This document shows positions 1-64,000 of a DNA stretch of 64,000 nucleotides, one piece after another (position 1 is the first letter of the stretch; each line of letters begins with the position of its first letter). A model generated the notes under the pieces. That model was not told where the DNA came from, did not search any database, and saw only the letters and a program-made list of their open reading frames with translations. The stretch comes from Acidobacteriota bacterium (GTDB lineage: Bacteria; Acidobacteriota; Holophagae; Holophagales; Holophagaceae): positions 310,001-374,000 of the forward strand of contig JACPUT010000018.1 in assembly GCA_016192145.1 (NCBI GenBank). The letters run 5' to 3'. Position numbers and translations under genes: made by a program.

Positions 1-68
1 GCCGCCACCGCGATGATGATCAACTTCTTCTTCCCGCCCCCGCCGCCGCCTTCTTCCTGATCCGACAT
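1..68 (-). CDS. fliL: FliL-like flagellar basal-body protein, N-terminus only
   Basis: This is a partial gene: only the first 22 codons lie in the window and the rest runs off the left edge. Reading the minus strand from the ATG at 68-66 gives an acidic start (MSDQEEGGGGGG), a KKK stop-transfer signal, then the start of a hydrophobic segment (LIIIAVAA). A short acidic, Gly-rich, Lys-flanked single-pass N-terminus is typical of FliL, which sits in the inner membrane next to the flagellar stator. A good ribosome site (GAGGTGG) lies 6 bases upstream of the ATG. It is divergent from truA. With so little sequence, another single-pass protein is possible. Confidence 0.5.
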   Translation of the reverse strand, partial: MSDQEEGGGGGGKKKLIIIAVA

Positions 69-147
69 TAGCCACCTCAAATGGATGGCTTCCTATCGGC
101 CGGGGCGCCCGTCCATCTTGAGATCCGGCGCCCGGTATCATGGGCGG

Positions 148-951
148 ATGCGGCATTCCTTCTACCTGCGCCTGGCTTACGATGGGACGAATTACCATGG
201 CTGGCAGATCCAGACGTCACTGCCCACCGTCCAGGGGGAGCTGTGGCGGGCGTTGAGGGTCCTGGATGCGGAGGCTCCCATGCCCCAGGGCACGGGCCGC
301 ACGGATTCCGGTGTCCACGCCGAGGCTCAGGGCACCGTGGCGAAGGTGGAACGGGAGTGGGACCCCTATCGCCTACTCGCAGCCCTCAACGCCCACCTAC
401 CACCCGCCATCCGGGTGATGGAGGCCGTGCCGGTGCCCGAGGCCTTCTACCCCCGCCGCCACGCCGTGGCCAAGCGCTACCGGTATCGCCTGGGGATGGG
501 CCCCACCGCGCACCCGCTGGAGCGCGCTATCCGGTGGCAGCTCTTCCGGAAGGAGCCCCTGGATCAGGAAGCCATGGCCGCCGCCGCCGCAGCGTGGATC
601 GGAACCCACGACTACAGCGCCTTCCGCCATCAGGAGTGCGAAGCCGAGGACCCCGTGCGGACCATCCACGCCATCCGCCTCGAACCGCACCGCCTGGGCC
701 TGGACCTGGTCTTCGAAGGCAGCGCCTTCCTCATGCACCAGGTGCGGATCATGAGCGGCAGCCTCGTGCAGGTGGGCAAGGGGAAGATCCTCGTGGCCGA
801 TGCGCCCCGCATCCTGGCGAACCGGGATCGCACCCAAGCCGGTGAGACGGCCCCCGCCCACGGCCTCTGCATGGAAAAGGTCTGGTACGAGGCCCGCTGG
901 GGCCTCAACGAGCCGAGCCCCTGGGGGGAGGGAAAGTTGGATCGCGAATAA
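148..951 (+). CDS. truA: tRNA pseudouridine(38-40) synthase TruA
   Basis: TruA converts uridines 38-40 of the tRNA anticodon stem to pseudouridine. The 267-residue product starts MRHSFYLRLAYDGT, the usual TruA first strand. The motif GTGRTDSGVHA carries the catalytic Asp (about residue 52). Motifs such as RYRYRL and FLMHQVRIMSG follow, in the normal order of the family. The open frame extends upstream to 85, but the added residues do not look like TruA, so 148 is chosen. The last codons fall inside a long inverted repeat shared with the convergent recR. A second truA homologue lies at 42288-43184, so one of the two may have a different target. Confidence 0.93.
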   Translation: MRHSFYLRLAYDGTNYHGWQIQTSLPTVQGELWRALRVLDAEAPMPQGTGRTDSGVHAEAQGTVAKVEREWDPYRLLAALNAHLPPAIRVMEAVPVPEAFYPRRHAVAKRYRYRLGMGPTAHPLERAIRWQLFRKEPLDQEAMAAAAAAWIGTHDYSAFRHQECEAEDPVRTIHAIRLEPHRLGLDLVFEGSAFLMHQVRIMSGSLVQVGKGKILVADAPRILANRDRTQAGETAPAHGLCMEKVWYEARWGLNEPSPWGEGKLDRE

Positions 952-1031
952 CGCGAATGGGGCGAATAAGCGCGAATAAATAGGAGTGTTCCCTATTCGC
1001 GTCATTCGCCCCATTCGCGTTATTCGCGATC
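940..1031. terminator. 28-bp perfect inverted repeat between convergent truA and recR
   Basis: The arms are 940-967 and 1004-1031, perfectly complementary over 28 bases. Both are built from the repeated word GCGAATA/GCGAAT. The left arm includes the truA stop codon and the right arm ends 5 bases after the recR stop. The position and symmetry suit a bidirectional terminator, although no clear T-run follows. It is also one of several reiterated-word inverted repeats in this window. Confidence 0.7.
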
Positions 1032-1036
1032 TGCTT

Positions 1037-1633
1037 TTAGACCGGCCGCCGGCCTTCCAGCGCTCGCCCGAGGGTGAGCTGGTCGGCGTATTCGATGTCG
1101 CTGCCGATGGGGAGGCCCAGGCCGATGCGGGTGGCTTTGATGCCCAGGGGTTCGAGCAGGCGGGCCAGCCAGCTGGCGGTGGCTTCGCCATCGAGGGTGG
1201 GATTGGTGGCGAGGATGACTTCGGTGATGCTGTGGTCTTCCAAGCGGTGGAGCAGTTCCCGGATCCGAAGCTGGTCTGGGCCCAGGCCCCGGAGCGGGGA
1301 AATGAGACCGCCCAGCACGTGGTACCGGCCCTTGAAGGAACTGGCCCGCTCGAAGCTGAGCACGTTGCTGGCTTCGGCCACCACCACGAGGACATGGGGA
1401 TCCCGGTTTGGGTCCTTGCAGATGGGGCAGAGGGGTTGGTCGGTGAAGGCCCCGCACTGACTGCAGAAACCCACCTTGTCCGCGGCGTCCTGGAGGAGGC
1501 GGGCCAGGTTGGCCATGGCCTCCGGCCCCTCCTTGAGGAGGTGCAGGGCCATGCGCTGGGCGCTCTTCTGGCCCACGCCCGGAAGGTGCTGGAGGCTCGC
1601 GACCACCGCCTCCAGGGGGGCGGGCAGCTTCAT
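1037..1633 (-). CDS. recR: Recombination mediator protein RecR
   Basis: RecR works with RecO and RecF to load RecA on gapped DNA. The 198-residue product is of normal length. The N-terminal helix-hairpin-helix has LPGVGQKSAQRMALHLL. A four-Cys zinc finger (CSQCGAF...CPIC) lies near residues 55-72. A Toprim domain follows (VVVAEASNVLSFERA). RecR is commonly encoded directly after ybaB, often behind dnaX. Here ybaB is next upstream, but a 340-bp repeat-bounded element separates them and ends only 4 bases before the recR ATG. No strong ribosome site is visible, only a CAGG inside the repeat arm. Expression may therefore depend on the element. Confidence 0.95.
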   Translation of the reverse strand: MKLPAPLEAVVASLQHLPGVGQKSAQRMALHLLKEGPEAMANLARLLQDAADKVGFCSQCGAFTDQPLCPICKDPNRDPHVLVVVAEASNVLSFERASSFKGRYHVLGGLISPLRGLGPDQLRIRELLHRLEDHSITEVILATNPTLDGEATASWLARLLEPLGIKATRIGLGLPIGSDIEYADQLTLGRALEGRRPV

Positions 1634-1637
1634 AGTG

Positions 1638-1977
1638 AAGGGCCTGTAAATGAGTCATCTTGCCTATTGCGAGGGGCGTCGGCGGAGCAATCCAAGGCGG
1701 CCGACCGTAGGTGTATCGGGAATACACGGAGGGAGGTCAACGCAGGTTTGCGACAGCCGCCGACCCTGGCCCGGTTCCCCGGTCCGCTCGGCTGTTCGGC
1801 CGAGCGGAAGAAGGCCCCGGTGGGGCCTTCGATACCGAGAGGGGTTGGCCCCTCTTCGCGCCCCCAGCTGTGTCGGGCCGCTTGCACGATGTCACCGCAT
1901 CGCGCTGCGCGGCTCTCCTTGCTGGATGGCGCGAATAGGGGCCAACAATAGGCAAGCTGACTCATTTACAGGCCCTT
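1638..1977. mobile_element. 340-bp MITE-like element with 32-bp terminal inverted repeats
   Basis: The ends 1638-1669 and 1946-1977 are inverted copies of each other, 31 of 32 bases identical. The interior has no convincing gene but several clean hairpins: 1711-1727 (GTGTAT/ATACAC), 1784-1807 (9-bp stem), 1811-1829 (AAGGCCCC/GGGGCCTT) and 1838-1855 (AGAGGGG/CCCCTCT). One end supplies the last codons and stop of ybaB, and the other end abuts the recR start. A TA lies just outside or near each end, but no clear target-site duplication can be fixed. It looks like a non-autonomous insertion. A structured RNA element is an alternative. Confidence 0.6.
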
Positions 1978-2274
1978 TAGGCCGGGGAGGTTCATGCCGG
2001 GCAGGCCCATGCCGCCCTGGGCCTGCTTCATGCCTTCGTCCACCTTGGTGGCCGCGTCATTGAAGGCCGCCTGGATCAGGTCTTCCAGCATGGAGGGATC
2101 CTCGGGATCCATGGCCTCCTTGGCGATCCGGATGGACTGCAGCTCGCGGCTGCCGTTGAGGACCACCTTCACGGTGCCGCCGCCGGCGGTGCCTTCCGCG
2201 CGCAAGTTGGCCTGGGCCTCGGCGAGCTTGGCCTGCATGGCCTGGGCCTGCTTCATGAGGAAACGCATGTCCAT
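1966..2274 (-). CDS. ybaB: YbaB/EbfC family nucleoid-associated DNA-binding protein
   Basis: YbaB proteins are small dimeric DNA-binding proteins of the nucleoid. This one has 102 residues, the usual size. It has the N-terminal coiled helix (MKQAQAMQAKLAEAQ), the central sheet (VKVVLNGSRELQSIRI) and the C-terminal helix plus Met/Gly/Pro-rich tail (GMGLPGMNLPG). The start MDMRFLM is chosen because GGAG lies 7 bases upstream. The final residues KGL and the TAA stop are encoded by the terminal repeat of the inserted element, so the native C-terminus has probably been altered slightly. The upstream DUF2062 gene ends 3 bases before this ATG, which implies one transcript. Confidence 0.92.
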   Translation of the reverse strand: MDMRFLMKQAQAMQAKLAEAQANLRAEGTAGGGTVKVVLNGSRELQSIRIAKEAMDPEDPSMLEDLIQAAFNDAATKVDEGMKQAQGGMGLPGMNLPGLKGL

Positions 2275-2276
2275 GA

Positions 2277-2864
2277 CTACTCTCCAGCTTCGTAGAGGTG
2301 GCGCGCCCGCAGCTTCAGGGCCACCTGGTGCATCACCCAGTATCCCAGAGGAAGGGCGAGGATGCTCATGACCATTCCCCCCAGCAGGTAGGGGGCCAGG
2401 ATGGGCTTGAACATGGTGGTGAGATGGGTGAAGCCCTCCCGGGAGGCGAAGCTGCGCCACCCGATCTCGCCCCATTGGATCGTGGAGAGGTCCACTTTCC
2501 AGCCCCGCCCCAGCAGCCCGCTCCCGAGCATGGTGGAGGCCGTGGCCATGGGGACGAGGGTCCAGGGATTGTTGATGAAGCAGGCCAGGAAGATCAGGGG
2601 CCGATGCAGGTGCCGGGCGAAGAGGCAGAGCAGCAGGATCATGCCCGTATGCAGCCCCAGGAAGGGATTCCAGGCGATGGAAAAGCCGATCCCGAAGCTC
2701 CAGGCCACCTGCTTGGGAGTGAGTTCGGGATGTAGGATGTGGCCCTTGAGGGATCCCCAGAAACTGCGGCTGGGCTTGGGATTCGGCGTGTCGGTCAAAG
2801 GGGGCTCAGGGGGCGAAGTGGTCGAAGCCGAGGTCGGGGAGGGGTTGGTCGGAGGTCCCATCAT
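2277..2864 (-). CDS. DUF2062 family membrane protein
   Basis: The 195-residue product has a Pro/Ser/Thr-rich N-terminus of about 35 residues. A DUF2062 domain follows, recognisable from LTPKQVAWSFGIGFSIAWNPFLGLHT and the FINNPWTLVP motif, with about three membrane segments. The family's function is not known; members often sit in envelope or polysaccharide gene sets. The start is uncertain. ATG codons at 2864 and 2861 overlap the 3' end of thiL by about 58 bases, a GTG at 2903 is further upstream, and none has a well-placed ribosome site. Overlap with thiL and tight spacing to ybaB suggest a thiL-DUF2062-ybaB operon. Confidence 0.75.
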   Translation of the reverse strand: MMGPPTNPSPTSASTTSPPEPPLTDTPNPKPSRSFWGSLKGHILHPELTPKQVAWSFGIGFSIAWNPFLGLHTGMILLLCLFARHLHRPLIFLACFINNPWTLVPMATASTMLGSGLLGRGWKVDLSTIQWGEIGWRSFASREGFTHLTTMFKPILAPYLLGGMVMSILALPLGYWVMHQVALKLRARHLYEAGE

Positions 2865-3714
2865 AAAGGACGACGGGCTCAGGCCTCCTGTCCACGACTT
2901 CACCCAGTTCGATCAAGGGCTTGCCGAGCCTGGCTTCCAGCGTCTTGCGATCGAGGGCCGCGCTGAAGCAGCGGGCGAAATCCTCGCCCCCGCGCAGTTC
3001 CTCGGGGCTGAGGTCCCGGGTGAGGCGGATGGTCAGGTTCGAGGCCTCGGCGAGATTCCGGAGGTCCCGGGAGAGGCCATCCGAGATGTCCATGCAGGAA
3101 TGAACCTCGGGCAGCTCTGCCAATTTCAGGCCCAGCCCCAGGTTCGGGGTGGGATCCAGGTGGGCGCGGATGTCGGGGTCACCGAGATCCGGCTTGGAGC
3201 CCCGCTTCAATTTTTCCAGACCTCGAAGGCTGGCACCCAGGGGCTGGTCGACGTAGACGCGATCGCCCACCTGAAGCCCATCCCGCCGCAGCCAGCGCTT
3301 GGCCGCGCCGAAAGCCGTGAGGCCGAGGCCGATGCCCTGGGGCCGGCCCACGGTATCCCCGCCGATGACGGGGAGGCCCGCGGCTTCACAGGCCTCGGCG
3401 ATGCCTTCGATGAGTTCCTGCAGCCATCCCATTTCCAGATCCGGGGGCAGGGCCAAGGAAAGGGTGCAGCCCAGGGGGCGGGCACCGCTGGCGTCCAGAT
3501 CCGAGAGGTTCACCCGCACCAGTTTCCGACCCAGCAGGCGGGGGGGGTGCCAGGCCCGGAGGAAGTGCGTTCCCTCCTCCAGGGTGTCAGTGGTCACTAG
3601 CAGGGTTTCGCCGGGGGCCGGGGCGGGCAGGGCCCCGCAGTCGTCGGAAAGTTCCGATCCTCCAGGCATCCGAGCCCGGATCCGCGCCAGGATGTCCAGT
3701 TCTTCGAGTCCCAT
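2806..3714 (-). CDS. thiL: Thiamine-monophosphate kinase ThiL
   Basis: ThiL phosphorylates thiamine monophosphate to thiamine diphosphate, the last step of cofactor synthesis. The 302-residue product has the AIR-synthase-like fold signature: SDDCGALPAPAPGE near residue 22 (metal and ATP binding), VTTDTLEEGTHF, VRVNLSDLDASGARP, the glycine-rich VIGGDTVG and CMDISDGLSRDL. These are the ThiL motifs in normal order. The start at 3714 (MGLEELD) is supported by upstream GAGG/GAGGG. It appears to head a minus-strand operon with the DUF2062 gene and ybaB, and it is divergent from the ferredoxin gene 99 bases away. Confidence 0.93.
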   Translation of the reverse strand: MGLEELDILARIRARMPGGSELSDDCGALPAPAPGETLLVTTDTLEEGTHFLRAWHPPRLLGRKLVRVNLSDLDASGARPLGCTLSLALPPDLEMGWLQELIEGIAEACEAAGLPVIGGDTVGRPQGIGLGLTAFGAAKRWLRRDGLQVGDRVYVDQPLGASLRGLEKLKRGSKPDLGDPDIRAHLDPTPNLGLGLKLAELPEVHSCMDISDGLSRDLRNLAEASNLTIRLTRDLSPEELRGGEDFARCFSAALDRKTLEARLGKPLIELGEVVDRRPEPVVLYDGTSDQPLPDLGFDHFAP

Positions 3715-3813
3715 CCCTCTGATCCTCGCATGGATCTCCACTTGGTCCGACCGCCGCCCGATGGTAGGTTCAAAGGGCTTGCCGAGACGGCGCCAGGATT
3801 GAAGGAGACAACC

Positions 3814-4068
3814 ATGGCCATCACGAAGGTTTGGATCGAAGAAGGCTGCATCGTGTGCAACGCCTGCGAGGCGGAGTGCCCCGACGTCTTCCACGTCACG
3901 GACACCACCTGCACCATCCGCGACGGCGTGCGCAAGGACGGCCTCGAGACCGAGAACCGCGACGAGATGAGCGAGCTCAACGACGACGTGCAGACCTCCC
4001 TGGCCGACAGCATCATCGCCGCCGCCGCCGGTTGCCCCGTGGAAGTCATCAAGTACGAGCAGGCGTAG
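3814..4068 (+). CDS. [4Fe-4S] ferredoxin
   Basis: This is a small acidic electron carrier of 84 residues. The cluster loop is EGCIVCNACEAECPD (Cys-x2-Cys-x2-Cys-x3-Cys-Pro). A distal Cys-Pro (AAGCPVEVI) near the C-terminus supplies the usual last ligand of a single [4Fe-4S] cluster. The extra Cys in ECPD is seen in related monocluster ferredoxins. The start is set by AAGGAG 7 bases upstream. The long acidic insert between the Cys groups (DTTCTIRDGVRKDGLE...) is larger than in minimal ferredoxins and contains one more Cys. No redox partner is encoded nearby, so its pathway cannot be assigned. A strong terminator follows. Confidence 0.9.
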   Translation: MAITKVWIEEGCIVCNACEAECPDVFHVTDTTCTIRDGVRKDGLETENRDEMSELNDDVQTSLADSIIAAAAGCPVEVIKYEQA

Positions 4069-4086
4069 ATTAGGTCCCTGGACCAT

Positions 4087-4190
4087 AGTCCTTGGTCCTT
4101 AGTCCTTAGTCCTTAGCAAGCGCCGACCCAGCCTGGCTGGGTCGGCGCTTCCCCTTTAGCCAAGGACCAAGGACCAAGGACTAAGGACCA
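4087..4190. repeat. Reiterated-word inverted repeat (TCCTTRG words)
   Basis: The left side holds four or five tandem copies of a 7-base word TCCTTAG/TCCTTGG. The right side holds the complementary word (AAGGACC/AAGGACT) in the same number. Together they flank the terminator hairpin. The architecture matches the spacers at 940-1031, 5253-5323, 7590-7678, 35692-35764 and 43616-43711, although the word differs each time. Confidence 0.75.
4118..4150. terminator. 15-bp perfect hairpin between convergent ferredoxin and cheX
   Basis: Arms 4118-4132 and 4136-4150 pair perfectly around a 3-base loop (AAGCGCCGACCCAGC and its complement). The stem begins with AA and ends with TT, so it can serve both strands. 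It is nested inside a second, looser inverted repeat made of TCCTTAG/TCCTTGG words (about 4087-4116 and 4160-4190). Confidence 0.85.
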
Positions 4191-4201
4191 AAGCCCAGAG
4201 C

Positions 4202-4663
4202 CTACTCCTTCAGCCCCACGTTCACCTCGAACTCCCCATACGGCGTCTTGAAGGGGATGGCGATGCAGGGGATGTGTCCGCTACGGCTGATCTTGTGGCC
4301 ATGGCCCATGACGACGGTGGGTACGCTGATGTTCAGCTGGTGGCCTTCCTGGATGAGGATGCGGCGGGCATCACCCACCACGATGTTGCCGATCTCGCCA
4401 ATGGCGTCCTCCACCCGCTGATCCATCACGGTGATCTCCTCCATCAGCATGTTCGCGGCGATCTTGCAGGCGAGATCGGTGGGCACGCTGATGATGATCG
4501 AGCCGGAGACTTCACCCGTGATCCCGATGATCGAACTGATGTCGAAGGTGGTGATCAGGTCCTCCTTCACCGAGAGGCCCGTCTTTTCCGCCGCGATGCC
4601 CGCCATCATGTCGAGGCTGCGCAGCGTGCTTTCAATGAAGGGGTTGATGTAGGCGACGTTCAT
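4202..4663 (-). CDS. cheX: Chemotaxis phosphatase CheX
   Basis: CheX removes the phosphate from CheY~P and so resets flagellar switching. The 153-residue product begins MNVAYINPFIESTLRSLDMM, typical for the family. It carries the catalytic pair in DAIGEIGNIVVGDARR (Glu90 and Asn93, the ExxN motif). The central sheet (DISSIIGITGEVSGSIIISV) forms the dimer core. No other che gene is adjacent, so it is an orphan here. It is convergent with the ferredoxin gene and divergent from yqeY. A CheC/CheX-like protein with another response-regulator target is possible. Confidence 0.9.
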   Translation of the reverse strand: MNVAYINPFIESTLRSLDMMAGIAAEKTGLSVKEDLITTFDISSIIGITGEVSGSIIISVPTDLACKIAANMLMEEITVMDQRVEDAIGEIGNIVVGDARRILIQEGHQLNISVPTVVMGHGHKISRSGHIPCIAIPFKTPYGEFEVNVGLKE

Positions 4664-4797
4664 GGGGGTCCTGGGAGATAGCCCCGCATCGGCAAGGCCT
4701 GCCCCGGCATGACTTTTTGCATGGAAGATTGAGTGAAGGGGTCGGATCCGTCAGGATGGAAGACCATCTCCTGCTGGATTTGGCCCCTGGTGAACCC

Positions 4798-5247
4798 ATG
4801 CTCGATCGCCTTCAAGCCGACCTCAAGACCTCCATGCTGGCCAAGGATGCCCCCCGAACGGGCGTGCTCCGCATGGCATTGGCCGCCTACAAGAACGAGG
4901 CGGTGGCCAAGGGCCTGGGTCCTCAAGGGGTTCTGGCCGACGCGGATGGGTTGACGGTCATCAAGCGACTTGTTAAATCCCGCGAAGATAGCGTGGACCA
5001 GTACACCAAGGCCGGCTATGCCGATCGGGCCGCCTCGGAGCAGGCGGAGATCGCCATCCTCAAGGCCTACCTGCCCGCCATGCTGGAGGGAGTCCAGCTC
5101 GAAACTGCCGTCCGTGAAGCCATTGCGGCGACGGGCGCGGCCACCAAGAAGGACATGGGCCAGGTCATGAAGGCCCTCCAGGCCGCCCACGGCGCCTCCT
5201 TCGACGGCAAGGCCGCCAGCGCCCTCGTCAATTCCCTCCTCAGTTAA
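4798..5247 (+). CDS. yqeY: YqeY/GatB-like domain protein
   Basis: The 149-residue product is a full-length YqeY: MLDRLQADLKTSMLAKD at the start, then VLRMALAAYKNEAVAKG, EILKAYLPAMLEG-type helices and a C-terminal MGQVMKALQAAHGASFDGKAASALVNSLL. That tail resembles the last domain of GatB, which binds tRNA. YqeY proteins are thought to help amidotransferase or tRNA handling, but the exact role is not settled. The start at 4798 matches the family. An in-frame ATG at 4756 is possible. proS follows 79 bases later, across a repeat-rich spacer, so the two may share a transcript. Confidence 0.87.
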   Translation: MLDRLQADLKTSMLAKDAPRTGVLRMALAAYKNEAVAKGLGPQGVLADADGLTVIKRLVKSREDSVDQYTKAGYADRAASEQAEIAILKAYLPAMLEGVQLETAVREAIAATGAATKKDMGQVMKALQAAHGASFDGKAASALVNSLLS

Positions 5248-5252
5248 GGCTT

Positions 5253-5323
5253 TCGGCTATAGGCTCTGGGCTCTTGCCCGGCCTCACCCAGCCAGAGCCT
5301 AGCGCCCAAAGCCTAGAGCCCAA
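5253..5323. repeat. Reiterated-word inverted repeat upstream of proS (GGCTCT words)
   Basis: The spacer between yqeY and proS carries words of the type GGCTCTGGGCTCT and CGGCTATAGGCTCT on the left. Their complements AGAGCCTAG, AAAGCCTAGAGCCC stand on the right. Pairing is imperfect. It leaves no obvious ribosome site for proS (GAGCCCAAAAA precedes the ATG). Confidence 0.6.
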
Positions 5324-5326
5324 AAA

Positions 5327-7108
5327 ATGAAACAGTCCAAACAGCTCATCCAGACCCTCCGCGAAACCCCCAAGGATGCCGACGTCGTCAGCCAGCAGCT
5401 GATGATGCGGGCCGGCATGATCCAGAAGCAGGCCGCGGGCATCTATTCCTACTTCCCCCTGGCCCTGCGGAGCATCCGCAAGTTCGAGCAGATCGTCCGC
5501 GAAGAGCTCGCCAAGGACGGCTGCCAGGAAGTGCTCATGCCCATGGTGCAGCCCGCCGAGCTCTGGCAGGAGAGCGGCCGCTGGACCTTCTACGGCAAGG
5601 AACTCCTCCGCTTCAAGGACCGCAAGGAAGCGGGCTTCTGCCTGGGCCCCACCCATGAGGAGGTCATCACGGACATGGTGCGCCGCACCGTGCGCAGCTA
5701 CAAGCAGCTGCCCATAAATCTCTTCCAGGTGCAGAGCAAGTTCCGCGACGAGATCCGCCCCCGCTTCGGCCTCATGCGGGGCCGGGAATTCATCATGAAG
5801 GACGGTTACTCCTTCCACGCCACGGACGCCGACTGCGACCGCGAGTACTGGGCCATGTTCAACGCCTACAAGCGGATCTTCAGCCGCCTGGGCGTGAAGT
5901 TCCGGCCCGTGGAAGCCGATAGCGGCGCCATCGGCGGCTCTTTCACCCACGAGTTCCACGTGCTGGCCGGCAGCGGCGAGGACGCCATCCTCAGCTGCGA
6001 CAGCTGCGACTACACCTCCAACCTCGAGAAGACCGAGGCCCCCGCGCTGGCGATCACGGACAACGGCGCCGCCTTCCCGCTGAAGCGCGATCACTTCGCC
6101 ACCCCCGGCGTCGTGGGTCAGGTGGAGCAGGCCGCCGGCATGAAGGACGCGGACCACGACGGCATGCCCATCACCCAGACCAGCAAGTTCTACCTCTTCC
6201 GCGCCATGTTCGCGGATGAGACGACGAAGCTGGTGGGCGCCGTCCTGCGCGGCGACCACGAAGTGAACCCCGTGAAGGTGAAGAACCTCGTGGGTGCCCT
6301 GGACCTCGAGCTGTTCCCCCTGGAGGAGGCCGAGGCCTTCACCGGCGCCAAGTCCGGCTTCATGGGACCCGTGGGCCTCAAGGACGTGCAGATGGTGGTG
6401 GACCTCTCCCTCAAGGGAGCGGTGAACCTCACCTGCGGCGCGAACAAGACCGACTATCACCACTTCGGCCTGGATCCCGCCCGGGACCTTCCCGGCGCCA
6501 CCTTCGCCGACATCCGCCTCGCCCTGGAGCAGGACACCTGCACCCGCTGCGGCAAGGGCAAGTACCAGGCCTACCGCGGCATCGAGGTGGGCCAGGTCTT
6601 CAAGCTCGGCATCAAGTACTCCAAGGCCATGGGCTGCACCTTCCTGGATGAGAACGGCAAGGACCAGCCCATGATCATGGGCTGTTACGGCATCGGCGTG
6701 ACGCGCACCGTGGCCGCCGTCATCGAGCAGAACTTCGATGAGGACGGCATCATCTGGCCCTGGCCCGTGGCGCCCTACCAGGTCCACCTGCTGAACCTGG
6801 ATCCCGCCAACGCCGAAGTGAACCTGGTGGCCAATCGGTTGGAGACGGAACTCGAAGCGGCCGGTTTCGAGGTGCTCCACGATGATCGCGAGGGCATGAG
6901 CCCCGGCGCCAAGTTCAAGGACGCCGACCTGCTGGGCTTCCCCCTCCGCCTGATGGTGGGCACCAAGGGCCTGAAGGAGGGCGTCGTGGAACTGCGCGAC
7001 CGCCGCACCAAGCAGGTCACCAAGGTGGCTCCGGATGCCGTGCTCGGCGCGGTGCGCACGGCCAAGGATCGGATCTTCGAAGGGCTCGAGACCGCGGGAG
7101 GTCGCTGA
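5327..7108 (+). CDS. proS: Prolyl-tRNA synthetase (bacterial type)
   Basis: ProS charges tRNA-Pro. The 593-residue length is that of the bacterial form with an inserted editing domain. Class II motifs are visible: motif 1 near KDGCQEVLMPMVQPAELW, motif 2 as FRDEIRPRFGLMRGREFIMKD and motif 3 near MIMGCYGIGVTRT. Residues of about 220-400 form the editing insert. A CTRCGKGKYQAYRGIEVGQVF segment precedes motif 3. The C-terminal anticodon-binding domain (VHLLNLDPAN...GMSPGAKFKDADLLGFPLRLMVG) is complete. The stop overlaps the ATG of the next gene by one base, so those two are translationally coupled. Confidence 0.97.
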   Translation: MKQSKQLIQTLRETPKDADVVSQQLMMRAGMIQKQAAGIYSYFPLALRSIRKFEQIVREELAKDGCQEVLMPMVQPAELWQESGRWTFYGKELLRFKDRKEAGFCLGPTHEEVITDMVRRTVRSYKQLPINLFQVQSKFRDEIRPRFGLMRGREFIMKDGYSFHATDADCDREYWAMFNAYKRIFSRLGVKFRPVEADSGAIGGSFTHEFHVLAGSGEDAILSCDSCDYTSNLEKTEAPALAITDNGAAFPLKRDHFATPGVVGQVEQAAGMKDADHDGMPITQTSKFYLFRAMFADETTKLVGAVLRGDHEVNPVKVKNLVGALDLELFPLEEAEAFTGAKSGFMGPVGLKDVQMVVDLSLKGAVNLTCGANKTDYHHFGLDPARDLPGATFADIRLALEQDTCTRCGKGKYQAYRGIEVGQVFKLGIKYSKAMGCTFLDENGKDQPMIMGCYGIGVTRTVAAVIEQNFDEDGIIWPWPVAPYQVHLLNLDPANAEVNLVANRLETELEAAGFEVLHDDREGMSPGAKFKDADLLGFPLRLMVGTKGLKEGVVELRDRRTKQVTKVAPDAVLGAVRTAKDRIFEGLETAGGR

Positions 7109-7581
7109 TGGCGGAAGGACGGGTTCATCTCACCACCTTCATCGAGGGCGTTCTCGTCCATGGGAAGGAGATGCCCTTCGTTCTGCTCGTCCCCACGCCG
7201 CACAGCCCCCACCGGGGCCTGCTGATGCCCGCCCAGATCCCCTGGGCTCCGGGTTTCCTGCCCACGTCCCTGCTCAACGCGCAGATCGACGCCGCCTGGG
7301 GCATCAAGTTCCGATTCGTGGATCCCAGCACCCTGCCGGTGGTCTTCGATGAGCGCACCAGCCGCCTCTCCACCCCCTGGCTCCTGAGGCTGGAAGGGCT
7401 GGAGGGGCAGCAGCGCCTCTACCTCACGCACCTCTTGCGGACCAAGGCGGCCGATGCCGAACTGCCGCCACCGCCTCCGGGTGGCCAGTGGGTCAGCGAA
7501 AAGGCCCTGGCCAGCATCGATATCCTGCCGGGCGTGCGGCGCCTCTGCGAGGCGGCCCTCAAGCAGGTCCGCGAATCCTGA
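7108..7581 (+). CDS. Hypothetical protein coupled to proS
   Basis: I do not recognise the family. The 157-residue product has no signal peptide and no membrane helix. It begins with a beta-rich stretch (VHLTTFIEGVLVHGKEMPFVLLVP) and has a Pro-rich loop PPPPPGGQW near residue 125. Its ending, WVSEKALASIDILPGVRRLCEAAL, loosely recalls the tail of some Nudix proteins, but no Nudix box is present. The start overlaps the proS stop (TGATG), so it is translated with proS and may be functionally tied to it. A strong terminator follows, which makes it the last gene of this transcript. Confidence 0.8.
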   Translation: MAEGRVHLTTFIEGVLVHGKEMPFVLLVPTPHSPHRGLLMPAQIPWAPGFLPTSLLNAQIDAAWGIKFRFVDPSTLPVVFDERTSRLSTPWLLRLEGLEGQQRLYLTHLLRTKAADAELPPPPPGGQWVSEKALASIDILPGVRRLCEAALKQVRES

Positions 7582-7616
7582 CATTGCAGGCTGGAGACTG
7601 GAGACCGGAACAAAGG

Positions 7617-7645
7617 AAACGGCGGCGCATGCGCCGCCGTTTTTC
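7617..7645. terminator. Rho-independent terminator between convergent genes
   Basis: A palindrome at 7617-7642 (AAACGGCGGC GCATGC GCCGCCGTTT) is followed by T-rich sequence to 7645. It starts with AAA, so it can act on both strands, ending the proS transcript and ndk. Outer reiterated words flank it: GGCTGGAGACTGGAGACC at 7590-7607 and its near-complement CCTCCAGCC/GGTCTCCAGCC at about 7651-7676. Confidence 0.85.
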
Positions 7646-7678
7646 CTCCTGCCTCCAGCCTAGGGTCTCCAGCCTGGA

Positions 7679-8098
7679 TTACATCTGCTCGAACGCGTTG
7701 AAGAAGTAGCTCACCTCGAACTTGGCGCTCTCGGGGGCATCGGAGCCATGGGTGGCATTCCGGCCGATGTTGGCGCCGAACCGCTTGCGCAGGGTGCCGG
7801 CGTCGGCCTTCTCGGGGTTGGTGGCGCCCATCAGCTCGCGCCAGCGCAGGATGGCGTTCTCGCCCTCGAGCACCATGATGGCCACGGGGCCCTCGGTCAT
7901 GAAGTCCTCGAGCTCCTTGTAGAAGCCCTTGGTCACGTGCTCGTGGTAGAAGCCCTTGCAGATGGCGGGGGTCAGCTGGGTCATCTTCAGGCCCACGATC
8001 TTGAGGCCGCTCTGCTCGATGGCGGTGATGATCTCGCCGAGGTGGCCGTTCTTGACGGAATCGGGCTTGGCGATGGCAAAGGTACGTTCAACGGCCAT
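7679..8098 (-). CDS. ndk: Nucleoside diphosphate kinase
   Basis: Ndk moves the terminal phosphate from ATP to other nucleoside diphosphates through a phospho-histidine. The 139-residue product is full length. It starts AVERTFAIAKPDSVKNG. The active-site His sits in NATHGSDAPESA. Nucleotide contacts are seen in GPVAIMVLEGENAI and RWRELMGATNPEKAD. The start at 8098 is fixed by GGAGG 6 bases upstream. It is a single-gene unit, divergent from secA and ended by the shared terminator downstream. Confidence 0.97.
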   Translation of the reverse strand: MAVERTFAIAKPDSVKNGHLGEIITAIEQSGLKIVGLKMTQLTPAICKGFYHEHVTKGFYKELEDFMTEGPVAIMVLEGENAILRWRELMGATNPEKADAGTLRKRFGANIGRNATHGSDAPESAKFEVSYFFNAFEQM

Positions 8099-8216
8099 GA
8101 AATCCTCCAAAAGATCAATGCTCCAGTCTGCCGCAGGGAGCCATTCCCAGCAAGGAAAAGGGTTGTAACGGCCGCATGGCGTGGGGAGTGTGCTGGGAAA
8201 TCCCCGCCGGGCCAGC

Positions 8217-8222
8217 TACAAT
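8217..8222 (+). promoter_or_regulatory. Possible -10 box for secA
   Basis: TACAAT, five of six matches to the sigma-70 consensus, lies 28 bases upstream of the secA start. A -35 match at the right distance is weak, so the call rests on the -10 alone. Confidence 0.3.
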
Positions 8223-8249
8223 CAAGGGTTTACGCGACTGGAAGCCCCC

Positions 8250-10910
<2,661 letters not shown>

Positions 10911-10928
10911 TCCCGCATCGAACCTCAA

Positions 10929-11378
10929 ATGGCCGTCCGCATCCTCCTCGAGGACTCCCACCTGAAGCCCAGCCCCCGCCTCCTGGTGGGGGTGGCGCTC
11001 CTGGCCTCCCTGATCACCACCGGCCTATGGGGTGCCCTGGGGCGCTGGGCCCTCGTGGCCTGGGTGGCTGCCCTCCCCGTGCTCGGGCTGGCCATCCGCT
11101 TTGTGGCTGGATCCTGGGTGCGCGTCAGCGCTCACCGTGGCCTGAGTTGGTGCCTGAAGACGCCCTTGGGCACCCGGTTGGGCTCCGTGGAGCTGCTGCC
11201 CGCCGAGATCGCCGAATTGCGCCTTGAAGCCAGCCTAGCGGCGCGGCTGCTGGGGCTGTGGGATCTGCAAATCGTGAAGCGGGATGGAACCCTCTCGCCC
11301 AAATTCCGATTCTTTGCAGGCATGGATCGGCAGGCTGAAGTCCTGCATGGGTATCTGGAACAACTGGGCCGTCCCTGA
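10929..11378 (+). CDS. Hypothetical membrane protein downstream of secA
   Basis: This 149-residue protein has two predicted membrane segments at about 19-36 and 41-60 (LLVGVALLASLITTGLWG and ALVAWVAALPVLGLAI). A soluble C-terminal part of about 85 residues follows, with alternating strands (VRVSAHRGLSW, GSVELLPAEIAELRLE, LQIVKRDGTLSPKFRFF). That layout recalls bacterial PH-like membrane proteins, but the similarity is too weak to name a family. It sits 18 bases after secA and in the same direction, so it is probably co-transcribed. Whether it has any role in secretion is unknown. Confidence 0.75.
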   Translation: MAVRILLEDSHLKPSPRLLVGVALLASLITTGLWGALGRWALVAWVAALPVLGLAIRFVAGSWVRVSAHRGLSWCLKTPLGTRLGSVELLPAEIAELRLEASLAARLLGLWDLQIVKRDGTLSPKFRFFAGMDRQAEVLHGYLEQLGRP

Positions 11379-11476
11379 TCCCGATCCCGGGCCAGGATCC
11401 TTTCTCCCCTGGCCCCCTGGATCCGGCAGGTGATTCAAGGCTAGAGGCCCACGCCATACTTCGCTAGCCTGTCCCT

Positions 11477-12331
11477 ATGGAACTCGTGGTAGTCACTGGG
11501 CTTTCTGGGGCAGGTCGCCGCTCGGTATTGGGGGCCCTGGAAGACAGCGGCTATACGGCCTTGGACAACGTCCCGGCGCGCCTGCTGGAGCCGCTCATCG
11601 AGCTGGAAGATCGCCTCTACCCGGGGCGCACCCGACTGGCGGTGGGCATGGATAGCCGCCATGAGGATTTCGCGGGCGAGTTCGAACCCATGCTCCAGGC
11701 CTTCGAGGATCGCAGCCAACCCGTGCACGTGATCTTCGTGGAAGCGGATGATGAAGTCCTGCTGCGGCGGTTTTCCGAAACCCGCCGGGTGCATCATCTC
11801 GCGGGCGAAGGCGGCTCCGTCGCCGATGCCATCCGTCGCGAGCGCCAGCTCCTGGCCTCCATCAGGGCGCGCGCCTCCGCCGTGCTTAACACGTCGCGGC
11901 TCACCCTCTCCGAGATGCGTCAGCGCATCCATGAATTGCTGCCCGGGCTTCCGGGCAGGGACACGAAGGTGCGCATCGTCTCCTTCGGATTCAAATTCGG
12001 CGTGCCCTTGGAGGCCGACGTCGTCCTGGACGCCCGATTCCTGCCCAATCCCCACTACGTGCCGGAGTTGAAGCCATTGAACGGCCGCGACGAGCCCGTG
12101 CAAAAGTTCCTGCTCTCCTCGGAGGATTTCCAGGCCTTCCTCGACAAAACCGAGGATTGGCTCCGCTGGAGCCTGCCCTTGGTCCAACAGGAGGGGCGCG
12201 CCTACCACACCATCGCCATCGGGTGCACGGGGGGCCAGCATCGCAGCGTCGCCCTGGCCGAGCTCCTGGGAAAGCGATTGAAGGTGGACTTTCCGAACCT
12301 GACGGTCCGGCATAGGGAGCAGGCTGGATAG
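11477..12331 (+). CDS. rapZ: RapZ/YvcJ family protein with altered P-loop
   Basis: RapZ-type proteins have an N-terminal P-loop domain and a C-terminal domain that in E. coli binds small RNA and controls glucosamine-6-phosphate synthesis. The 284-residue product matches overall: VTGLSGAGRRS at the start, YTALDNVP, a middle RRVHHLAGEGGSVADAIRRER, FGFKFGVPLEADVVLDARFLPNP, and the C-terminal IGCTGGQHRSV with its conserved Gly/His. The Walker A Lys is replaced by Arg14 and the next residue is also Arg, so ATP/GTP binding may be weakened or lost. A short hairpin-rich spacer separates it from the upstream gene. Confidence 0.9.
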   Translation: MELVVVTGLSGAGRRSVLGALEDSGYTALDNVPARLLEPLIELEDRLYPGRTRLAVGMDSRHEDFAGEFEPMLQAFEDRSQPVHVIFVEADDEVLLRRFSETRRVHHLAGEGGSVADAIRRERQLLASIRARASAVLNTSRLTLSEMRQRIHELLPGLPGRDTKVRIVSFGFKFGVPLEADVVLDARFLPNPHYVPELKPLNGRDEPVQKFLLSSEDFQAFLDKTEDWLRWSLPLVQQEGRAYHTIAIGCTGGQHRSVALAELLGKRLKVDFPNLTVRHREQAG

Positions 12332-12384
12332 CCTGCCCGGGATCCCAGCCCTTCCCGGAGAGGCGATGGTGTGAAGGAGGCGCT

Positions 12385-12711
12385 ATGGGTTCCATGCCAG
12401 GTTCGGATCTGCAGCTCCCCGAGCAGGCGATCGCGGCGCTTCAGCAGGGCCGGAAGATCGAGGCCATCCAGCTGGTGCGAGCCCGGCATGGACTCGGCCT
12501 CAAGGAGGCCAAGGATCGGGTGGAAACCTATCTCGCAACCCAACCCCATCTGGAAGCCACGATGGCTGAGGCGCAGGCCGCTTCCCACCGCGGCTGCATG
12601 ATGATCCTCGGTGCCCTGATCGCGGCGGGAGGCCTGCTGTTCTACCTGTTTAGCCCGGGAGCTCGGCAGCGGGGCGGGCAATCCCCCAAGGCCCCGAGGT
12701 CTGATAGGTAG
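12385..12711 (+). CDS. Small membrane protein with ribosomal L7/L12 C-terminal-like domain
   Basis: The 108-residue product has an N-terminal segment of about 55 residues, QAIAALQQGRKIEAIQLVRARHGLGLKEAKDRVE. This closely resembles the C-terminal domain of ribosomal protein L7/L12 (K-x-IKxVR...GLGLKEAKxxVE). A membrane helix follows at about 74-90 (MMILGALIAAGGLLFYLF), then a basic tail. Proteins of this layout occur next to unrelated genes in many bacteria, and their role is unknown. GGAGG 4 bases upstream fixes the start. It is probably not ribosomal, because it is membrane-anchored and lacks the L7/L12 dimerisation domain. Confidence 0.78.
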   Translation: MGSMPGSDLQLPEQAIAALQQGRKIEAIQLVRARHGLGLKEAKDRVETYLATQPHLEATMAEAQAASHRGCMMILGALIAAGGLLFYLFSPGARQRGGQSPKAPRSDR

Positions 12712-12814
12712 GTTGATCCTGACGGGCCGAGGCCTCCAAATCCACCTCTCGCCAATGGATCGGCGAAGGTTCGGCTGGATCCTGATCGGGCCGGCGATTG
12801 ATTTAGCGGGAGAT

Positions 12815-13942
12815 TCAGCCCGCGACTTCCCGGTAGACCACGCCGCGCTTGGCCAGCTCCGCCTTCATGAAGTCCCAGCACCCGGCCTCCAGGCCGAGGT
12901 ACTCGGGCGGGCAGATGCCCTTTCGATTGAACTTCCCGGCGGCGTGGAGGCGCACGGCGGCGGTGCAGGTGAAGCCGGTGGTGCGGGCCATGCTCGTGGT
13001 CTGGGTGGCGGGGTCGTAGTGATCCAGCACCTCGGCGACCCGTCGGATGGGCTGGCCGTCCTTTTCGCCTTCGACGGTGACGCGCATGACGGTGAGATCG
13101 GCCTCCCCTTCCTTGAACTTCCAGAGGGGGAAAAGCAGGGCGGTGGTGAGGTCCAGGGGCACCACCTTCTGGCCGTTCACGAGCCGCGGTTCCTTGGAGA
13201 AGAAGCCGCTCTCCCGCAGCATCCGCATCTTCTCGATGTGGCCGGGGTAGCGGAGGGTCTTCTCCTTCATGTCGGGCACGCCGGGGAAGGTCTTGATGAC
13301 GCTGCGCAGGCCGTCGGTGTTGAAGGATTCGAGGGTGCCCACGCCCGCGAAGTCGAGCAGCTCCGGCTCCGAGAGGGCCGGGAAGGTGACGGTCCTCCCA
13401 TCCTTCACGTAGCGGGCGGGGCGGGTGTACTCCTCGATGACGTCGATGGGGCTGAAGCCCGCCTTGTATTCGTAGGGCCAGGTGCGCACCACGGGCAGCC
13501 CGCCCACGAGGCACTCGAACCGCGTGACCTTGTCGATCTGCCGGGCCGTGTCGCCCAGGATGATGTTGCCGCAACCGGGCGCCACGCCCACGTCCACGAT
13601 GGCGGTGAGGTTCTGCGCCTTGGCGAGGGCATCCAGCTCGAAGCAGTCCTCGTCGAAGAAGCTGATGTCGATGAGCGTCCTTCCGGCTTCGAGCACGGCC
13701 TTGGCGGTGGCGAAGCCCATGAAGCCGGGCACGGCGCCCACCACGAGGTCGGCATCCGCCACGGCGGCCTTCACGCCCTCGGGCGAGCCAAGGTCAGCTT
13801 GGCGCGTGGCCAGTCCCCAGCCCTTCACGTGGGCCAAGGCCTCCTCGCTGCGATCCGCCACGGTGACCTTGAAGTCCGGGGCGAGATCCCGGGCCATCAC
13901 GGCCCCGACGCGGCCTGCGCCCAAAACGACGACGTGGGTCAT
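12815..13942 (-). CDS. Saccharopine dehydrogenase family protein
   Basis: The 375-residue product starts with a Rossmann fold (MTHVVVLGAGRVGAVMARDL) and continues with a saccharopine-dehydrogenase-like catalytic domain (CGNIILGDTARQIDKVTRFECLVGGLP, YEYKAGFSPIDVIEEYTRPARY). Proteins of this group act in lysine breakdown as saccharopine or lysine dehydrogenases, but substrate cannot be read from sequence alone. It lies directly downstream of two amino-acid permease genes on the same strand, 85 bases from the nearer one. That supports a role in amino-acid catabolism. The start at 13942 is the first residue of the Rossmann strand, and upstream codons do not match the family. Confidence 0.85.
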   Translation of the reverse strand: MTHVVVLGAGRVGAVMARDLAPDFKVTVADRSEEALAHVKGWGLATRQADLGSPEGVKAAVADADLVVGAVPGFMGFATAKAVLEAGRTLIDISFFDEDCFELDALAKAQNLTAIVDVGVAPGCGNIILGDTARQIDKVTRFECLVGGLPVVRTWPYEYKAGFSPIDVIEEYTRPARYVKDGRTVTFPALSEPELLDFAGVGTLESFNTDGLRSVIKTFPGVPDMKEKTLRYPGHIEKMRMLRESGFFSKEPRLVNGQKVVPLDLTTALLFPLWKFKEGEADLTVMRVTVEGEKDGQPIRRVAEVLDHYDPATQTTSMARTTGFTCTAAVRLHAAGKFNRKGICPPEYLGLEAGCWDFMKAELAKRGVVYREVAG

Positions 13943-14027
13943 GGCATCCTCCGAAGGGCTCCATTCTCCCCCGTGCGGGAGCCACTTCCCACGTGAAATG
14001 GGTTCGCAGGGCGAACGGTGACGGGGG

Positions 14028-15440
14028 TCAGGCCTTGGCCTTCCCTCCCGTGATGGCATAGAGCGGAAGCCCCATGGCGACCAGGGCCAGTCCCGGCCAG
14101 GTGTAGCTGGGCTTGTAGATGAAGAGGGCGACCATGATGGCCAGGGCGCCCGCAAGGTAGAGGAGCGGCACCAGGGGGTAGGCGAAGACCTTCACGGGCC
14201 GCTCGGCGTCGGGTTGGCGGAAGCGGAGGATGATGACGCCGGCCACGGTGAGCACGTAGAAGAGCAGGGCCGCGAAGATGACGAAGTCCAGCAGCTGACC
14301 GTAGGTGCCCGTGAGGGTGAGGAGACAGGTCCACACGGCCTGGATGCCGATGCCGAAGGCGGGCACCCCGTTGCCGTTGAGCTTGGAGGCCTGGGGCAGG
14401 AAGAGGCCATCGGCGGCCATGGTCTGGTAGACGCGGGCCCCAGCGAGCACGAGGCCATTCACGCAACCGAACATGGAGACGAGGATGGCGCCGGCCATGA
14501 GCAGCCCGCCGCGGGGGCCCAGGATGGCCTGCAGGGCGGCGCTGCCCACCCGGTCGCTGGGGGCGTTGGCGATGGCGGTGGGGCCGAGCACCTTGAGGTA
14601 GATGACGTTGGCAAGGAAATACAGGGCGCACACCATGCCCGTGCCGATGAGGAGCGAAAGGGGGATCACACGCTTGGGCTCCTTCACCTCGGCGGCGATG
14701 AAGGTGATGCTGTTCCAGGCGTCGGCGCTGAAGAGGCTGCCCGTCTGCACCACGAGCAGGGCGGCGAGGAAGCCCAGCTGGGGCACGCTGGGGGGCGGCA
14801 CGTAGGCCGCCGTGTCCACGGGAGCCTGGGGCGTCATGAAGAGGCCCAGCAGGATCAGGGCGGCCAGGGATCCAATCTTGGCTACCGTGAAGAGGTTTTG
14901 GATGCGGGCGCCCAGCCTCACACCGTAGAGGTTCACGAAGGAGAGGAAGACGACGACGGCGATGCCGGAGAGGCGGCTGGGGGTGAGGCCCAGGTGGTAG
15001 GGGCCTACGGTGATGGAATCGGTGATCTTCCACACCGCGACATCGAGGTGGGGCCCGATCCAGGTGGCGTCGTTCACGGCGGGGAAGAAGGTCCCCAGGT
15101 ACTTGCCAAAGCCCACGGCCACGGCGGCGATGGTGCCGCACTCGATGATGGCGAAGAAGGTCCAGCCATATAGGAAGCCGGTGAGCGGGCCGTAAATCTC
15201 GCGGAGGTAGGTGTACTGGCCGCCCGCGTGGGGGAACATGCCCGCCAGCTCCCCATAGCTCAGCGCGCCCAGCACCGTAAGCACGGCGGTGAGGGCCCAA
15301 CCCCAGAGGAGGAAGGAGCCGGTGTGGCCCGAGCGGACCATGTCTCCCGCGACGATGAAGACGCCGCTGCCGATCATAGAGCCTGCGATCAACATGATGG
15401 CTGAGAACAATCCTACGTGACGCTGGTAGGTGGCGTTCAT
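14028..15440 (-). CDS. APC-superfamily amino acid permease (copy B)
   Basis: This is an inner-membrane amino-acid transporter of 470 residues with about 12 hydrophobic helices. The first helix has the APC signature IAGSMIGSGVF, which binds the substrate carboxylate. LSYGELAGMFPHAGGQYTYLREIYGPL is helix 3, typical of the LAT-like branch. The start at 15440 is set by GGAG 8 bases upstream. Its ATG overlaps the stop of a 52-codon remnant of a third permease (ATGA), so the remnant could be translated and coupled. The first 28 codons use unusually many A/T-ending codons compared with the rest and with the remnant. Confidence 0.92.
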   Translation of the reverse strand: MNATYQRHVGLFSAIMLIAGSMIGSGVFIVAGDMVRSGHTGSFLLWGWALTAVLTVLGALSYGELAGMFPHAGGQYTYLREIYGPLTGFLYGWTFFAIIECGTIAAVAVGFGKYLGTFFPAVNDATWIGPHLDVAVWKITDSITVGPYHLGLTPSRLSGIAVVVFLSFVNLYGVRLGARIQNLFTVAKIGSLAALILLGLFMTPQAPVDTAAYVPPPSVPQLGFLAALLVVQTGSLFSADAWNSITFIAAEVKEPKRVIPLSLLIGTGMVCALYFLANVIYLKVLGPTAIANAPSDRVGSAALQAILGPRGGLLMAGAILVSMFGCVNGLVLAGARVYQTMAADGLFLPQASKLNGNGVPAFGIGIQAVWTCLLTLTGTYGQLLDFVIFAALLFYVLTVAGVIILRFRQPDAERPVKVFAYPLVPLLYLAGALAIMVALFIYKPSYTWPGLALVAMGLPLYAITGGKAKA

Positions 15441-15595
15441 GAGCAAGGCTCCAGGGAAAGCAGGCGGGGCTGGGTCGGACCTGCCTCGCGTATCGCCGTA
15501 GGCGATACCGAGAAGACGCCGCTGCCGATCATGGATCCGGCGATGAGCATGATGGCCGAAAAGAGCCCGACGTGGCGTTGGTACCCGCTATTCAT
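15437..15595 (-). pseudogene. 5' remnant of a third APC permease, ended by a palindrome
   Basis: Reading from the ATG at 15595, the first 28 residues (MNSGYQRHVGLFSAIMLIAG, then SMIGSGVF) match the N-terminus of permease B almost exactly. The coding sequence then runs into a palindrome (15485-15512) and unrelated codons up to a TGA that overlaps the ATG of permease B. The remnant differs from B mostly at synonymous positions. It therefore came from a separate functional homologue and is not a recent tandem copy. The rest of that gene is missing. Confidence 0.8.
15485..15512. repeat. Palindromic repeat, copy 1 (GGTATC...GATAC core)
   Basis: CTCGCGTATCGCC-GTA-GGCGATACCGAG forms an imperfect stem-loop of about 12 bp. 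A related sequence occurs at 61064-61093. In both places it ends a truncated 5' copy of the gene that follows. Confidence 0.65.
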
Positions 15596-15628
15596 GAGTG
15601 CCCCGGAGATCGATGGATTTGGAATGGA

Positions 15629-17047
15629 TCAAGCTACCACGGCGGAACCGCGCCGGAGCAGGAGGTAGGCGGGAATGCCCAGCAGCACGAGCGCGAGGCC
15701 GGGCAGGGAGAACGAGGGGCGGAAAATCAGGAGGGAGATGAGGATCGCCGCGCTGCCCACCACGTAGAAGACCGTGAGGGATGTCGGGGCCCGATAGGCC
15801 ACCTCGGCGCCGGTGCGCCCGCGCACCACCAGCGAGCCCGCGGCCGTCGCCGCGTAAAAGAGCAGGGCGCTGAAGATGACGTACTCCAGGAGCTGGCTGT
15901 AGGCTCCCGTGAGCGTGAGGATGCAGGCCCAGATGGCCAGGATCCGCATGGAGCCCATGGGTACGCCGTGGTCATTGAGCTTGGCGGCGCCCCGGAAGAA
16001 GAGGCCATCCTGGGCCATGGCCTGGTAGACCCGGGAGGAGGTCAGCGTGCCGCCGTTCATCCAGCCCACCATGGACATGAGGATCGCCCCGGCCATCATC
16101 CATTCCGCACCGCCGCCCAGGAGGGCCAGCAGGGTGGTGGAAGCCACCCGATCGCCGGGGGCGTGGGCGATGCCCGCGGGCCCGAGGACCCGAAGGTAGC
16201 CGAGGTTGGCCAGGAGGTAGAGGCCGAAGACGAGCGACGTGCCCAGGAGCATGGCCCGGGGCAGGGTGCGGCGGGGCTCCTTGATCTCCCCGCCCACCAT
16301 GGCCAGGTACTGCCATCCATCCCCACTGAACATGCAGCCCACCTGGGCCACGAGCAGGGCCGTGAGGAAGGGGAGGCTGCCCGCTTCGGCCGCCAGGGGC
16401 GCCATGGCGGGAGCCACCTGGGGTTTCAACAGGAGGCCCAGCAGGATGAGGGCCCCCAGGGCCACCAGCTTGGCCATGGAGAACACGTTCTGAACCCAGG
16501 CGCCCAGCTTCACGCCATGGGCGTGGATGCCCATGAACACCAGGATCAGGGCGATGCCCGCGGCTCGCGCCGGGGTGAGCCCCAGCTGATAGGGCCCCAG
16601 CGCGAATTGCGGGGCGGCGAGGGGGAAGGGGTGCCACTCGGCGACACGGGCGGGCCCGATCCACCATGAAGAGTCGTTCACCGCGGGGAAAAAGGTCCCC
16701 AGGTAGCGGCCGAAGCCCACGGCCACGGCGGCGATGGAGCCGCATTCGATGACGAGGAAGCTGGTCCACCCGCAGAGGAAGCCCGCCATGGGGCCGAACG
16801 CCTCCCTTAGGTAAACGTAGTAGCCGCCCGCCCTGGGGTGGGCGGACCCCAGTTCGGCGAAGCTGAGGGCTCCGCTGATGGAGAGCAGGCCCGCCAGGGC
16901 CCAGGAGAGCATCAGAAAGCCCGGTGTGCGGCCCGTGCGCACGATCTCCGCCGACACGAGGAAGATGCCGCTGCCGATCATGGAGCCCGCCACGAGCATG
17001 GTGGCGGAGAACAGGCCGATCTCACGGCGGTAGCCGGGTGCGCTCAT
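15629..17047 (-). CDS. APC-superfamily amino acid permease (copy A)
   Basis: This 472-residue transporter is a paralogue of permease B. It has the same first-helix motif (VAGSMIGSGIF) and the same helix-3 pattern (LSFAELGSAHPRAGGYYVYLREAFGPM). About 12 membrane segments are evident and the C-terminus is short. The start MSAPGYRRE at 17047 fits the alignment with copy B. AAGG lies 5 bases upstream. It leads a minus-strand series: permease A, permease remnant, permease B, saccharopine-dehydrogenase-like gene. It is divergent from an exported amidohydrolase. The shared spacer contains an inverted repeat (17085-17100). Confidence 0.92.
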   Translation of the reverse strand: MSAPGYRREIGLFSATMLVAGSMIGSGIFLVSAEIVRTGRTPGFLMLSWALAGLLSISGALSFAELGSAHPRAGGYYVYLREAFGPMAGFLCGWTSFLVIECGSIAAVAVGFGRYLGTFFPAVNDSSWWIGPARVAEWHPFPLAAPQFALGPYQLGLTPARAAGIALILVFMGIHAHGVKLGAWVQNVFSMAKLVALGALILLGLLLKPQVAPAMAPLAAEAGSLPFLTALLVAQVGCMFSGDGWQYLAMVGGEIKEPRRTLPRAMLLGTSLVFGLYLLANLGYLRVLGPAGIAHAPGDRVASTTLLALLGGGAEWMMAGAILMSMVGWMNGGTLTSSRVYQAMAQDGLFFRGAAKLNDHGVPMGSMRILAIWACILTLTGAYSQLLEYVIFSALLFYAATAAGSLVVRGRTGAEVAYRAPTSLTVFYVVGSAAILISLLIFRPSFSLPGLALVLLGIPAYLLLRRGSAVVA

Positions 17048-17084
17048 GGTTGCCTTGGGAAGTGGAGCCAGCATACCTCAAGGC

Positions 17085-17100
17085 GCGGTTCGGTAACCGC
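17085..17100. promoter_or_regulatory. Inverted repeat in a divergent promoter region
   Basis: GCGGTT-CGGT-AACCGC lies between the divergent permease A and amidohydrolase genes. TTGACT at 17117-17122 could be a -35 box for the rightward gene, with no good -10. An operator is possible but not shown. Confidence 0.3.
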
Positions 17101-17203
17101 ACCAAAGCCAGGCCCGCATTGACTTTTGGGCCACGGGCGGGACCATGGGGCACCCCTTGTCCTCAAGCACCATCCTGCCCTCGCGCCCCAGCCAGGAGCC
17201 TCC

Positions 17204-18499
17204 ATGATCCGAACCCTGCTGATGACGCTGCTCGTCCTGCCATTGGCGGCGCAGGGCAACGTGGCCATCCGCGCCGGGCGCCTGGTGGACGTGGTGCGGG
17301 GGGTGGTTCTCGGGGACCGGCTCATCCTCATCAGGGGTGGCCGGGTGGTCTCCATCCTGGAGGGCACCTCCGCAGTACCCACCGGCGCCCAGGTGCTGGA
17401 TCTTTCCGCCTACACCGTCCTTCCGGGCCTCATCGACTGCCACACCCACCTGGTGGGCGAGATCCAGGGCGCCAGCGCAGCCGCGCCCTTGGAGCGCAGC
17501 GCGGCCCAGGATCTGGTCTCGGGCCTCCGCCATGCCCGGAGCACGCTGCAGGCGGGGTTCACCACCGTGCGGGACGTGGGCACGTTCCGGGTGTTCGTGG
17601 ACGTCGCCCTGCGGGACGCCATCGCGGAGGGCGTGGTGGAGGGCCCCCGCATGGCGGCCTGCGGGGCCTACATCACCACCTCCTCGGGCAGTGGGGAGGT
17701 GGCGGGCATCGCCTCCGACGTGATCCTTCCCCGGGAGATGCGGGCCGGGGTGGCCGATTCGGAGCTGGAGGTGCGGCAGCGGGTGCGGGAGCTGCTCAAC
17801 GGCGGCGCCGACTTCATCAAGATCATGGCCACGGGCGCCGTGTTCACCAAGGGCACCCGGCCCGGCGTGCCCGAGTTCAGCGAGGAAGAACTTCGCGCCG
17901 CCGTGCAGGAGGCCGCCAAGTACGGCGCAAAGGTCACCGCCCACGCCCACGGGGCCGAGGGCATCAAGAACGCCCTTCGAGCGGGAGTCCAGTGCATCGA
18001 ACACGCCTCCCTCATCGATGACGAGGGCCTCCGCCTGGCCAAGGAGAAGGGCGCCTTCCTCAGCATGGACATCTACAACGCCGACTACAGCGACGTCGTG
18101 GGGCGGGAACAGCACTGGCCCGAGGAATACCTCCGCAAGAACCTGGAGACGGCGGAGGCCCAGCGCCAGGGGTTCCGGAAGGCCGTGGCTTTGGGCGTGA
18201 AGGTGGTGTTCGGCACCGATGCCGGCATCTTCCCCCACGGTGACAATGGCAAGCAGTTCGCCTTCATGGTCAAGTTCGGGATGACCCCCATGATGGCCAT
18301 TCAGGCGGCCACGGTGCGAGCGGCGGAGAACCTGGGCTGGCAGGACCGCGTAGGGAGTCTGGAGCCCGGGCGCTTCGCGGACCTCGTGGCCGTGAAGGGC
18401 GATCCCTTGGCGGATATCCGCCTGCTGGAGCACATTCCCGTCGTCGTCCAAGGCGGCCGCGTCGTCAAGGGTCTACCCGTCCTAAAGCAGGAGCCCTGA
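17204..18499 (+). CDS. Exported amidohydrolase (imidazolonepropionase/dipeptidase-like)
   Basis: This is a metal-dependent hydrolase of 431 residues with a signal peptide (IRTLLMTLLVLPLAAQG). The metal ligands follow the amidohydrolase order: His80 and His82 (LIDCHTHL), Lys206 (DFIKIMATG, the probable carboxylated Lys), His247/His249 (TAHAHG), His267 (IEHASL) and Asp339 (FGTDAG). The pattern is that of the Xaa-Pro/Xaa-Arg dipeptidase and prolidase-like branch, which cleaves amino-acid amides in the periplasm. Exact substrate is not readable. AGGAG 6 bases upstream fixes the start. Its stop overlaps the next ATG by one base, so it is coupled to the Rieske oxygenase gene. Confidence 0.9.
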   Translation: MIRTLLMTLLVLPLAAQGNVAIRAGRLVDVVRGVVLGDRLILIRGGRVVSILEGTSAVPTGAQVLDLSAYTVLPGLIDCHTHLVGEIQGASAAAPLERSAAQDLVSGLRHARSTLQAGFTTVRDVGTFRVFVDVALRDAIAEGVVEGPRMAACGAYITTSSGSGEVAGIASDVILPREMRAGVADSELEVRQRVRELLNGGADFIKIMATGAVFTKGTRPGVPEFSEEELRAAVQEAAKYGAKVTAHAHGAEGIKNALRAGVQCIEHASLIDDEGLRLAKEKGAFLSMDIYNADYSDVVGREQHWPEEYLRKNLETAEAQRQGFRKAVALGVKVVFGTDAGIFPHGDNGKQFAFMVKFGMTPMMAIQAATVRAAENLGWQDRVGSLEPGRFADLVAVKGDPLADIRLLEHIPVVVQGGRVVKGLPVLKQEP

Positions 18500-19572
18500 T
18501 GGAACCCTACGCCTTCGAGCCCGAGCTGGCCCGGGCCGTCACGCTGCCGGCCTCCTGGTACCGCGATCCGGAGGCCCATCGGTTGGACCTGCGCCGGATC
18601 TTCGGGGGGACCTGGCAGTTCGTGGGTCACACGGATCAGCTGGCCAAGCCCGGGGACTATCTCACCACCATCATCGGCGAAGAGGATGTGCTGGTGGTGC
18701 AGGGCGAGGATGGGCGCTTGTGGGCCTTCTCCAATGTCTGCCGGCACCGGGCTGGGGCCGTGGCCCAGGGCTGTGGCAATCGCCGGAAATTCCAATGCCA
18801 GTACCACGGGTGGCTCTACGACCTGGAGGGCAAGCTCCTGAAGGCGCCGGAGTTCGAGGGTGTGAAGGATTTCGATCCCGCTGCCTGCCGCCAACCCGCC
18901 TTCCGGGTGGAGACCTGGGGCGCCTGGGCCTTCGTGAATCTGGCCCCGGAGGGGCCCTCCCTCGCGGAGTGGCTCGGATCCATCCCGTCGGAGACCGCCC
19001 CTCGGGGCCTCGAGCGCATGCGTCCCTACAAGGCCCATGATTTCCACGTGGCCTGCAACTGGAAGGTCTACGTCGACAACTACCTTGAGGGCTATCACAT
19101 CCCCATCGCGCATCCGGGGCTTTTCGGGCAGATCGATTACAAGGGGTATCGGACCGAGACGGCCCGCTGGCACAGCCAGCAGTTCGCGCCCATCAAGGGC
19201 GCCAGCCCCCTGTACGAGCGCGGCCTGGCGGAAGGCCAAGCGCCGGAGGCGCTCTACTACTGGGTCTTCCCCAACCTCATGCTCAACATCTATCCCGACC
19301 ATGTGCAGGTCAACGTGATCCTGCCGGATGGGCCCGAAGCCTGCACCACCCGCTTCCTCTGGTTCTATCCCGATCCGGAGAAACCGGGCCTCGAGGCGCA
19401 GTGGCAGGAGAACTTCGAGTTCAGCCGCGAGGTCCAAGACGAGGACATCCTCCTGTGCGAGACGGTGCAGAAGCACTTGCGCAGCGCCCATTACACCCAA
19501 GGGCGCTTCAGCCCCCAGCGGGAAAACGGGGTTCACCACTTCCATGGGCTCGTGGCGGAGTACCTGCGCTGA
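18499..19572 (+). CDS. Rieske [2Fe-2S] ring-hydroxylating oxygenase, alpha-subunit type
   Basis: The product is a 357-residue oxygenase. The Rieske cluster ligands are Cys81-x-His83 and Cys100-x2-His103. The mononuclear iron site follows in DNYLEGYHIPIAHPG (His200 and His205). The layout resembles choline monooxygenase and other single-component alpha subunits. No reductase or beta subunit is encoded nearby, so electrons must come from elsewhere, for example a ferredoxin. It overlaps the upstream amidohydrolase by one base (TGATG), which suggests that both act on one substrate. Possible reactions include oxidative demethylation or hydroxylation of a quaternary amine or aromatic compound. Substrate is not determined. 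Confidence 0.9.
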   Translation: MEPYAFEPELARAVTLPASWYRDPEAHRLDLRRIFGGTWQFVGHTDQLAKPGDYLTTIIGEEDVLVVQGEDGRLWAFSNVCRHRAGAVAQGCGNRRKFQCQYHGWLYDLEGKLLKAPEFEGVKDFDPAACRQPAFRVETWGAWAFVNLAPEGPSLAEWLGSIPSETAPRGLERMRPYKAHDFHVACNWKVYVDNYLEGYHIPIAHPGLFGQIDYKGYRTETARWHSQQFAPIKGASPLYERGLAEGQAPEALYYWVFPNLMLNIYPDHVQVNVILPDGPEACTTRFLWFYPDPEKPGLEAQWQENFEFSREVQDEDILLCETVQKHLRSAHYTQGRFSPQRENGVHHFHGLVAEYLR

Positions 19573-19592
19573 GGCCCTGATAACCTGGATCG

Positions 19593-20612
19593 ATGGCGAA
19601 GTCCCGCACCTCAATCCGGCTCCTGGTGGCCACTTTCATCCTGCTCGCGCCCCCGATCTGGGGGTGGTGGGCGGTGAAGGGCAAGGGGCCGCTGACCTCG
19701 GACGCCACGGTGCTCGTCCGCCGGGGCGCCACCCTGGATGAGATGGCGAGGCAGTTGGAGCAGGACGGGGTCGTGCGCAGCGCGGGCCTCTTCAAGCTAT
19801 GGGCCCGGGCCCGCAAGCTGCAGTTGATCCGTGGCGAGTACGCCTTCCAACCCGGCACCTCCATGGCCGAAGTCACCCGCAAACTGAAGAAGGGTGAAGT
19901 TCACTGGACCCATGTGGTCGTGGTGGAAGGCATGCATGCCTGGTCGCTGCAGCGGCGGCTGAAGGATTGGGTTCCAGAGGAGATCTTCTGGCAGCTGTGG
20001 AAGAGCCCCAGCCTCGCCAAGGCGGCGGGATTTCCCGAGGCCCCATCCCTCGAAGGCCTTGTGGCCCCGGCCACCTATCGGCTTAACCACGCCCTTGAGC
20101 CCGAAGAGGTGATGCTCATGCTCGTGGAGGCCTTCCGGGATCAAGTCCGGCCCAAGCTCGACGGAGGGGTCTTCAAGCCCTATGACACGTTGAAACTCGC
20201 CAGCATCGTGGAGCGGGAGACGCGCCTCACGGAGGAGAAGGCCAAGGTGGCGGGCGTCTACGCCCTGCGATTGAAGAAGGGCATGCTCCTCCAGGCCGAT
20301 CCCACCAGCCAGTACGCCCGATGGATGAAGGGGGATCTCCGCTTTACGGCGCCCGTTCACGAGGACCTCGTCGCCCCCCACCCCTTCAACACCTACACCA
20401 CCAAGGGCCTGCCCCCCACCCCCATCGCCATTCCCAGCCCCGCCTCCATCGCGGGAGCCCTGCAGCCAGAAATCGGGAAGGACCTGTATTTCGTGGCCAC
20501 GGGGAAGGGGGGGCACGCGTTCGGCGCTTCGCTGAGCCAGCACAACAAGAACATCAACGCCTACCGCAAGGAGTTGAAGCGGCAGAAGCTGGCCGCGGCG
20601 GCGGGGCGGTGA
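19593..20612 (+). CDS. mltG: Endolytic murein transglycosylase MltG
   Basis: MltG cuts nascent peptidoglycan strands and so limits their length. The 339-residue product has an N-terminal membrane anchor at about 9-27 (LLVATFILLAPPIWGWWAV). A LysM-like part follows (VLVRRGATLDEMARQLEQDGV), then the YceG catalytic domain. The catalytic Glu is in LASIVERET. The family motif LQADPTSQYA and the ending TKGLPPTPIAIPSPASI-AGALQPE are present. The ribosome site is weak. It begins 20 bases after the Rieske gene, and tlyA follows after 23 bases, so it may sit in a longer transcript. Confidence 0.95.
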   Translation: MAKSRTSIRLLVATFILLAPPIWGWWAVKGKGPLTSDATVLVRRGATLDEMARQLEQDGVVRSAGLFKLWARARKLQLIRGEYAFQPGTSMAEVTRKLKKGEVHWTHVVVVEGMHAWSLQRRLKDWVPEEIFWQLWKSPSLAKAAGFPEAPSLEGLVAPATYRLNHALEPEEVMLMLVEAFRDQVRPKLDGGVFKPYDTLKLASIVERETRLTEEKAKVAGVYALRLKKGMLLQADPTSQYARWMKGDLRFTAPVHEDLVAPHPFNTYTTKGLPPTPIAIPSPASIAGALQPEIGKDLYFVATGKGGHAFGASLSQHNKNINAYRKELKRQKLAAAAGR

Positions 20613-20635
20613 GGGTTTCCCATGGACAGAACCTT

Positions 20636-21373
20636 ATGAAGGTCCGGCTCGATCAGCTCCTCGTCCAACGTGGTTTTTGCGAAACCCGGGCCCGGGCGCA
20701 AGCCCGCATCCTCGCCGGGGATGTGCTGGTGGAGGGCCACCCCATCACCAAGGCCGGCCATGCCGTGCCCGAGGAGGCCGATATCCGGCTGCGGGGCGAA
20801 GCCCTGCCCTACGTGAGCCGGGCGGGCCTCAAGCTGGCCGGGGCCCTGGATCGCTGGCCCATCGATCCCACGGGCCGCACCTGCTTCGATGCCGGCAGCA
20901 GCACGGGCGGCTTCACGGATTGCCTCCTGCAGCGCGGCGCGGCCAAGGTCTACTCGGTCGACGTGGGCACCAACCAGCTCCACTGGAAGCTCCGCAGCGA
21001 CCCCCGCGTGGTGAGCATGGAGCAGACGAACCTGCGCACCTGGGAACCCGCCATGATCCCGGAGAAGTGCAGCCTCCTGGTGGCGGATCTGAGTTTCATC
21101 TCCCTCCGGCTCGCCATCCCCCCCGTGCTGGCCAGCCTCACGGAGGACGCCGATGCGGTACTGCTCGTGAAGCCCCAGTTCGAGGCGGGGCGGGGCGACG
21201 TGGGCGAGGGGGGCATCGTGCGCGACCCCGCCATCCATCAGCGGGTGTGCGATGAGATCCGGGCCTTCTTCGAAGGCACGCCGCTCAAGCCCATGGACCT
21301 CGCCGAGAGCCCCATCAAGGGGGGCGAGGGGAACGTGGAGTTCCTGCTCCGCCTTTCCATGCGGCGGCCTTAG
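20636..21373 (+). CDS. tlyA: TlyA family rRNA methyltransferase (S4 plus FtsJ-like domains)
   Basis: TlyA 2'-O-methylates ribosomal RNA, and some homologues were first described as haemolysins. The 245-residue product has an N-terminal S4 RNA-binding domain (MKVRLDQLLVQRGFCETRARAQ, then VLVEGHPITKAG). A Rossmann-type methyltransferase domain follows (FDAGSSTGGFTDCLLQRGA for SAM binding, then LLVADLSFISLRLA and VLLVKPQFEAGR). These match TlyA throughout. The start at 20636 is the first S4 residue; the ribosome site is poor. A 151-base spacer after it holds no recognisable gene. Confidence 0.93.
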   Translation: MKVRLDQLLVQRGFCETRARAQARILAGDVLVEGHPITKAGHAVPEEADIRLRGEALPYVSRAGLKLAGALDRWPIDPTGRTCFDAGSSTGGFTDCLLQRGAAKVYSVDVGTNQLHWKLRSDPRVVSMEQTNLRTWEPAMIPEKCSLLVADLSFISLRLAIPPVLASLTEDADAVLLVKPQFEAGRGDVGEGGIVRDPAIHQRVCDEIRAFFEGTPLKPMDLAESPIKGGEGNVEFLLRLSMRRP

Positions 21374-21524
21374 GTTCCGCTGGAGGTCTGCGGGGCGCGG
21401 TTCCACCCGGCAATGGGGGCGGTCTTCGCCGGCCGGTCGCCGCTTCGTGAGGCGAAGGAGGCTTTGAAGCTGCCGCGGGCGAGGGCCCGGCGCATCCTGC
21501 TCCTGTTCCTTCCGGAGGTCTCCC

Positions 21525-22052
21525 ATGACCCTGCAGCTCCACGAAGCCGTGGCCCAACTCCGCTGCACTCCCGCCGTGCTCCGCGCTTGGCTGGAGCCTT
21601 TGCCGGCGGCTTGGTTGGAGGCCGATGAAGGGCCCGACACCTTCAGCCCCCGGGATGTCCTGGCGCACCTCATCTTCGGGGAGCGGTCGGATTGGCTGGC
21701 CCGGATGCGCATCATCTTGGAGCACGGCGAGGCCCGGCCCTTCGAACCCTTCGACCGGCGCGGCTTCCTCGCGGAGGCGAGGACCTGGGCTCTGGCCGAT
21801 CTGCTGCAGGAGTTCGAGCGCCTCCGTGCGGCGAACCTCGCGAGCTTGGCTTCCCTGAACCTCGGGGAAGCGGAGTTCGCCCGGCGGGGTACCCACCCGG
21901 CCCTGGGCCCCGTGACGTTGGAGCAGCTCCTGTCCACCTGGGTCGTCCACGATCTGGGGCACCTCGCCCAGATCGCCCGAGTGATGGCCAAGCGGTACAA
22001 GGCCGACGTGGGCCCCTGGGTGGATTACCTGCCGGTGCTGACCCGAGTCTAA
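21525..22052 (+). CDS. DinB-like metal-binding helical protein
   Basis: The 175-residue product has the four-helix DinB/YfiT layout. The likely metal ligands are His in SPRDVLAHLIFGE and the pair in VVHDLGHLAQIARV. Family members bind zinc or nickel and include thiol-transferases and damage-inducible proteins, but most have no known role. GGAGG lies upstream of the ATG (about 6 bases). It converges on the DUF948 gene with only 4 bases between the two stops. No partner gene is adjacent. Confidence 0.85.
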   Translation: MTLQLHEAVAQLRCTPAVLRAWLEPLPAAWLEADEGPDTFSPRDVLAHLIFGERSDWLARMRIILEHGEARPFEPFDRRGFLAEARTWALADLLQEFERLRAANLASLASLNLGEAEFARRGTHPALGPVTLEQLLSTWVVHDLGHLAQIARVMAKRYKADVGPWVDYLPVLTRV

Positions 22053-22056
22053 GCGC

Positions 22057-22443
22057 TCAGGCTTCGCCCTCCGCGGCTTTGGGGCGGCGGAACAGGGCGA
22101 TGATGGCGCCAATGGCGCTCAGGATCCCGGCGAAATTGAACCCACCGCTGAGGCGGCCCATGAGGCCATCCACGCTGTGCTTGAAGCCTGCGCCCAGGTC
22201 CGCCATGTTCCGGGCGAGGCCGTTGAGCTGATCCACGGCCCCCTGGGCGCTGCTGGCCAGGGCATCGATGCGTTCGCGGGTGGCGTGGATGTCCTCCTGG
22301 ATGCGGTGCACGTCCTCCTTGGCGCTGTCGAGGAACCGCTCCGCGCTGGCGGCGGTGCGTTGGAGCTGACCGAGCAGGGGAATGAGGGCCACGGTGAGGG
22401 CCACGATGGCCGCCGCGACCACGTAGGTGAGAAGGGGGGGCAT
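22057..22443 (-). CDS. DUF948-like membrane protein with coiled coil
   Basis: The 128-residue product starts with a membrane helix (LLTYVVAAAIVALTVALIPLL). A long amphipathic region of about 60 residues follows (TAASAERFLDSAKEDVHRIQEDIHATRERIDALASSAQ), probably coiled coil. A second hydrophobic stretch (FAGILSAIGAIIALF) precedes a basic tail. This fits DUF948-type proteins, whose role is unclear. AGGAG 6 bases upstream fixes the start at 22443. It lies 28 bases downstream of the adaptor gene, so it may be the last gene of the exporter operon. Confidence 0.8.
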   Translation of the reverse strand: MPPLLTYVVAAAIVALTVALIPLLGQLQRTAASAERFLDSAKEDVHRIQEDIHATRERIDALASSAQGAVDQLNGLARNMADLGAGFKHSVDGLMGRLSGGFNFAGILSAIGAIIALFRRPKAAEGEA

Positions 22444-22471
22444 GGGAACTCCTGGAAAGACCGCGTGGAGG

Positions 22472-23644
22472 TCAGTGGGATCGAACCCGGACGCCCTCTT
22501 CGAGGGCATCGGAAGGATAGGCGATGACGCGGTCGCCGGCCACGAGACCGGCTGAAACCCAACTTTCGCGATCGCCCCGCCGGCCCAGGGTGACGGGGCG
22601 GAGGCGGGCGCGGCCGTTCAGCTCCTGGAACACGCACCAGTCATTGCCGCGCCGGAAGAGGGCGGCGGTGGGGAGGACGAGTACGTCCTCCCGCCGCTCA
22701 ACGCGCAAGTGGACCTCCACCTGGAACGCGTCACCCAGGGCCGGTGGAGGCTTGTCCACATCGAGGATGACGTTCACGCGCTGCTCCTCCACGCCCAGGG
22801 GCGACACCTTGGTGAAGGCGGAGGGCTCCACGCGCCGGACGCGCAGGGCAAGCACCTCGGGGCCGCCCCAGCGCTCCAGGCGCCCCGGGGCGCCCGCGGG
22901 CACGAGGACCGCGGCTTCCGTGGGGAAATCCACCACCACCTCCAGGGCCCGGGGATCCCCCAGTTCGAGGATGGGCGCCCCCAGGGCGATGGGGCCGCCG
23001 CTCTCGTGGAGCACCCGCAGCACCTGGCCGGCCATCGGCGCGCGGAGGGCCCAGGGCTTTGCAGCACCCGGCCCCCCGGATCGCTTCAGGGCCGCGGTGG
23101 CCAGGGAGAGGTCGTGCTCGGCGGCATGGGATTGGTGCAGGGCCCCTTCCTGCTCCCGGGCCGCGAGCTGGGTGGTGGTCTCGGCCCGCTCCAGCTCCTG
23201 GATGGGAACGGCGCGCTTGTCGGCCAGGCGCCGGATGCGGCCCTCCTCGGTGCGGGCGTGGGCGAGGGCCACGTCGGCCTGGGCCTGGGCCGCGCGGGCG
23301 CGGTCGCGGGCGGCCTCGGCGGCCCCCAGGCGTTCCCGCAGTTCCTCCGTGGTGCGGGGATCCAGCAGGGCGGGGTCCGCCGGCAGGATTTCGGCGAGGA
23401 TCTGCCCCCGGGCGACGGCATCCCCGGCCTTCAACGTGGGCCGCAGGAGGCGCCCGGATTGGGGGGCGGTGGCCACGTGCCGCTCCCGCACGCGGGTTTT
23501 GCCATCCCCCACGAGCTCCAGCTCGAAGGGGCCCCGGCGGACGGTGTGGACTTCCACGGGGACGGGAGCCGGCCGGAAGGCCAGGGCACCGCCGATCCCG
23601 GCGAGGAGGAGGGCCGCGAGGCCGAGCAATCCTTTGGACTTCAT
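22472..23644 (-). CDS. Periplasmic adaptor (membrane fusion protein) of an ABC exporter
   Basis: This HlyD/MacA-type adaptor has 390 residues. It has an N-terminal membrane anchor (GLLGLAALLLAGIGGALAF). A split biotinyl-lipoyl-like domain follows (APQSGRLLRPTLKAGDAVARGQILAEI and ALRAPMAGQVLRVLHESGGPIALGAPI). Between them is a coiled-coil hairpin of about 100 residues rich in Ala, Arg and Glu, and then beta-barrel and membrane-proximal domains. It bridges an inner-membrane pump and an outer-membrane channel. Its ATG begins 1 base after the stop of the permease gene, so the two are one operon. Confidence 0.92.
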   Translation of the reverse strand: MKSKGLLGLAALLLAGIGGALAFRPAPVPVEVHTVRRGPFELELVGDGKTRVRERHVATAPQSGRLLRPTLKAGDAVARGQILAEILPADPALLDPRTTEELRERLGAAEAARDRARAAQAQADVALAHARTEEGRIRRLADKRAVPIQELERAETTTQLAAREQEGALHQSHAAEHDLSLATAALKRSGGPGAAKPWALRAPMAGQVLRVLHESGGPIALGAPILELGDPRALEVVVDFPTEAAVLVPAGAPGRLERWGGPEVLALRVRRVEPSAFTKVSPLGVEEQRVNVILDVDKPPPALGDAFQVEVHLRVERREDVLVLPTAALFRRGNDWCVFQELNGRARLRPVTLGRRGDRESWVSAGLVAGDRVIAYPSDALEEGVRVRSH

Positions 23645-23645
23645 C

Positions 23646-26009
23646 TCACTCCCTCGTTTTCAGGATGGACACCAGATCCATGCGGTCCAGGCGCCGCCGG
23701 GCGCCCAGGGCGCTGAGGATGCCCGAGACGAGCACCACGCCGCAGGCGAACAGGTAGGTGGGCGCCGAAACGATCAGGGGGATGCGGAAGGCATCCGTGG
23801 CCATGGCCCATAACAGCGCGCGTGCCAAGCCAAGGCCCAGCAGGCAGCCGAGGGGCAGGGCGAGGAGGAGCTGCACCGCGAATTCGCCCAGGAGGATGCC
23901 GGCCACTTCCCCTTGGGTGAACCCCAACACCCGCAGGCTGGCCAGCTCCCAGGCCCGTTCCGCCAAGGCGATGCGGATGTTGTTGTAAACCACGCCCACG
24001 GCGATGACGGCGGCGAAGCCCGTGAGAAAGAGGGAGAACACCCGGATCCACGCGGCGGACGTGGCGAGGAAGGTCTTCAGCGCCTCGGCCTTGGCGGTGA
24101 CCGAGGCCACCTTGGGCAGGCCCTTCAGCCGGGCGTAGAGCGCATCGGTGCGGGCGGCGTCCACCCGGAGATCGCAGGCGCTCACGGCGCGGCCGTCGTC
24201 CAGAAAGGCCTGCAGCGATTCCACGTGGAGGTAGGCGGCGGTGCCGATGCTCTCCCGGGTGAGCGCTGCCACGGGGATCCGTCCCCGCCGCCGCTCGCCC
24301 TCCAACACTTCCACGTCCACGTCCTCCCCCGGATGCACCTGGAGCCGCTTCGCCAGCGGCTCGGAGAGCAGCAGGCCTGAGGGCGGCGGCACCAGGGGGC
24401 GGTTCGCGGAGTCCAGCACGCGCCTCAGGCCCGCCTCAGGGGTGAGGCCGAACAGGGCGGTGAGCAAGCTGTGATGGTTCGCGCGGAGGCGCACCGGCAC
24501 GGCGCTGACGGATTCCGCGGCCAGCACGCCCGGGAGGCGGGCCAGTTCGGCCGGGGCGCTGCGTTGAAGGGGCTGGGTAAAGGCCACGGTGAGGTGCTGG
24601 CGCTGGGCCAGGCCGAAGTGGATGCGCACGAGCTCATCCAGGCCATCCCACCAGAAGAAGCCCACCACGAGGATGGCCACGCCCATGGCGATGCCCAGCA
24701 CTGAGAGGCCATTGCGTGCGGGCCGGCGCAGGAGGTTCCGGGTCACCATGCGCGTCCTCGGGGAGTGGATGAGCCCCCCCAGCCAGGCATCCAGGCGGCC
24801 CGCTTGGAAGCGCGGAGGGACCGGCGGCCGCAGGGCTTCGGCGGGCCGGAGGTCCAGCACCTGCCGGAGGGCCCCCCAGGCTCCGCCCCCCACGGCCGCG
24901 AGGCTCACCGCGGCGGCCACCCCCACGTGCCAGGCGTGGAGGCGGTATTCGATGACGGGGAAGCGCATGTAGTCGACGTAGATGGCCGTCATGCGATCGC
25001 CCATCCAGATGCCCAGCACAACCCCGAGGGCGATGCCGAAGGCGCCCACGAGGGTCGCGAGCTTCAGGTAGTGGCGGACGATGGGGCCGTCGGGAAACCC
25101 CAGGGCCTTCAGGGCCGCGATCTGCTCCCGCTGGGTGGCGATGAGGCGGGCCATGACCACGTGGATGAGGAAGGCCGCCACCCCCATGAAGATGGCGGGC
25201 AGCCAGGTGGCCATGGTGCGCATCTGGTGGATCTCGTCCCGCACGAACTTATGGGAGGACTGGTCCTCCCGGCCATGGGCGCCCAGGCCGCCGTAGGGTT
25301 CCAGCACGCGGTCCACCTCGGTGATGACCGCGGCTTCCGTGGCGCCGGGCGCCAGGGTGAGCACCACGTCGTTGAAGGCCCCGACCAGATCGTAGGCGAC
25401 CTCCAGCCCCCGGCGCGGCATCCAGAGGATGGCGTAATGGCGGTCATCGGGAATGGGGCCGCCCCCGGGCATGGCGAAGAGGAACTCCGGGGAGAGGGCC
25501 ACGCCGGCCACCCGCACTCGGGCCTGCTTCCCGTTGATCAGCACCGTGAGGGTGGCACCGGGCTTGAGCCCGTGGGCCACGGCGAAGCCCTCGCTCACCA
25601 GGGCTTCTTGGGGGCTCTCCCGACGGGGCCATTGCCCGCTCCGCAGGTGGAGGCGGTTGATGCCGGGCTCTCCTTGGAAGGGCAGGCTCACCAGATGCGC
25701 GGTGGCGGGTTCCACCATGGGGGGCAAGGTGAGGGGCGCCTCGGCCACGATGCGGGTTTCCAGGGCGGCCACCCCTGGCAGGGACGCGAGGCGCGGCCCC
25801 AGGCGCTCCGGCGCCCGCCGGAGGGGGGCGAAGACGTGGGCGAAGCGGGCCTCGTGGTAGTAGGCGAGGTGGTTCTCCACGAGGGAGGCATGGGTGCCCA
25901 GGAAGGCCACGAAGGCCGCCATGCCGCAGGCCATCACGAGGCCGATGGTGACCATGGGGCCGCGGAGGTGGCGGAGATCCCGCCGGAGCTTGAGATCCAG
26001 GAGGCTCAC
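23646..26009 (-). CDS. ABC transporter permease with two FtsX domains
   Basis: The 787-residue inner-membrane protein has the FtsX/MacB-like layout repeated twice. A first membrane helix at about 20-40 is followed by a large periplasmic part, then three helices (near 265-380). A central helix near 430 ([22 protein letters not shown]), a second periplasmic part and three more helices (near 660-780) follow. Such permeases work as mechanotransmitters that push lipoproteins, peptides or macrolides towards an adaptor. It overlaps the ATPase gene by 4 bases upstream and adjoins the adaptor gene downstream. Cargo is unknown. Confidence 0.92.
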
Positions 26010-26761
26010 CAGCTCAGCTCCCCGGCGCGCACCTTGCGGGCGTTGGCCTCCACCGAGGCGATGCGGCCGCTGGCCAGGCGCAGCACGCGATCCGCCATGC
26101 CGGCGATGGCGACATTGTGGGTGATGACCACGAGGGTGGTGCCCAATTCCTCGTTCACCTTCGTGAGCACCTCCAACACCAGGCGCCCGGTGTCGTAATC
26201 CAGGGCCCCGGTGGGCTCATCGCAGAGCAGGACGTCAGGTTGTTTCACGATGGCCCGGGCGATGGCGGTGCGTTGCTGCTCCCCCCCGGAGAGCTGGGCG
26301 GGAAAATGGTCGAGCCGATGAGCCAAACCCACGAGTTCCAGGGCCTCCTCAGGGGCCATGGGCCGCTCGGCGATCTCCGCCACCAGGGCGACGTTTTCCA
26401 GCACCGTGAGGCTGGGGATGAGGTTGTAGTGCTGGAACACGAAGCCCACGTGCTCCCGGCGATAGCGGGTGAGTTCCGCCTCCGGCGCGAGGACCAGATC
26501 ATGTTCCCGGAACGTGGCCTCGCCGGAGGTGGGGGCGTCGAGGCCGCCGAGGATGTTGAGGAGGGTGGATTTCCCGCTGCCCGAGGGGCCCAGGAGAACG
26601 ACGAACTCACCCGGGGCGATATCCAGGTCCACCCCCCGGAGTGCGGGAACCTCGACATCGCCCACGCGATAGATCTTGCAGAGGTTCCGCGCCCGGAAAA
26701 CGGGCCCCGACCCCGCCAGCGAGGCCGGGAGCTGTGCGGGGGCCGCCGAGGCCCCCGGCAC
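26006..26761 (-). CDS. ABC transporter ATPase, LolD/MacB type
   Basis: This is the ATP-hydrolysing subunit of the exporter, 251 residues. Walker A is GPSGSGKST, the signature is [15 protein letters not shown], Walker B is [12 protein letters not shown], and the switch His is in VVITHN. These features, with [20 protein letters not shown], place it in the LolD/MacB/FtsE branch that pairs with FtsX-type permeases. The start codon is GTG at 26761, directly after the TAG of the preceding gene, with AAGGAG 6 bases upstream. The N-terminus carries an Ala/Pro-rich extension of about 20 residues ahead of the ATPase fold. Confidence 0.94.
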
Positions 26762-27202
26762 CTACCGCTCCTTCCGCGCGTGGATGCGCTCGATCAGCTC
26801 GTCGGGGCGGAGGTGGGTGAGGTCTTGGTCCAAGGTGGTGAGCACCCGCCGGGCCACCTGCGGGTCCAGGATCTGCCGCAACAGGCCCAGGAAGTGGGGC
26901 GGTGCCACGAGGATGAAACTGTCGCAGGCGTGGCTGTCCAACCCCCGTTTGAGCTCGACGGCCAGGTGTTTCGCGAATCGCCGGGCCTCCACCTCCTTGG
27001 GATCGCGATCGGAGCCCATGGTGGGCCGGTGGGGTTGGCCTCCTTGGGAACGGCGCCCGGAGCTGTCGGAAACCATGTCCCCGATGTGCTGACGACCTTC
27101 GGTGTGAACCGAGTCGGTCAACTCCTCCAACTCGCCCTCGTGGTTCAGAAATAAGCGTGCCCGACCGGTGTCGGCTACCAGGATCCAGGTGAGTTCACCC
27201 AT
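26762..27202 (-). CDS. Host attachment protein family (PF10116-like)
   Basis: The 146-residue product matches the family named for host-cell attachment. It has [14 protein letters not shown] at the start, a variable middle, [21 protein letters not shown], then [18 protein letters not shown] and [21 protein letters not shown]. The fold is related to the eRF1/Rossmann-like baeRF group, and the name does not establish function. AAGGAGG 6 bases upstream fixes the start. Its TAG is followed at once by the GTG of the ABC ATPase gene, so it appears to be the first gene of the exporter operon. It is divergent from uvrB. Confidence 0.87.
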
Positions 27203-27347
27203 GGGGTCCTCCTTGGGGTCCACTCGGAAGGTTAGGACCCCGGCACCACCTGCCAAGAGATGGCCGGGAATCGGTGATGGCGGGCGTTATCCGGAGCCCG
27301 GGATCCGGAGGCCCCGAAAGGGCTATGCTGTCCATCCCAGGTCGCCC

Positions 27348-29402
27348 ATGCCCAAAGCCATTCCCTTCCAACTCCACGCTCCCTACCAGGCCGCCGGCGA
27401 TCAGCCGGAAGCCATCGCCCAATTGGTGGCCGGAATCGAGGCGGGAGACCGCTTCCAAACTTTGCTGGGCGTCACGGGTTCCGGGAAGACCTTCACCATG
27501 GCGAGCGTCATCGAGAAGCTGCAGCGGCCGGCCCTGATCTTCGCCCCGAACAAGACGCTGGCGGCCCAGCTCTTCTCGGAGTTCAAGCAGTTCTTCCCCG
27601 ACAACGCGGTGGAGTATTTCGTCAGCTATTACGACTATTACCAGCCCGAGGCCTACGTGCCCGAGCGGGACCTCTTCATCGACAAGGACAGCAAGATCAA
27701 CGAGGAGCTGGAGAAGCTCCGGCTTTCGGCCACCCGCAACCTCTTCGAGCGGCGGGACACCATCGTGGTGGCATCGGTCTCCTGCATCTACGGCCTGGGC
27801 GATCCCAGCTCCTACCTGGGCCTGAGCCTCCAGCTCCAGGCCGGCGGGAGCGTGGAGCGCAGCGTGCTGCTGCGGGATCTCGTGGCGATCCAATACGCCC
27901 GCAACCAGGTGAGCTTCGAGCCGGGCACCTTCCGGGTGCGGGGCGACGTGGTGGAGGTCTATCCCGCTTACGAGGACGTGGCCTACCGCATCGAACTCTT
28001 CGGGGACGAGGTGGAGCGGCTTTCGAAGATCGATCCCCTGCGGGGCGTCGTCGTGGAGAAGCTGGATCAGCTCACCATCTGGCCCAAGACCCACTACGTG
28101 ACCCCCGAGGACAAACTCAAGATCGCCATCCGCGAGATCAAGGCGGAACTGGAGGCGCGGGAGAACGAGTACCGGGCCCAGAACAAGATGGTAGAGCTGC
28201 AGCGCCTCCACCAGCGCACCATCTACGACATCGAGATGCTGAAGGAGATGGGCACCTGCTCGGGCATCGAGAACTACAGCCGCTTCCTGGATGGCCGCCA
28301 GCCCGGGGAGCCGCCGCACACGCTGCTGGACTACTTCCCCGAGGATTTCCTCCTGTTCATGGATGAAAGCCACGTGGCCACGGGCCAGCTCCACGGCATG
28401 TACAACGGCGACCGCAGCCGCAAGACGACCTTGGTGGATTATGGCTTCCGCCTCCCATCCGCCCTCGATAACCGTCCCCTCAAATTCGAAGAATTCGAGG
28501 GGAGAGTGAACCAGGTGGTCTTCGTGAGCGCCACGCCCGGCAGCTATGAGCTGGAGCGGAGCGGGGGCGTCATCGCCGAGCAGGTGGTGCGGCCCACGGG
28601 CCTCGTGGACCCCCAAGTGGCCATCAAGCCCGTGGGCACCCAGGTGGATGACCTGTTGGAGGAGATCCGTCAGACCGTGGCCAAGAACGAGCGCGTGCTC
28701 GTCACGGTGCTCACCAAAAAGCTGGCGGAGCAACTCACCTCCTACTACCGAGAGGTGGGCGTGAAGGCGGAGTACCTGCACAGCGAGATCGACACCGTGG
28801 AGCGCGTGGAGCTGCTGCGGGGCCTGCGCCGGGGCGACTTCGACGTGCTCATCGGGATCAACCTGCTGCGGGAGGGCCTGGACCTGCCCGAGGTGAGCCT
28901 CGTGGCCATCCTCGACGCGGACAAGGAGGGCTTCCTCCGCAACACCCGCTCGCTGATCCAGACCATCGGGCGCGCCGCCCGTCACGTGAACGGCCGGGCC
29001 ATCCTCTACGCGGACCGCATGACGGGCTCCATCAAGGCCGCCCTGGAGGAGACGGGCCGCCGCCGGGCCAAGCAGCTGGCCTACAACGAGGCGAACGGCA
29101 TCACGCCCGAGAGCGTGAAACGGAATTTGGACGACGTGTTGGGCGAGGCCCTGGCCCGGGAGTTCGTGGGCGTGCCCAAGGTGGATCAGGCCGCGGAGGA
29201 TCCCATCCTCTACTTGGAAGACGCGGCCTTCGAAAGGGAGATGGTCAAGCTCGAGAAGAAGATGCGGGACCATGCCTCCAAGATGGAATTCGAGGAGGCG
29301 GCCCAGCTTCGGGACCGGGTCCACCGCCTGCGGCGGGAGCGCCTGATGGCTCCGGGGGAAAGCCCCCTGGCCCTGGCCTCGGGGCCCGTGGATGCCCCGT
29401 AG
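27348..29402 (+). CDS. uvrB: UvrABC excision nuclease subunit B
   Basis: UvrB verifies DNA damage after UvrA and recruits UvrC. The 684-residue product is complete. Walker A is [12 protein letters not shown], the beta-hairpin region is [21 protein letters not shown], and helicase motifs include DESHV and [12 protein letters not shown]. Motif VI is [15 protein letters not shown]. The C-terminal UVR coiled coil is [22 protein letters not shown]. The start at 27348 agrees with the family, with AGGT a few bases upstream. It is a single-gene unit divergent from the host-attachment gene. Confidence 0.97.
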
Positions 29403-29507
29403 GTGGAATTTCCAACTGGAGCGGAAATATAAGCCGGTGTTTTCACACCTAAAGACTTGTGCCGGGGGGAACCTCGTAACAAACTACCGGCCTCGGGGTA
29501 ACCCCCA

Positions 29508-31151
29508 ATGTCCCAATCGCTCCGTCTGCACGCACCTGGCCGCGCGCCCTGGACCCTAGAGCCGGAGCGGGGGGAGTACACGCTGGGGCGCAGCTCAGAT
29601 AATGACGTGGTCATCGAGGATCTGAGCCTCAGCCGCCACCATGCCAAGTTCAGATGGGCCGACGGGCATTGGCTCGTGGAAGACCTCCAATCCAAGAACG
29701 GGACCTCCCTGAACGGGCTCAAGCTCGAGGCCGCCGTGCGGATGGAGCCGGGCGACGAACTGGCCCCGGGCAACCTGAGGATCCAGGTGAAGGCCCTGGA
29801 TGAGACTGGCCCCAACGTCATCATCGAGGCGCGGGAAACGGGCCCTTGGGCGCCCTCCCTGATCATGAAGGCGCAGGAACTGCGGGCGGCCACCGTGCAG
29901 GCCTCGGAGGGCGCCCGCGCCGTGGCGGCGCTCACCTTCCTGGAAACCGTGGCCCTGGATCTGGTGAGGGAAGGGGAGACGACGGAGCAACTGGAGCGCC
30001 TGCTGGAGGGGCTCCAACACCACATGCAGGCGGACCGGGGCGCCATCCTGGTGCAATCCGAAGACAAGGGCTGGGGCACGATCGTGAGTCGCGGCTCCGA
30101 GCGGGATGGTTCCGCGATCCACCTACCGGGCACCTTGGTGGAAGCCTCCCTCCAGCGGGGCCAGGCCATCCTGATGTCCGACGTGGACAGCATGAAACCG
30201 GAGCTGATCTCGGCCTCCATCGTCCACTCCGGCATCCGATCGGCGCTGGTGACGCCCCTGGAGGCGGAGGGCACGATCCTGGGGCTCCTGTATCTGGATG
30301 CGGTGAACCCCACCCGCCACTTCGACCGGGAGGATCTCCGCCTGGCCACCCTCATCGCCCACCTGGCGGCCTCCCGGCTGCGCTCGGCGCGCCTGGAGGC
30401 CGAGGCCGAGACTCACCGGGATCTGGAGCGGGAGATGGTGCATGCCCGGCGCATCCAGCAGGGCTTCCTGCCGGCGGAGCCCGCCTGCGTGGAGGGCTTC
30501 GAGGTGCTGGGTTACAACGCGCCGGCCTGGCGGGTCTCCGGGGATCTCTTCGGTTCCTGGGTGCTGGAAGACGGGGCCTTTTGCGCCGCCGTGGCGGATG
30601 TCAGCGGCAAGGGCATGGGCCCGGGTCTTCTCATGGTCACCTTCCAGGCCTACATGGATGCCTGGGCGGACTGGTCGGCCCTGCCGCCGGTGCTGATGGA
30701 TCGGCTCTCCAGGGCCCTGGCCCGCCACACGGAGGCCAATCGGTACATCACGGCCTTCCTGGTCCACGTGGATCCGGAATCCGGCCGCCTGCGCTACGCC
30801 AGTGCCGGGCACCTTCCCGGGCTCCTGCGTCGCGGGGATGGCCGTGTGGAGATCCTCCAGGGGGAGGGCCTGCCGCTGGCCATGCTTCCCGGCCACGTCC
30901 CCTACCAGGGTGGGGAGACCGGCCTGGAACCCGGGGATGTCCTCCTCCTGTATACGGACGGCCTCACCGAGGCGGAATCCCCCGAGGGTGAGGAATATGG
31001 CATGGAGCGGCTCCAGGAACTGCTCGGGGAGATCGGGGGCCTGCCGCTGCCGGCCCTCAAGGACGCCCTCGTGAGCGCCCTCTCGGCCCATGGCCGGGGA
31101 GCGGCCGCCAAGGATGACCAGACCTTCTTGCTGCTTCGCCGAACGCGATAA
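29508..31151 (+). CDS. FHA-GAF-SpoIIE/RsbU-type protein phosphatase
   Basis: This signalling protein has 547 residues in three domains. An FHA domain at about 10-100 (YTLGRSSDNDVVIEDLSLSRHHAKF, then LQSKNGTSLNG) should bind phospho-threonine. A GAF domain lies at about 140-300. A PP2C-like SpoIIE domain spans about 320-545, with its metal sites in AVADVSGKGMGPGLLM and LLLYTDGLTEAES. It likely reads a phosphorylated partner and dephosphorylates another, as RsbU-type phosphatases do for anti-sigma antagonists. Two PEGA-type Ser/Thr kinases in this window are candidate partners. The 105-base leader carries a small hairpin (GGTGTTTTCACACC). Confidence 0.92.
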   Translation: MSQSLRLHAPGRAPWTLEPERGEYTLGRSSDNDVVIEDLSLSRHHAKFRWADGHWLVEDLQSKNGTSLNGLKLEAAVRMEPGDELAPGNLRIQVKALDETGPNVIIEARETGPWAPSLIMKAQELRAATVQASEGARAVAALTFLETVALDLVREGETTEQLERLLEGLQHHMQADRGAILVQSEDKGWGTIVSRGSERDGSAIHLPGTLVEASLQRGQAILMSDVDSMKPELISASIVHSGIRSALVTPLEAEGTILGLLYLDAVNPTRHFDREDLRLATLIAHLAASRLRSARLEAEAETHRDLEREMVHARRIQQGFLPAEPACVEGFEVLGYNAPAWRVSGDLFGSWVLEDGAFCAAVADVSGKGMGPGLLMVTFQAYMDAWADWSALPPVLMDRLSRALARHTEANRYITAFLVHVDPESGRLRYASAGHLPGLLRRGDGRVEILQGEGLPLAMLPGHVPYQGGETGLEPGDVLLLYTDGLTEAESPEGEEYGMERLQELLGEIGGLPLPALKDALVSALSAHGRGAAAKDDQTFLLLRRTR

Positions 31152-31241
31152 CCAGGGCAAACTGGAAGGCTCCATCCCTGCGCCCTTCAGGCGAGCGGGA
31201 GCCACGCCCAGCGTGGCGTACGATGGAAACCGGAGTTCTCC

Positions 31242-31556
31242 ATGCTCACCCCGAAGCAACGCCAGTTCCTCAAGGCCCAGGCCCATGTCCTCAAGCCCAC
31301 CGTCCACATCGGAAAGGGCGGGGTCACCCCCGGTCTGACCGCAGAGCTGGATCAGATGCTCGAGAACCTGGAGCTCATGAAGATCAAGCTGAACCAGAAC
31401 ACCTTTGAAGACGAGGAGGGCGTGGTGGCGGCCCTGACCTCCCGGGTCGAAGGGCTCGAACACGTCTGGACCATCGGCCACACGGTGCTGGTCTTCCGGG
31501 CCAGCCGGAACCGGCCCACCAAGTACCCGCTGCCTCCGGTCAAGGCCGCCGAGTAA
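31242..31556 (+). CDS. yhbY: Ribosome assembly RNA-binding protein YhbY (CRM domain)
   Basis: YhbY binds the precursor of the large ribosomal subunit. The 104-residue product is a single CRM domain: LTPKQRQFLKAQAHVLKPTVHIGKGGVTP, then a helix LTAELDQMLENLELMKIKL, and the ending HTVLVFRASRNR. The GKGG loop is the conserved RNA-contact motif. GAG lies upstream of the ATG, with no perfect Shine-Dalgarno sequence. It lies between two FHA-domain signalling genes, all in the same direction, but nothing links the functions. Confidence 0.92.
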   Translation: MLTPKQRQFLKAQAHVLKPTVHIGKGGVTPGLTAELDQMLENLELMKIKLNQNTFEDEEGVVAALTSRVEGLEHVWTIGHTVLVFRASRNRPTKYPLPPVKAAE

Positions 31557-31624
31557 TCCACGGGCCATCTTCCGGGGAACCCTCCTCAATTCAATGGGAG
31601 CGTCATCCACGCCGAAGAGTGGTC

Positions 31625-33724
31625 ATGCCATGGCTCTCCTGGTTTGACGGCCCAATCCTGATCCGACATCGGATGACGGGGGAGGTCCGCCTGGGGCGGG
31701 ATTCCTCCCAATGCGAGGTGGTGGCCCCCTCCGGGCACGAGGCATTGAGCCGGATCCACGCGCAGGTCTCCGAGCACCGGGGGGAATGGTGGGTCAAGGA
31801 TTTGAGCAGCCAGGGCAGCTCCCTCAACGGGCTTCCGCTCAACTCCAGCGGGAACCGCCTCCAGTCGGGTGATGAGCTGGATCTCGCGGGCTGGGTCATC
31901 TCCTATTCGGAGGGATTTCCCGGGCTGGATGGCGAAGTCTTCGCGGAGCGGGTGGGGGAACTGGCGGAGGAGATCCGGCCGGAGCCGACCCATACCCTGC
32001 TGTTGCTGCGCGGGCTGGAACTGCTTCACCGGGGGACGGAACGCCTCCTGCGGGAAACGGACTCGGATCAGCTCATCCGGGGGCTGGTGGAGGAGGCCAT
32101 GCATCTGCTCCTGGCCGACCGGGGCTTCCTGGTGATGTTGCAACCCGATGGCACCCGTCGCACGGCCCACCGGGTGGGGGATGTCAACGAGGCCATCGGG
32201 CTCAGCCGCTCGGTGCTGGATTACGTCTCCCAGGAACGGGTGGCCGTCCTCTCCAACAGCCCCCTGGCGGATCCCCGCTTCGGGGGGATGAGCCTCGTGG
32301 AAATGCATCGGGGCGGCCTCCTCTGCGCTCCCCTCAGCATGGACGACCAGCTTCAGGGTTTCCTCTACCTCGACCGCGAAGAGGCCCGCCGCCCCTTCAC
32401 CCGGTTCGATCTCGCCCTGTTCCAGGCCTTCGTTCGGCAGGGGGTGCTGGCCATGCGCCACACCCTTCTGTCCCGCCGGGCCCTCGGTCAGGCGGAATTG
32501 CAGGGGGAGCTGCTGCGCCTGCGTGGAATCCACCAGCGGGAGCGGGAGGAAAGGGCCCAGCTGATGCTGGCCATGGAGCGGCCCCTCCACTGGGTCCAGG
32601 GCTTCGCCCGGCAATTGAACCTGGATGGGGCCCAGGCCCTGCGGCAGCAGCTGGAGCGCATGGGGGAACTCATCGAACACGGCCTCGGCATGGGAGAGCT
32701 CGCCGCCTCGCCCGCGGCGGGGCACCCCTGGAAGGTGGAAGCGCTCCAAGAAGAACTCGCCGGCCGATGGACGGATCTGCTGCGGGTGGTCGGCGTCCAG
32801 GTGGCCTGGCCGACGCCTCCCGGGGGCTCCATCTGGGTGGGTGGGGGACCCGTTTCGCCGGCCCTGGGAGGGCTGGTGGAGCCCTTGCTGCTCCAGCTCC
32901 CCACGGGCAGCGAGTTCCGCCCGACCTGGTACATGGACCGGGGTTACGTGGTGCTCCGGATGGGCTTCCCCGCCTCGGTGCAGGCGCCCCTCCCGGATCC
33001 CTGGACCCGCCGCATTCTCAACGAAGGCGGGCTCCGTTGGCGTTGGTCGGATCAGACCCTCTACCTGCATTTCCCGGAAGGTCCGGATTCCCTGCCGGAG
33101 GAACCCCTCCGTCCCCTGCTCGGCCTCGTGACCGAAGAGCTGGGCTTGCTGGGGCTCTTCCAAAGCGCCGCCGAGGCCGGCGAGCTGGGCCTCTTCCCCT
33201 TGGAGGAAGAGCCGCCCGTGCCACCCCTGCCGCGCTTCCGCATGCTGGTGGTGGATGTCCAGGGCGTGAAGGATCCCAAGGCCTGCATCCGGGCCTATCG
33301 GCAGCACCCCAGCTTCACCACCACTCCGATCCTGGCCGTGCGCACCCGGGAGGATCTGAGCGCCGAGCTCATCCAGGCCGGGGCGACGGACTGGCTGAAT
33401 GAGGGCTTCCGCTGGGAGGCCCTGCATCATCGCCTCCAGGTGCTGCGCGGCCACCAGGCTCTGCAGGAAAAGGCCCTGGAAGCGGGCCGGCTGGATACCT
33501 TCAGGCAGATGGCCGGCACCCTGAAGCACGAGATCAACAACCCGCTGGCCGTGATCTCCATGCAGGTGGAGATGCTCCAGCGGAAGTACCCCGAGGAGCC
33601 CAAGCTGGTGAAGATCGGGGAAATGGTCGAGCGGATCCGGGGCCTCGTCCAGGTGCTCCAGAAAATGCGCGAAATGAAGCTCGAGGACTACGCGGACGGT
33701 TCCAGCATCCTGAAGCTCGGGTAA
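31625..33724 (+). CDS. FHA-GAF protein with degenerate kinase core and C-terminal H-box
   Basis: The 699-residue product begins with an FHA domain (RLGRDSSQCEVVAP, then LSRIHAQVSEH and DLSSQGSSLNG) and continues with a GAF domain at about 140-295. Residues of about 310-490 look like a histidine kinase core that has lost its catalytic His and the N/G boxes. Residues of about 530-610 resemble a receiver domain without the usual Asp set. The C-terminus has a real H-box, TLKHEINNPLAVI, but the protein ends about 65 residues later with no ATPase domain. It probably works as a scaffold or phospho-acceptor. A GTG at 31619 is an alternative start. Confidence 0.82.
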   Translation: MPWLSWFDGPILIRHRMTGEVRLGRDSSQCEVVAPSGHEALSRIHAQVSEHRGEWWVKDLSSQGSSLNGLPLNSSGNRLQSGDELDLAGWVISYSEGFPGLDGEVFAERVGELAEEIRPEPTHTLLLLRGLELLHRGTERLLRETDSDQLIRGLVEEAMHLLLADRGFLVMLQPDGTRRTAHRVGDVNEAIGLSRSVLDYVSQERVAVLSNSPLADPRFGGMSLVEMHRGGLLCAPLSMDDQLQGFLYLDREEARRPFTRFDLALFQAFVRQGVLAMRHTLLSRRALGQAELQGELLRLRGIHQREREERAQLMLAMERPLHWVQGFARQLNLDGAQALRQQLERMGELIEHGLGMGELAASPAAGHPWKVEALQEELAGRWTDLLRVVGVQVAWPTPPGGSIWVGGGPVSPALGGLVEPLLLQLPTGSEFRPTWYMDRGYVVLRMGFPASVQAPLPDPWTRRILNEGGLRWRWSDQTLYLHFPEGPDSLPEEPLRPLLGLVTEELGLLGLFQSAAEAGELGLFPLEEEPPVPPLPRFRMLVVDVQGVKDPKACIRAYRQHPSFTTTPILAVRTREDLSAELIQAGATDWLNEGFRWEALHHRLQVLRGHQALQEKALEAGRLDTFRQMAGTLKHEINNPLAVISMQVEMLQRKYPEEPKLVKIGEMVERIRGLVQVLQKMREMKLEDYADGSSILKLG

Positions 33725-33725
33725 C

Positions 33726-34184
33726 TCAGAGCCCCGAGTCCAGCCAGGGAAGGACCTCGCTGGGGGCGCCTGGGATCTCGCCGCCGCGGACGGCGACCAC
33801 CACGAGCCAGCCCGCCGGGCGCTTGAGGTTGGCGAGATCCATGACGAGCACCTTCCCGGGGGAGGGTAGGTCGGGTCTGCGCCGTTCCAGGACGACTTCG
33901 CCCCGGGCGAAGAGCTCCTGGGGGGATGGGCGGGAGAGGCCCAGGGGCATCCAGATCAGGCGGACCTGCTCCAAGCCCACCAGGGAATCCCCGCCCGAAT
34001 CCTGCGAGGGCAGGGTCACTTCCAGCTGCCGAAGGGCCTTCCAGCGGGCCCCAGGGGCTCGGGCGGGGCGGCGGACGTGGGGAACGGGATCCCCCTTCCG
34101 CCCGCACCCCAGGGTGGAAGCACAGACCAGGAGGTTCAGGGCCACGAGGGCCTTTGGTAGGCTGGAGGGTCGCATCGCACCCAT
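33726..34184 (-). CDS. Small lipoprotein with CGRKGDP motif
   Basis: The 152-residue product has a lipoprotein signal: a hydrophobic stretch (LVALNLLVCAST) then LGC, where the Cys would be lipidated. The mature start CGRKGDPVPH resembles that of small LptM/YifL-like lipoproteins (CGxKGP). The rest forms beta strands (QLEVTLP, VRLIWMPLG, KVLVMDLANL, WLVVVAVRGG). It could be a fibronectin-like domain. Start codons at 34184 and 34175 are both possible. The first is only 14 bases from the divergent accC ATG. Function is unknown; an envelope role is inferred. Confidence 0.75.
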   Translation of the reverse strand: MGAMRPSSLPKALVALNLLVCASTLGCGRKGDPVPHVRRPARAPGARWKALRQLEVTLPSQDSGGDSLVGLEQVRLIWMPLGLSRPSPQELFARGEVVLERRRPDLPSPGKVLVMDLANLKRPAGWLVVVAVRGGEIPGAPSEVLPWLDSGL

Positions 34185-34198
34185 TCTGAGGCCGTCCC

Positions 34199-35689
34199 AT
34201 GCCCGTTACCAAAGTCCTCATCGCAAATCGCGGGGAAATCGCCTGCCGCGTGATCCGCACCTGCCGGGAGATGGGCATCCCCACCGTGGCCGTCTATTCC
34301 GAGGCGGACCGCGGCGCCCTGCACGTCCGCATGGCGGATGAGGCCTACTTCATCGGCCCCGCCGCGGCCCGGGAGAGCTACCTGGTGGTGGAGAAGATCC
34401 TGGAGGTGGCGAAGCGCAGCGGCGCCGACGCCATCCACCCCGGCTACGGTTTCCTGAGCGAGAACGCCGAAGCCGCCAAGCTCTTCACGGAGCACGGCAT
34501 CACCTTCATCGGCCCCCGCCCCGAATCCATCGTGAGCATGGGCTCCAAGACCGCGGCCCGAAACGTGGCCATCGAAGCGGGCTGCCCCGTGGTGCCCGGC
34601 ATCCAAAAGACGATGACGGAAGCGGAACTCCTGGTCGAATCCGAGAAGATGGGCTTCCCCGTGATGCTCAAGGCGGCCATGGGCGGCGGCGGCAAGGGCA
34701 TGCGCCTCGTCACCAAGCCCGAGGAATTCACCTCGTCGCTGGCCCGGGCCCGGGGCGAGGCCCTGAGCAGCTTCGGGGACGACTCCGTGTACGTGGAAAA
34801 GGCGATCCTCCAGCCCCGCCACATCGAGATCCAGGTCTTCGGCGATACCCACGGCAACTACGTCTACCTGTGGGAGCGTGAGTGCAGCGTGCAGCGCCGC
34901 CATCAGAAGGTCATCGAGGAGGCCCCCAGCCCCCACGTCACGCCGGAGATGCGCAAGGCCATGGGCGAGGCCGCCCTCAAGGTGGCCCGGGCCGTGAACT
35001 ACGTGGGTGCGGGCACCGTGGAGTTCCTGGCGGATGCCGACCGCAACTTCTACTTCCTGGAAATGAACACCCGCCTCCAGGTGGAGCATCCCGTCACCGA
35101 GTGGATCACGGGCCTGGACCTCGTGAAGTGGCAGATCCTCGTGGCCCGCGGCGAGAAGCTGCCCCTCACCCAGGAGCAGATCCAGCTCAACGGCTGGGCC
35201 ATGGAGTGCCGCATCTACGCCGAGGATCCCGACAAGAACTTCATGCCCAGCCCCGGCATGGTGACCTTCCTCCGCACCCCCGCAGGCCCCAGCGTGCGCG
35301 ACGACTCCGGCGTGTACGAGGGCTCCGAGGTGCCCATGTTCTACGACCCCATGATCTCCAAGCTCTCCACCTGGGGCCCCACGCGCCTGGAGGCCATCGA
35401 CAAGATGAAGATGGCCCTGGGCGAGTACCGCATCGGGGGCATCCGCCACAACGTGGAGTTCCACAAGGTGCTGATGGATCACGAGCCCTTCCGCTCCGGC
35501 GCCATCCACACGGGCATGCTCGACAAGCCCTTCTGGAAGAAGAAGGAGCAGGGGCCCAGCCTCAAGTTCGCCGTGGCCGCCGCCCTGATGCAAGAGATGG
35601 AGGCCGAGGAGCGGCGGGCCATGCAACCCGCGGGCACCGAGGGCACCTCCAGTGCCTGGAAGCAGTTCGGCAAGTTCAACCGTCTTTAA
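34199..35689 (+). CDS. accC: Biotin carboxylase subunit of an acyl-CoA carboxylase
   Basis: This subunit carboxylates biotin using ATP and bicarbonate. The 496-residue product has the standard three domains: KVLIANRGEIACRVIRTCREMGI at the start, HPGYGFLSENAEAA, the ATP-grasp glycine loop MGGGGKGMRLV, the catalytic ERECSVQRRHQKVIEEAPSP, EMNTRLQVEHPVTEW and a C-terminal domain. The C-terminal tail is about 40 residues longer than E. coli AccC. The partner biotin carrier is the next gene. With a carrier of this type the pair may belong to acetyl- or propionyl-CoA carboxylase. No carboxyltransferase gene is in the window. GAGG 7 bases upstream fixes the start. Confidence 0.95.
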   Translation: MPVTKVLIANRGEIACRVIRTCREMGIPTVAVYSEADRGALHVRMADEAYFIGPAAARESYLVVEKILEVAKRSGADAIHPGYGFLSENAEAAKLFTEHGITFIGPRPESIVSMGSKTAARNVAIEAGCPVVPGIQKTMTEAELLVESEKMGFPVMLKAAMGGGGKGMRLVTKPEEFTSSLARARGEALSSFGDDSVYVEKAILQPRHIEIQVFGDTHGNYVYLWERECSVQRRHQKVIEEAPSPHVTPEMRKAMGEAALKVARAVNYVGAGTVEFLADADRNFYFLEMNTRLQVEHPVTEWITGLDLVKWQILVARGEKLPLTQEQIQLNGWAMECRIYAEDPDKNFMPSPGMVTFLRTPAGPSVRDDSGVYEGSEVPMFYDPMISKLSTWGPTRLEAIDKMKMALGEYRIGGIRHNVEFHKVLMDHEPFRSGAIHTGMLDKPFWKKKEQGPSLKFAVAAALMQEMEAEERRAMQPAGTEGTSSAWKQFGKFNRL

Positions 35690-35691
35690 TC

Positions 35692-35764
35692 ATCCGCAGA
35701 TTACGCAGATGACGCAGATTCACACTCCGCGCTTTAATCTGCGTAATCTGCGAAATCCGCGGAT
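35692..35764. repeat. Inverted repeat of CGCAGATTA words between accC and the biotin carrier gene
   Basis: Arms 35692-35720 and 35736-35764 are 29 bases each and pair at 26 positions. Each is built from two or three copies of CGCAGATTA/CGCAGATGA. It fills the spacer within an operon. The right arm ends 6 bases before the next ATG, so no usual ribosome site is visible there. Confidence 0.8.
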
Positions 35765-35770
35765 AAACCC

Positions 35771-36295
35771 ATGAAGCGCACCCTCATCGTCGGCAAAGAT
35801 CAGATTGAAGTGGAACTCACCCACCTCGATGGCGTGGACACGCTGATTTGGAATGGGGAGGCCACCCCCGTGGACCTCCGCGAAGTGGAGCCCGGTTGCT
35901 ACTCCGTCATCATCGAAGGGCGCAGCGTGGACGTGCGCCTCGACGCGGCCAAGCACCCGGATCCCGACCTCCACGCCTTCCGCGCCAGCCTCTACGACGG
36001 CGCCTACGAGTTCGCCCTGCAGGACCCCCGCAAGGCCCTGCTGGCCGCGGCCGGGGGCGCCGGCGCCGCCGGGGGCGTGCTCACCGCGCCCATGCCCGGC
36101 AAGGTCGTGAAACTCCTCGTGAAGGAAGGCGACAAGGTCGAAGAGGGGCAATCCCTCTTGATCCTCGAAGCGATGAAGATGCAGAACGAGTTCAAGAGCC
36201 CTTCCCCGGGGATCGTGGTCAGGCTCCAGGTGGCCGAGGGGGGCACGGTGGAGACCGCCCAGGCGATGGTCACGCTGGGGCCGCTGGAGGCCTGA
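35771..36295 (+). CDS. Biotin carboxyl carrier protein subunit
   Basis: This protein carries the biotin between the two active sites of an acyl-CoA carboxylase. The 174-residue product has an N-terminal beta domain of about 95 residues (LIVGKDQIEVELTHLDGVD). A Gly/Ala-rich linker (AAAGGAGAAGG) precedes a C-terminal biotinyl domain (VLTAPMPGKVVKLLVKEGDKVEEGQ). The biotinylated residue is Lys136 in EAMKMQNEF. The layout is like the carrier of propionyl-CoA-type carboxylases more than like E. coli AccB. It lies downstream of the biotin carboxylase gene across a 29-bp-armed inverted repeat. Confidence 0.93.
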   Translation: MKRTLIVGKDQIEVELTHLDGVDTLIWNGEATPVDLREVEPGCYSVIIEGRSVDVRLDAAKHPDPDLHAFRASLYDGAYEFALQDPRKALLAAAGGAGAAGGVLTAPMPGKVVKLLVKEGDKVEEGQSLLILEAMKMQNEFKSPSPGIVVRLQVAEGGTVETAQAMVTLGPLEA

Positions 36296-36516
36296 GGCGG
36301 GAGGTTCGGTGGATCGCCGGAGGCGACGCCCAGCGGATTCAGAACGCGTTCCAGAGTCCCTCCGCCGGGGTCATGGTCCACCTTCATGGGGTCCGGGTGG
36401 CGGGGTGAAGGCCCAAGGAGAAGACGTCGAAGGGAGGAAGACGGAGGCCGACATCCCACAGTAGTGGGGTAACCTGCCGGGGAGCCTTCGGGCCCCCGGT
36501 TAATCGAGGAGGTGGG

Positions 36517-36918
36517 ATGAGCTTCAAGGACGAATTCAAGTCGTTCGTGATGAAGGGCAACGTGGTGGACCTTGCCGTGGCCGTGGTCATCGGCGGGGCC
36601 TTCGGCAAGATCGTCACGGCCCTCGTGGAGGGGGTGATCATGCCCCTCGTGGGGATGGCCGTGCCCGGCGGGGATTGGCGCGGCATCGCAGTCGGCCCGC
36701 AGAACGCATTCAAGGTGGGCAGCGTGGTCGGCGCCATCGTCGACTTCCTCTGCATCGCCATGGTGGTGTTCCTCGTGTTCGTGAAGGGGCTCTCCAAACT
36801 AAAGAAGCACGAGGAGACTCCGCTGCTCACTCCCACGACCAAGGAATGCCCCCGTTGCCTGGAATCCGTGGCCCTCAAGGCCACCCGCTGCAAGCACTGC
36901 ACGAGCGAACTGGCCTGA
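36517..36918 (+). CDS. mscL: Large-conductance mechanosensitive channel with C-terminal zinc ribbon
   Basis: MscL opens under membrane tension and releases solutes on osmotic downshock. The 133-residue product starts FKDEFKSFVMKGNVVDLAVAVVIGGAFGKIV, the typical first helix with its pore constriction. A periplasmic loop and a second helix follow (GAIVDFLCIAMVVFLVFV). The usual C-terminal helix is replaced or extended by a zinc-ribbon-like segment: CPRCLES...CKHC near residues 112-129. That addition is unusual and might bind metal or sense redox. AGGAGG lies 5 bases upstream. The 221-base spacer before it has a small hairpin (about 36477-36500) and no gene. Confidence 0.92.
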   Translation: MSFKDEFKSFVMKGNVVDLAVAVVIGGAFGKIVTALVEGVIMPLVGMAVPGGDWRGIAVGPQNAFKVGSVVGAIVDFLCIAMVVFLVFVKGLSKLKKHEETPLLTPTTKECPRCLESVALKATRCKHCTSELA

Positions 36919-37055
36919 TGGGGGTCGCCCCCGCGGCCGACCTCGAGAACGTGATCGCCCGGCGGGATGCCCTCATGGAGGGTCTCCAGTCGAGTGGTTC
37001 GCGTTGGGGCCTCTTTCCCGCGCCGTGCCGGGAGGTCATCGAAACCCTGGCCTGA
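36918..37055 (+). CDS. Possible 45-residue protein overlapping the mscL stop
   Basis: An ATG overlaps the mscL stop (TGATG) and opens a frame of 45 codons that begins MGVAPAADLENVIARRDALM. Overlap of this type often marks a coupled gene, and the frame could form a short amphipathic helix. I know no family for it. In GC-rich DNA such frames arise by chance, so this is a weak call. Confidence 0.25.
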   Translation: MGVAPAADLENVIARRDALMEGLQSSGSRWGLFPAPCREVIETLA

Positions 37056-37129
37056 CAAGGGCGCGTGTGGTCAACTGGAGGTTCAACCTCCGGGGGATCG
37101 AGTGCCCCCGCCGACGCACGAGGGCGCCG

Positions 37130-39916
37130 ATGAGCGAGCAGGCCCAGGCCAAGAAATACCCCGTCTTCCTTCCCAAGACGGACTTCCCCATGAAGGCCGA
37201 TCTGCCGCAGCGCGAGCCCAAGCGCGTGGAGCAATGGAAGGCCGAAGGCCTCTACGCCCGCATCGAGGCCCGCCGCCGCGCCGACAACGCCGTCGGCAAG
37301 GGCAGGGGGCGCCGTGTGCTGCACGATGGCCCGCCCTACGCCAACGGCGGCATTCACATCGGCCACGCCCTGAACAAGATCCTCAAGGATTTCGTCGTCA
37401 AGACCAGCTGGCTGGAGGGCTTCGAAAGCCCCTACGTCCCCGGTTGGGACTGCCACGGCCTGCCCATCGAGCACGCGGTGGAGAAGGACCTCGGCCCCAA
37501 GCGCCGGGAGATGAGCCGCGCCGACTTCCTCACCCACTGCCGGGCTTACGCCCAGAAGTGGATCGACACCCAGCGCACCGCCTTCCAGCGCCTGGGCGTG
37601 CTGGGCGCCTGGGAGCAGCCCTACGTCACCATGGAGCCCGCCTACGAGGGCGCCATCGTGCGCCAGCTGGGCAAGCTCTTCGAGCATGGCTGCGTCACCC
37701 GCAAGCTGAAGGTGGTGCACTGGAGCTATGGCGCCCGTACGGCCCTGGCCGAGGCGGAAGTGGAGTACGCCGACAAGACGAGCCCCGCCATCACCGTGGC
37801 CTTCCCCGTGGCGGATGCCGAAGCCCGCCGCATGGAGTTGCCCACGCCGCTCTTCCTGCCCATCTGGACGACCACCCCCTGGACCCTGCCCAGCAACCGC
37901 GCCATCGCCATGCACGCCGACCTGGAATACGCGGTGGTGAAGGCGGGCGACGCCCACTATGTCGTGGCCGTGTCCCTGCTGGAGGACTTCCAGAAAAAGC
38001 TCGGTGTGGACCTGCACACGGTGCAGACCCGCAAGGGCAAGGAGTTCCAGACCCTCGTGGCCCGCCACGCCTGGATCGACCGGGAGTCCCCCGTGCTGCT
38101 GGGCGACCACGTCACCGCCGACACTGGCACGGGCCTCGTGCACACGGCCCCCGACCACGGCGTGGACGACTTCCACCTGGCCCACCACCTGGGCCTCTTC
38201 CAGCTCGTGGGCCCCGACGGCAAGTTCGTGGCCGCCGTGGAGGATGCCGAGCTCGAGGGCAAGAACATCTTCGACAGCAACCCCATCGTCGTCGCCAAGC
38301 TGAAAGCCTCGGGCCGGCTCCTGCATGAAGATGCGCTGCTTCACAGCTACCCCCACTGCTGGCGCACCAAGACCCCCATCCTCTTCCGCGCCACGGAGCA
38401 GTGGTTCATCACCATGGACGATGTCATCCAGGGCGGGCCCAGCGAGGGCAAGAGCCTGCGCGAGGCCGGACTCGAGGGTGTGGACGCCACCACCTGGGTG
38501 CCCGCCGTGGGCCGCAACCGCATCCACGCCATGATCGCGGGCCGCCCCGACTGGTGCATCAGCCGGCAACGCGCCTGGGGCACCCCCATCACCGTGCTCC
38601 GCCACCAGGAGACGGGGGAGCCCTTCGTCCACCCCGAGCTCTTCGAGCGCGCCGCCCGGATCATCGAGCAGGGAGGCATCGAGGCCTGGGCGGATGCTGA
38701 CGTGGCCGTCCTCGCCGAAGGCCTGGGCATCAACGCCAGCCAGTACCAGAAGGAGACGGACATCCTGGACGTGTGGATCGACTCCGGCGTGTCGGCCACC
38801 ATCGTCTGCGACATCCACCCCGAGCTGAGCCCTGCGGACTACGGCAAGTTCATCTACCTCGAGGGCAGCGACCAGCACCGCGGCTGGTTCCACTCCAGCC
38901 TCCTCTTCAACCTGGCCGCCAGCGGGCGCAAGCCCTACACCGAGGTCGTCACCCACGGCTTCGTGCTGGACGCCAAGGGGCAGAAGATGAGCAAGAGCCT
39001 CGGCAACGTCGTGGCTCCCGACGAGGTCATGAAGACCTATGGCGCCGACATCCTGCGCCTCTGGGCCGCCAGCGTGGATTACAGCGAGGACGTGCGCATC
39101 GGGAAGGAGATCCTGGAGCGCAGCGCCGACGCCTACCGCAAGATCCGGAATACCCTGCGCTTCCTCCTGGGCGCCCTTTCGGGCTTCGAGCCCGCCACCG
39201 CCTCGGCCGTGGCCGACATGGCTCCGGTGGATGTCTGGGTGCTCGAGGAGATGGGCCGCCTCTCCACCAAGGTGCGCGAGCACTACCGCCGCTTCGAATT
39301 CCACGAGGCGACGCAGGCCCTCCATGGGTTCTGCCAGCTGGAGCTGAGTGGTCGCTACTTCGAAGTGCTCAAGGATCGCCTCTACTGCGATGCCAAGCAT
39401 TCGAGGCGCCGCCGCGGCGCCCAGACCGCCTGCTGGGAACTGGCCAAGGGGCTCTGCGTCCTGCTGGCGCCCATCATGAGCTTCACCGCCGATGAAGCCT
39501 GGGGCCACATTCCCGGCGTCGAAGGCTCCGTGCTCGAGCAACGCTTTCCCGAGGGCCTCACGACCCGCACCCTGCCCGAGAGCTGGGCGGCCCTGTGGGT
39601 GGTGAAGGATGCGCTCGCCGCCGCCCTGGAGCCCCTGCGAGCCACCAAAGTGGTGGGCACCAGCCTGGACGCCCACGTCAAGGTGGGCCTGCCCGATGTC
39701 AACCGCGCCGAGCTCCACCGCATCGGTGAGCCCCTGGAGGAGCTGCTGGTGGTGAGCGGCCTGGAGCTGGTGGATTCCCTGGAGCTGAACCTCGACATCA
39801 CCGCCCACGCCGGCATCAAGTGCCCCCGTTGCTGGAACCACAAGGGCGGCCAGGGCCAGGGTGAAGATGTGAACCTCTGCCTCCGCTGCGCCGAGGTGAT
39901 CGGAGGCACTGCTTGA
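37130..39916 (+). CDS. ileS: Isoleucyl-tRNA synthetase
   Basis: IleS charges tRNA-Ile and edits valine. The 928-residue product has class I motifs: PPYANGGIHIGHALNK (HIGH) near residue 65 and KGQKMSKSLGN (KMSKS) near residue 620. The editing domain spans about 180-400 (WTTTPWTLPSNRAIA, then DTGTGLVHTAPDHG). LEGSDQHRGWFHSSLL is present. The C-terminal zinc site is CPRCWNH...CLRCAEV. The start at 37130 (MSEQAQAKKYPVF) is chosen by homology. It overlaps lspA by 4 bases at its 3' end, the classic ileS-lspA arrangement. Confidence 0.97.
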   Translation: MSEQAQAKKYPVFLPKTDFPMKADLPQREPKRVEQWKAEGLYARIEARRRADNAVGKGRGRRVLHDGPPYANGGIHIGHALNKILKDFVVKTSWLEGFESPYVPGWDCHGLPIEHAVEKDLGPKRREMSRADFLTHCRAYAQKWIDTQRTAFQRLGVLGAWEQPYVTMEPAYEGAIVRQLGKLFEHGCVTRKLKVVHWSYGARTALAEAEVEYADKTSPAITVAFPVADAEARRMELPTPLFLPIWTTTPWTLPSNRAIAMHADLEYAVVKAGDAHYVVAVSLLEDFQKKLGVDLHTVQTRKGKEFQTLVARHAWIDRESPVLLGDHVTADTGTGLVHTAPDHGVDDFHLAHHLGLFQLVGPDGKFVAAVEDAELEGKNIFDSNPIVVAKLKASGRLLHEDALLHSYPHCWRTKTPILFRATEQWFITMDDVIQGGPSEGKSLREAGLEGVDATTWVPAVGRNRIHAMIAGRPDWCISRQRAWGTPITVLRHQETGEPFVHPELFERAARIIEQGGIEAWADADVAVLAEGLGINASQYQKETDILDVWIDSGVSATIVCDIHPELSPADYGKFIYLEGSDQHRGWFHSSLLFNLAASGRKPYTEVVTHGFVLDAKGQKMSKSLGNVVAPDEVMKTYGADILRLWAASVDYSEDVRIGKEILERSADAYRKIRNTLRFLLGALSGFEPATASAVADMAPVDVWVLEEMGRLSTKVREHYRRFEFHEATQALHGFCQLELSGRYFEVLKDRLYCDAKHSRRRRGAQTACWELAKGLCVLLAPIMSFTADEAWGHIPGVEGSVLEQRFPEGLTTRTLPESWAALWVVKDALAAALEPLRATKVVGTSLDAHVKVGLPDVNRAELHRIGEPLEELLVVSGLELVDSLELNLDITAHAGIKCPRCWNHKGGQGQGEDVNLCLRCAEVIGGTA

Positions 39917-40419
39917 TCGACCGCCGCATCTCCTGGCTGACGCTTCCCGCCACGGCCCTGCTCATCGATTGGGCTTCCAAGGCCGCCGTGCTGAAGCGCC
40001 TTCACTACGAGGGCGATAGCATCGCCGTGATCCCAGGGGTCTTCCACCTCACGCTCGGCTATAACACCGGCGCCATCTTCGGCAGTTTCCAGGGGCTGTC
40101 CCCGCTGGTCCGCTCCGTGCTTTTCGGCGTGGCCGGGCTGGTGGCCCTGGTCTTCTTCGGCAAGGCCTTCCTGTCGGAAGCCACGCCGCGCCTTGAGCGC
40201 ATCGCGCTGGGCCTCATCCTCGGCGGCGCCTTGGGCAACGGCTTGGATCGCCTCCGCCACGGCCACGTGGTCGACTTCATCGACGTGGTCATCCGGGGCT
40301 GGCACTACTGGACCTTCAACATCGCCGACAGCTTCATCGTCTGTGGCGGGATCCTGTTCGTGTGGTCCATGCTGAGCCATCCCGCTTCCCCGGCATCATC
40401 AGACACCCTCGCGCCCTGA
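39913..40419 (+). CDS. lspA: Lipoprotein signal peptidase LspA
   Basis: LspA cleaves the signal peptide of prolipoproteins in the inner membrane. The 168-residue product has four membrane segments. The two catalytic Asp residues lie in GNGLDRLRHGHVVDFIDV and FNIADSFI. The N-terminal helix has LLIDWASKAAVL, a D-x2-SK pattern of the family. The start codon is TTG at 39913, overlapping the end of ileS, so translation is probably coupled. Candidate substrates such as the lipoprotein at 33726-34184 are encoded nearby. Confidence 0.94.
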   Translation: MIDRRISWLTLPATALLIDWASKAAVLKRLHYEGDSIAVIPGVFHLTLGYNTGAIFGSFQGLSPLVRSVLFGVAGLVALVFFGKAFLSEATPRLERIALGLILGGALGNGLDRLRHGHVVDFIDVVIRGWHYWTFNIADSFIVCGGILFVWSMLSHPASPASSDTLAP

Positions 40420-40422
40420 CCC

Positions 40423-41697
40423 ATGCCCCTCTCCGCGAACCCCTCCAGACTTCCCGGCCAACCGACGCCGAGGGTGCTGGTGGTGGACGACGACCGGGTG
40501 ACCCTCAGGATCCTCCAGGAGATGCTCTCGCGCCTCGGGTGCGAGGTGAGGTTGGCGGGCAACGCCCTTGAGGGCCTGGATCTGCTCCGGCAGGAACGGG
40601 TGGATATCGTGTTCCTCGACGTGGTGCTGCCCGGGATGAACGGCATCAAGGCCTGTGAAGCCATCAAAGCCCACGGCCCCTGGCGGAACATCGGCGTGAT
40701 CCTCCTCACGGGGGAGCGGCAGGACCTCAAGAGCCAGGCCTTCGGAGCCGGGGCCGACGATTTCCTCACCAAACCCATCGATCCCCTGGAGCTGCAGGCC
40801 CGACTTCGCATTCATCTGCTCACGCGTCGCATCGAGCAGGCGGATCAGTGGCGACTGATGCCGGCCCCCACCTGGGAGGAACCCCGGCCGGGGCGGACTC
40901 TAGCCCTGGTGAACCCCTCCACGTTGGCGGTGGACCTCCAGCAGGACATGAACACGCTGGGGATGGACTACCGAGAGGTCCATGCCCTGCCGGAATTCCT
41001 GCTGGCCCTGGAGCAGGGTCCCGCGGACCTCTTGATCATCGATGCCAGCTCGGTGCCGGGCCCTTTGCCCCGCTTTGTCCAGGCCCTGCGCCAGATCCCA
41101 GGCGCGGTCCAGGTGCCCTTGCTCGTCGTCTGCGAGGAATCCCGGCTCGAAGAAGAACTTCCCCTGCTTCGGGAAGATCGGGTGGATCTGGTGGCCAACC
41201 CCCTCGTGCTTCCCGAACTCCAGTTGCGTGTGCGGTCGCTGTTGAATCTGGCCAGGAAGGAGGACATCGGCCTGGAATTGGGACCCCCGTTCCTGGATCC
41301 GGATTCCGGGGCCCTCACCCGCCCCTTCCTGGAGGCCTTCCTCGCCCACTGGGCCGCGGGGGCAGGCAGGATCCACACCCCATGGTGCCTGGTCGCGGTG
41401 CAATTCCCGGTGGGTTCCGAGCCCGATCTTGTCGGCCGCCGGGAAGCCCTCCAGCCGATACGGGAAGCCATGGAACCCGGGGACTTGCTGGCCAAGATGG
41501 GAGATCGGACCTTTGTTGTCCTCTTGTTGGGGAGGACGGCGGCCCAAGGGGAACTCCTCCTCTGGATGCTCCGGCGCAAGCATTTCAAGGGGAAGGCGAT
41601 TACCCTCGAGGGCCGGGACGCCCCGGCCCAGGTTCTCCTGGGGGAGCTCGCCACCGGGCTGCTGAACTCCAAGCCTGGTGCGGCTTCCCCTAGGTAG
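40423..41697 (+). CDS. Response regulator with REC, degenerate REC and degenerate GGDEF domains
   Basis: This 424-residue protein has a PleD-like layout. Residues of about 17-135 are an intact receiver (VLVVDDDRVTLRIL, phospho-Asp in IVFLDVVLPGMNGI, Thr in LLTGE, Lys in FLTKPID). Residues of about 150-275 are a second receiver-like domain in which the acidic pocket is lost. Residues of about 285-415 align with a GGDEF domain in outline (DPDSGALTRPFLEAFL), but the GGDEF motif reads GDRTF, so cyclic-di-GMP synthesis is unlikely. It probably acts by protein contact. It follows lspA by 3 bases. Confidence 0.87.
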   Translation: MPLSANPSRLPGQPTPRVLVVDDDRVTLRILQEMLSRLGCEVRLAGNALEGLDLLRQERVDIVFLDVVLPGMNGIKACEAIKAHGPWRNIGVILLTGERQDLKSQAFGAGADDFLTKPIDPLELQARLRIHLLTRRIEQADQWRLMPAPTWEEPRPGRTLALVNPSTLAVDLQQDMNTLGMDYREVHALPEFLLALEQGPADLLIIDASSVPGPLPRFVQALRQIPGAVQVPLLVVCEESRLEEELPLLREDRVDLVANPLVLPELQLRVRSLLNLARKEDIGLELGPPFLDPDSGALTRPFLEAFLAHWAAGAGRIHTPWCLVAVQFPVGSEPDLVGRREALQPIREAMEPGDLLAKMGDRTFVVLLLGRTAAQGELLLWMLRRKHFKGKAITLEGRDAPAQVLLGELATGLLNSKPGAASPR

Positions 41698-41698
41698 A

Positions 41699-42277
41699 TC
41701 AGGCTTGGGCGGATAGGGGGAGCAGGCCGAGCTCCTCGCGGTGCTCGTTCAGCACGGCGAGGATGCGGGCCAGGTGCTCCTCCTCCGTACCCCCCACGGC
41801 TTCGATGAGCATGCGAAAGCCCTCGGCCACCTCGTGCCGATCCACGCCGGCCGCGAAGGCCTTGTCCTTCAGCTTCTTCTTCACGGAAGAGGGTTTGATG
41901 CCCTCCGTCCGCTCCGGCCGCACGAGGGCCACGGCCATGCAGAAGCCGGTAATCTCATCCGAGGCCAACAGGGCCTTGTCCAGCAGGCTGTCGTAGCTCA
42001 CCCCCCACTGGGTGTAATGGGCGCTGATGGCGTGGGCGAGGTCCTCGTCCCCCCGCTCCCGGAGCCAGGCCACGATGCGCTTGGGGTGCTCCATGGGCCA
42101 CTGGTCATAGTCCGCGTCGTGCAGCATGCCGGCCAGGCCGAAGCGCTCCACGTCGCCACCCACGCGCGCGGCGAGGTCCCGCATCACCAGTTCCACGGCC
42201 CGGGCGTGAACGCGCAGCTTTGCGGAGGGGGTCCAGGCGCAGAGCAGAGTCCAGGCTTCATCTCGAGTCAGGGCCAT
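41699..42277 (-). CDS. HD-domain phosphohydrolase-like protein
   Basis: The 192-residue product has HD-domain metal ligands: His24 (LRVHARAVELV), His53-Asp54 (MLHDADYDQW), His near 87 (ISAHYTQW) and Asp near 104 (ALLASDEITG). Members of this branch are small predicted nucleotidases or phosphodiesterases. Substrate is not clear. It lies on the strand opposite to the response regulator, with the two stops adjacent. It is 10 bases downstream of the second truA, so it may be the last gene in the minus-strand series regulator-truA-HD. Confidence 0.87.
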   Translation of the reverse strand: MALTRDEAWTLLCAWTPSAKLRVHARAVELVMRDLAARVGGDVERFGLAGMLHDADYDQWPMEHPKRIVAWLRERGDEDLAHAISAHYTQWGVSYDSLLDKALLASDEITGFCMAVALVRPERTEGIKPSSVKKKLKDKAFAAGVDRHEVAEGFRMLIEAVGGTEEEHLARILAVLNEHREELGLLPLSAQA

Positions 42278-42287
42278 GGTCGACCTC

Positions 42288-43184
42288 TCAGGGCACCAGG
42301 ATCATGGGTTTCAGATCACCGGGGCCCGCGTCGCCCTGATAGCGCACGTGCTCCAGGAAGAGCCCGGACGCGGGCGCCGCCAGGGCGGACCAGAAGAGGG
42401 CGGCGTCGGGCCGGGGGCGCGCGAGATCCCGGGCGATGCGGGCCGGATCCGCGCCCGCCTCGCCCCGGGCGCAGGCCACGGCGGCACCCACCATGCGGCG
42501 CACCTGGCTGCGCTTGAAATGGGAGGCGGTGACGCGGAGCAGGATCAGGCTGCCGGATTGGGCCATTTCGCAGGCTTCGATTTTGCAGCGGGGATCATCC
42601 TGCGCGTCGAGATCGGCGAAGGCGCTCATGTCGAAGGTGCCTTCAAAGGTCTTCCAGGCGCGTTCCAGGGAGGTGAGGTCGAGGCGCTGCTTCACCCACC
42701 AGATGAAGGGCTTGGCCAGTCCCGAGCGGCGCTGGGAGATCTGGTAGAGGTAACTGCGGGACATGGCATCGTGCCGGGCGTGGAAATCCGGCGAGCAGGA
42801 ATAAGCGGCCCGCAGCCCGATATCGCCGGGAAGATGCGGTTCCAACAGGCGGGGGAGGTCCCGGTGGCTGGGCGCGCCCGTGGGCTCCAGATGCAGGTGG
42901 GCCACCTGGCCCAGGGCGTGGACGCCGGCATCCGTGCGGCCACTGCCCATGAGGGTGACGAGCCGGAGACCGGCCTGGCGGACCGCGTGCTCGATGCTGC
43001 CGGCGACGGTGCGCACGCCCTCGGCGGACTGGCGTTCACCCTGGCGCTGCCAGCCCTGGAATTTGCCACCTTCGTACTCCAGCACCAGCCGATAGGCCGT
43101 CACGAGGCCCAGGGGCTTGGCGGGGCGGACGCGCGAGCCGGGCCTGGGGCCAGGGGCCCCGGGGCGGGAGACGGGACGGCTCAC
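42288..43184 (-). CDS. truA: Second TruA-family tRNA pseudouridine synthase
   Basis: The 298-residue product is a paralogue of the TruA at 148-951. It has the same first strand (YRLVLEYEGGKFQGWQRQ) and catalytic-Asp motif GSGRTDAGVHALGQ, then SRSYLYQI and LLRVTASHFKRSQVRRMVGA. The N-terminus carries a basic, Pro/Arg-rich extension of about 28 residues, which may be real or may reflect a later start (GTG at 43103). The GTG at 43184 overlaps the stop of the upstream response-regulator gene. The presence of two TruA copies suggests divided targets, as between positions 38-40 and other tRNA sites. Confidence 0.9.
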   Translation of the reverse strand: MSRPVSRPGAPGPRPGSRVRPAKPLGLVTAYRLVLEYEGGKFQGWQRQGERQSAEGVRTVAGSIEHAVRQAGLRLVTLMGSGRTDAGVHALGQVAHLHLEPTGAPSHRDLPRLLEPHLPGDIGLRAAYSCSPDFHARHDAMSRSYLYQISQRRSGLAKPFIWWVKQRLDLTSLERAWKTFEGTFDMSAFADLDAQDDPRCKIEACEMAQSGSLILLRVTASHFKRSQVRRMVGAAVACARGEAGADPARIARDLARPRPDAALFWSALAAPASGLFLEHVRYQGDAGPGDLKPMILVP

Positions 43185-43582
43185 GCGCCCTCGATGACGC
43201 CGCGCACGGCGGCCACGAAGGCATCGGGATCGTGGATGGGCTTGGGGTAGTACCCTTCAGCGCCAGTCTCGGCGAGGAACTTCTCCTTGTCGCCATACAT
43301 GGCGTGCGCGGTGGCGAGGAGCACGGGGATGCGCCGGCAGGCTTCGTCCGCCTTGAGGAGCTTGGTGATGGCCAGGCCATCCACCTTCTTGCCCTCCCAG
43401 GTGCTGCGCGTGAGGCTCACATCCATGATGATCGCCAGCAGATCGCCTTCGCGGGCCAGCTCCAGGATCTCGGGCACGTCCTCCGTATGGACCACCTCGT
43501 ACCCGCCCTTCTTGGCCAGGACGACCTTGATGAACTTCACGTTGATGGGGTCGTCCTCCACCAGGAGGATTCGGTTGGACAT
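43181..43582 (-). CDS. Single-domain response regulator
   Basis: The 133-residue product is a stand-alone receiver: ILLVEDDPINVKFI (acidic pair), the phospho-Asp in AIIMDVSLTRS, Thr/Ala in LLATAHAMYG and Lys in YYPKPIHDPD. It has no output domain, so it must act by binding a partner, for example a kinase or phosphotransferase. A short insert (TRSTWEGKKVDG) is typical of DivK-like regulators of this lineage. GGAG lies 9 bases upstream of the ATG. Its stop overlaps the GTG of the second truA. Confidence 0.92.
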   Translation of the reverse strand: MSNRILLVEDDPINVKFIKVVLAKKGGYEVVHTEDVPEILELAREGDLLAIIMDVSLTRSTWEGKKVDGLAITKLLKADEACRRIPVLLATAHAMYGDKEKFLAETGAEGYYPKPIHDPDAFVAAVRGVIEGA

Positions 43583-43615
43583 GGATGGCGGCTCCGGGGA
43601 CAGTCTATCGGAAAA

Positions 43616-43711
43616 GGGCTCTGGGCTCTTGGCTTTAGACTCTTGCCGACTCCGACCCAGGCGAACCACCGCGCCAAGCCGTACTCAGCCAAAGCCAAGA
43701 GCCCAGAGCCC
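43616..43711. repeat. Inverted repeat with 21-bp perfect arms (GGGCTCT words)
   Basis: Arms 43616-43636 and 43691-43711 are exactly complementary (GGGCTCTGGGCTCTTGGCTTT). The spacer lies between the PHP gene and the response regulator gene, both on the minus strand, so it may also end the PHP transcript. It shares its word style with the proS leader repeat at 5253-5323. Confidence 0.8.
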
Positions 43712-43714
43712 GGC

Positions 43715-44560
43715 TCAGGCCCCGCGCTGCTTGCGGTACTCCAGGTCTTCCAGCACCGCATCCGGTACCCTGAGGCTGCCGCGGCCCACGCCCAGCTTCA
43801 GGCCGGGCTTGTTGGCGCCGTGGTAATCGCTGCCGCCACTCACGGCCATGCGCAGCTTCTCGGAGAGGCGCAGGAAGTGGTGCTGTTGGGCCGGTTGGTA
43901 TTCGCCGTAGTAGGCCTCGAAGCCCTCCACGCCCTGGCGCTGGAGCTCGGCCATGGGTTCCCGCCAGTCGAACTCGCCGCGGTAGAAGCGGCCGGGGTGG
44001 GCCACGATGGGAATGCCGCCGGCCTCGCGGATCCACCGGGCCGCCTCGGCGGGCTCCAGCTCTTCCCGCTCCACGAAGGCGGGGCCATTGTCCCCGATGA
44101 GGCGGTCGAAGGCATCCTGGGCCCGGTTGACGTAGCCCTTGGCCTTCAACGCCAGGGCGAAGTGCATCCGGGAGATGAGGGGGCTGTCGGCGTGGGCCTG
44201 CACGTCCTCCAGTTCGAGGGGGCAGCCGACTTCCTTGAGGCGCGCCACCATGCGCCCATTGCGATCGTCCCGTCGCTCTCGGAGTTCCTTCAGGCGCGTC
44301 TGGAAGGTGGCATCGGCGGGATCGACGAGCAGGCCCAGCATGTGCAGGCTCCGCCCGAGGAACTTGCAGCTGAGCTCGGTGCCCGCGAGCAGCTTCACCT
44401 TCACGTGGGGTTGCATGGCTAGGAATCGGGGAATGCCGTCCAGGGTGTCGTGATCGGTCAGACAGGCCGCATGGAGGCCCGCCTCATCGGCCATGAGCGC
44501 CAAGGCCTCGGGGGCATCGGTGCCGTCGCTGTAAAGGGAGTGGAAGTGGAAGTCGATCAT
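43715..44560 (-). CDS. PHP-domain phosphoesterase (RNase AM/YciV-like)
   Basis: The 281-residue product has the PHP metal motifs: MIDFHFHSLYSDGTD (Asp3, His5, His7), LTDHDTLDGI, AGTELSCKF, IVAHPGRF and GSDYHGAN near the end. This set matches the YciV branch, which hydrolyses nucleoside 3',5'-bisphosphates and the 5' ends of short RNAs. GGAGG 5 bases upstream fixes the start at 44560. The FlhB-like gene upstream on the same strand ends 33 bases away, so they may share a transcript. Confidence 0.9.
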   Translation of the reverse strand: MIDFHFHSLYSDGTDAPEALALMADEAGLHAACLTDHDTLDGIPRFLAMQPHVKVKLLAGTELSCKFLGRSLHMLGLLVDPADATFQTRLKELRERRDDRNGRMVARLKEVGCPLELEDVQAHADSPLISRMHFALALKAKGYVNRAQDAFDRLIGDNGPAFVEREELEPAEAARWIREAGGIPIVAHPGRFYRGEFDWREPMAELQRQGVEGFEAYYGEYQPAQQHHFLRLSEKLRMAVSGGSDYHGANKPGLKLGVGRGSLRVPDAVLEDLEYRKQRGA

Positions 44561-44592
44561 CGGAACCTCCATTCTCGCACCGTAATCTACGA

Positions 44593-44877
44593 TCAGCCCT
44601 TCTCCATGCGCCCATTCGCGCGGTACAGCGCCGCCAGGAGCACGGCCACGGCCTGGAAGAGCTCGGGAGGGATGAGGCGATCGATGTCGAGGGGCTCCAG
44701 GGCGGCCATGAGATCGAGATCCCGCTCCACGGGAACGCCCGCCTTCCGGGCCTCCTCCAGGATGCGCTCCGCGAGCTTCCCCTCGCCCCTGGCCACGAGG
44801 CGGGGGGCCGTGTCCTGATAGGGGGCTTCGGGGCGGTACCGCAGGGCGGCCGCCCGAGGGCGATGGATGCGCGTCAT
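44593..44877 (-). CDS. FlhB C-terminal-domain-like protein
   Basis: The 94-residue product resembles the cytoplasmic tail of FlhB and other type III export switch proteins: RAAALRYRPEAPYQDTAPRLVARGEGKLAERILEEARKAGVPVERDLDLMAALEPLDIDRLIPPELFQAVAVLLA in outline. It has no NPTH autocleavage motif, where FlhB reads NPTHYA. Stand-alone copies of this domain are known from other bacteria and may assist flagellar export. The start at 44877 is chosen because upstream residues do not match. A FliL-like fragment at the left edge and CheX are the other motility traces. Confidence 0.8.
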   Translation of the reverse strand: MTRIHRPRAAALRYRPEAPYQDTAPRLVARGEGKLAERILEEARKAGVPVERDLDLMAALEPLDIDRLIPPELFQAVAVLLAALYRANGRMEKG

Positions 44878-44892
44878 GGGGGCGTGATCGGC

Positions 44893-44925
44893 AAAAAAAT
44901 GCCCCGGCTGGAGCCGGGGCATTTT
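44893..44925 (-). terminator. Rho-independent terminator of the glycosyltransferase gene
   Basis: A 14-bp perfect hairpin spans 44896-44925 (AAAATGCCCCGGCT and its complement). On the minus strand it continues into a run of T residues (A-run 44893-44899 on the plus strand). It starts 16 bases after the stop of the glycosyltransferase gene. Confidence 0.9.
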
Positions 44926-44940
44926 CGGGAGGGGCAGGGC

Positions 44941-46461
44941 TTACTGGACGAAGGAGTTCTCATCCACCTCGTCCGGCAATTCCTCGGTGGTGAGGCGGCG
45001 GAAGAGGGGCACGTCCGAGAGGCTCCAGAGGCTCATGTAGGCGAAGCCACTGAAGAACAGCCACAGGAAGGGCACGGAGGCCCACTTGCGGATGTAGATG
45101 GAGACGACGAGGGCGCCGAAGTAGTACACGGCGAAGAGGGCTTCGAGGTAGGTCACGAGGCTCTTGGGCACCTTGTAGGCGCGCTTCTGAACGGACTTGC
45201 CGCCCGCTTCGACGCCCAGTTTGGGGGTGCGCTTGAACTCCTTGTCATCGGTGAAGAAGCCTTCCAACACGGCCTTGGCCTGGTTCAGGGCGAGGCCGAT
45301 GCCGAGACCCATGAGGGCGGGGATGTACTTGATGCGCTTGGTCCAGCCCCGGTTGTCCGTGAGCTCGCGCTGGGAGAGGCCGAAGTAGAGGCCCACGCTC
45401 ACGGCGTTCAGGAGGAAGAAGGGACCATCGGTGGCGAGCAGCACGTACCAGGGGGTGCCGGCCCGGAAGACCATGGCGGGCACCATGAGCACGGCGAGGA
45501 CGACCATGAGCATGTAGTTGCAGTTAGCCGTGAGGTGGAACCAGCACTCGAGCTTGGTGTGCAGGCTCTCCTTGCTCATCCAGATGGTCTTCATGAGCTT
45601 GCGGATGACCTGGGCGTTGCCCTTGGCCCAGCGGTGCTGTTGGCTCTTGAAGGCGTTGACCTCCACGGGCAGCTCGGCGGGGACGACGAGATCCTTGAGG
45701 TAAACGCCCGTCCAGCCCTTGAGCTGGGCGCGGTAGGAGAGGTCGGCGTCCTCGGTGATGGTGTCGTGCTGCCAGCCGCCGGCATCGGCGATGGCTTTCA
45801 CGCGCCACATGCCCGCGGTGCCGGAGAAGTTGAAGAAGGCGTTGGAGCGGTTGCGGGCGGTGTGTTCGAAGACGAAGTGGCCGTCGAGCAGGATGGCCTG
45901 CACCTGGGTCAGGAGGCTGAAATCGCGGTTGATGTGCGCCCAGCAACCCTGCACGAACGCCACGTTGGTGTCGGCGAAATGGGGGACGGCGTTGCGGAGG
46001 AAATCCTCGGTGGGGATGAAGTCCGCGTCAAACATGGCCACCAGCTCGCCCTTGGCGACCTTCAGGCCCTCGTGGAGGGCCCCGGCCTTGAAGCCGGTGC
46101 GGTCGGTGCGGTGCAGGTGCTGGATGTCGTAACCCAGCGCCTGGTATCGGGCGCAGACGGCCTGGGCGAAGCCCCGGGTCTCGTCGGTGCTGTCGTCCAG
46201 GAGCTGGATCTCCAGCTTCTCCTTGGGCCAGTCCATGCGGATCACGGAATCGACGAGGCGCTCGACCACGTTGATCTCGTTGAAGATCGCCAACTGCACG
46301 GTGACGTGGGGCAGGTAGTTGGAATCGCCCTTGGGCTGGGGGACGTCCTTCTTGTGCCGGAAATAGAGCACCAGCATCCACAGGCGGTGCGCGCCATAGA
46401 TGCTGAGTACGGTCAAAATCGCGAAGTAAGTTCCGAGAACCAGGTTCTTCAGGATGTCCAA
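44941..46461 (-). CDS. Membrane-bound family-2 glycosyltransferase
   Basis: The 506-residue enzyme has an N-terminal membrane helix (about 8-33) and a GT2 catalytic domain at about 50-290. Two to four more helices follow in the C-terminal half. The catalytic Asp residues are in LLDDSTDET and MFDADFIP, the base in TITEDADLS, and the acceptor motif is QQHRW. The family layout is that of cellulose-synthase-like and glucomannan-type synthases, which make and export a beta-linked polysaccharide. The sugar cannot be read from sequence. It is a single-gene unit with its own terminator, divergent from the first PEGA kinase. Confidence 0.92.
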   Translation of the reverse strand: MDILKNLVLGTYFAILTVLSIYGAHRLWMLVLYFRHKKDVPQPKGDSNYLPHVTVQLAIFNEINVVERLVDSVIRMDWPKEKLEIQLLDDSTDETRGFAQAVCARYQALGYDIQHLHRTDRTGFKAGALHEGLKVAKGELVAMFDADFIPTEDFLRNAVPHFADTNVAFVQGCWAHINRDFSLLTQVQAILLDGHFVFEHTARNRSNAFFNFSGTAGMWRVKAIADAGGWQHDTITEDADLSYRAQLKGWTGVYLKDLVVPAELPVEVNAFKSQQHRWAKGNAQVIRKLMKTIWMSKESLHTKLECWFHLTANCNYMLMVVLAVLMVPAMVFRAGTPWYVLLATDGPFFLLNAVSVGLYFGLSQRELTDNRGWTKRIKYIPALMGLGIGLALNQAKAVLEGFFTDDKEFKRTPKLGVEAGGKSVQKRAYKVPKSLVTYLEALFAVYYFGALVVSIYIRKWASVPFLWLFFSGFAYMSLWSLSDVPLFRRLTTEELPDEVDENSFVQ

Positions 46462-46599
46462 GCAGGGCTCCCCATGGCGGCTAGGCCGTCGACTTTATTT
46501 TGCCAAAGGATCTTTGGAATTCCAACGGTTTAATTGGATTTTTTCATGCCGGGAGTCTGCACCTTCCGATAGGATTGGCACTTACGATTCGGGAACCCA

Positions 46600-48501
46600 A
46601 TGGGCGAGCAAGACAAGCTTCCACAGACCATCGGCCGCTATGAGGTCCTCAGGGTCCTCGGTTCGGGTGCGATGGGCAGCGTCGTCCTAGCGGAAGACCC
46701 CCGGATCAAGCGCAAGGTGGCCGTCAAGACGGTGAAGATGGATGCCATCCGCAACGAGCAGGACCGGCATGAATTCATGGCCCGCTTCCAGCGCGAGGCC
46801 GAGGTCAGCGGTCTCCTGAACCACCCCGGCATCGTGGCCATCTATGATGTGGGCGAGAGCGAGCAGGGCCCCTTCCTGGCCATGGAATTCGTGGCCGGCA
46901 AGCCCCTGGACGCCCTCATCAAGGCCCAGACCCCCCTCACCCTGGGGCAGCGCCTGAAGATCGTCGCCTCCGTGGCCGAGGCCCTGGACCATGCCCATGC
47001 GCGGGGCATCGTTCATCGGGATGTCAAACCCGGCAATATCATGGTTTCCGAAGACCTCAAGCCCAAGCTCATGGACTTCGGCATCGCCAAGCGCGAGGAT
47101 GCCAGCCTCACCCAGACGGGCACCTTCCTGGGCACTCCCAGTTACGCCAGCCCCGAGCAGATCAAGGAAGGGACGGTGGACAACCGCTCCGACATCTTCT
47201 CCTTCGGGGTGCTCGTCTTCGAGCTGATGAGCGGGCAATCGCCCTTCCCGGGCAATAGCATCAACACGATCCTCTACAAAATCGTCAATGAACCGCCGAT
47301 TGAGGTGCAGCCCCCGGTGACGGGCATCCTTCCGGAAGGCTGGAAGCGGGTGTTCGATCGGGTGCTCGCCAAGAAGCCCCAGGACCGCCATCCCTCCTGC
47401 ACCACCTTTATCCGCGATCTGGTGGACGCGGTGATGGAGGGCGAGAAGGTGGATCGCCACGAACTGCTCGGCATCCTCAAGCAGGGTGGCGACGGTCCCT
47501 TGCCCCAGATCGTGAGCCGGGCCCACGACGAGACGATGCTCGTGCCCCAACCTGAAGGAGCCAAAGGGATGGGCCTCCTCCTCGGGGGTGGTTTGGCCGC
47601 CGTGGCCGCGCTTGGCGCCTGGATGTTCTTGAGCGGCAGCTCCCGCGACGTGCTGATCAAGACCCGCCCTGAGGGCGCTACCGTCTTCATCAACTCGGTC
47701 AAACAGGAACTGCCCACCTCCAACAACTTCAAATTGAAGGAAGGGGATGTGGTCCGCCTCGAGGCCAAGGGGTACAAGGCCTCCCAGGAAATCCGCTACA
47801 CCAAGGCCGAAGGCTTTCCGCCCGAAGTGCCCCTGGCGCCGATCATCACGCGCGTGGAGATCAAATCGGAACCAGAAGGTGCCACCGTCGTCCTCGAGGG
47901 CAAGGACTTGGGCGTCACCCCCCTCATCATCGAGGCGTGGAACCAGGGTGAACCCCATGACCTCACGCTCTCCCTTGCCAAGGGCGACCTGATGTACACC
48001 CGGCGCTTCCTGGTGGGTGAAGCCCCCGGGGAGGCGGTCCTGAAGCTGGAAAAACGGGCCGGCGCCGCCATGCAGGAGCCCCCCCTCGACCCCAACGCCA
48101 AGGGCTTCCTTCACCTGAAGGGGGGCTTTTCCGTTTCCGTGAAGGTGGATGGTGCCGATCAGGGCCCGCTGGCTCCAGGTGCGAAGCTGGAACTGGCGCC
48201 GGGCACCCACAAAGTCGAGTTCGCCAGCGGGAAGTTCTTCTTCAAGGAAACCCGCACCATCACGGTCAATCCGGGCCAGGGCAGCGCTCTCGTCCTCCCC
48301 AATGTCGCCTCCGTCACCGTGGAGACCTTCCCCGGAACCGGCCGCGTGTTCATCGACGGGGCGGATGCGGGGATTGAGAGCGATCAGTCGTCGGTCACTG
48401 TGGCCCATGGCACCCACACCATCACGGTGAAGGGCCCCAAGGGCTCCAAGTCCGTCACCGAGAACATCAGTGGGGATCGGGCCATCAAGTTCCAGCTCTG
48501 A
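46600..48501 (+). CDS. Ser/Thr protein kinase with PEGA repeats (kinase 1)
   Basis: This 633-residue eukaryotic-type kinase has an N-terminal catalytic domain at about 13-280. Lys43 (VAVKTVKM) is the ATP-contact residue. Asp141 lies in HRDVKPGN, Asp159 in DFG, and SYASPEQ is the APE box. A membrane helix lies at about 326-345 (LLLGGGLAAVAALGAWMFL). The outside part has about three PEGA-like beta repeats (SEPEGATVVLEGKDLGVTPL is the clearest). It may sense the cell wall or a periplasmic ligand and phosphorylate cytoplasmic targets, such as FHA-binding proteins. The 138-base leader is relatively AT-rich and likely holds its promoter. Confidence 0.94.
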   Translation: MGEQDKLPQTIGRYEVLRVLGSGAMGSVVLAEDPRIKRKVAVKTVKMDAIRNEQDRHEFMARFQREAEVSGLLNHPGIVAIYDVGESEQGPFLAMEFVAGKPLDALIKAQTPLTLGQRLKIVASVAEALDHAHARGIVHRDVKPGNIMVSEDLKPKLMDFGIAKREDASLTQTGTFLGTPSYASPEQIKEGTVDNRSDIFSFGVLVFELMSGQSPFPGNSINTILYKIVNEPPIEVQPPVTGILPEGWKRVFDRVLAKKPQDRHPSCTTFIRDLVDAVMEGEKVDRHELLGILKQGGDGPLPQIVSRAHDETMLVPQPEGAKGMGLLLGGGLAAVAALGAWMFLSGSSRDVLIKTRPEGATVFINSVKQELPTSNNFKLKEGDVVRLEAKGYKASQEIRYTKAEGFPPEVPLAPIITRVEIKSEPEGATVVLEGKDLGVTPLIIEAWNQGEPHDLTLSLAKGDLMYTRRFLVGEAPGEAVLKLEKRAGAAMQEPPLDPNAKGFLHLKGGFSVSVKVDGADQGPLAPGAKLELAPGTHKVEFASGKFFFKETRTITVNPGQGSALVLPNVASVTVETFPGTGRVFIDGADAGIESDQSSVTVAHGTHTITVKGPKGSKSVTENISGDRAIKFQL

Positions 48502-48517
48502 TCCCCGGGAATCCCCG

Positions 48518-48546
48518 TGGACGTTGATGCCCTTCCGCGATAGACT
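48518..48546 (+). promoter_or_regulatory. Probable sigma-70 promoter of tRNA-Met
   Basis: TGGACG (48518-48523) and TAGACT (48541-48546) are separated by 17 bases. Each matches the consensus at 4 of 6 positions. The predicted transcript start lies a few bases before the mature tRNA. Confidence 0.5.
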
Positions 48547-48556
48547 GTTCCCCCAT

Positions 48557-48633
48557 GGCTGGGTAGCTCAGGTGGTTAGAGCGAGGGTCTCATAATCCCT
48601 AGGTCGGCGGTTCGAGTCCGCCTCCAGCCACCA
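48557..48633 (+). tRNA. tRNA-Met (anticodon CAT)
   Basis: The gene folds as a complete cloverleaf of 77 bases. The acceptor GGCTGGG pairs with TCCAGCC, the D-arm has GCTCAGGTGGTTAGAGC, the anticodon CAT is at 48591-48593 and the T-arm is GGCGG-TTCGAGT-CCGCC. The CCA end is encoded. The anticodon stem lacks the three G-C pairs of an initiator, and has a T-T opposition next to the loop. It is therefore elongator Met or, if the C is modified to lysidine, tRNA-Ile for ATA. Its 3' end is the starting point of a tandem repeat (48624-49012). Confidence 0.93.
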
Positions 48634-48639
48634 AAACCG

Positions 48640-48670
48640 AAGGAGGACGGATGATCCGCCCTCCTTTTTT
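48640..48670 (+). terminator. tRNA terminator, repeat copy 1
   Basis: AAGGAGG-A-CGGA pairs with TCCG-C-CCTCCTT around TGA and is followed by T residues. It starts 7 bases after the tRNA CCA. Confidence 0.85.
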
Positions 48671-48844
48671 CTTGTCGAATTACGGATGGGAGGCGGACTC
48701 GAACCGCCGAGAAGCAGTGGCCGGCGGGTAGGGCCCCAATGGGAACCTCCAGTGGAGGCTCCCATTGGATCAGGCCCGCGCCGAGCCACGCGCAAGGTTC
48801 GAGTCCGGGTCCGATGGGTCGAAATCAACCAGCCACCACAACCG

Positions 48845-48875
48845 AAGGAGGACGGATGATCCGCCCTCCTTTTTT
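48845..48875 (+). terminator. Same terminator, repeat copy 2
   Basis: This is an exact second copy of the 48640-48670 hairpin and T-run, in the second tandem unit. It has no intact gene just upstream, so it is probably a passenger of the repeat. Confidence 0.7.
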
Positions 48876-49217
48876 CTTGTCGAATTACGGATGGAGGCGG
48901 ACTCGAACCGCCGAGAAGCAGTGGCCGGCGGATAGTGCCCCAATGGGAGCCTCCAGTGGAGGCTCCCATTGGATCAGTCCCGCGCCGAGCCACGCGCAAG
49001 GTTCGAGTCCGGCGTGGGTGGGTAGAGGGTACTCCGGCCACCCATCCAAGCTCCGGGAAGTGGTTGTTCCGGGGATTCACCGACTTTGTCCCGAACCGGG
49101 CTGGGCGGGGATTGGTGTCGTTGAGGGACGCGTTGGGGGTGACAAGGAGGTTCGCGGAGGCGCCCCTGGATACCATGAGAACCTCGACCCCTTTTCCAAC
49201 CCACATGGGGAGGACCT

Positions 49218-50531
49218 ATCCTTCTCGAAGCCAGCATCATCGCCGTTCTCATCCTCCTGAACGGAGTCCTCGCAGGGGCGGAGATCGCCCTCGTCTCGAT
49301 CCGGGGGAGCCGACTCGTGGAGCTTGTGGAACGCAAGGTCGGCTGGGCCATCTCGGCCCGGGGCCTTCGGGATAATCCGGAACGATTCCTGGCCACGGTC
49401 CAAGTGGGTATCACCGTCATCGGCACCACCGCCGGGGCGTTCGGGGGTTCAACCCTCGCGGTCCACCTCATTCCCCTGTTTCAGAGGGTGGGTTGGCTCC
49501 GTCCCTATGCGGAGGAAGTGGCCGTCGGGGTGGTGGTGGCGTTCATTTCCTATTTGTCCATCGTGGTCGGTGAACTCGTCCCCAAGTCCCTGGCGATGCG
49601 CGTCCCGGAAGCCTATGGGCGCCTCGTCGCATCCCCGCTGCTCTGGCTCTCCCGCGTTTCCAGCCCGGCGGTGCGCCTCCTGGCCTCCAGCTCCAACTTG
49701 GTGCTGAAGGTGTTCGGGGACCGTACGAGTTTCACCGAAGCCCGGCTTTCCTCGGAGGAGATCCGGCATCTGGTGGAGGATGCGGCCAAGGTGGGGAGCC
49801 TCCACCCCGGGACCAGCTCCATCGCCAGCAGGGCCATCGAGTTCGGGGATCTCCTCGTCACGGATGTCATGGTGCCCAGGCATCTGGTCGTTTCCGTGGC
49901 GGCCGAGGCCGGGGTGGATCAGGTGATCCAGCAACTCCAGAGGACTCCCTTTTCCCGGTTGCCGGTCCACGGAGCCACGCCCGACGAAATCCTCGGATAC
50001 CTCGCGACCAAGGATCTGGTGCTCCAGCAACCCCTCGAGGATGAACAAAGGGTTGCGAAGGATTTGCTCCGCCCCACGCTGTTCGTTCCCGAGTCCACCC
50101 TAGCCATCACCCTGCTGCATCGGCTCCAGAAGGAACGGCATCAGTTGGCCTTCGTGGTGGATGAACATGGCGCGCTATCGGGCTTGGTGACCATGGAGGA
50201 TCTCCTGGAGGAGTTGGTGGGTGAAATATTCTCGGAGTTCCGGGAGGAAACGATCGCGGTCCTGGCCTGGGAGGCCGATGGCACGGCCCTGGTGCCCGGT
50301 GCCTCCCCCATCCGGGCGCTCAACCGGCAGCTGGATCTGGATCTCCCGGAGGATGCCCATTGGACGACCCTCAGCGGGATCTGTTTGGCCAAGGCGGGGC
50401 GGATCCCAAGCCCAGGCGACGTCATCCGTCTCATGGATCGGCTCCAGGCTGAAATCGTGGAGGCCCATGGCCCCCGTCTGCTCCAGGTCAGGCTGCGTCT
50501 AACCCCTGAGGTGGCATCCGGGTCGCATTGA
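49218..50531 (+). CDS. CNNM/CorC-type membrane protein (DUF21-CBS-CorC), possible ATC start
   Basis: The product, about 437 residues, has a DUF21 membrane domain (about 1-190; LLNGVLAGAEIALVS at its start, ELVPKSLAMRVPE). A CBS pair follows at about 215-345 (VMVPRHLVV, FVVDEHGALSGLVTMEDLLEELVGEI), then a C-terminal CorC/HlyC domain. Relatives move Mg2+ or Co2+, or were named haemolysins. The conserved N-terminus continues upstream of the first GTG (49317) to ILLEASIIAVLILLNG. In that frame a TGA lies at 49176-49178, and no ATG, GTG or TTG occurs between it and the GTG at 49317. An ATC at 49218 sits 4 bases after GGGGAGG and is the likely start, unless a base error hides an ATG. Confidence 0.88.
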   Translation: MLLEASIIAVLILLNGVLAGAEIALVSIRGSRLVELVERKVGWAISARGLRDNPERFLATVQVGITVIGTTAGAFGGSTLAVHLIPLFQRVGWLRPYAEEVAVGVVVAFISYLSIVVGELVPKSLAMRVPEAYGRLVASPLLWLSRVSSPAVRLLASSSNLVLKVFGDRTSFTEARLSSEEIRHLVEDAAKVGSLHPGTSSIASRAIEFGDLLVTDVMVPRHLVVSVAAEAGVDQVIQQLQRTPFSRLPVHGATPDEILGYLATKDLVLQQPLEDEQRVAKDLLRPTLFVPESTLAITLLHRLQKERHQLAFVVDEHGALSGLVTMEDLLEELVGEIFSEFREETIAVLAWEADGTALVPGASPIRALNRQLDLDLPEDAHWTTLSGICLAKAGRIPSPGDVIRLMDRLQAEIVEAHGPRLLQVRLRLTPEVASGSH

Positions 50532-50569
50532 GGTTGAAGGCCCGCGCCAAGCCGGTGGGGCGGGGGGAT

Positions 50570-51811
50570 TTATCGGCCCTTTCGGAGTGCCCGGCCCAAC
50601 CCCACCGGCCCGATGATCGTCGTCAACAGCAGGGCTCCCACCACACCCGCCTGGGTGCTCGTGCTCAACAGGGGCTGCCCGCCGAGTTCCAACTGTGCCC
50701 CGGCCGCCACGAAGATCAGGCCCACTTCTCCGCGAGGCACCATGCCCCAGCCCACCACGGAGCTGCGAAGGCCGTTGCCGGCTCCGTAACCCGCCACCCA
50801 TTTGCCCGCCAGCCCCAGCCCGGCCAGCACGGCGGCAAAGCCCAGCGTGGCCGGGGTGAAGAGGGCGGCCGGATCCACCTTGGCCCCCATGAGGAGGAAG
50901 AACAGGGGGCTCAGGACGGCGACCAGGGGGTGGATCAGCTCTTCCAGGCTGTGGCGCTCCCGATGCTCCAGATCGACCAGGTGGGCTGGCTCCAGGATGA
51001 GCCCCGCGGCATAGGCGCCCACGATGGTGGCGAGGCCCGCGAGGTTGCCCAGCCAGGCCAGGAGGAACGCGAAGGCGAGGCCGAGCGGCAACAGCAGGCT
51101 CTCGGAGCGAAGGCGGTTGGCCAGGGCGAAGAGCCGGGGGGTGAGGGTGCGCCCCGCGGTGAGGGCCAGGGCCAGGAACCCCAACGCCAGGCCCAGCGTG
51201 CGCGCCAGGGGTCCCAGGGGCAGGGGGCCTCCGGCGCCGCTGGCCGCCACGAGGCCACTGACCAGGGTGAGGACCAGAAGGCCCAAGACGTCGTCGATGA
51301 CGGCGGCGCCGACGATGACGCGGCCCTCAAGGCTGTCGCTGGCGCCCTGCTCTCGGAGGACCTGGGCGCTGATGCCGATGGAAGTGGCGCACATGCATGC
51401 GCCGATGAAGAGGTCCACGGTGAAGGGTGTCCCGGAGGGGAGGAGCAGCCAGGCCCCCGCGAGGCCCATGGCCATGGGGGCCGCCACGCCGATGAGGGCC
51501 ACCCTGAGGCTGGGCATGCCCACGCGCACCATCTGGGGCACCGTGCTTTCCAAGCCCACGGCGAACATCAGGACCACCACGCCCAGGTTCGCCAGGACGC
51601 CCGCGCCTTCGGAGGCGGCGAGGTCGGGAATCCAGGGCAGCTTGCGGTGGAGGGCGGCCAGCGCCACGCCTGCCGCGAGTTCCCCTGCCACCACGGGCAG
51701 CTTCAGCCGCTGGAACAGCTCCCCGGCCAGCTTGGCCACCACCCAGGCGAAGGCCAGGACCATGAGCGTGTGGGCGAAGGGATCAACGGAAAGTAGGGCC
51801 ATGGGGATCAT
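50570..51811 (-). CDS. CPA2-type cation:proton antiporter
   Basis: The 413-residue inner-membrane protein has 11-13 hydrophobic helices of the Na+/H+ exchanger fold. The conserved acidic ion-binding pair is in GAAVIDDVLGLLVL. KLPVVAGELAAGV and ATSIGISAQVLRE are other family positions. It ends after the transport domain with no TrkA-type regulatory part. Start codons at 51811 and 51802 are close together. The first has GGGGGAG 11 bases upstream, and that G-run belongs to a large hairpin (51824-51870), so translation could depend on whether the hairpin is open. It converges on the CNNM gene. Confidence 0.9.
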   Translation of the reverse strand: MIPMALLSVDPFAHTLMVLAFAWVVAKLAGELFQRLKLPVVAGELAAGVALAALHRKLPWIPDLAASEGAGVLANLGVVVLMFAVGLESTVPQMVRVGMPSLRVALIGVAAPMAMGLAGAWLLLPSGTPFTVDLFIGACMCATSIGISAQVLREQGASDSLEGRVIVGAAVIDDVLGLLVLTLVSGLVAASGAGGPLPLGPLARTLGLALGFLALALTAGRTLTPRLFALANRLRSESLLLPLGLAFAFLLAWLGNLAGLATIVGAYAAGLILEPAHLVDLEHRERHSLEELIHPLVAVLSPLFFLLMGAKVDPAALFTPATLGFAAVLAGLGLAGKWVAGYGAGNGLRSSVVGWGMVPRGEVGLIFVAAGAQLELGGQPLLSTSTQAGVVGALLLTTIIGPVGLGRALRKGR

Positions 51812-51823
51812 GGTTTTTATTCT

Positions 51824-51870
51824 CCCCCAATAACGAAGGGCCCGCATGGCGGGCCCTTCGTTATTGGGGG
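51824..51870. terminator. 22-bp perfect hairpin between tolC-like gene and antiporter
   Basis: Arms 51824-51845 and 51849-51870 pair without a mismatch around a 3-base loop. It starts 10 bases after the stop of the TolC-like gene and ends 12 bases before the antiporter ATG. No T-run follows on the minus strand, so it may be an incomplete terminator or an RNA stability or translation-control element. Confidence 0.75.
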
Positions 51871-51880
51871 GGTTAAACGA

Positions 51881-53431
51881 TCAGAGGCTGAGCTTGCGAG
51901 CCTCGAGCAGGCTTCCCTGGGCCTTCTCCAGGGCCGTGACGGCCTTGGCGTACCCGATGCGGGACTGGAGTTCATTGCTCTTGGCGGTATCGAGATCGTT
52001 CTGCTTGGAGAGCACGAGGAAGTTGGTGCTCATGCCGTTCTCGAACTTCTTCTGCTCGGCTTCGAGATCCTTCTCGCGGAAGATGCGCGTCTTCTCGGAA
52101 GCGGACACGCCTTTTCCGGCGGCTTCGAGGTTCCGGTAGGCCTGGCGCACTTCCAGGAGGATGCCCAGTTCCTGATCCTTGTAGGTCAGCTCGGACTGGC
52201 GGCGGTTGGCGCGGGCCTGGGCCTGGGAGCCGCGGGCGGCCTTGTTGAGGATCGGGAAGGCGAAGGTGAGGCCCACGTTGTAGCCGGGGTACTTCATCCC
52301 CGTGATGTCGGTGTTGATGGGGGAGAGCTTGTCCGCGTTGGCGGCGCCGCCCGTGTAACCCACGGTGGCATCGAGCTGGGGCAGGGTGCGGTTGTTGGCG
52401 GCCTTTTCCTGGATGGAGGCGGAGTTCAAGTTGAGCTTGGCGGACTTGAGCTCCACGCGGCGCTCCAGGGCCATGCGCTCGGCGGCGGGCTCTTCCACGG
52501 CGATGGGGGAGACGGTGGGGATGTCCGAAGTGTCGATGCCCGAGGGCTTGTTGGCCGGGTACAGGGCGCGGATGAGGGCATCCTTCGCGTTGAGCAGCTG
52601 GGCCTCGGCGCTGATGATGTCCTGCTCACGCTGAGCCACGGTGGCCTGGGCGCTGGTGACCTCGATGGGGGCCAGGGTTCCCACCTGAACGCGGATCTCG
52701 TTCTCCTTGAGCTGCTTCTGGGCCAGGGCGAGGGACTGCTGCTTGTTGTCCAGATTGACTTTGGCGAAGACCACATCCCAATAAAGGGATTCCGTGGCGG
52801 CCACGAGGTCGATGATGGCCTTCTGGTAGGTGAAGTCGGCGACCTTGGCGCCGTTCCGGGCCACGATCAGGCGTGAAGCGGCGGCTTCCCGGCCGAAGTT
52901 GCGAAGCAGGCTCTGCGTGTAGGAGGCGCTGAAGGAGCCGTCATAGGGGCCGAAGGTGGATCCTGTGGAAGGGTTCCCGAAAGGCGCATTACTCGGGAGG
53001 GAGTAGGACTGGCTCTTGCTGTTGGTGAAGCTGTAAAGCGGCGCGTAGGAGAGGTTCAGGCTTCCGCCCCACTCGAAGGGCTTGTTGAGGCCGGCAGTGA
53101 AATTCCGATTCCAGGTCGTGGAATCGGTTTCGGTCTTAACAGGGGCATAGACGGGCGAGGTGTTCGTACCGATGTTCACGGCCCCAACCCGAACGGAACG
53201 GTCTTGGGACTTTGAGGCGTTGATTGAACTGGTCAGGTTCCAATCGAAGGCGCCGCCCTCGATCAGCACATTGGCCTTCGTCGCTTCCCGGGTGCTCTCG
53301 GCGATTCCGACCTGCAGGTTGTTCTTCAGGGAGGTTTCGATGGCCTCCTGGAGGCTCAGGGCCTTGGGGGCCTCTTGCGCGACCAGGGGGAACGCGACCA
53401 GCAGGGCAGGGAGGGTGAGGACTCGCTTCAT
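51881..53431 (-). CDS. TolC-family outer membrane efflux protein
   Basis: The 516-residue product has a signal peptide (KRVLTLPALLVAFPLVAQE). Two long repeats of the outer-membrane-factor fold follow (ALSLQEAIETSLKNNLQVGIA at the start, then extended coiled helices such as ALAQKQLKENEIRVQVGTLAPIEVTSAQATVAQREQDII). It should form a trimeric outer-membrane channel for a pump. GGAG 6 bases upstream fixes the start. No pump gene is adjacent. The ABC exporter with an adaptor at 22-27 kb is one candidate partner. A Ser/Asn-rich beta insert (near residues 60-150) is larger than in E. coli TolC. Confidence 0.93.
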   Translation of the reverse strand: MKRVLTLPALLVAFPLVAQEAPKALSLQEAIETSLKNNLQVGIAESTREATKANVLIEGGAFDWNLTSSINASKSQDRSVRVGAVNIGTNTSPVYAPVKTETDSTTWNRNFTAGLNKPFEWGGSLNLSYAPLYSFTNSKSQSYSLPSNAPFGNPSTGSTFGPYDGSFSASYTQSLLRNFGREAAASRLIVARNGAKVADFTYQKAIIDLVAATESLYWDVVFAKVNLDNKQQSLALAQKQLKENEIRVQVGTLAPIEVTSAQATVAQREQDIISAEAQLLNAKDALIRALYPANKPSGIDTSDIPTVSPIAVEEPAAERMALERRVELKSAKLNLNSASIQEKAANNRTLPQLDATVGYTGGAANADKLSPINTDITGMKYPGYNVGLTFAFPILNKAARGSQAQARANRRQSELTYKDQELGILLEVRQAYRNLEAAGKGVSASEKTRIFREKDLEAEQKKFENGMSTNFLVLSKQNDLDTAKSNELQSRIGYAKAVTALEKAQGSLLEARKLSL

Positions 53432-53692
53432 CGGCACTCCAGGGAGAAAGAACCAGCGGTGAACAGGCAACCTACGGAAGGGGGGAACCACCCGTTTAGG
53501 GCCGGATCCTAAGGATGCCTGGAATCAAGGGGCTGGGCATCCCTGCGTTCATCATGGGGGCAGGGTTCCGCCCAACGGAATGAAGGCAGGGGTGAACCGG
53601 GTTTCAAGGGGGGCTGGGTTCGGGTACGACGCGTTCCAAATTTGTGACTCTCGTTAAACAGGATGAATAAGTCTTGTTTGGCGGGAGGGACC

Positions 53693-54748
53693 GTGAATCG
53701 GCTATCCATCGTGGGTTTGGGGAGATTTGGCGCCGCCCTCGCTGGGCTCTGCCATGAACGCGGGATTCAAGTGCGGGCCTGGGATCCGGCACCTCGGGAA
53801 GCCTCCCCTTTCCTCGTGGGAAAGCTGGAGGACCTCCTCACCGATCCCGGGTTACTGGTGCTCGCCGTCCCGGTGCAGGGAATGGACGCCTTGCTGACGC
53901 AACTGACGCCCCATCTCCGGGCCGGGCATTGGGTCATGGACGTGGGGAGCGTCAAGGTCCGCAGCGTGGAGGCCCTGCGGCGGCATCTGGGGGAACGCGT
54001 GCCCTGGGCCGCCACCCACCCCCTCTTCGGCCCCGTGAGCCTGGCCCGGGGTGAAGCGCCCCTCAGAGTGGTCGTCTGCCCCTCGGGGCTCCACCCCGGA
54101 TGCGAACAGCGGGCTCGGGAGTTCTGGACCTCCCTGGGGTGCGAAGTCCTGGATCAGGAGGCCCACGCCCACGACCGGGATATGGCCTCCACCCATGCGC
54201 TGGGGTTCTTCCTGGCCAAGGGATTGTTGGATGCGGGCGCCGGGGAGGGCGTGGCCCATCCCCCGCCCAGCTTCCAGGCGCTGCAACGCAGCGTGGAGCT
54301 GGTCCGATCCGACGCGGGGCACCTGTTCCGCGCGCTCCAGCTGGAGAACCCCTACGCTCGGGTGGCCCGCCGCCGCTTCCTCGCGGCCCTCCAGGCCGTG
54401 GATAGGGCCCTGGAGGAGGAGGCCTCGGGCAGCGCGCCCACGGCTGCGCTCGACATCCCCGGCGGCCCATCGGCGGCGGAGGATCTCATCGAGGTGCGGG
54501 ATCTCATCGACTCGGTGGACCGTGAGCTCGTGAGCCTGCTCGAACGCCGTTCCCGGCTGGTGTTGCGCGCGGCTCGGGCCAAATCAGGCCTGGGGCGGGG
54601 CGTGCTCGATGCGGGCCGGGAGTCGCGGATGCTCCGGGACCGGCGGGACTGGGCGGTGGCCCGGAACCTGGATCCGGAAGGGGTGGAGGCGCTCTTCCAG
54701 GCGATCCTCCACCATTCCAGGGCCCTGCAGGGGCAGCCTACTTCGTGA
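53693..54748 (+). CDS. tyrA: Prephenate dehydrogenase fused to C-terminal chorismate mutase
   Basis: This 351-residue enzyme joins two steps of tyrosine synthesis. Residues of about 1-245 are prephenate dehydrogenase: Rossmann start LSIVGLGRFGAALAGL, ATHPLFGPVS, and HDRDMASTHALGFFL with the catalytic His. Residues of about 265-345 are an AroQ chorismate mutase (EVRDLIDSVDRELVSLLERR, then AGRESRMLRDRR). E. coli TyrA has the reverse order. The start GTG at 53693 has GGGAGG 4 bases upstream; an ATG at 53663 lacks one. The 261-base spacer before it holds no gene. Its 3' end overlaps the convergent acyl-CoA dehydrogenase by 11 bases. Confidence 0.92.
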   Translation: MNRLSIVGLGRFGAALAGLCHERGIQVRAWDPAPREASPFLVGKLEDLLTDPGLLVLAVPVQGMDALLTQLTPHLRAGHWVMDVGSVKVRSVEALRRHLGERVPWAATHPLFGPVSLARGEAPLRVVVCPSGLHPGCEQRAREFWTSLGCEVLDQEAHAHDRDMASTHALGFFLAKGLLDAGAGEGVAHPPPSFQALQRSVELVRSDAGHLFRALQLENPYARVARRRFLAALQAVDRALEEEASGSAPTAALDIPGGPSAAEDLIEVRDLIDSVDRELVSLLERRSRLVLRAARAKSGLGRGVLDAGRESRMLRDRRDWAVARNLDPEGVEALFQAILHHSRALQGQPTS

Positions 54749-55877
54749 GGCCGCGGGCGATGACCATGCGCTGGATTTCGGAGGTGCCCTCGTACACCGT
54801 GGTCACGCGGACGTCGCGGTAGAGGCGTTCCACCACGTATTCCCGGGAGTAACCGTAGCCCCCGAAGATCTGCACGGCGCGGTCGCACACCCACACGGCG
54901 CTTTCCGTGGAGAAGAGCTTGGCGGTGGCGGCTTCCAGGGTGCAGGGCTTCCCGGCGTCCTTCAGCATGGCGGCCTTGTAGATCAGCAGGCGGCTGGCCT
55001 CCACCTTGGCGTGCATTTCGGCCAGGTAGGTCTGGATGGCCTGGTGCTCGCCGATGGGCTTGCCGAAGGAGTGGCGGGTCTTGGCGTACTGGATGCTCTC
55101 GTCCAGGGCGCGCTGCATGATGCCGAGGGCCTGGGCGGCGATGCCGATGCGGCCGCCGTCGAGGCCGCCGAAGGCGACCTTCAAGCCATCCCCGGGCTGG
55201 CCCAGCATGTCGTCATCGGCCACGAAGGCGTCTTCCAGCGTGACCATGACGGTTTTGGAGGAGCGCAGGCCCATCTTCTCCTCAGGCTTGGACATGATCA
55301 CGCCAGGCTGGTCGGCGTCCAGCACGAAGGCGCTGATGCCCTTCTTGCCAAGCTCGGGGTGGGTGATGGCCATGGTGACGAAGTAGCGGCCCACGCCGCC
55401 GTTGGTGATCCAGGCCTTGGCGCCGTTGAGCTTCCAGCCGCCGTCCACCTTGGTGGCCCGGCACTTGAGGGCCGCGGCGTCGCTGCCGGCGTCGGGCTCC
55501 GTGAGCATGAAACCGCCCAGCACCGCGCCGGAGGCCAGGGGCTTGAGGTACTTCTGCTTCTGGGCCTCGGTGCCGAAGGCGGCGATGGGGGCGCAGGCCA
55601 CGCTGTTGTTCACGCTCATGGTCACGGCCACGGAGGCGTCGGCGTAGGAGATCTGCTCCAGGGCGAGGATGTAGCTGAGGGCGTCCACGCCCGAGCCGCC
55701 GTAGACCTCGGGCACCATCATGCCCATGAAGCCCATCTCGCCCAGCTGGCCGATGATGGCCTTGGGGAACTCGGCGGAGTGATCCCGGGCCATGGCACCG
55801 GGTTCGATCTCGGCCGTGGCGAACTCCCGCGCGGCTTCCTGGATGGCGAGCTGATCTTCGGTAAGGGCAGGAAACAT
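54738..55877 (-). CDS. Acyl-CoA dehydrogenase
   Basis: This FAD enzyme oxidises acyl-CoA thioesters to the enoyl form. The 379-residue product has the family layout: N-terminal helices, the FAD-binding middle (LGGFMLTEPDAGSDAAAL, then AKAWITNGGVG), RHSFGKPIGEHQAIQ and the catalytic Glu in VTTVYEGTSEIQRMVIAR. That Glu position is typical of short-/branched-chain types. The start is fixed by GGAG 7 bases upstream of 55877. No other beta-oxidation gene is adjacent, and chain-length preference cannot be told. The histidine kinase gene upstream on the same strand ends 65 bases away. Confidence 0.95.
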   Translation of the reverse strand: MFPALTEDQLAIQEAAREFATAEIEPGAMARDHSAEFPKAIIGQLGEMGFMGMMVPEVYGGSGVDALSYILALEQISYADASVAVTMSVNNSVACAPIAAFGTEAQKQKYLKPLASGAVLGGFMLTEPDAGSDAAALKCRATKVDGGWKLNGAKAWITNGGVGRYFVTMAITHPELGKKGISAFVLDADQPGVIMSKPEEKMGLRSSKTVMVTLEDAFVADDDMLGQPGDGLKVAFGGLDGGRIGIAAQALGIMQRALDESIQYAKTRHSFGKPIGEHQAIQTYLAEMHAKVEASRLLIYKAAMLKDAGKPCTLEAATAKLFSTESAVWVCDRAVQIFGGYGYSREYVVERLYRDVRVTTVYEGTSEIQRMVIARGLTK

Positions 55878-55942
55878 GGGTCGCTCCAAAACAGCCCAGG
55901 ATACCCCGGGTTGCGGAGGGCCCGAAGCCCTTGTCTCCGGGG

Positions 55943-57715
55943 TCACAGACCGGAGGTGGGCTCCGGCGTGTTTTCGGTCAGCGGGAAGCGCAGGAGGAAG
56001 GTGGTTCCCCGGCCCACGACGCTGTGGACCTCCACCTCGGCATCCATGAGATCCACGAGGGATTTCACGGAGGCCAGCCCCAGACCGGTGCCTGAACCGA
56101 TGGATTTGGTGGTGAAGAAGGGTTCGAAGATCCGCGCCTGGACTTCCTCGGACATGCCCACTCCGCTATCGGAAACGACGAGCAGGGCTCCGGGGCGGCC
56201 GTCGGCCAGGGTGCAGGATTGAGCCTCCACGAGGATCCGCCCGGAGCCTTCGATGGCATCCCGGGCATTCAGCACGAGATTGATGAGCATCTGATCCAAG
56301 CGGGTGGGATCCCCGGGCAGGAACATGGGGCTGGCCGGAACGCGGACTTCCAAGGCGATATAGGCGGGCAGGGCGGCTCGCAGCATGGAGATGAGCTGGT
56401 TCATGCGGGTCCTGAGGTCGAAGGTGGACCCTGGGGCCCCTTCCTCGCGGCCGATGGTCATGAGCTGGTTGGCGAGACCGCCGGCCTGATCGGAGGCCTG
56501 TTGAATGGCTTCCAGATCCCCCGGCTGGATCGACCGGCCTTCGGCGACATCCTGACCCACCAGCAGGGCGTAGTTCTTGATCACGCCGAGGAGGTTCTTG
56601 AGGTCGTGGGCCAGGCCGGCGCCCAGGCTCGCCAGGGCGTTCATGCGTTCCGTTCGGAGCAGGATGGCCTGGGCATCCTCCAGCTCCCGGGTGCGGGCCC
56701 GGACCCGTTGATCCAGTTCCTGAGTGAAGTTCCTGAGCTCGCGCAGGGCCAGCAGCATGCGAAAGACCATGAGGGTCGACATCCCGAGGCCGAGCCCGAT
56801 GAGGGTGCGATCCCATCGCGAGGGCGAGAAGAGGAGGAGGCCCATTCCGACCCCGAGGCAGAGCAGGATGGGTAGGGCCGGGCCGATCATTTCCAGGGTC
56901 CGATCGTCCAGGAACCTGGACCAACCGGTGCTCTGGTGGTCGGCCGGATCGGCCGGATCGAGGGTGGCCAGCAGCAGCGCGACCCCGGCCGTGAGCACGA
57001 GCAGATCCACGGGATGGCCGAGGTAGTACTTCCCCGCCAACCCCAGGGGGACTTGGATGAGGATCTGGGCGAAGGAAAGGACGAAACCGATGCCGATCCA
57101 GCCAAGGGTTCCCTTGAGCCGCCCCCAATGCCCCAGCGCAAGGTAGAAGATGAGGCCGAAGATGGAGGCCGTGGCCACCAGGAAGGCCAGGGTGGCGAAC
57201 TTCGTCAATGCCGGGATTTGGGCCGGTCTGAAAAGCGGTTCAAGCGCCAGGGCCCAGCCCAGGAATAAAGCGGCCAGGCCCAGGCCGAGGGCGTCCAGCC
57301 CCTTTTGCACCGGCTCCGAGCCTTCGCGGGAATTCCGGGGCCATGCGATGAGGGCCAGGCCCATGAACAGCAGGGCCAATAGGGCGAAGCCATCGCCCAC
57401 CGAAGGGAAGTCAGGAAGCCGATCGGAGCGCAGGGCGATCGCCAAGGGATAGGCCTGGCACAGCGTTTGGGAAGTGAAGCAGCCGGCGATGAGGCGCCAC
57501 TCCATTTGCGAGGAGGCATGCCGGCCGGACCTTTGCCAGGCCACCGAAGCCGCATGCAAGAAGACCAGCAGGTTCAAAAGGTTCAATGCGCTGGCCAGCT
57601 TCATCCCGGGGGGCAGGGATGCCAGGCTGATGGCACCTGCGGCGAGGTAGGCCAAGGCCACCGACCATGAGGTGGTCGGCAGGGCCGGGCGAGGGGCGGC
57701 AACGGGGTCCAACAT
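55943..57715 (-). CDS. Membrane sensor histidine kinase
   Basis: The product of about 590 residues has an N-terminal sensor of 9-10 membrane helices (about 20-340) with no recognisable large soluble domain. A coiled linker (FTQELDQRVRARTRELEDAQA) follows. The H-box is LGAGLAHDLKNLLGVI. The ATPase domain has the N-box (MLINLVLNARDAI), VSDSGVGMSEEV, FEPFFTTKSIGSGTGLGLA. It is a complete kinase with no receiver domain, and no regulator gene is adjacent. The start at 57715 has no clear ribosome site; a TTG at 57721 is an alternative. Confidence 0.9.
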   Translation of the reverse strand: MLDPVAAPRPALPTTSWSVALAYLAAGAISLASLPPGMKLASALNLLNLLVFLHAASVAWQRSGRHASSQMEWRLIAGCFTSQTLCQAYPLAIALRSDRLPDFPSVGDGFALLALLFMGLALIAWPRNSREGSEPVQKGLDALGLGLAALFLGWALALEPLFRPAQIPALTKFATLAFLVATASIFGLIFYLALGHWGRLKGTLGWIGIGFVLSFAQILIQVPLGLAGKYYLGHPVDLLVLTAGVALLLATLDPADPADHQSTGWSRFLDDRTLEMIGPALPILLCLGVGMGLLLFSPSRWDRTLIGLGLGMSTLMVFRMLLALRELRNFTQELDQRVRARTRELEDAQAILLRTERMNALASLGAGLAHDLKNLLGVIKNYALLVGQDVAEGRSIQPGDLEAIQQASDQAGGLANQLMTIGREEGAPGSTFDLRTRMNQLISMLRAALPAYIALEVRVPASPMFLPGDPTRLDQMLINLVLNARDAIEGSGRILVEAQSCTLADGRPGALLVVSDSGVGMSEEVQARIFEPFFTTKSIGSGTGLGLASVKSLVDLMDAEVEVHSVVGRGTTFLLRFPLTENTPEPTSGL

Positions 57716-57755
57716 GTCCAAGGCACTCTACGGTGAATGGAAGGCCGATCTTGAA

Positions 57756-58895
57756 CTATGAACCGGATTTTTCCAATTTCGCCCGAAGGCGGCGAAGCGC
57801 GGCCTTGCTTCCCTCCCACTTCATGAGGGCGTAGGCCTCCTCGAATCCACACCAGCGAAATTCGGTGTGCTCCTCGGGATTGAGGGCCACCGGCTGGGAG
57901 GGGTCCACCTCCAGGGCGAAACAGGTCTCAGTGTTGAAGCGGGGCTCGCCATCCGGGAAGCGCACCACGGCGGGATCCACCCAGAAGCTGTGGCGGAGGT
58001 CCAGGGGTTGGAAACTGACGGCCCTGAGGGCCGTCTCCTCGTGAAGTTCCCGATGGGCGGCCTGTTCCGGGCTTTCTCCGGGCTCGAGCATCCCGGTGAC
58101 GCTCTGCCACCAGTGGCCCGTCTGCGGGGTGCGCAGCATCATGAGCACCTCGGGTTCCGAGGCACTCCGGCGCCAGGTGAGGGCGTTCACGCTGCGGCTG
58201 GGCTCCCGGGTGGGCTGGATCTCCAGGGCCAGGACGTCGCACAGGTGCGCCTGGAGCCGATCCGCGGCCTCGTCCCAGGTGGGGCAGGCCTCTCCCAGGA
58301 GGCTCCGGAGGCTGCACACGCCCTTGTCGGTGATGCCACAGGGCAGGATCCAGCGGAAATGGGGCAGGAAGGGATCCACGTTGAAGGCGAGGCCGTGCGT
58401 GCTGATCCAGCGGCTCAAGTGGAGGCCGATGGCGCCCAGCTTCTCGAGGCCCCGCGGTGTATCCACCCAGATGCCGGGGAAGCCCTTCAGGCGGTCGGCC
58501 ACCACGCCGTAATCGGCGGCGGTGCGGATCATGGCCTCCTCCAAGCCTCGCACCAAGCGGCCTACGTCCTGCCGCCCTTCGCGGAGGTTGCAGATGGGAT
58601 AGACGACGATCTGGCCGGGGCCGTGATAGGTGACTTCGCCGCCCCGATCCGTCTCCGCCACCTCCACCCCCTGTTGTTCCAGGAATTCCGGGGTCACGAG
58701 GATGTCGGCACGGGTGGCGTTGCGTCCCAAGGTGAACACGGGGTTGTGCTCCAGGATCACGAGCTGGTCTGGGCGGCCTTCCTCCTGGACATAGGTGGAC
58801 AGGGCCTTCTGAAGCCGGAGCCCCGCCGGGTAGAACACCCGCCCGAAGCGGCGGATCTGGGCCGCCTTGGGTCGCTGGAATCCGATGCCACTCAT
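57756..58895 (-). CDS. lipB: Octanoyltransferase LipB fused to a Nudix hydrolase
   Basis: Residues of about 1-220 are LipB, which transfers octanoate from acyl-carrier protein to lipoyl domains. Motifs are FTLGRNA, GGEVTYHGPGQIVVYP, GLEKLGAIGLHLSRW (acyl-binding Lys) and ILPCGITDKGVCSL (catalytic Cys). Residues of about 225-375 are a Nudix domain with the box GMLEPGESPEQAA...RELHEETA, in a context (WWQSVTG, NTETCFAL) like NudB, the dihydroneopterin-triphosphate pyrophosphatase of folate synthesis. The fusion is uninterrupted and both halves look active. The pairing of a lipoate enzyme with a folate-type Nudix is unexpected. It is divergent from kinase 2. Confidence 0.9.
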   Translation of the reverse strand: MSGIGFQRPKAAQIRRFGRVFYPAGLRLQKALSTYVQEEGRPDQLVILEHNPVFTLGRNATRADILVTPEFLEQQGVEVAETDRGGEVTYHGPGQIVVYPICNLREGRQDVGRLVRGLEEAMIRTAADYGVVADRLKGFPGIWVDTPRGLEKLGAIGLHLSRWISTHGLAFNVDPFLPHFRWILPCGITDKGVCSLRSLLGEACPTWDEAADRLQAHLCDVLALEIQPTREPSRSVNALTWRRSASEPEVLMMLRTPQTGHWWQSVTGMLEPGESPEQAAHRELHEETALRAVSFQPLDLRHSFWVDPAVVRFPDGEPRFNTETCFALEVDPSQPVALNPEEHTEFRWCGFEEAYALMKWEGSKAALRRLRAKLEKSGS

Positions 58896-58970
58896 GCCTC
58901 AACTATCGCATCGTCCACCGAGTTCGGACTTATGCCCCACCACCACCCTCCTCTGGCACACTGGGGCCTC

Positions 58971-60512
58971 ATGTCCCTGGATCCCTCACATATCGGCCGT
59001 TACCGCATCCTGGGCACCCTGGGGCAAGGGTCCATGGGAACGGTCTATCTCGCCGAGGATCCCCGGCTGAACCGGGGCGTCGCCATCAAGGTGGTGCGGG
59101 CCGGCCTGGGTGATCCCGAGGTGCTGGCCCGCTTCCAGCGCGAGGCGGAGATCAGCGCCAAGCTGCATCACCCGAACGTGATCACCGTGTATGACGTGGG
59201 CGAGGAGCCGGGCGTGGGCCCCTTCCTCGCCATGGAATTCGTGGATGGCGAGAGCCTCTCGGTGATCTTGAAGCGCGGGGCGATGCCTCCCACCGAGGCG
59301 CTTGAGCTGCTCCTGCAGGCCCGGGAGGCCCTGGAAGCGGCCCACCGCGCGGGCATCGTCCATCGGGACCTGAAGCCCGAGAACTTCATGGTCTCCAAGG
59401 ACCGCCACCTCAAGCTCATGGATTTCGGCATCGCCAAGGGCGATGGGGCGCGGGTCACGAAGACTTCGGATTTCCTGGGGACTCCCGCCTACGCCGCACC
59501 GGAAGTGCTCAGCGGGGGGCAGGCCGGCCCGGGCTCGGATCGGTGGGCCTTCGCCGTATCGGCCTTCGAAATGCTCACGGGTCGGCTTCCATTTCCGGGG
59601 GAGAGCGTGGGTTCCATCGTCTACGCCATCGTCCATCAGGCCCCGGTCTATCCGGACGGGGTGAGCGAGACCTTCAAGACGCTCTTCGATCGCGCGCTGG
59701 CCAAACGCCCCGAGGATCGCCACCAGGATCTGAAGACCTTCCTCGTGGCGTTGGTGGAGGCCGTGGACCTCCCCGCCGATCATCGCAACCTGCTGGAGCG
59801 TCGCCTGGAGGGAACCCTGTCCGGACTTTCCGCCTCGGGTGCCTGGTCGCAACCCTCCCATGCCGGGGTCCACCGCGAGTCCCGGCGCTGGAAGGTGCTG
59901 GCCCTCGCCGCCACGGGCCTGCTCGCCCTTCTGATCACGCAGCAGGTCTGGAGCCGCCGGGAGCCCCTCCGCAAGCTCAGCATCACCAGCCATCCCTCCG
60001 GCGCGGAAGTGACCCTGGATGGCCAGAAACTGGGCAGAACGCCGCTTCGGGATGTGCTGGTCAAGGGAACGCCGCGATCGCTCCTGGTGGAGAAGACGGA
60101 TTACATGTCCGAGACCCACGAACTCGGGCCCACTGAACAAGCTGTCGAGATCCGCCTGCTTCCGGCCTCCTACTTCGTGACGGTGAGGAGCGATCCCACC
60201 GAAGCCCAAGTTTTCCTCAATGGGCACCCTGAGGGCCTTACCCCCCTTGCCAAGCTGGAGGTGCCGGGCGAAGGCCGCCAAGTAATGGAGCTGCGGCACG
60301 AGGGGTATGAGACCTGGAGCGAAGCCCTGCAGCGGGGCGAGGCCCTCGCCGATCCCATCCGCCTTCAGAAGATCGATGTTCCTGAGCCCAAGAAGGCCGC
60401 CAAAGCGCCTGCGGCCAAGACCGCCCCCAAGAAGAAGGCCGAAAAGGGGGAGAAACCCGAGGAACCCAGCAAGATCCGGAAGCTCTTCAAGGATTTGTTC
60501 AAGAAGGATTGA
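58971..60512 (+). CDS. Ser/Thr protein kinase with PEGA repeats (kinase 2)
   Basis: This 513-residue kinase is a shorter relative of the one at 46600-48501. The catalytic domain at about 10-265 has Lys40 (VAIKVV), Asp133 in HRDLKPEN, Asp151 in DFG and TPAYAAPEV. A membrane helix lies at about 305-325 (VLALAATGLLALLITQQVW). Two PEGA-like repeats follow (SHPSGAEVTLDGQKLGRTPL, SDPTEAQVFLNGHPEGLTPL). The tail of about 45 residues is rich in Lys, Pro and Ala. An ATG at 58933 is a possible longer start. It converges with purE, with 14 bases between stops. Confidence 0.93.
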   Translation: MSLDPSHIGRYRILGTLGQGSMGTVYLAEDPRLNRGVAIKVVRAGLGDPEVLARFQREAEISAKLHHPNVITVYDVGEEPGVGPFLAMEFVDGESLSVILKRGAMPPTEALELLLQAREALEAAHRAGIVHRDLKPENFMVSKDRHLKLMDFGIAKGDGARVTKTSDFLGTPAYAAPEVLSGGQAGPGSDRWAFAVSAFEMLTGRLPFPGESVGSIVYAIVHQAPVYPDGVSETFKTLFDRALAKRPEDRHQDLKTFLVALVEAVDLPADHRNLLERRLEGTLSGLSASGAWSQPSHAGVHRESRRWKVLALAATGLLALLITQQVWSRREPLRKLSITSHPSGAEVTLDGQKLGRTPLRDVLVKGTPRSLLVEKTDYMSETHELGPTEQAVEIRLLPASYFVTVRSDPTEAQVFLNGHPEGLTPLAKLEVPGEGRQVMELRHEGYETWSEALQRGEALADPIRLQKIDVPEPKKAAKAPAAKTAPKKKAEKGEKPEEPSKIRKLFKDLFKKD

Positions 60513-60526
60513 AGGTCCTTTGGGCC

Positions 60527-61027
60527 TCAGCTGAGCTTGCCATCCGCCAGCACCTTCTCGGTTTGCGCAGCACGGAAGGCCTGGAGCTTCACCCTAAGCT
60601 CCGCGTCATTCAGGGCCAGGATGGCCGTGGCCATGAGGGCCGCGTTGATGGCGCCGGCCTTCCCGATGGCCAGGGTGCCCACGGGGATGCCGGCGGGCAT
60701 CTGCACGATGCTGAGCAGGCTATCCATGCCATTGAGTGCCTTGCTCTGCACGGGCACACCGAGCACGGGCAGGTGCGTCTTGGCAGCGGCCATGCCGGGC
60801 AGGTGGGCGGCCCCGCCCGCACCCGCGATGATTACCTGGATGCCCCGATCCGCGGCCTGCTCGCAGTAGCGGAAGAGCTTGTCCGGCGTGCGGTGGGCGC
60901 TCACCACCTCGGCCTCGAAAGGCACGCCCAGCTCGCGCAGGGTGGCGGCGGCGTGCTCCATGGTTTCCCAGTCGGATTTGGAGCCCATGATGAGGCCCAC
61001 AAGCGGGTTCGGCATGTCCATCACCAT
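60527..61027 (-). CDS. purE: N5-carboxyaminoimidazole ribonucleotide mutase PurE
   Basis: PurE rearranges N5-CAIR to CAIR in purine synthesis. The 166-residue product is complete: [69 protein letters not shown]. These are the active-site loops of bacterial class I PurE. GAGG 6 bases upstream supports the ATG at 61027. Just upstream on the same strand lies a short remnant of another purE start, ended by a palindrome (61064-61121). No other purine gene, such as purK, is adjacent. Confidence 0.96.
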
Positions 61028-61063
61028 CGAGATCCTCGTTCGACGACCAGTCTAACCCGGCGG

Positions 61064-61093
61064 TCTCGCGTATTCGCTACGCGGATACCGAGA
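61064..61093. repeat. Palindromic repeat, copy 2
   Basis: TCTCGCGTATTCGC-TA-CGCGGATACCGAGA is an imperfect palindrome closely related to 15485-15512. It abuts the truncated purE start on one side and the leader of the intact purE on the other. Confidence 0.65.
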
Positions 61094-61121
61094 TGATGAT
61101 TCCGACGGTGGGGTTTGCCAT
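61077..61121 (-). pseudogene. 5' remnant of a second purE
   Basis: From the ATG at 61121 the frame reads MANPTVGIII, then runs into the palindrome and stops at TAG. The intact PurE starts [10 protein letters not shown] in the same register. The DNA of the two differs at many synonymous positions, so the remnant comes from a diverged homologue. Only ten residues support this, so chance is not fully excluded. The parallel with the permease remnant strengthens the case. Confidence 0.55.
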
Positions 61122-61181
61122 GGGAGTGCCCTTTCGCAAAGGAACAGTCTAGTACGCTGGAGTCCTGTTCCGGAGTCCGCC

Positions 61182-62567
61182 ATGTTCCGTGCCCTCGCGC
61201 TGACCCTCTCTTGCACCCTGGCCGCGGCGTCCACGCCCCGCACCCTGCGCGTGGATCTGCACCACCAGGGCACCGCTACCACGGAGAGCTTCAGCCTGGA
61301 TCGCGTGGTGCTGGAGCCGCTGCCGTGGCCGGGGAATCCCGCCAAGCCCATCGATGACTCCAACCTGGGCAAGTACCGCTTCGAAGTGCGGGATCCGAAA
61401 TCCGGGAAGGTGCTCTACTCCCGTGGCTTCGCCAGCGTGATGGGGGAATGGCAGGATACGGCCGAGGCCCAGAAGCAGAGCCGGGTCTTCGAGGAATCCC
61501 TGCGCTTCCCCTGCCCGGAAGGGCCCGTCACCGTCGCCTATCAAAAGCGCGATGCGGCCATGGCCTTCGAGGATGTCTGGAAGGTGGAAGTGGATCCGAA
61601 GGGGACCTTCGTGGATCGCGCCAAGCCCCGGTCCGCGGGGGCCCTGCTGAAGATCGTCCACCACGGTGAAAGTGCCTCGAAGGTGGATCTGCTGATCCTC
61701 GGCGACGGCTACACGGCAGCCGAGCGGCCCAAGTTCGAAAGGGACGCGCGGCGCCTCTCCGCCCTCCTCTTCGCCCAGGAGCCCTTCAAATCCCATAAAA
61801 CGGATTTCAACGTGTGGGGACTCTGCCCCGCGGCCCAGGAATCCGGCATCTCCCGCCCCAGCACGGGCATCCATCGCCACAGCCCCGTGGGTGCCACCTA
61901 CGATGCCTTCGGCAGTGAGCGCTACGTGCTCACCTTCGAGAACAAGGCCCTGCGCGAGGCGGCCTCCCAGGCGCCCTACGATTTCGTGGAGATCCTCGTG
62001 AACGGGGAGACCTACGGCGGCGGAGGCATCCACCAGCTCTACTCCACCGTGGCCAGCGACAACGCCTTCGCACCCTACCTCTTCATCCACGAGTTCGCGC
62101 ATCACTTCGCGGGCCTCGCCGACGAGTACTACACCTCCGACGTGGCCCTGGAACTCGGCAAACCCCGGCTCGAACCCTGGGAGCCCAACGTCACGGCGGA
62201 TCCCCGCAATCCCAAGTGGAAGGAGCTCATCACTCCAGGTCTGCCCCTCCCCACGCCCTGGAAGAAGGCGGAATTCGAGGCCTACAGCCACGGCATCCAG
62301 AAGGAACGCCGGGCCATCCGCGCCGCCAACCAGCCCGAATCAATCATGGAGGCCCTCTTCCGGCGGGAGGCAGCCCATGAGACGAAGCTGCTCGGCACCG
62401 ACGTCCACAGCGGGAAGGTGGGTGCCTTCGAAGGCGCCAATTACGAAGCCACGGGCTACTACCGCTCCCAGGAGGACTGCGTCATGTTCACCCGGGATGA
62501 AGTGGGATTCTGCGCCGCCTGCCGGAAGGCCATCGAGGGGGTGATCCGGCAGTACGCGGGGCGCTAA
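61182..62567 (+). CDS. Secreted M64-family (IgA-type) metallopeptidase
   Basis: The 461-residue product has a signal peptide (MFRALALTLSCTLAAAS). An N-terminal beta domain spans about 20-150, and an M64 peptidase domain follows. The zinc site is HEFAHHFAGLADEYY near residue 305, an HExxH motif with the downstream Asp of this family. SKVDLLILGDGYTAAE and YGGGGIHQLYSTVASDN are other family positions. M64 was first described as an IgA peptidase from a gut bacterium, but environmental members have unknown substrates. The start at 61182 gives the signal peptide. Its end overlaps the convergent epimerase gene by 4 bases. Confidence 0.92.
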   Translation: MFRALALTLSCTLAAASTPRTLRVDLHHQGTATTESFSLDRVVLEPLPWPGNPAKPIDDSNLGKYRFEVRDPKSGKVLYSRGFASVMGEWQDTAEAQKQSRVFEESLRFPCPEGPVTVAYQKRDAAMAFEDVWKVEVDPKGTFVDRAKPRSAGALLKIVHHGESASKVDLLILGDGYTAAERPKFERDARRLSALLFAQEPFKSHKTDFNVWGLCPAAQESGISRPSTGIHRHSPVGATYDAFGSERYVLTFENKALREAASQAPYDFVEILVNGETYGGGGIHQLYSTVASDNAFAPYLFIHEFAHHFAGLADEYYTSDVALELGKPRLEPWEPNVTADPRNPKWKELITPGLPLPTPWKKAEFEAYSHGIQKERRAIRAANQPESIMEALFRREAAHETKLLGTDVHSGKVGAFEGANYEATGYYRSQEDCVMFTRDEVGFCAACRKAIEGVIRQYAGR

Positions 62568-63454
62568 GCCCGGTAGGCCCAAGCCTCCGCGAGGTAGGTC
62601 TCCAACCGGAGGGTGGGCCTTCCTAGGAGGGCCTCCGTTCCGTTGGGCTCCACGGCATAGCCCTGCCGGTGGCGATCGAACCCTTCGGCAGTGAAGGGGA
62701 CGAGGTCACTCCAGAAGCCACGGTGGCCCAGGCGGGCTCCCCAGTCGCGGGCGGAATCCTCCGAGAGACGAGGGCCCACGAGGGATTTGCCCGCGGCCGT
62801 GGCGCAGGCTTCCAGCAATTGGCCCCAAGTCCAGGGGGCGCCGCCGAGGCGGGCTTCCTGAACCTCCAGGGTGAGCAGGGCTTCCGCGACGTCTTCCACG
62901 GCGATCGGATCGAGGCGCACCTCCTCCAGGAAGCGTGGGATCACGGGGCTGCGCATCATCCAGGCGCCGATTTCATCCAGGAGGGCATCTCCCGGACCGA
63001 ACATCGGGGCGCTGCGGAGAAGGGTCCAGGGGATGGCGGCGGCTTGGATGATCGCCTCGGCTTCGGCCTTGGTCCGGCTCCAGGCATCGGGCCCATCGGA
63101 ACGCAACGGGGCCAGGTGCACCAGCCGTGTGGCCTGGGTCGCTTCCGCCAGGGCCACCACCTCCCGGGCCACCCCGGGGTGGGCCAGGGCCAGATCGGCC
63201 CCGGGAAGCTCCCGGTTCAATCCGGCGGCGTTGATGATGCGGGGGCCGGGCTCCAAGCCGAAACCGGCCATGAACACCTCGGGGTCGGCTCCGAAGGGCA
63301 GCACCGTGAGGCGGCCGGTGGCCAGGTCCTCGGGGCTGAATCGGGACTCCCCTTCCGCCCGGACGAGCGCGAAGACCTCGTGCCCGGCGGCCATGGCCTG
63401 CCTCACCACCTCACTGCCCACGAAGCCCGTGGCTCCGGCGATGACGACCTGCAT
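62564..63454 (-). CDS. NAD(P)-binding epimerase-like protein (NDUFA9/atypical SDR)
   Basis: The 296-residue product begins with an extended short-chain-dehydrogenase Rossmann motif (VVIAGATGFVGSEVVRQAM). LLRSAPMFGPGD and a following loop are typical of the atypical SDR group that includes complex-I NDUFA9-like proteins. The usual YxxxK pair reads SRTKAEAEAI, so the Tyr is not clear and catalysis is doubtful. It may bind NAD(P) without turning over a sugar. GGAGG 8 bases upstream supports the ATG at 63454; a GTG at 63460 is possible. It is divergent from dnaX. Confidence 0.85.
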   Translation of the reverse strand: MQVVIAGATGFVGSEVVRQAMAAGHEVFALVRAEGESRFSPEDLATGRLTVLPFGADPEVFMAGFGLEPGPRIINAAGLNRELPGADLALAHPGVAREVVALAEATQATRLVHLAPLRSDGPDAWSRTKAEAEAIIQAAAIPWTLLRSAPMFGPGDALLDEIGAWMMRSPVIPRFLEEVRLDPIAVEDVAEALLTLEVQEARLGGAPWTWGQLLEACATAAGKSLVGPRLSEDSARDWGARLGHRGFWSDLVPFTAEGFDRHRQGYAVEPNGTEALLGRPTLRLETYLAEAWAYRA

Positions 63455-63492
63455 GCGCACGCCTCCCTCCGTCCATCGTAAGATGAACGTTC

Positions 63493-64000
63493 ATGTCCAC
63501 CCTGGCCCTGAAATACCGACCCCGCCTGCTGTCCGACCTCGTGGGGCAGGAGGCGAGCGTCAAGGCGCTCACCAACGCTCTGAAGCGGGCCCGGGAGACG
63601 GGCAAGCTGCACCAGGCCTACCTCTTCGCCGGCGTGCGCGGCACGGGCAAGACGAGCACGGCCCGCATCCTGGCCCGCGCGCTGAACTGCGTGCAGGGTC
63701 CCACGGCCACGCCCTGCGGCGTCTGCGATCCCTGCAAGGCCGCCGAGTCCCCGGACCAGAACCTGGACATCGTCGAGATCGACGCCGCCTCCCGGGCTTC
63801 GGTGGAAGATGCCCGCGCCCTCCGCGAGCAGGCCCAGACCCGCCCCGCCTTCTGCCGCTACCGCGTCTACATCGTGGACGAGGTGCACATGCTCTCCCGG
63901 CAGGCCTTCGACGCCTTGCTGAAGGTCATCGAAGAGCCGCCCGCCCACGCCATCTTCGTGCTGGCGACGACGGAGCTGCAGGACGTTCCGGACACGATCA
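63493..64000 (+). CDS. dnaX: DNA polymerase III gamma/tau subunit, N-terminus
   Basis: This gene runs off the right edge; the first 169 codons are present. DnaX is the clamp-loader ATPase that places the sliding clamp. The frame begins MSTLALKYRPRLLSDLVGQE. Walker A is GVRGTGKTSTARILAR, a four-Cys zinc module is C-x8-C-x2-C-x2-C (near residues 60-75; ALNC...CGVCDPC), and Walker B is VYIVDEVHML. LLKVIEEPPAHAIFVLATTEL is the sensor region. dnaX is often followed by ybaB and recR, but here those two lie some 61 kb away, so the usual cluster is split. Confidence 0.96.
   Translation, partial: MSTLALKYRPRLLSDLVGQEASVKALTNALKRARETGKLHQAYLFAGVRGTGKTSTARILARALNCVQGPTATPCGVCDPCKAAESPDQNLDIVEIDAASRASVEDARALREQAQTRPAFCRYRVYIVDEVHMLSRQAFDALLKVIEEPPAHAIFVLATTELQDVPDTI

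Follow-up and report, generated by a model that had tools for sequence, protein, structure and literature searches.

Tandem non-coding repeats directly 3′ of a tRNA gene have been described in the tyrT/tyrV operon of E. coli, where the rtT element (RF00391) forms units of 178 bp in the same position as the units reported here. To our knowledge, an RNA product of rtT behind tyrT has been described, and its origin has no accepted account. Behind tyrV of E. coli K-12, rtT carries a 19-nt direct copy of the tRNA end and a 10-nt inverted copy (GGGGAAGGAT), with a hairpin-forming core between the two. RtT RNAs have been reported next to tRNA genes in Pasteurellaceae (PMC4986893), and RtT RNAs near tRNA genes were found to be expressed on Northern blots (PMC4986893). 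The attC sites of integrons combine AAC/GTT boxes, extrahelical bases, an unpaired central spacer, and a variable terminal structure and are recombined through their bottom strand (PMC2727003).

The locus studied here lies in a window of 64,000 nucleotides, the whole stretch of DNA that was analyzed. It comprises a tRNA-Met(CAU) gene, the single tRNA found at the locus by ARAGORN and Rfam (48557-48633), followed by two repeat units. Its features are given below, where R1 denotes a covariance model built from nine units.

48557-48633, + strand: host tRNA-Met(CAU), CCA encoded (ARAGORN; Rfam RF00005, 64.1 bits)
48610/48611, + strand: inferred insertion boundary, T-loop G53/T54 within the host tRNA-Met(CAU)
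48634-48688, + strand: trailer of unit 1, with an imperfect terminator-like hairpin (about 48640-48666) and a T-run (sequence, scan)
48689-48710, + strand: inverted T-arm copy of unit 1, 22 nt, exact (inverted-repeat match)
48711-48795, + strand: conserved hairpin core of unit 1 (R1 116.6 bits over 48691-48809; fold -80.2 kcal/mol, z -7.1), made up of GAGAAGCAGTGGC, a GTAG bulge, a CTCCAGTGGAG tip, and a 3′ part of the type GCC-A-GCCACGCGC
48796-48808, + strand: T-arm copy GGTTCGAGTCCGG, closing unit 1 and opening unit 2 (repeat search)
48809-48828, + strand: short interruption, about 20 nt, within the displaced copy of the tRNA 3′ end (sequence)
48829-48838, + strand: second copy of the tRNA 3′ end, CCAGCCACCA (repeat search)
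48839-48892, + strand: trailer of unit 2 with terminator-like hairpin (about 48845-48871; direct repeat, 98%)
48893-48914, + strand: inverted T-arm copy of unit 2 (inverted-repeat match)
48915-48999, + strand: hairpin core of unit 2 (R1 113.8 bits over 48895-49013; fold -80.1 kcal/mol, z -8.5)
49000-49012, + strand: terminal T-arm copy (sequence match)

An initial annotation of this DNA had described two near-identical units of ~205 bp, each with a tRNA 3′ end copy, a T-arm copy, and a hairpin. This description holds: the two units are defined by direct repeats (66 and 134 nt long, 204-205 nt apart) that are 98% and 93% identical. The tRNA 3′ end CCAGCCACCA is present at 48624 and 48829 and the T-arm GGTTCGAGTCC at 48609, 48796, and 49000, with the exact inverse of the latter at 48695 and 48899. 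The 22-base exact inverted T-arm that had been noted in each unit was recovered, the first forming a perfect inverted pair with the tRNA itself (48604-48625 and 48689-48710), as were the 16-bp hairpins (48736-48768 and 48940-48972). When the tRNA 3′ end was compared with the 400 bp downstream, the longest inverted match was 23 nt, compared to a maximum of 11 at 300 random 400-bp places of the 64-kb window. The array does begin at the tRNA, as annotated, but inside its T-loop and not at 48557. Similarly, the units start with the tRNA 3′ end, except that the second copy is interrupted by about 20 nt (48809-48828); comparable interruptions occur at the equivalent place in two other loci (L103 and L107). 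The terminator that had been assigned to each unit is present as a terminator-like hairpin, but its + strand stem contains an A·C mismatch, and the terminator scan called the - strand version only. A weak promoter-like site is found in each unit on the - strand (48883-48856 and 48678-48651), directed towards the antisense strand of the tRNA, with 9/12 matches and 0.1 such sites expected in the region.

The tRNA-Met units are members of a clade-wide family of gene-end palindromic elements and not local debris. When relatives were searched by BLAST with the region, the antisense T-arm and hairpin part was recovered 3′ of tRNA-Val and of two CAU tRNAs, one of them tRNA-Met. R1 matched 50 of the 77 genomes of the same bacterial family, and R2, a covariance model built from 99 units, matched 58 of them with up to 14 matches per genome; the possibility that the unit is confined to this locus or absent from relatives, raised initially, is clearly false. 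R2 found no match in 16 genomes of sister families of the class, and among 297 genomes of the phylum, a single one outside the family was matched (G192, at a tmRNA 3′ fragment near a contig end). In the window's own genome, the covariance-model search identified, besides the pair at tRNA-Met, a single unit at tRNA-Val(GAC) and another at tmRNA; the tmRNA unit is listed twice because it is repeated at two contig ends. Many unit matches lie at contig ends. That the second copy might be an assembly error is spoken against by the imperfect units and by tandem arrays in many other assemblies; tandem arrays of such units also occur in single-contig assemblies (G004, G034, and G071). Phage and plasmid records contained no match to the units, and the literature on Geothrix and Holophaga repeats and on repeats behind tRNA genes yielded nothing on the present family.

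All matches whose upstream flank is available directly follow the 3′ end of a tRNA or tmRNA, on the same strand, first units being located 7-94 nt 3′ of the tRNA. Where ARAGORN called no tRNA, the locus was a tmRNA gene, the end of a contig, or the far boundary of an island, marked by a 3′ fragment of a tRNA or tmRNA. The hosts comprise at least 23 tRNA kinds and tmRNA, namely three CAU tRNAs, Val(GAC), His, Ala(GGC, CGC), Arg(TCT, CCG), Gly(CCC), Glu(TTC, CTC), Asp, Ser(GGA, CGA, TGA, GCT), Asn, Gln(TTG), Cys, Leu(CAA), Pro(CGG), Phe, and tmRNA. The inverted arm best fits its own host tRNA in 70 of 73 units when compared with 11 other kinds. We also used an inverted-tail test in which the core plays no part, searching within 320 bp downstream and counting scores of 16 or more. 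By this test, 11 of the 60 tRNA genes of the own genome, about one in five, are followed by their own 3′ end in inverted form (scores 16-27); the upstream search of the same 60 genes, which served as control, gave a maximum score of 9, and two further downstream scores of 11 come from a pair of convergent tRNA genes. The search of relatives that the initial annotation had recommended likewise found copies at many other tRNA 3′ ends, and its idea of a repeat family spreading through tRNA ends is supported by both results.

The fit between arm and host extends to host variants. At tRNA-Arg(TCT), the inverted copy often tracks them (tRNA ..AGCTAGGCGC.. with ..GCGCCTAGCT.., and ..AGCTGGGCGC.. with ..GCGCCCAGCT..), with some exceptions. 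The inverted copy reaches the end of the T-stem at Met, Val, Arg, and Ala and forms one palindrome with acceptor, CCA, and terminator at Ser, own-genome Val, and Arg, while the direct copy that closes the unit begins at G52/G53-T54 in the main types. In one tRNA-Asn array (L202, G007:C155), ARAGORN called three false tRNA-Gly(ACC) genes, which lie on the - strand over the inverted arms (1238-1651). The own genome also contains a dense tRNA array with 29 tRNA matches in about 7.4 kb (C7:677811-685209), many of them duplicating tRNAs that this genome also encodes at other places; one member of the array, a tRNA-Pro(CGG), has an inverted tail.

The phenomenon is not limited to tRNAs, since arrays of similar layout are found at the 3′ end of nuoD (L260-L263, in G060, G027, G067, and G070; gene identity from the NuoD model, 520.7 bits). 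These arrays, which were reached through sub-threshold RtT model matches, consist of tandem copies of the last ~30 nt of the gene separated by an inverted gene-end piece and a GC-rich hairpin core. RF00391 had no match above its gathering score of 45 bits in any of the 77 genomes, and the best match, 29.5 bits, was at nuoD. We rejected homology of the nuoD core to RtT because this score falls short of the cut-off and what is matched amounts to a simple GC-rich palindrome; what the nuoD arrays share with E. coli rtT is the layout alone. Several tRNA units (L056, L119, L127, L122, L134, L149, and L208) contain an insertion of another palindromic repeat, about 94 bp long (TGACTCGGGCCTCCGGCCCTCGCCC..GTCCTATCCTCC..GCGGTCGGATGGT), which also lies after the inverted arm at the own-genome tRNA-Asp (L358).

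A unit opens with the rebuilt 3′ end of its host, running from the T-loop to CCA and often including the trailer and terminator; then come an inverted T-arm, a core, and a new T-loop at which the next unit of the tandem starts. The inverted copy covers the host T-arm and often the acceptor as well. The core, a hairpin some 85 nt long, has a GTAG bulge, to which the main type adds a bulged A; other units that we folded gave structures similar to those of the window units (-80 kcal/mol). Across 99 aligned units, 95.1% of cells were paired, compared to 70.2% after shuffling, and two-sided changes were present at 32 of 37 pairs. Covariation was 0.535 versus 0.148 when shuffled and at most 0.07 when slid, a signal to which the model-fitted alignment contributes part and of which a nine-sequence MAFFT alignment gave the same picture. 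The unpaired features are also conserved: the GAGAAG-type spacer, the GTAG bulge, the bulged A, and the AGT tip. Core pairs change from G-C to C-G or A-T and almost never to G·U. G·U accounts for 0.5% in core helices, where other mismatches amount to 3.7% in all, so that per type it is no commoner than those, compared to 5.9% in the acceptor and T stems of 75 tRNAs. As an RNA helix should tolerate G·U and a DNA helix should not, the near absence of G·U indicates that the hairpin core is probably selected as folded DNA. Opposite the T-loop T55, a G·T wobble was seen in 44 of 73 scored units.

These pairing data bear on the view that the unit is a structured RNA, a processed by-product of the tRNA transcript comparable to the RtT RNA, with a regulatory role and an inverted arm that is paired, as RNA, either to the tRNA or to the T-arm copy within the unit itself. 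Strong covariation, the constant tRNA strand, and arms that tolerate G·U are all consistent with such an RNA, as are the units, for instance at tRNA-Arg, that have no terminator between tRNA and hairpin; the Northern blots of RtT RNAs near tRNA genes (PMC4986893) offer a precedent. However, G·U is avoided in the core helices as strongly as other mismatches, and many units sit behind a terminator-like hairpin. Moreover, a self-folding RNA needs no host specificity, and similar arrays occur at the end of a protein gene, nuoD. We therefore consider a structured RNA unlikely. The antisense T-arm singled out by the initial annotation is indeed a key feature of the unit, but the antisense pairing with the tRNA that it envisaged is not favored because the inverted arm closes a hairpin with the unit's own T-arm copy and because the core pairs in a DNA-like manner.

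Watson-Crick-only pairing would also be predicted by templated correction if the units were passive palindromes, that is, inverted copies produced by replication template-switching at the tRNA or terminator hairpin and then duplicated in tandem, with neither mobility nor function. The long palindromes that span terminator and tRNA end at Ser, Arg, and Val fit this origin, as do the tandem copies. Yet correction alone would remove bulges, and both the bulges (GTAG, A) and the tip are conserved among homologous cores from different tRNAs and different genera, which makes a passive origin rather improbable.

The cores themselves have changed hosts. A tRNA-Ala(GGC) core in G005 is 94% identical to a tRNA-Met core in G062, which belongs to another genus, while its arms are Ala-specific; cores therefore move, with the arms refitted. 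Mean core identity is 0.754 for the same host in different genomes versus 0.535 for different hosts, so that cores are mostly inherited at their own host and transfer between hosts is rare. Core similarity between hosts of the same genome was marginal (p = 0.06), and part of the core sharing could be due to gene conversion. Orthologous tRNA-Arg(TCT) loci of related species contain one, two, or more units, or a residual inverted arm alone, and several core types are represented.

Integrative elements are also present at these tRNAs. Islands are inserted near the anticodon loop of tRNA-Met or in tRNA-Val (L103, L106, L107, L130, and L052); they part the tRNA from its array and leave a 3′ tRNA fragment, with the array intact behind (L103, L106, L107, and L130). 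The initial annotation had offered attachment-site debris of such elements as one explanation of the units, and integrases do target tRNA 3′ ends. Nevertheless, the islands seen here leave a direct 3′ fragment from near the anticodon loop and have boundaries that differ from those of the units, and no integrase island bounded by a unit was found in the loci read. Debris would leave the inverted copies, the covarying core, and the many hosts unaccounted for; in addition, no phage or plasmid record matched, and the six pattern matches in viral contigs were all without the fold. We regard this origin as highly implausible.

Our main reading, to which we assign a probability of about one half, is that the units are miniature non-coding palindromic elements that inserted at the T-loop, rebuild the host gene end, and act as attC-like folded DNA sites. 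When a unit is exposed as a single strand, its two T-arm copies would pair to give a hairpin whose presumed plan is that of an integron attC site: a stem at the base, then an unpaired spacer, and then an inner stem that has an extrahelical base and ends in a variable tip. A cellular recombinase might then exchange strands in the T-loop (G53|T54, a GTT), by which the unit would be inserted or duplicated; the tRNA would survive, its 3′ end being supplied by the copy within the unit. At a new tRNA host, the arms could be recopied from that host, for example by priming from GGTTCGA, a T-loop sequence common to most host tRNAs, and the inverted arm might subsequently undergo hairpin-templated correction. 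Several observations count against this reading: none of the enzymes examined tracks the elements, the classical attC sites of the clade are not homologous to the cores, the T-loop departs from the attC heptamer consensus, transfer between hosts is rare, the G·T wobble opposite T55 does not follow from it, and neither excised circles nor new insertions were seen.

Among candidate enzymes, a Y1 transposase of the REP type was rejected as the mover, with 13 of 77 family genomes positive and none in the own genome. A reverse transcriptase (PF00078) copying the tRNA end was also rejected; because it occurs in 23 of 77 genomes and is missing from the own genome, a retro-origin is not supported. The clade does encode a recombinase that works on such hairpins: an integron integrase above cut-off is present in 46 of 77 genomes, and classical chromosomal integrons with 124-bp attC arrays (GCCTAAC..GTTAGGC) beside a full-length integrase were identified in G061, G004, and G071 (L254, L256, and L257). 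The own genome has two full-length integron integrases, one on C5 (L252, C5:64000-83000), about 650 bp from tRNA-Ser(CGA), and one at C6:186626-187567; no canonical attC was found near either.

We therefore considered whether the units are genuine integron cassettes, attC sites put into tRNA T-loops by a resident integron integrase. The attC-like plan, the extrahelical base on the 3′ arm, and the GTT at the boundary suggest this, together with the distribution of the integrase, which adjoins a tRNA-Arg array in G083 and lies within 1 kb of the own-genome tRNA-Ser. However, when eight integrase loci were searched for cores, this tRNA-Arg array was the sole clear match, and co-occurrence of integrase and elements across genomes was not significant (Fisher p = 0.11). 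Of 40 element-bearing genomes with 90% completeness or more, 12 have no intact integron integrase. Further, the classical attC sites of the clade are not homologous to the cores, and the R′ box is off consensus. The integron integrase was thus rejected as the agent, attractive as plan and neighborhood are, and we hold integron cassettes to be very unlikely. Since the integrase is not significantly linked to the units and the attC sequences are unrelated to the cores, the attC likeness concerns the possible working of the units and not their membership.

A broader proposal, which we advance tentatively and give less than an even chance, is that the units represent a new class of mobile DNA. Such palindromes, which carry no genes, would colonize tRNA and tmRNA genes and some protein genes at their 3′ ends and, with every move, copy the end of the gene they enter anew in both orientations. 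If so, the host gene would stay intact, the element would always fold, and E. coli rtT would be an isolated relative. In this clade, the arrangement is naturally replicated well over a hundred times, across some 23 kinds of tRNA and with the arms fitted anew to every host, which makes origin and mechanism accessible to comparison and assay. If units move, a gene-less element can retarget to any tRNA without harm; if they are recombined as folded single strands, attC-like chemistry would operate outside integrons, suggesting a link between the tRNA T-loop and the integron site. In practical terms, the units break assemblies and mislead tRNA finders into false antisense tRNAs.

Compared with known systems, the units share with attC sites complementary base boxes with AAC/GTT, a length of about 120 nt, a tandem head-to-tail arrangement, and a variable tip. 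At the positions of the R″/R′ boxes, the window units have GAAC/GTTC and many others have GGAC (wobble); the inner stem has an extrahelical A in its 3′ arm, and the GAGAAG/CGC internal loop occupies the place of the unpaired spacer. The consensus of the attC heptamer is GTTRRRY, from which the T-loop of the units, GTTCRAN, departs by its C at position 4. Unlike attC cassettes, the units carry no gene, their R′ box is the tRNA T-loop, and they are not homologous to the attC sites of the clade. They resemble REP sequences in being short imperfect palindromes with a GTAG tetranucleotide at the stem but differ from REP/RAYT systems in being confined to gene 3′ ends, in an own genome without Y1 transposase. 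With tRNA-integrating islands and phages, they have in common that the tRNA 3′ end is used and restored, whereas they have inverted arms and no integrase; their boundary is at the T-loop, that of the islands seen here near the anticodon loop. The rtT layout, in which units that include direct copies of the tRNA 3′ end follow the tRNA in tandem, is also that of the present units, although rtT, judged from the one E. coli tRNA locus examined, has a short inverted arm without the T-loop and no GTAG/bulged-A core. Layout and host-fitted flanks together point to an undescribed family of gene-end-rebuilding repeats whose design is related to that of E. coli rtT.

Follow-up and report, generated by a model that had tools for sequence, protein, structure and literature searches.

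A tiny hairpin lies inside the ends of many unrelated genes in a single family of soil and sediment bacteria, the Holophagaceae. In the recurring layout, for which no description was found in the literature searched, the broken old end of a gene is followed by the hairpin and then by a working replacement of that end. As to origin, we give an even chance to the reading that this is a REP-like mobile hairpin of the Holophagaceae, the insertion of which duplicates about 77 nt of target at gene ends.

Examination of the window, namely, the entire 64,000-nt stretch of DNA that was analyzed, revealed two such sites, both on the minus strand. At purE, the order is old-start fragment, hairpin, 49-nt spacer and intact purE. 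The native 5' end of the gene is the 29-nt fragment ATGGCAAACCCCACCGTCGGAATCATCAT (61121-61093; MANPTVGII..), which ends in the target motif ATCATCAT. Next comes the 28-nt hairpin CTCGGTATCCGCGTAGCGAATACGCGAG (61092-61065), of the form CTCGGTATC-loop-ATACGCGAG, with a bulged G on the 3' side and one mismatch (GAATAC in place of GGATAC), followed by the spacer (61064-61016; first bases ACC) and the replacement purE start (61015-60987), where the target motif recurs, ending 78 nt past the hairpin. The intact gene (61015-60527) was assigned by Pfam as AIR carboxylase (PF00731). The fragment-palindrome-gene order reported here by the first-pass annotation is confirmed both by these coordinates and by the 20/29 identical bases shared by the fragment and the purE start; among the 127,942 29-mers on the two strands of the window, only two match the purE start at 20 or more of 29 positions, these being the start itself and the fragment. 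The reading frame of the fragment, unlike that of most copies, ends within the hairpin (at a stop codon directly after MANPTVGIIISVSA). In relatives, purE is interrupted at the same codon position.

The claim that two unrelated genes share this order also holds, as the second site involves an amino-acid permease. Here, the native 5' end is an 83-nt fragment (15595-15513), followed by a 28-nt hairpin (15512-15485) with a fully paired stem and a bulged G, a 44-nt spacer (15484-15441) and the replacement start (15440-15358), with the second motif copy lying 127 nt past the hairpin. The intact permease (15440-14028) was assigned by Pfam to PF13520. The ORF of the fragment (15437-15595) continues across the hairpin, and its stop codon overlaps the permease start as ATGA. 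Fragment and start agree at 64 of 83 bases, with 12 synonymous and 2 nonsynonymous differences over 27 codons. Within the window, the pattern CTCGCGTATN{4,24}GATACCGAG matched only the purE and permease hairpins, as compared to a mean of 0.00 in shuffled sequences.

Other repeats were seen in the window. At 48556-49030, two tandem units of about 205 nt lie behind a tRNA-like gene (with a CAT anticodon, by eye). The units contain pieces of the tRNA 3' end, a terminator, an inverted copy of the T-arm and the palindrome CCAATGGGA(A/G)CCTCCAGTGGAGGCTCCCATTGG; the arrangement may be a counterpart of the hairpin layout, with a different joiner, at an RNA gene. A MITE-like element with 32-nt inverted ends (97%) occupies 1638-1977, the inner stretch of which resembles the left half of MITE-borne hairpin elements of relatives, and a perfect 28-nt inverted repeat, GATCGCGAATAACGCGAATGGGGCGAAT, with a 36-nt loop is found at 940-1031.

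In the genome as a whole, the exact hairpin pattern was found in six copies and a looser pattern in seven, while the 28-nt form with up to three mismatches was found at 15 places, as compared to one for a reversed-pattern control. Together with a trxB copy with a longer loop, this gave 16 places, all of which were read. Twelve lie between two copies of a gene terminus, three are plain insertions (L354, L358 and L362, in a CACCACCAAGACACC-type palindrome) and one is a chance match within a coding region (L359). Gene starts are involved at uppS (two hairpins, in tandem), larB-like, trxB-like, permease, purE and manC-like (two, in tandem) genes. Gene ends, where the hairpin occupies the opposite strand, are involved at nuoJ, an unnamed regulator, a V-type ATPase subunit (a weak case, as the shared stretch is only some 10 nt) and an NFACT-R protein. 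Pfam was used to check ten proteins, eight of which came from hairpin sites; the remaining gene names are those we take to apply from recognition of the sequence. The proposal of a recurring process is thus borne out by the 12 of 16 hairpins that adjoin a copy of the neighboring gene's terminus. The check suggested in the first-pass annotation, i.e., reading all copies of the palindrome in the genome, came out as expected at these 12 and otherwise at the three plain insertions, where no terminus copy is found; the observation set out there as refuting the idea thus applies to a minority of copies. That annotation named only gene starts; the involvement of gene ends was absent from it.

The hairpin pattern was present in 58 of 73 genomes of the family, this one included, and in none of 47 genomes outside it; the reversed pattern was found nowhere. 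In a scan of public genomes, 78 of the 80 matches listed were titled Geothrix, Holophagaceae or Acidobacteria, the exceptions among them being one Chloroflexota and one Rhizobiales metagenome contig. No hairpin was found in viral contigs, and no Rfam match was obtained at the hairpin in 11 loci.

The association with repeated termini was assessed at 105 distinct hairpin sites (104 exact and that of purE) from fetched loci, by seeking a repeat of the sequence ending at the hairpin within 260 nt downstream. A direct repeat anchored in this manner scored 14 or more at 63 of the 105 sites, whereas one of 105 positions drawn at random from the same loci did so. The sites cannot be counted as independent, since several genes recur across species and some units are tandem. 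Scores below 12 were obtained at 41 sites, about 33 of which were plain or MITE-borne insertions by reading, with the 3' flank ACRAACTGAWATCT at most low-scoring sites; terminus sites too diverged or nested to score are L001, L013, L014, the outermost site of L045, L061 and both sites of L086. A mirrored control, in which the repeat was anchored at the hairpin's opposite side, yielded 47/105 at score 14 and was set aside, because tandem units and unstripped hairpins feed it. At L112, L113 and L114, MITEs with ends like GGAGCGTGTCCAAGTAAT hold one or two hairpins of the plain form, then ACRAACTGAWATCT.

At the 64 sites scoring 12 or more, the distance from the end of the hairpin to the second motif copy was 74-80 nt in 52 cases, 40-43 nt in five and 127-200 nt in seven; one of the long-spaced loci, L079, contains a second, decayed hairpin. 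This spacing rule is alike at gene starts and, antisense, at gene ends, and is independent of hairpin length (26-39 nt). The site preceding the hairpin reads YYCWTYTT, with 63 of 64 cases having C at -6 and 63 having T at -1, although part of the preference for C may come from third codon positions. The stem itself covaries: pairing is seen in 103 of the 108 inner pair cells of 36 different hairpins of 28 nt, as compared to a mean of 73 and a maximum of 89 in shuffles, and changes in both arms are seen in the polA hairpins of three species and in both manC hairpins.

Comparison with empty sites in relatives gave the direction of the event. The polA start was read in 49 genomes of the family, with 19 being occupied and 30 empty. 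All occupied genomes belong to one genus (g4), and a single native start was found in the seven genomes examined from five other genera. Every occupied locus has one to three units of 103 nt, and the hairpin always precedes the F codon by exactly 73 nt. When occupied G046 was compared with empty G120, the flank agreed at 142/148 positions and the gene body at 287/300, while the empty G120 start matched the G046 fragment at 41/42 positions and the unit start at 37/42. Therefore, the fragment upstream represents the native terminus, and it is the downstream start that was added. Likewise, third positions agreed with the starts of empty species at 0.77 in fragments and at only 0.56 in unit starts. 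As such, the suggestion of an element inserting just inside gene starts fits, empty sites existing in relatives.

Occupancy is scattered on a tree of the polA body, requiring 13 changes as compared to a shuffled mean of 15.3, at least five of them forced by well supported (starred) branches, in a tree 19 rows of which hold only some 350 bases. Such unclustered occupancy is compatible with many losses as well as with transfers. Between species, the polA spacer diverges like third codon positions of the body (0.72 and 0.73), and recent horizontal spread of the unit is accordingly unneeded. The start of empty G039 matches the unit start of its relative G045 at 38/42 positions and the fragment at 37/42, this difference of one base being weak evidence that the G039 start was left by deletion between repeats. 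The units are old, patchily lost and sometimes tandem (103-107 nt per tandem unit). In a separate observation, polA of G063 and G067 (L192 and L193) matched the 79-amino-acid query over 258 nt with no hairpin, which suggests a 21-nt in-frame insertion near the start.

Thirty purE loci were surveyed, of which 27 were readable (L141, L144 and L145 could not be placed). The hairpin is present in the two genomes of the source's genus, and eight g4 loci contain a different joiner, CTTCGCCGACTKCGCTGGCTCAG, at the same codon; in addition, the contig of L129 begins inside what looks like a joiner of this type. The CTTCGCCGACTKCGCTGGCTCAG joiner was detected in 8 of 77 family genomes at 11 places, by position all upstream of purE, and lies 78-80 nt from the second motif in 8/8 cases. 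Therefore, the layout is not tied to one hairpin sequence. At L124 and L127, a related intergenic hairpin, CTCAGTATCGGCTGCGCCGATACTGAG, followed by ATAAAAAGAGATATCCTGTGG, lies upstream of purE and is perhaps a third family. For DUF502, 28 of 30 loci were placed, with six being occupied (G047, G041, G027, G037, G038 and G057) and 22 empty. The DUF502 spacer is recognizably common to distant species, and the two coding copies match within each genome (e.g., CTCGTCGCAGGCATT in G057 and CTCCTCGCAGGCCT in G047). In G005, of another genus, DUF502 is interrupted at codon 27, as opposed to codon 11 elsewhere, and hence this gene was hit independently at least twice.

At gene starts, the reading frame of the fragment passes through the hairpin (..SVSPxxIRET..) and ends at the real start. 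In 33 hand-placed rows from 13 genes, the leader stop fell between -15 and +11 nt of the start codon in 30 rows, as compared to 3 and 4 rows for the other two frames. With shuffled spacers, 19.3 of 33 stops were expected near the start, a count that is high because the start context (ATGA, ATGGCTGA) itself supplies stops; the argument for coupling is therefore carried mainly by the comparison of frames. The leader stop lies at +8 in 19/19 polA loci and between -3 and +8 in 8/8 purE loci with the second joiner. The exceptions are purE and trxB of this genome, where the stop lies inside the hairpin, and one uppS copy, where it lies at -19. This arrangement suggests that the downstream gene would be translated by termination-reinitiation from the old start.

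The two copies of a terminus were compared by register-fixed and gapped alignment. At rpsT-like loci, the duplicated sequence takes in the non-coding terminator and comes to within 0-10 nt of the hairpin. For most 77-nt units, the copies resemble each other no better than by chance in their non-coding half, where the median distal score was 6.0, as in mismatched pairs, and the non-coding halves are unlike even where the coding halves are 95-98% identical, as in larB and in DUF502 of G047. In another comparison, the mismatched-pair maximum was 94.8, which probably stems from orthologous loci having been paired together. Copies that are alike in the non-coding part as well are thus those of rpsT-like loci and some long units but not most, and the sample held no demonstrably young unit. 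A simple target-site duplication with identical copies accordingly fails in the non-coding half of most loci. Such unlike halves need either old age together with homogenization of the coding part, or a foreign unit. Target duplication is nonetheless kept as the best account, but only because DUF502 presents homogenized coding copies beside an old spacer. Duplication of a fixed length is the simplest account of the constant spacing.

In the proposed mechanism, the palindrome would be the head of a very small REP-like mobile insert that enters after the pyrimidine-rich YYCWTYTT, just inside a gene terminus, and duplicates some 77 nt of target (74-80 nt in most cases). This would leave a broken terminus on one side of the hairpin and rebuild a complete one on the other. 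Insertions within genes would survive only where the duplicated stretch covers a start or stop codon, and so would be confined to gene ends. At starts, the native promoter and start codon would drive a leader ORF made up of the old first codons, the hairpin and the spacer and ending at the rebuilt start codon, so that translation by termination-reinitiation would be probable. Over time, recombination may keep the coding copies alike within a genome as the spacer drifts; units could also multiply in tandem, and many species could lose the unit by deletion between copies. The three plain insertions here, and those in relatives, occur without the 77-nt duplication, and therefore the hairpin can also move in another way. 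The five sites spaced at 40-43 nt and the seven at 127-200 nt weigh against the proposed mechanism as well, as does the broken leader frame of purE and trxB in this genome.

Candidate enzymes were considered. Y1 transposase (PF01797) was detected in 13 of 77 family genomes and not in this genome (G000), G046 or G014, and reverse transcriptase (PF00078) in 23 of 77 and not in G000, arguing against a group II intron, retron or DGR origin here. Neither enzyme tracks hairpin presence, and both were rejected as the responsible enzyme. As for large cargo between hairpin and gene, a 2.6-kb stretch between two G043 hairpins held ordinary genes, as read from the ORF list.

Other explanations can be weighed against insertion with target duplication. 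The moving part could be a terminus cassette of about 105 nt, comprising the hairpin, the spacer and the gene terminus as far as the motif. A small circle running from the hairpin to the next motif would be cut out and then inserted at the corresponding gene end in another cell, either through homology or by the enzyme, which would make the spacer and some of the terminus foreign. Spacers are indeed unrelated to the local upstream region in most loci, the two rdgB termini and the N-terminal ends in folP diverge strongly, tandem units measure 103-107 nt, the layout is att-like, and the patchy occupancy of polA, with its 13 changes and at least five forced by well supported branches, is as a travelling cassette would produce. 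However, polA spacers that diverge like third positions make the units look inherited rather than moved of late, none was noticed at a site unrelated to it and copies in some loci are alike right up to the hairpin, such that we consider a cassette unlikely, albeit deserving of serious attention. That the duplicated start and hairpin arose in place and are kept for translational control, with mobility playing no part, is improbable. It would account for the frame ending at the gene start (30/33 rows, 19/19 for polA and 8/8 for purE with a different joiner) and for the compensatory stem changes in the polA and manC hairpins, but the same layout and spacing recur antisense at gene ends, where a leader is impossible, many relatives lack the unit at the same gene and plain insertions of the same hairpin interrupt other repeats.

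A further proposal of the first-pass annotation was that a diverged copy had displaced a gene by homologous replacement, leaving the palindrome where old and new sequence meet; this is taken here as a swap of the entire gene. Mostly synonymous differences separating a fragment from its start, as in the 12:2 ratio of the permease, would be expected of a diverged copy. Yet at polA, the body past the insertion is native (the 287/300 match of occupied G046 to empty G120) and only the unit of about 103 nt was added, while neither the fixed 77-nt spacing nor the involvement of gene ends is in keeping with replacement. This idea, refuted at polA by the empty-site comparison, which covered polA and the DUF502 upstream flank, is left very improbable overall. 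Finally, the hairpins could be ordinary REP-like spacer repeats with a likeness to gene starts that arose by chance, as the 41 of 105 sites scoring below 12, about 33 of them plain or MITE-borne, might invite one to think. Against this stand the 63/105 sites with a repeat versus 1/105 random positions, the orthologous loci and the empty sites; chance is refuted for the terminus class of sites and barely credible as a general account.

Several known systems resemble the insertion with duplication favored here. Some integrative elements restore the end of their target gene, Tn5253 in rbgA reportedly being one. As here, a native fragment and a replacement copy flank the insert and tandem copies occur, but the present unit is of about 103 nt, is without an integrase gene and has many target genes per genome; the polA unit measures 103 nt in all 19 occupied loci. 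MITEs are small non-autonomous inserts with target-site duplication and likewise lie between direct repeats; here, by contrast, the duplication is of some 77 nt and contains a gene terminus, and there are no terminal inverted repeats besides the hairpin. In anatomy, the nearest kind is the REP element. REPs, tagged GTAG or CGTC, are mobilized by RAYTs, with a Y1 transposase being required for GTAG REPs only and CGTC REPs being without one, according to the portions of PMC3733652 relied upon here. As characterized in those portions, REPs are imperfect palindromes of 20-40 nt next to a short unpaired tag, family-restricted, with some copies grouped, some within genes and a conserved stem, all of which recalls the 28-nt stem with one bulged G described here. 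They differ in that the left flank here is YYCWTYTT/YYTT rather than GTAG or CGTC, the gene terminus is duplicated at a fixed spacing and there is no Y1 transposase in this genome or in most carriers; moreover, REPs are mostly extragenic, whereas in this genome 12 of 16 hairpins start within a gene terminus. The same portions describe REP inserts as encoding extra amino acids, and the word stem 'duplicat' is absent from the text consulted. The palindromic elements of Rickettsia, as outlined in part of PMC2229807, are also palindromic repeats lying in frame within protein genes. There, one continuous protein contains the insert, whereas here the protein is made with a second terminus, the old one having been severed; the fragment ORF at gene starts ends at the gene's start, so that there is no single continuous protein with an insert. 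The hairpin is as such best placed as a variant of palindromic mobile repeats, with a real chance of being a separate kind.

It is conceivable, if somewhat short of an even prospect, that this is a class of micro-element inside the coding ends of essential genes, made harmless by rebuilding the end, with candidate machinery that measures about 77 nt to a second YYCWTYTT. A similarly tentative standing is given to the combined further reading that starts and ends would be treated alike, at least two unrelated joiners be used and the old start be turned into a coupled leader peptide. If true, small repeats could spread into coding regions of essential genes at no lethal cost to their host, and housekeeping genes would time and again acquire coupled leader ORFs and displaced start and stop regions by a natural route. 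A spacing this constant is indicative of specific machinery, which can be searched for. Annotation is affected too, in that at hairpin loci of Geothrix and its relatives the start sites, as well as short leader ORFs, may be miscalled.
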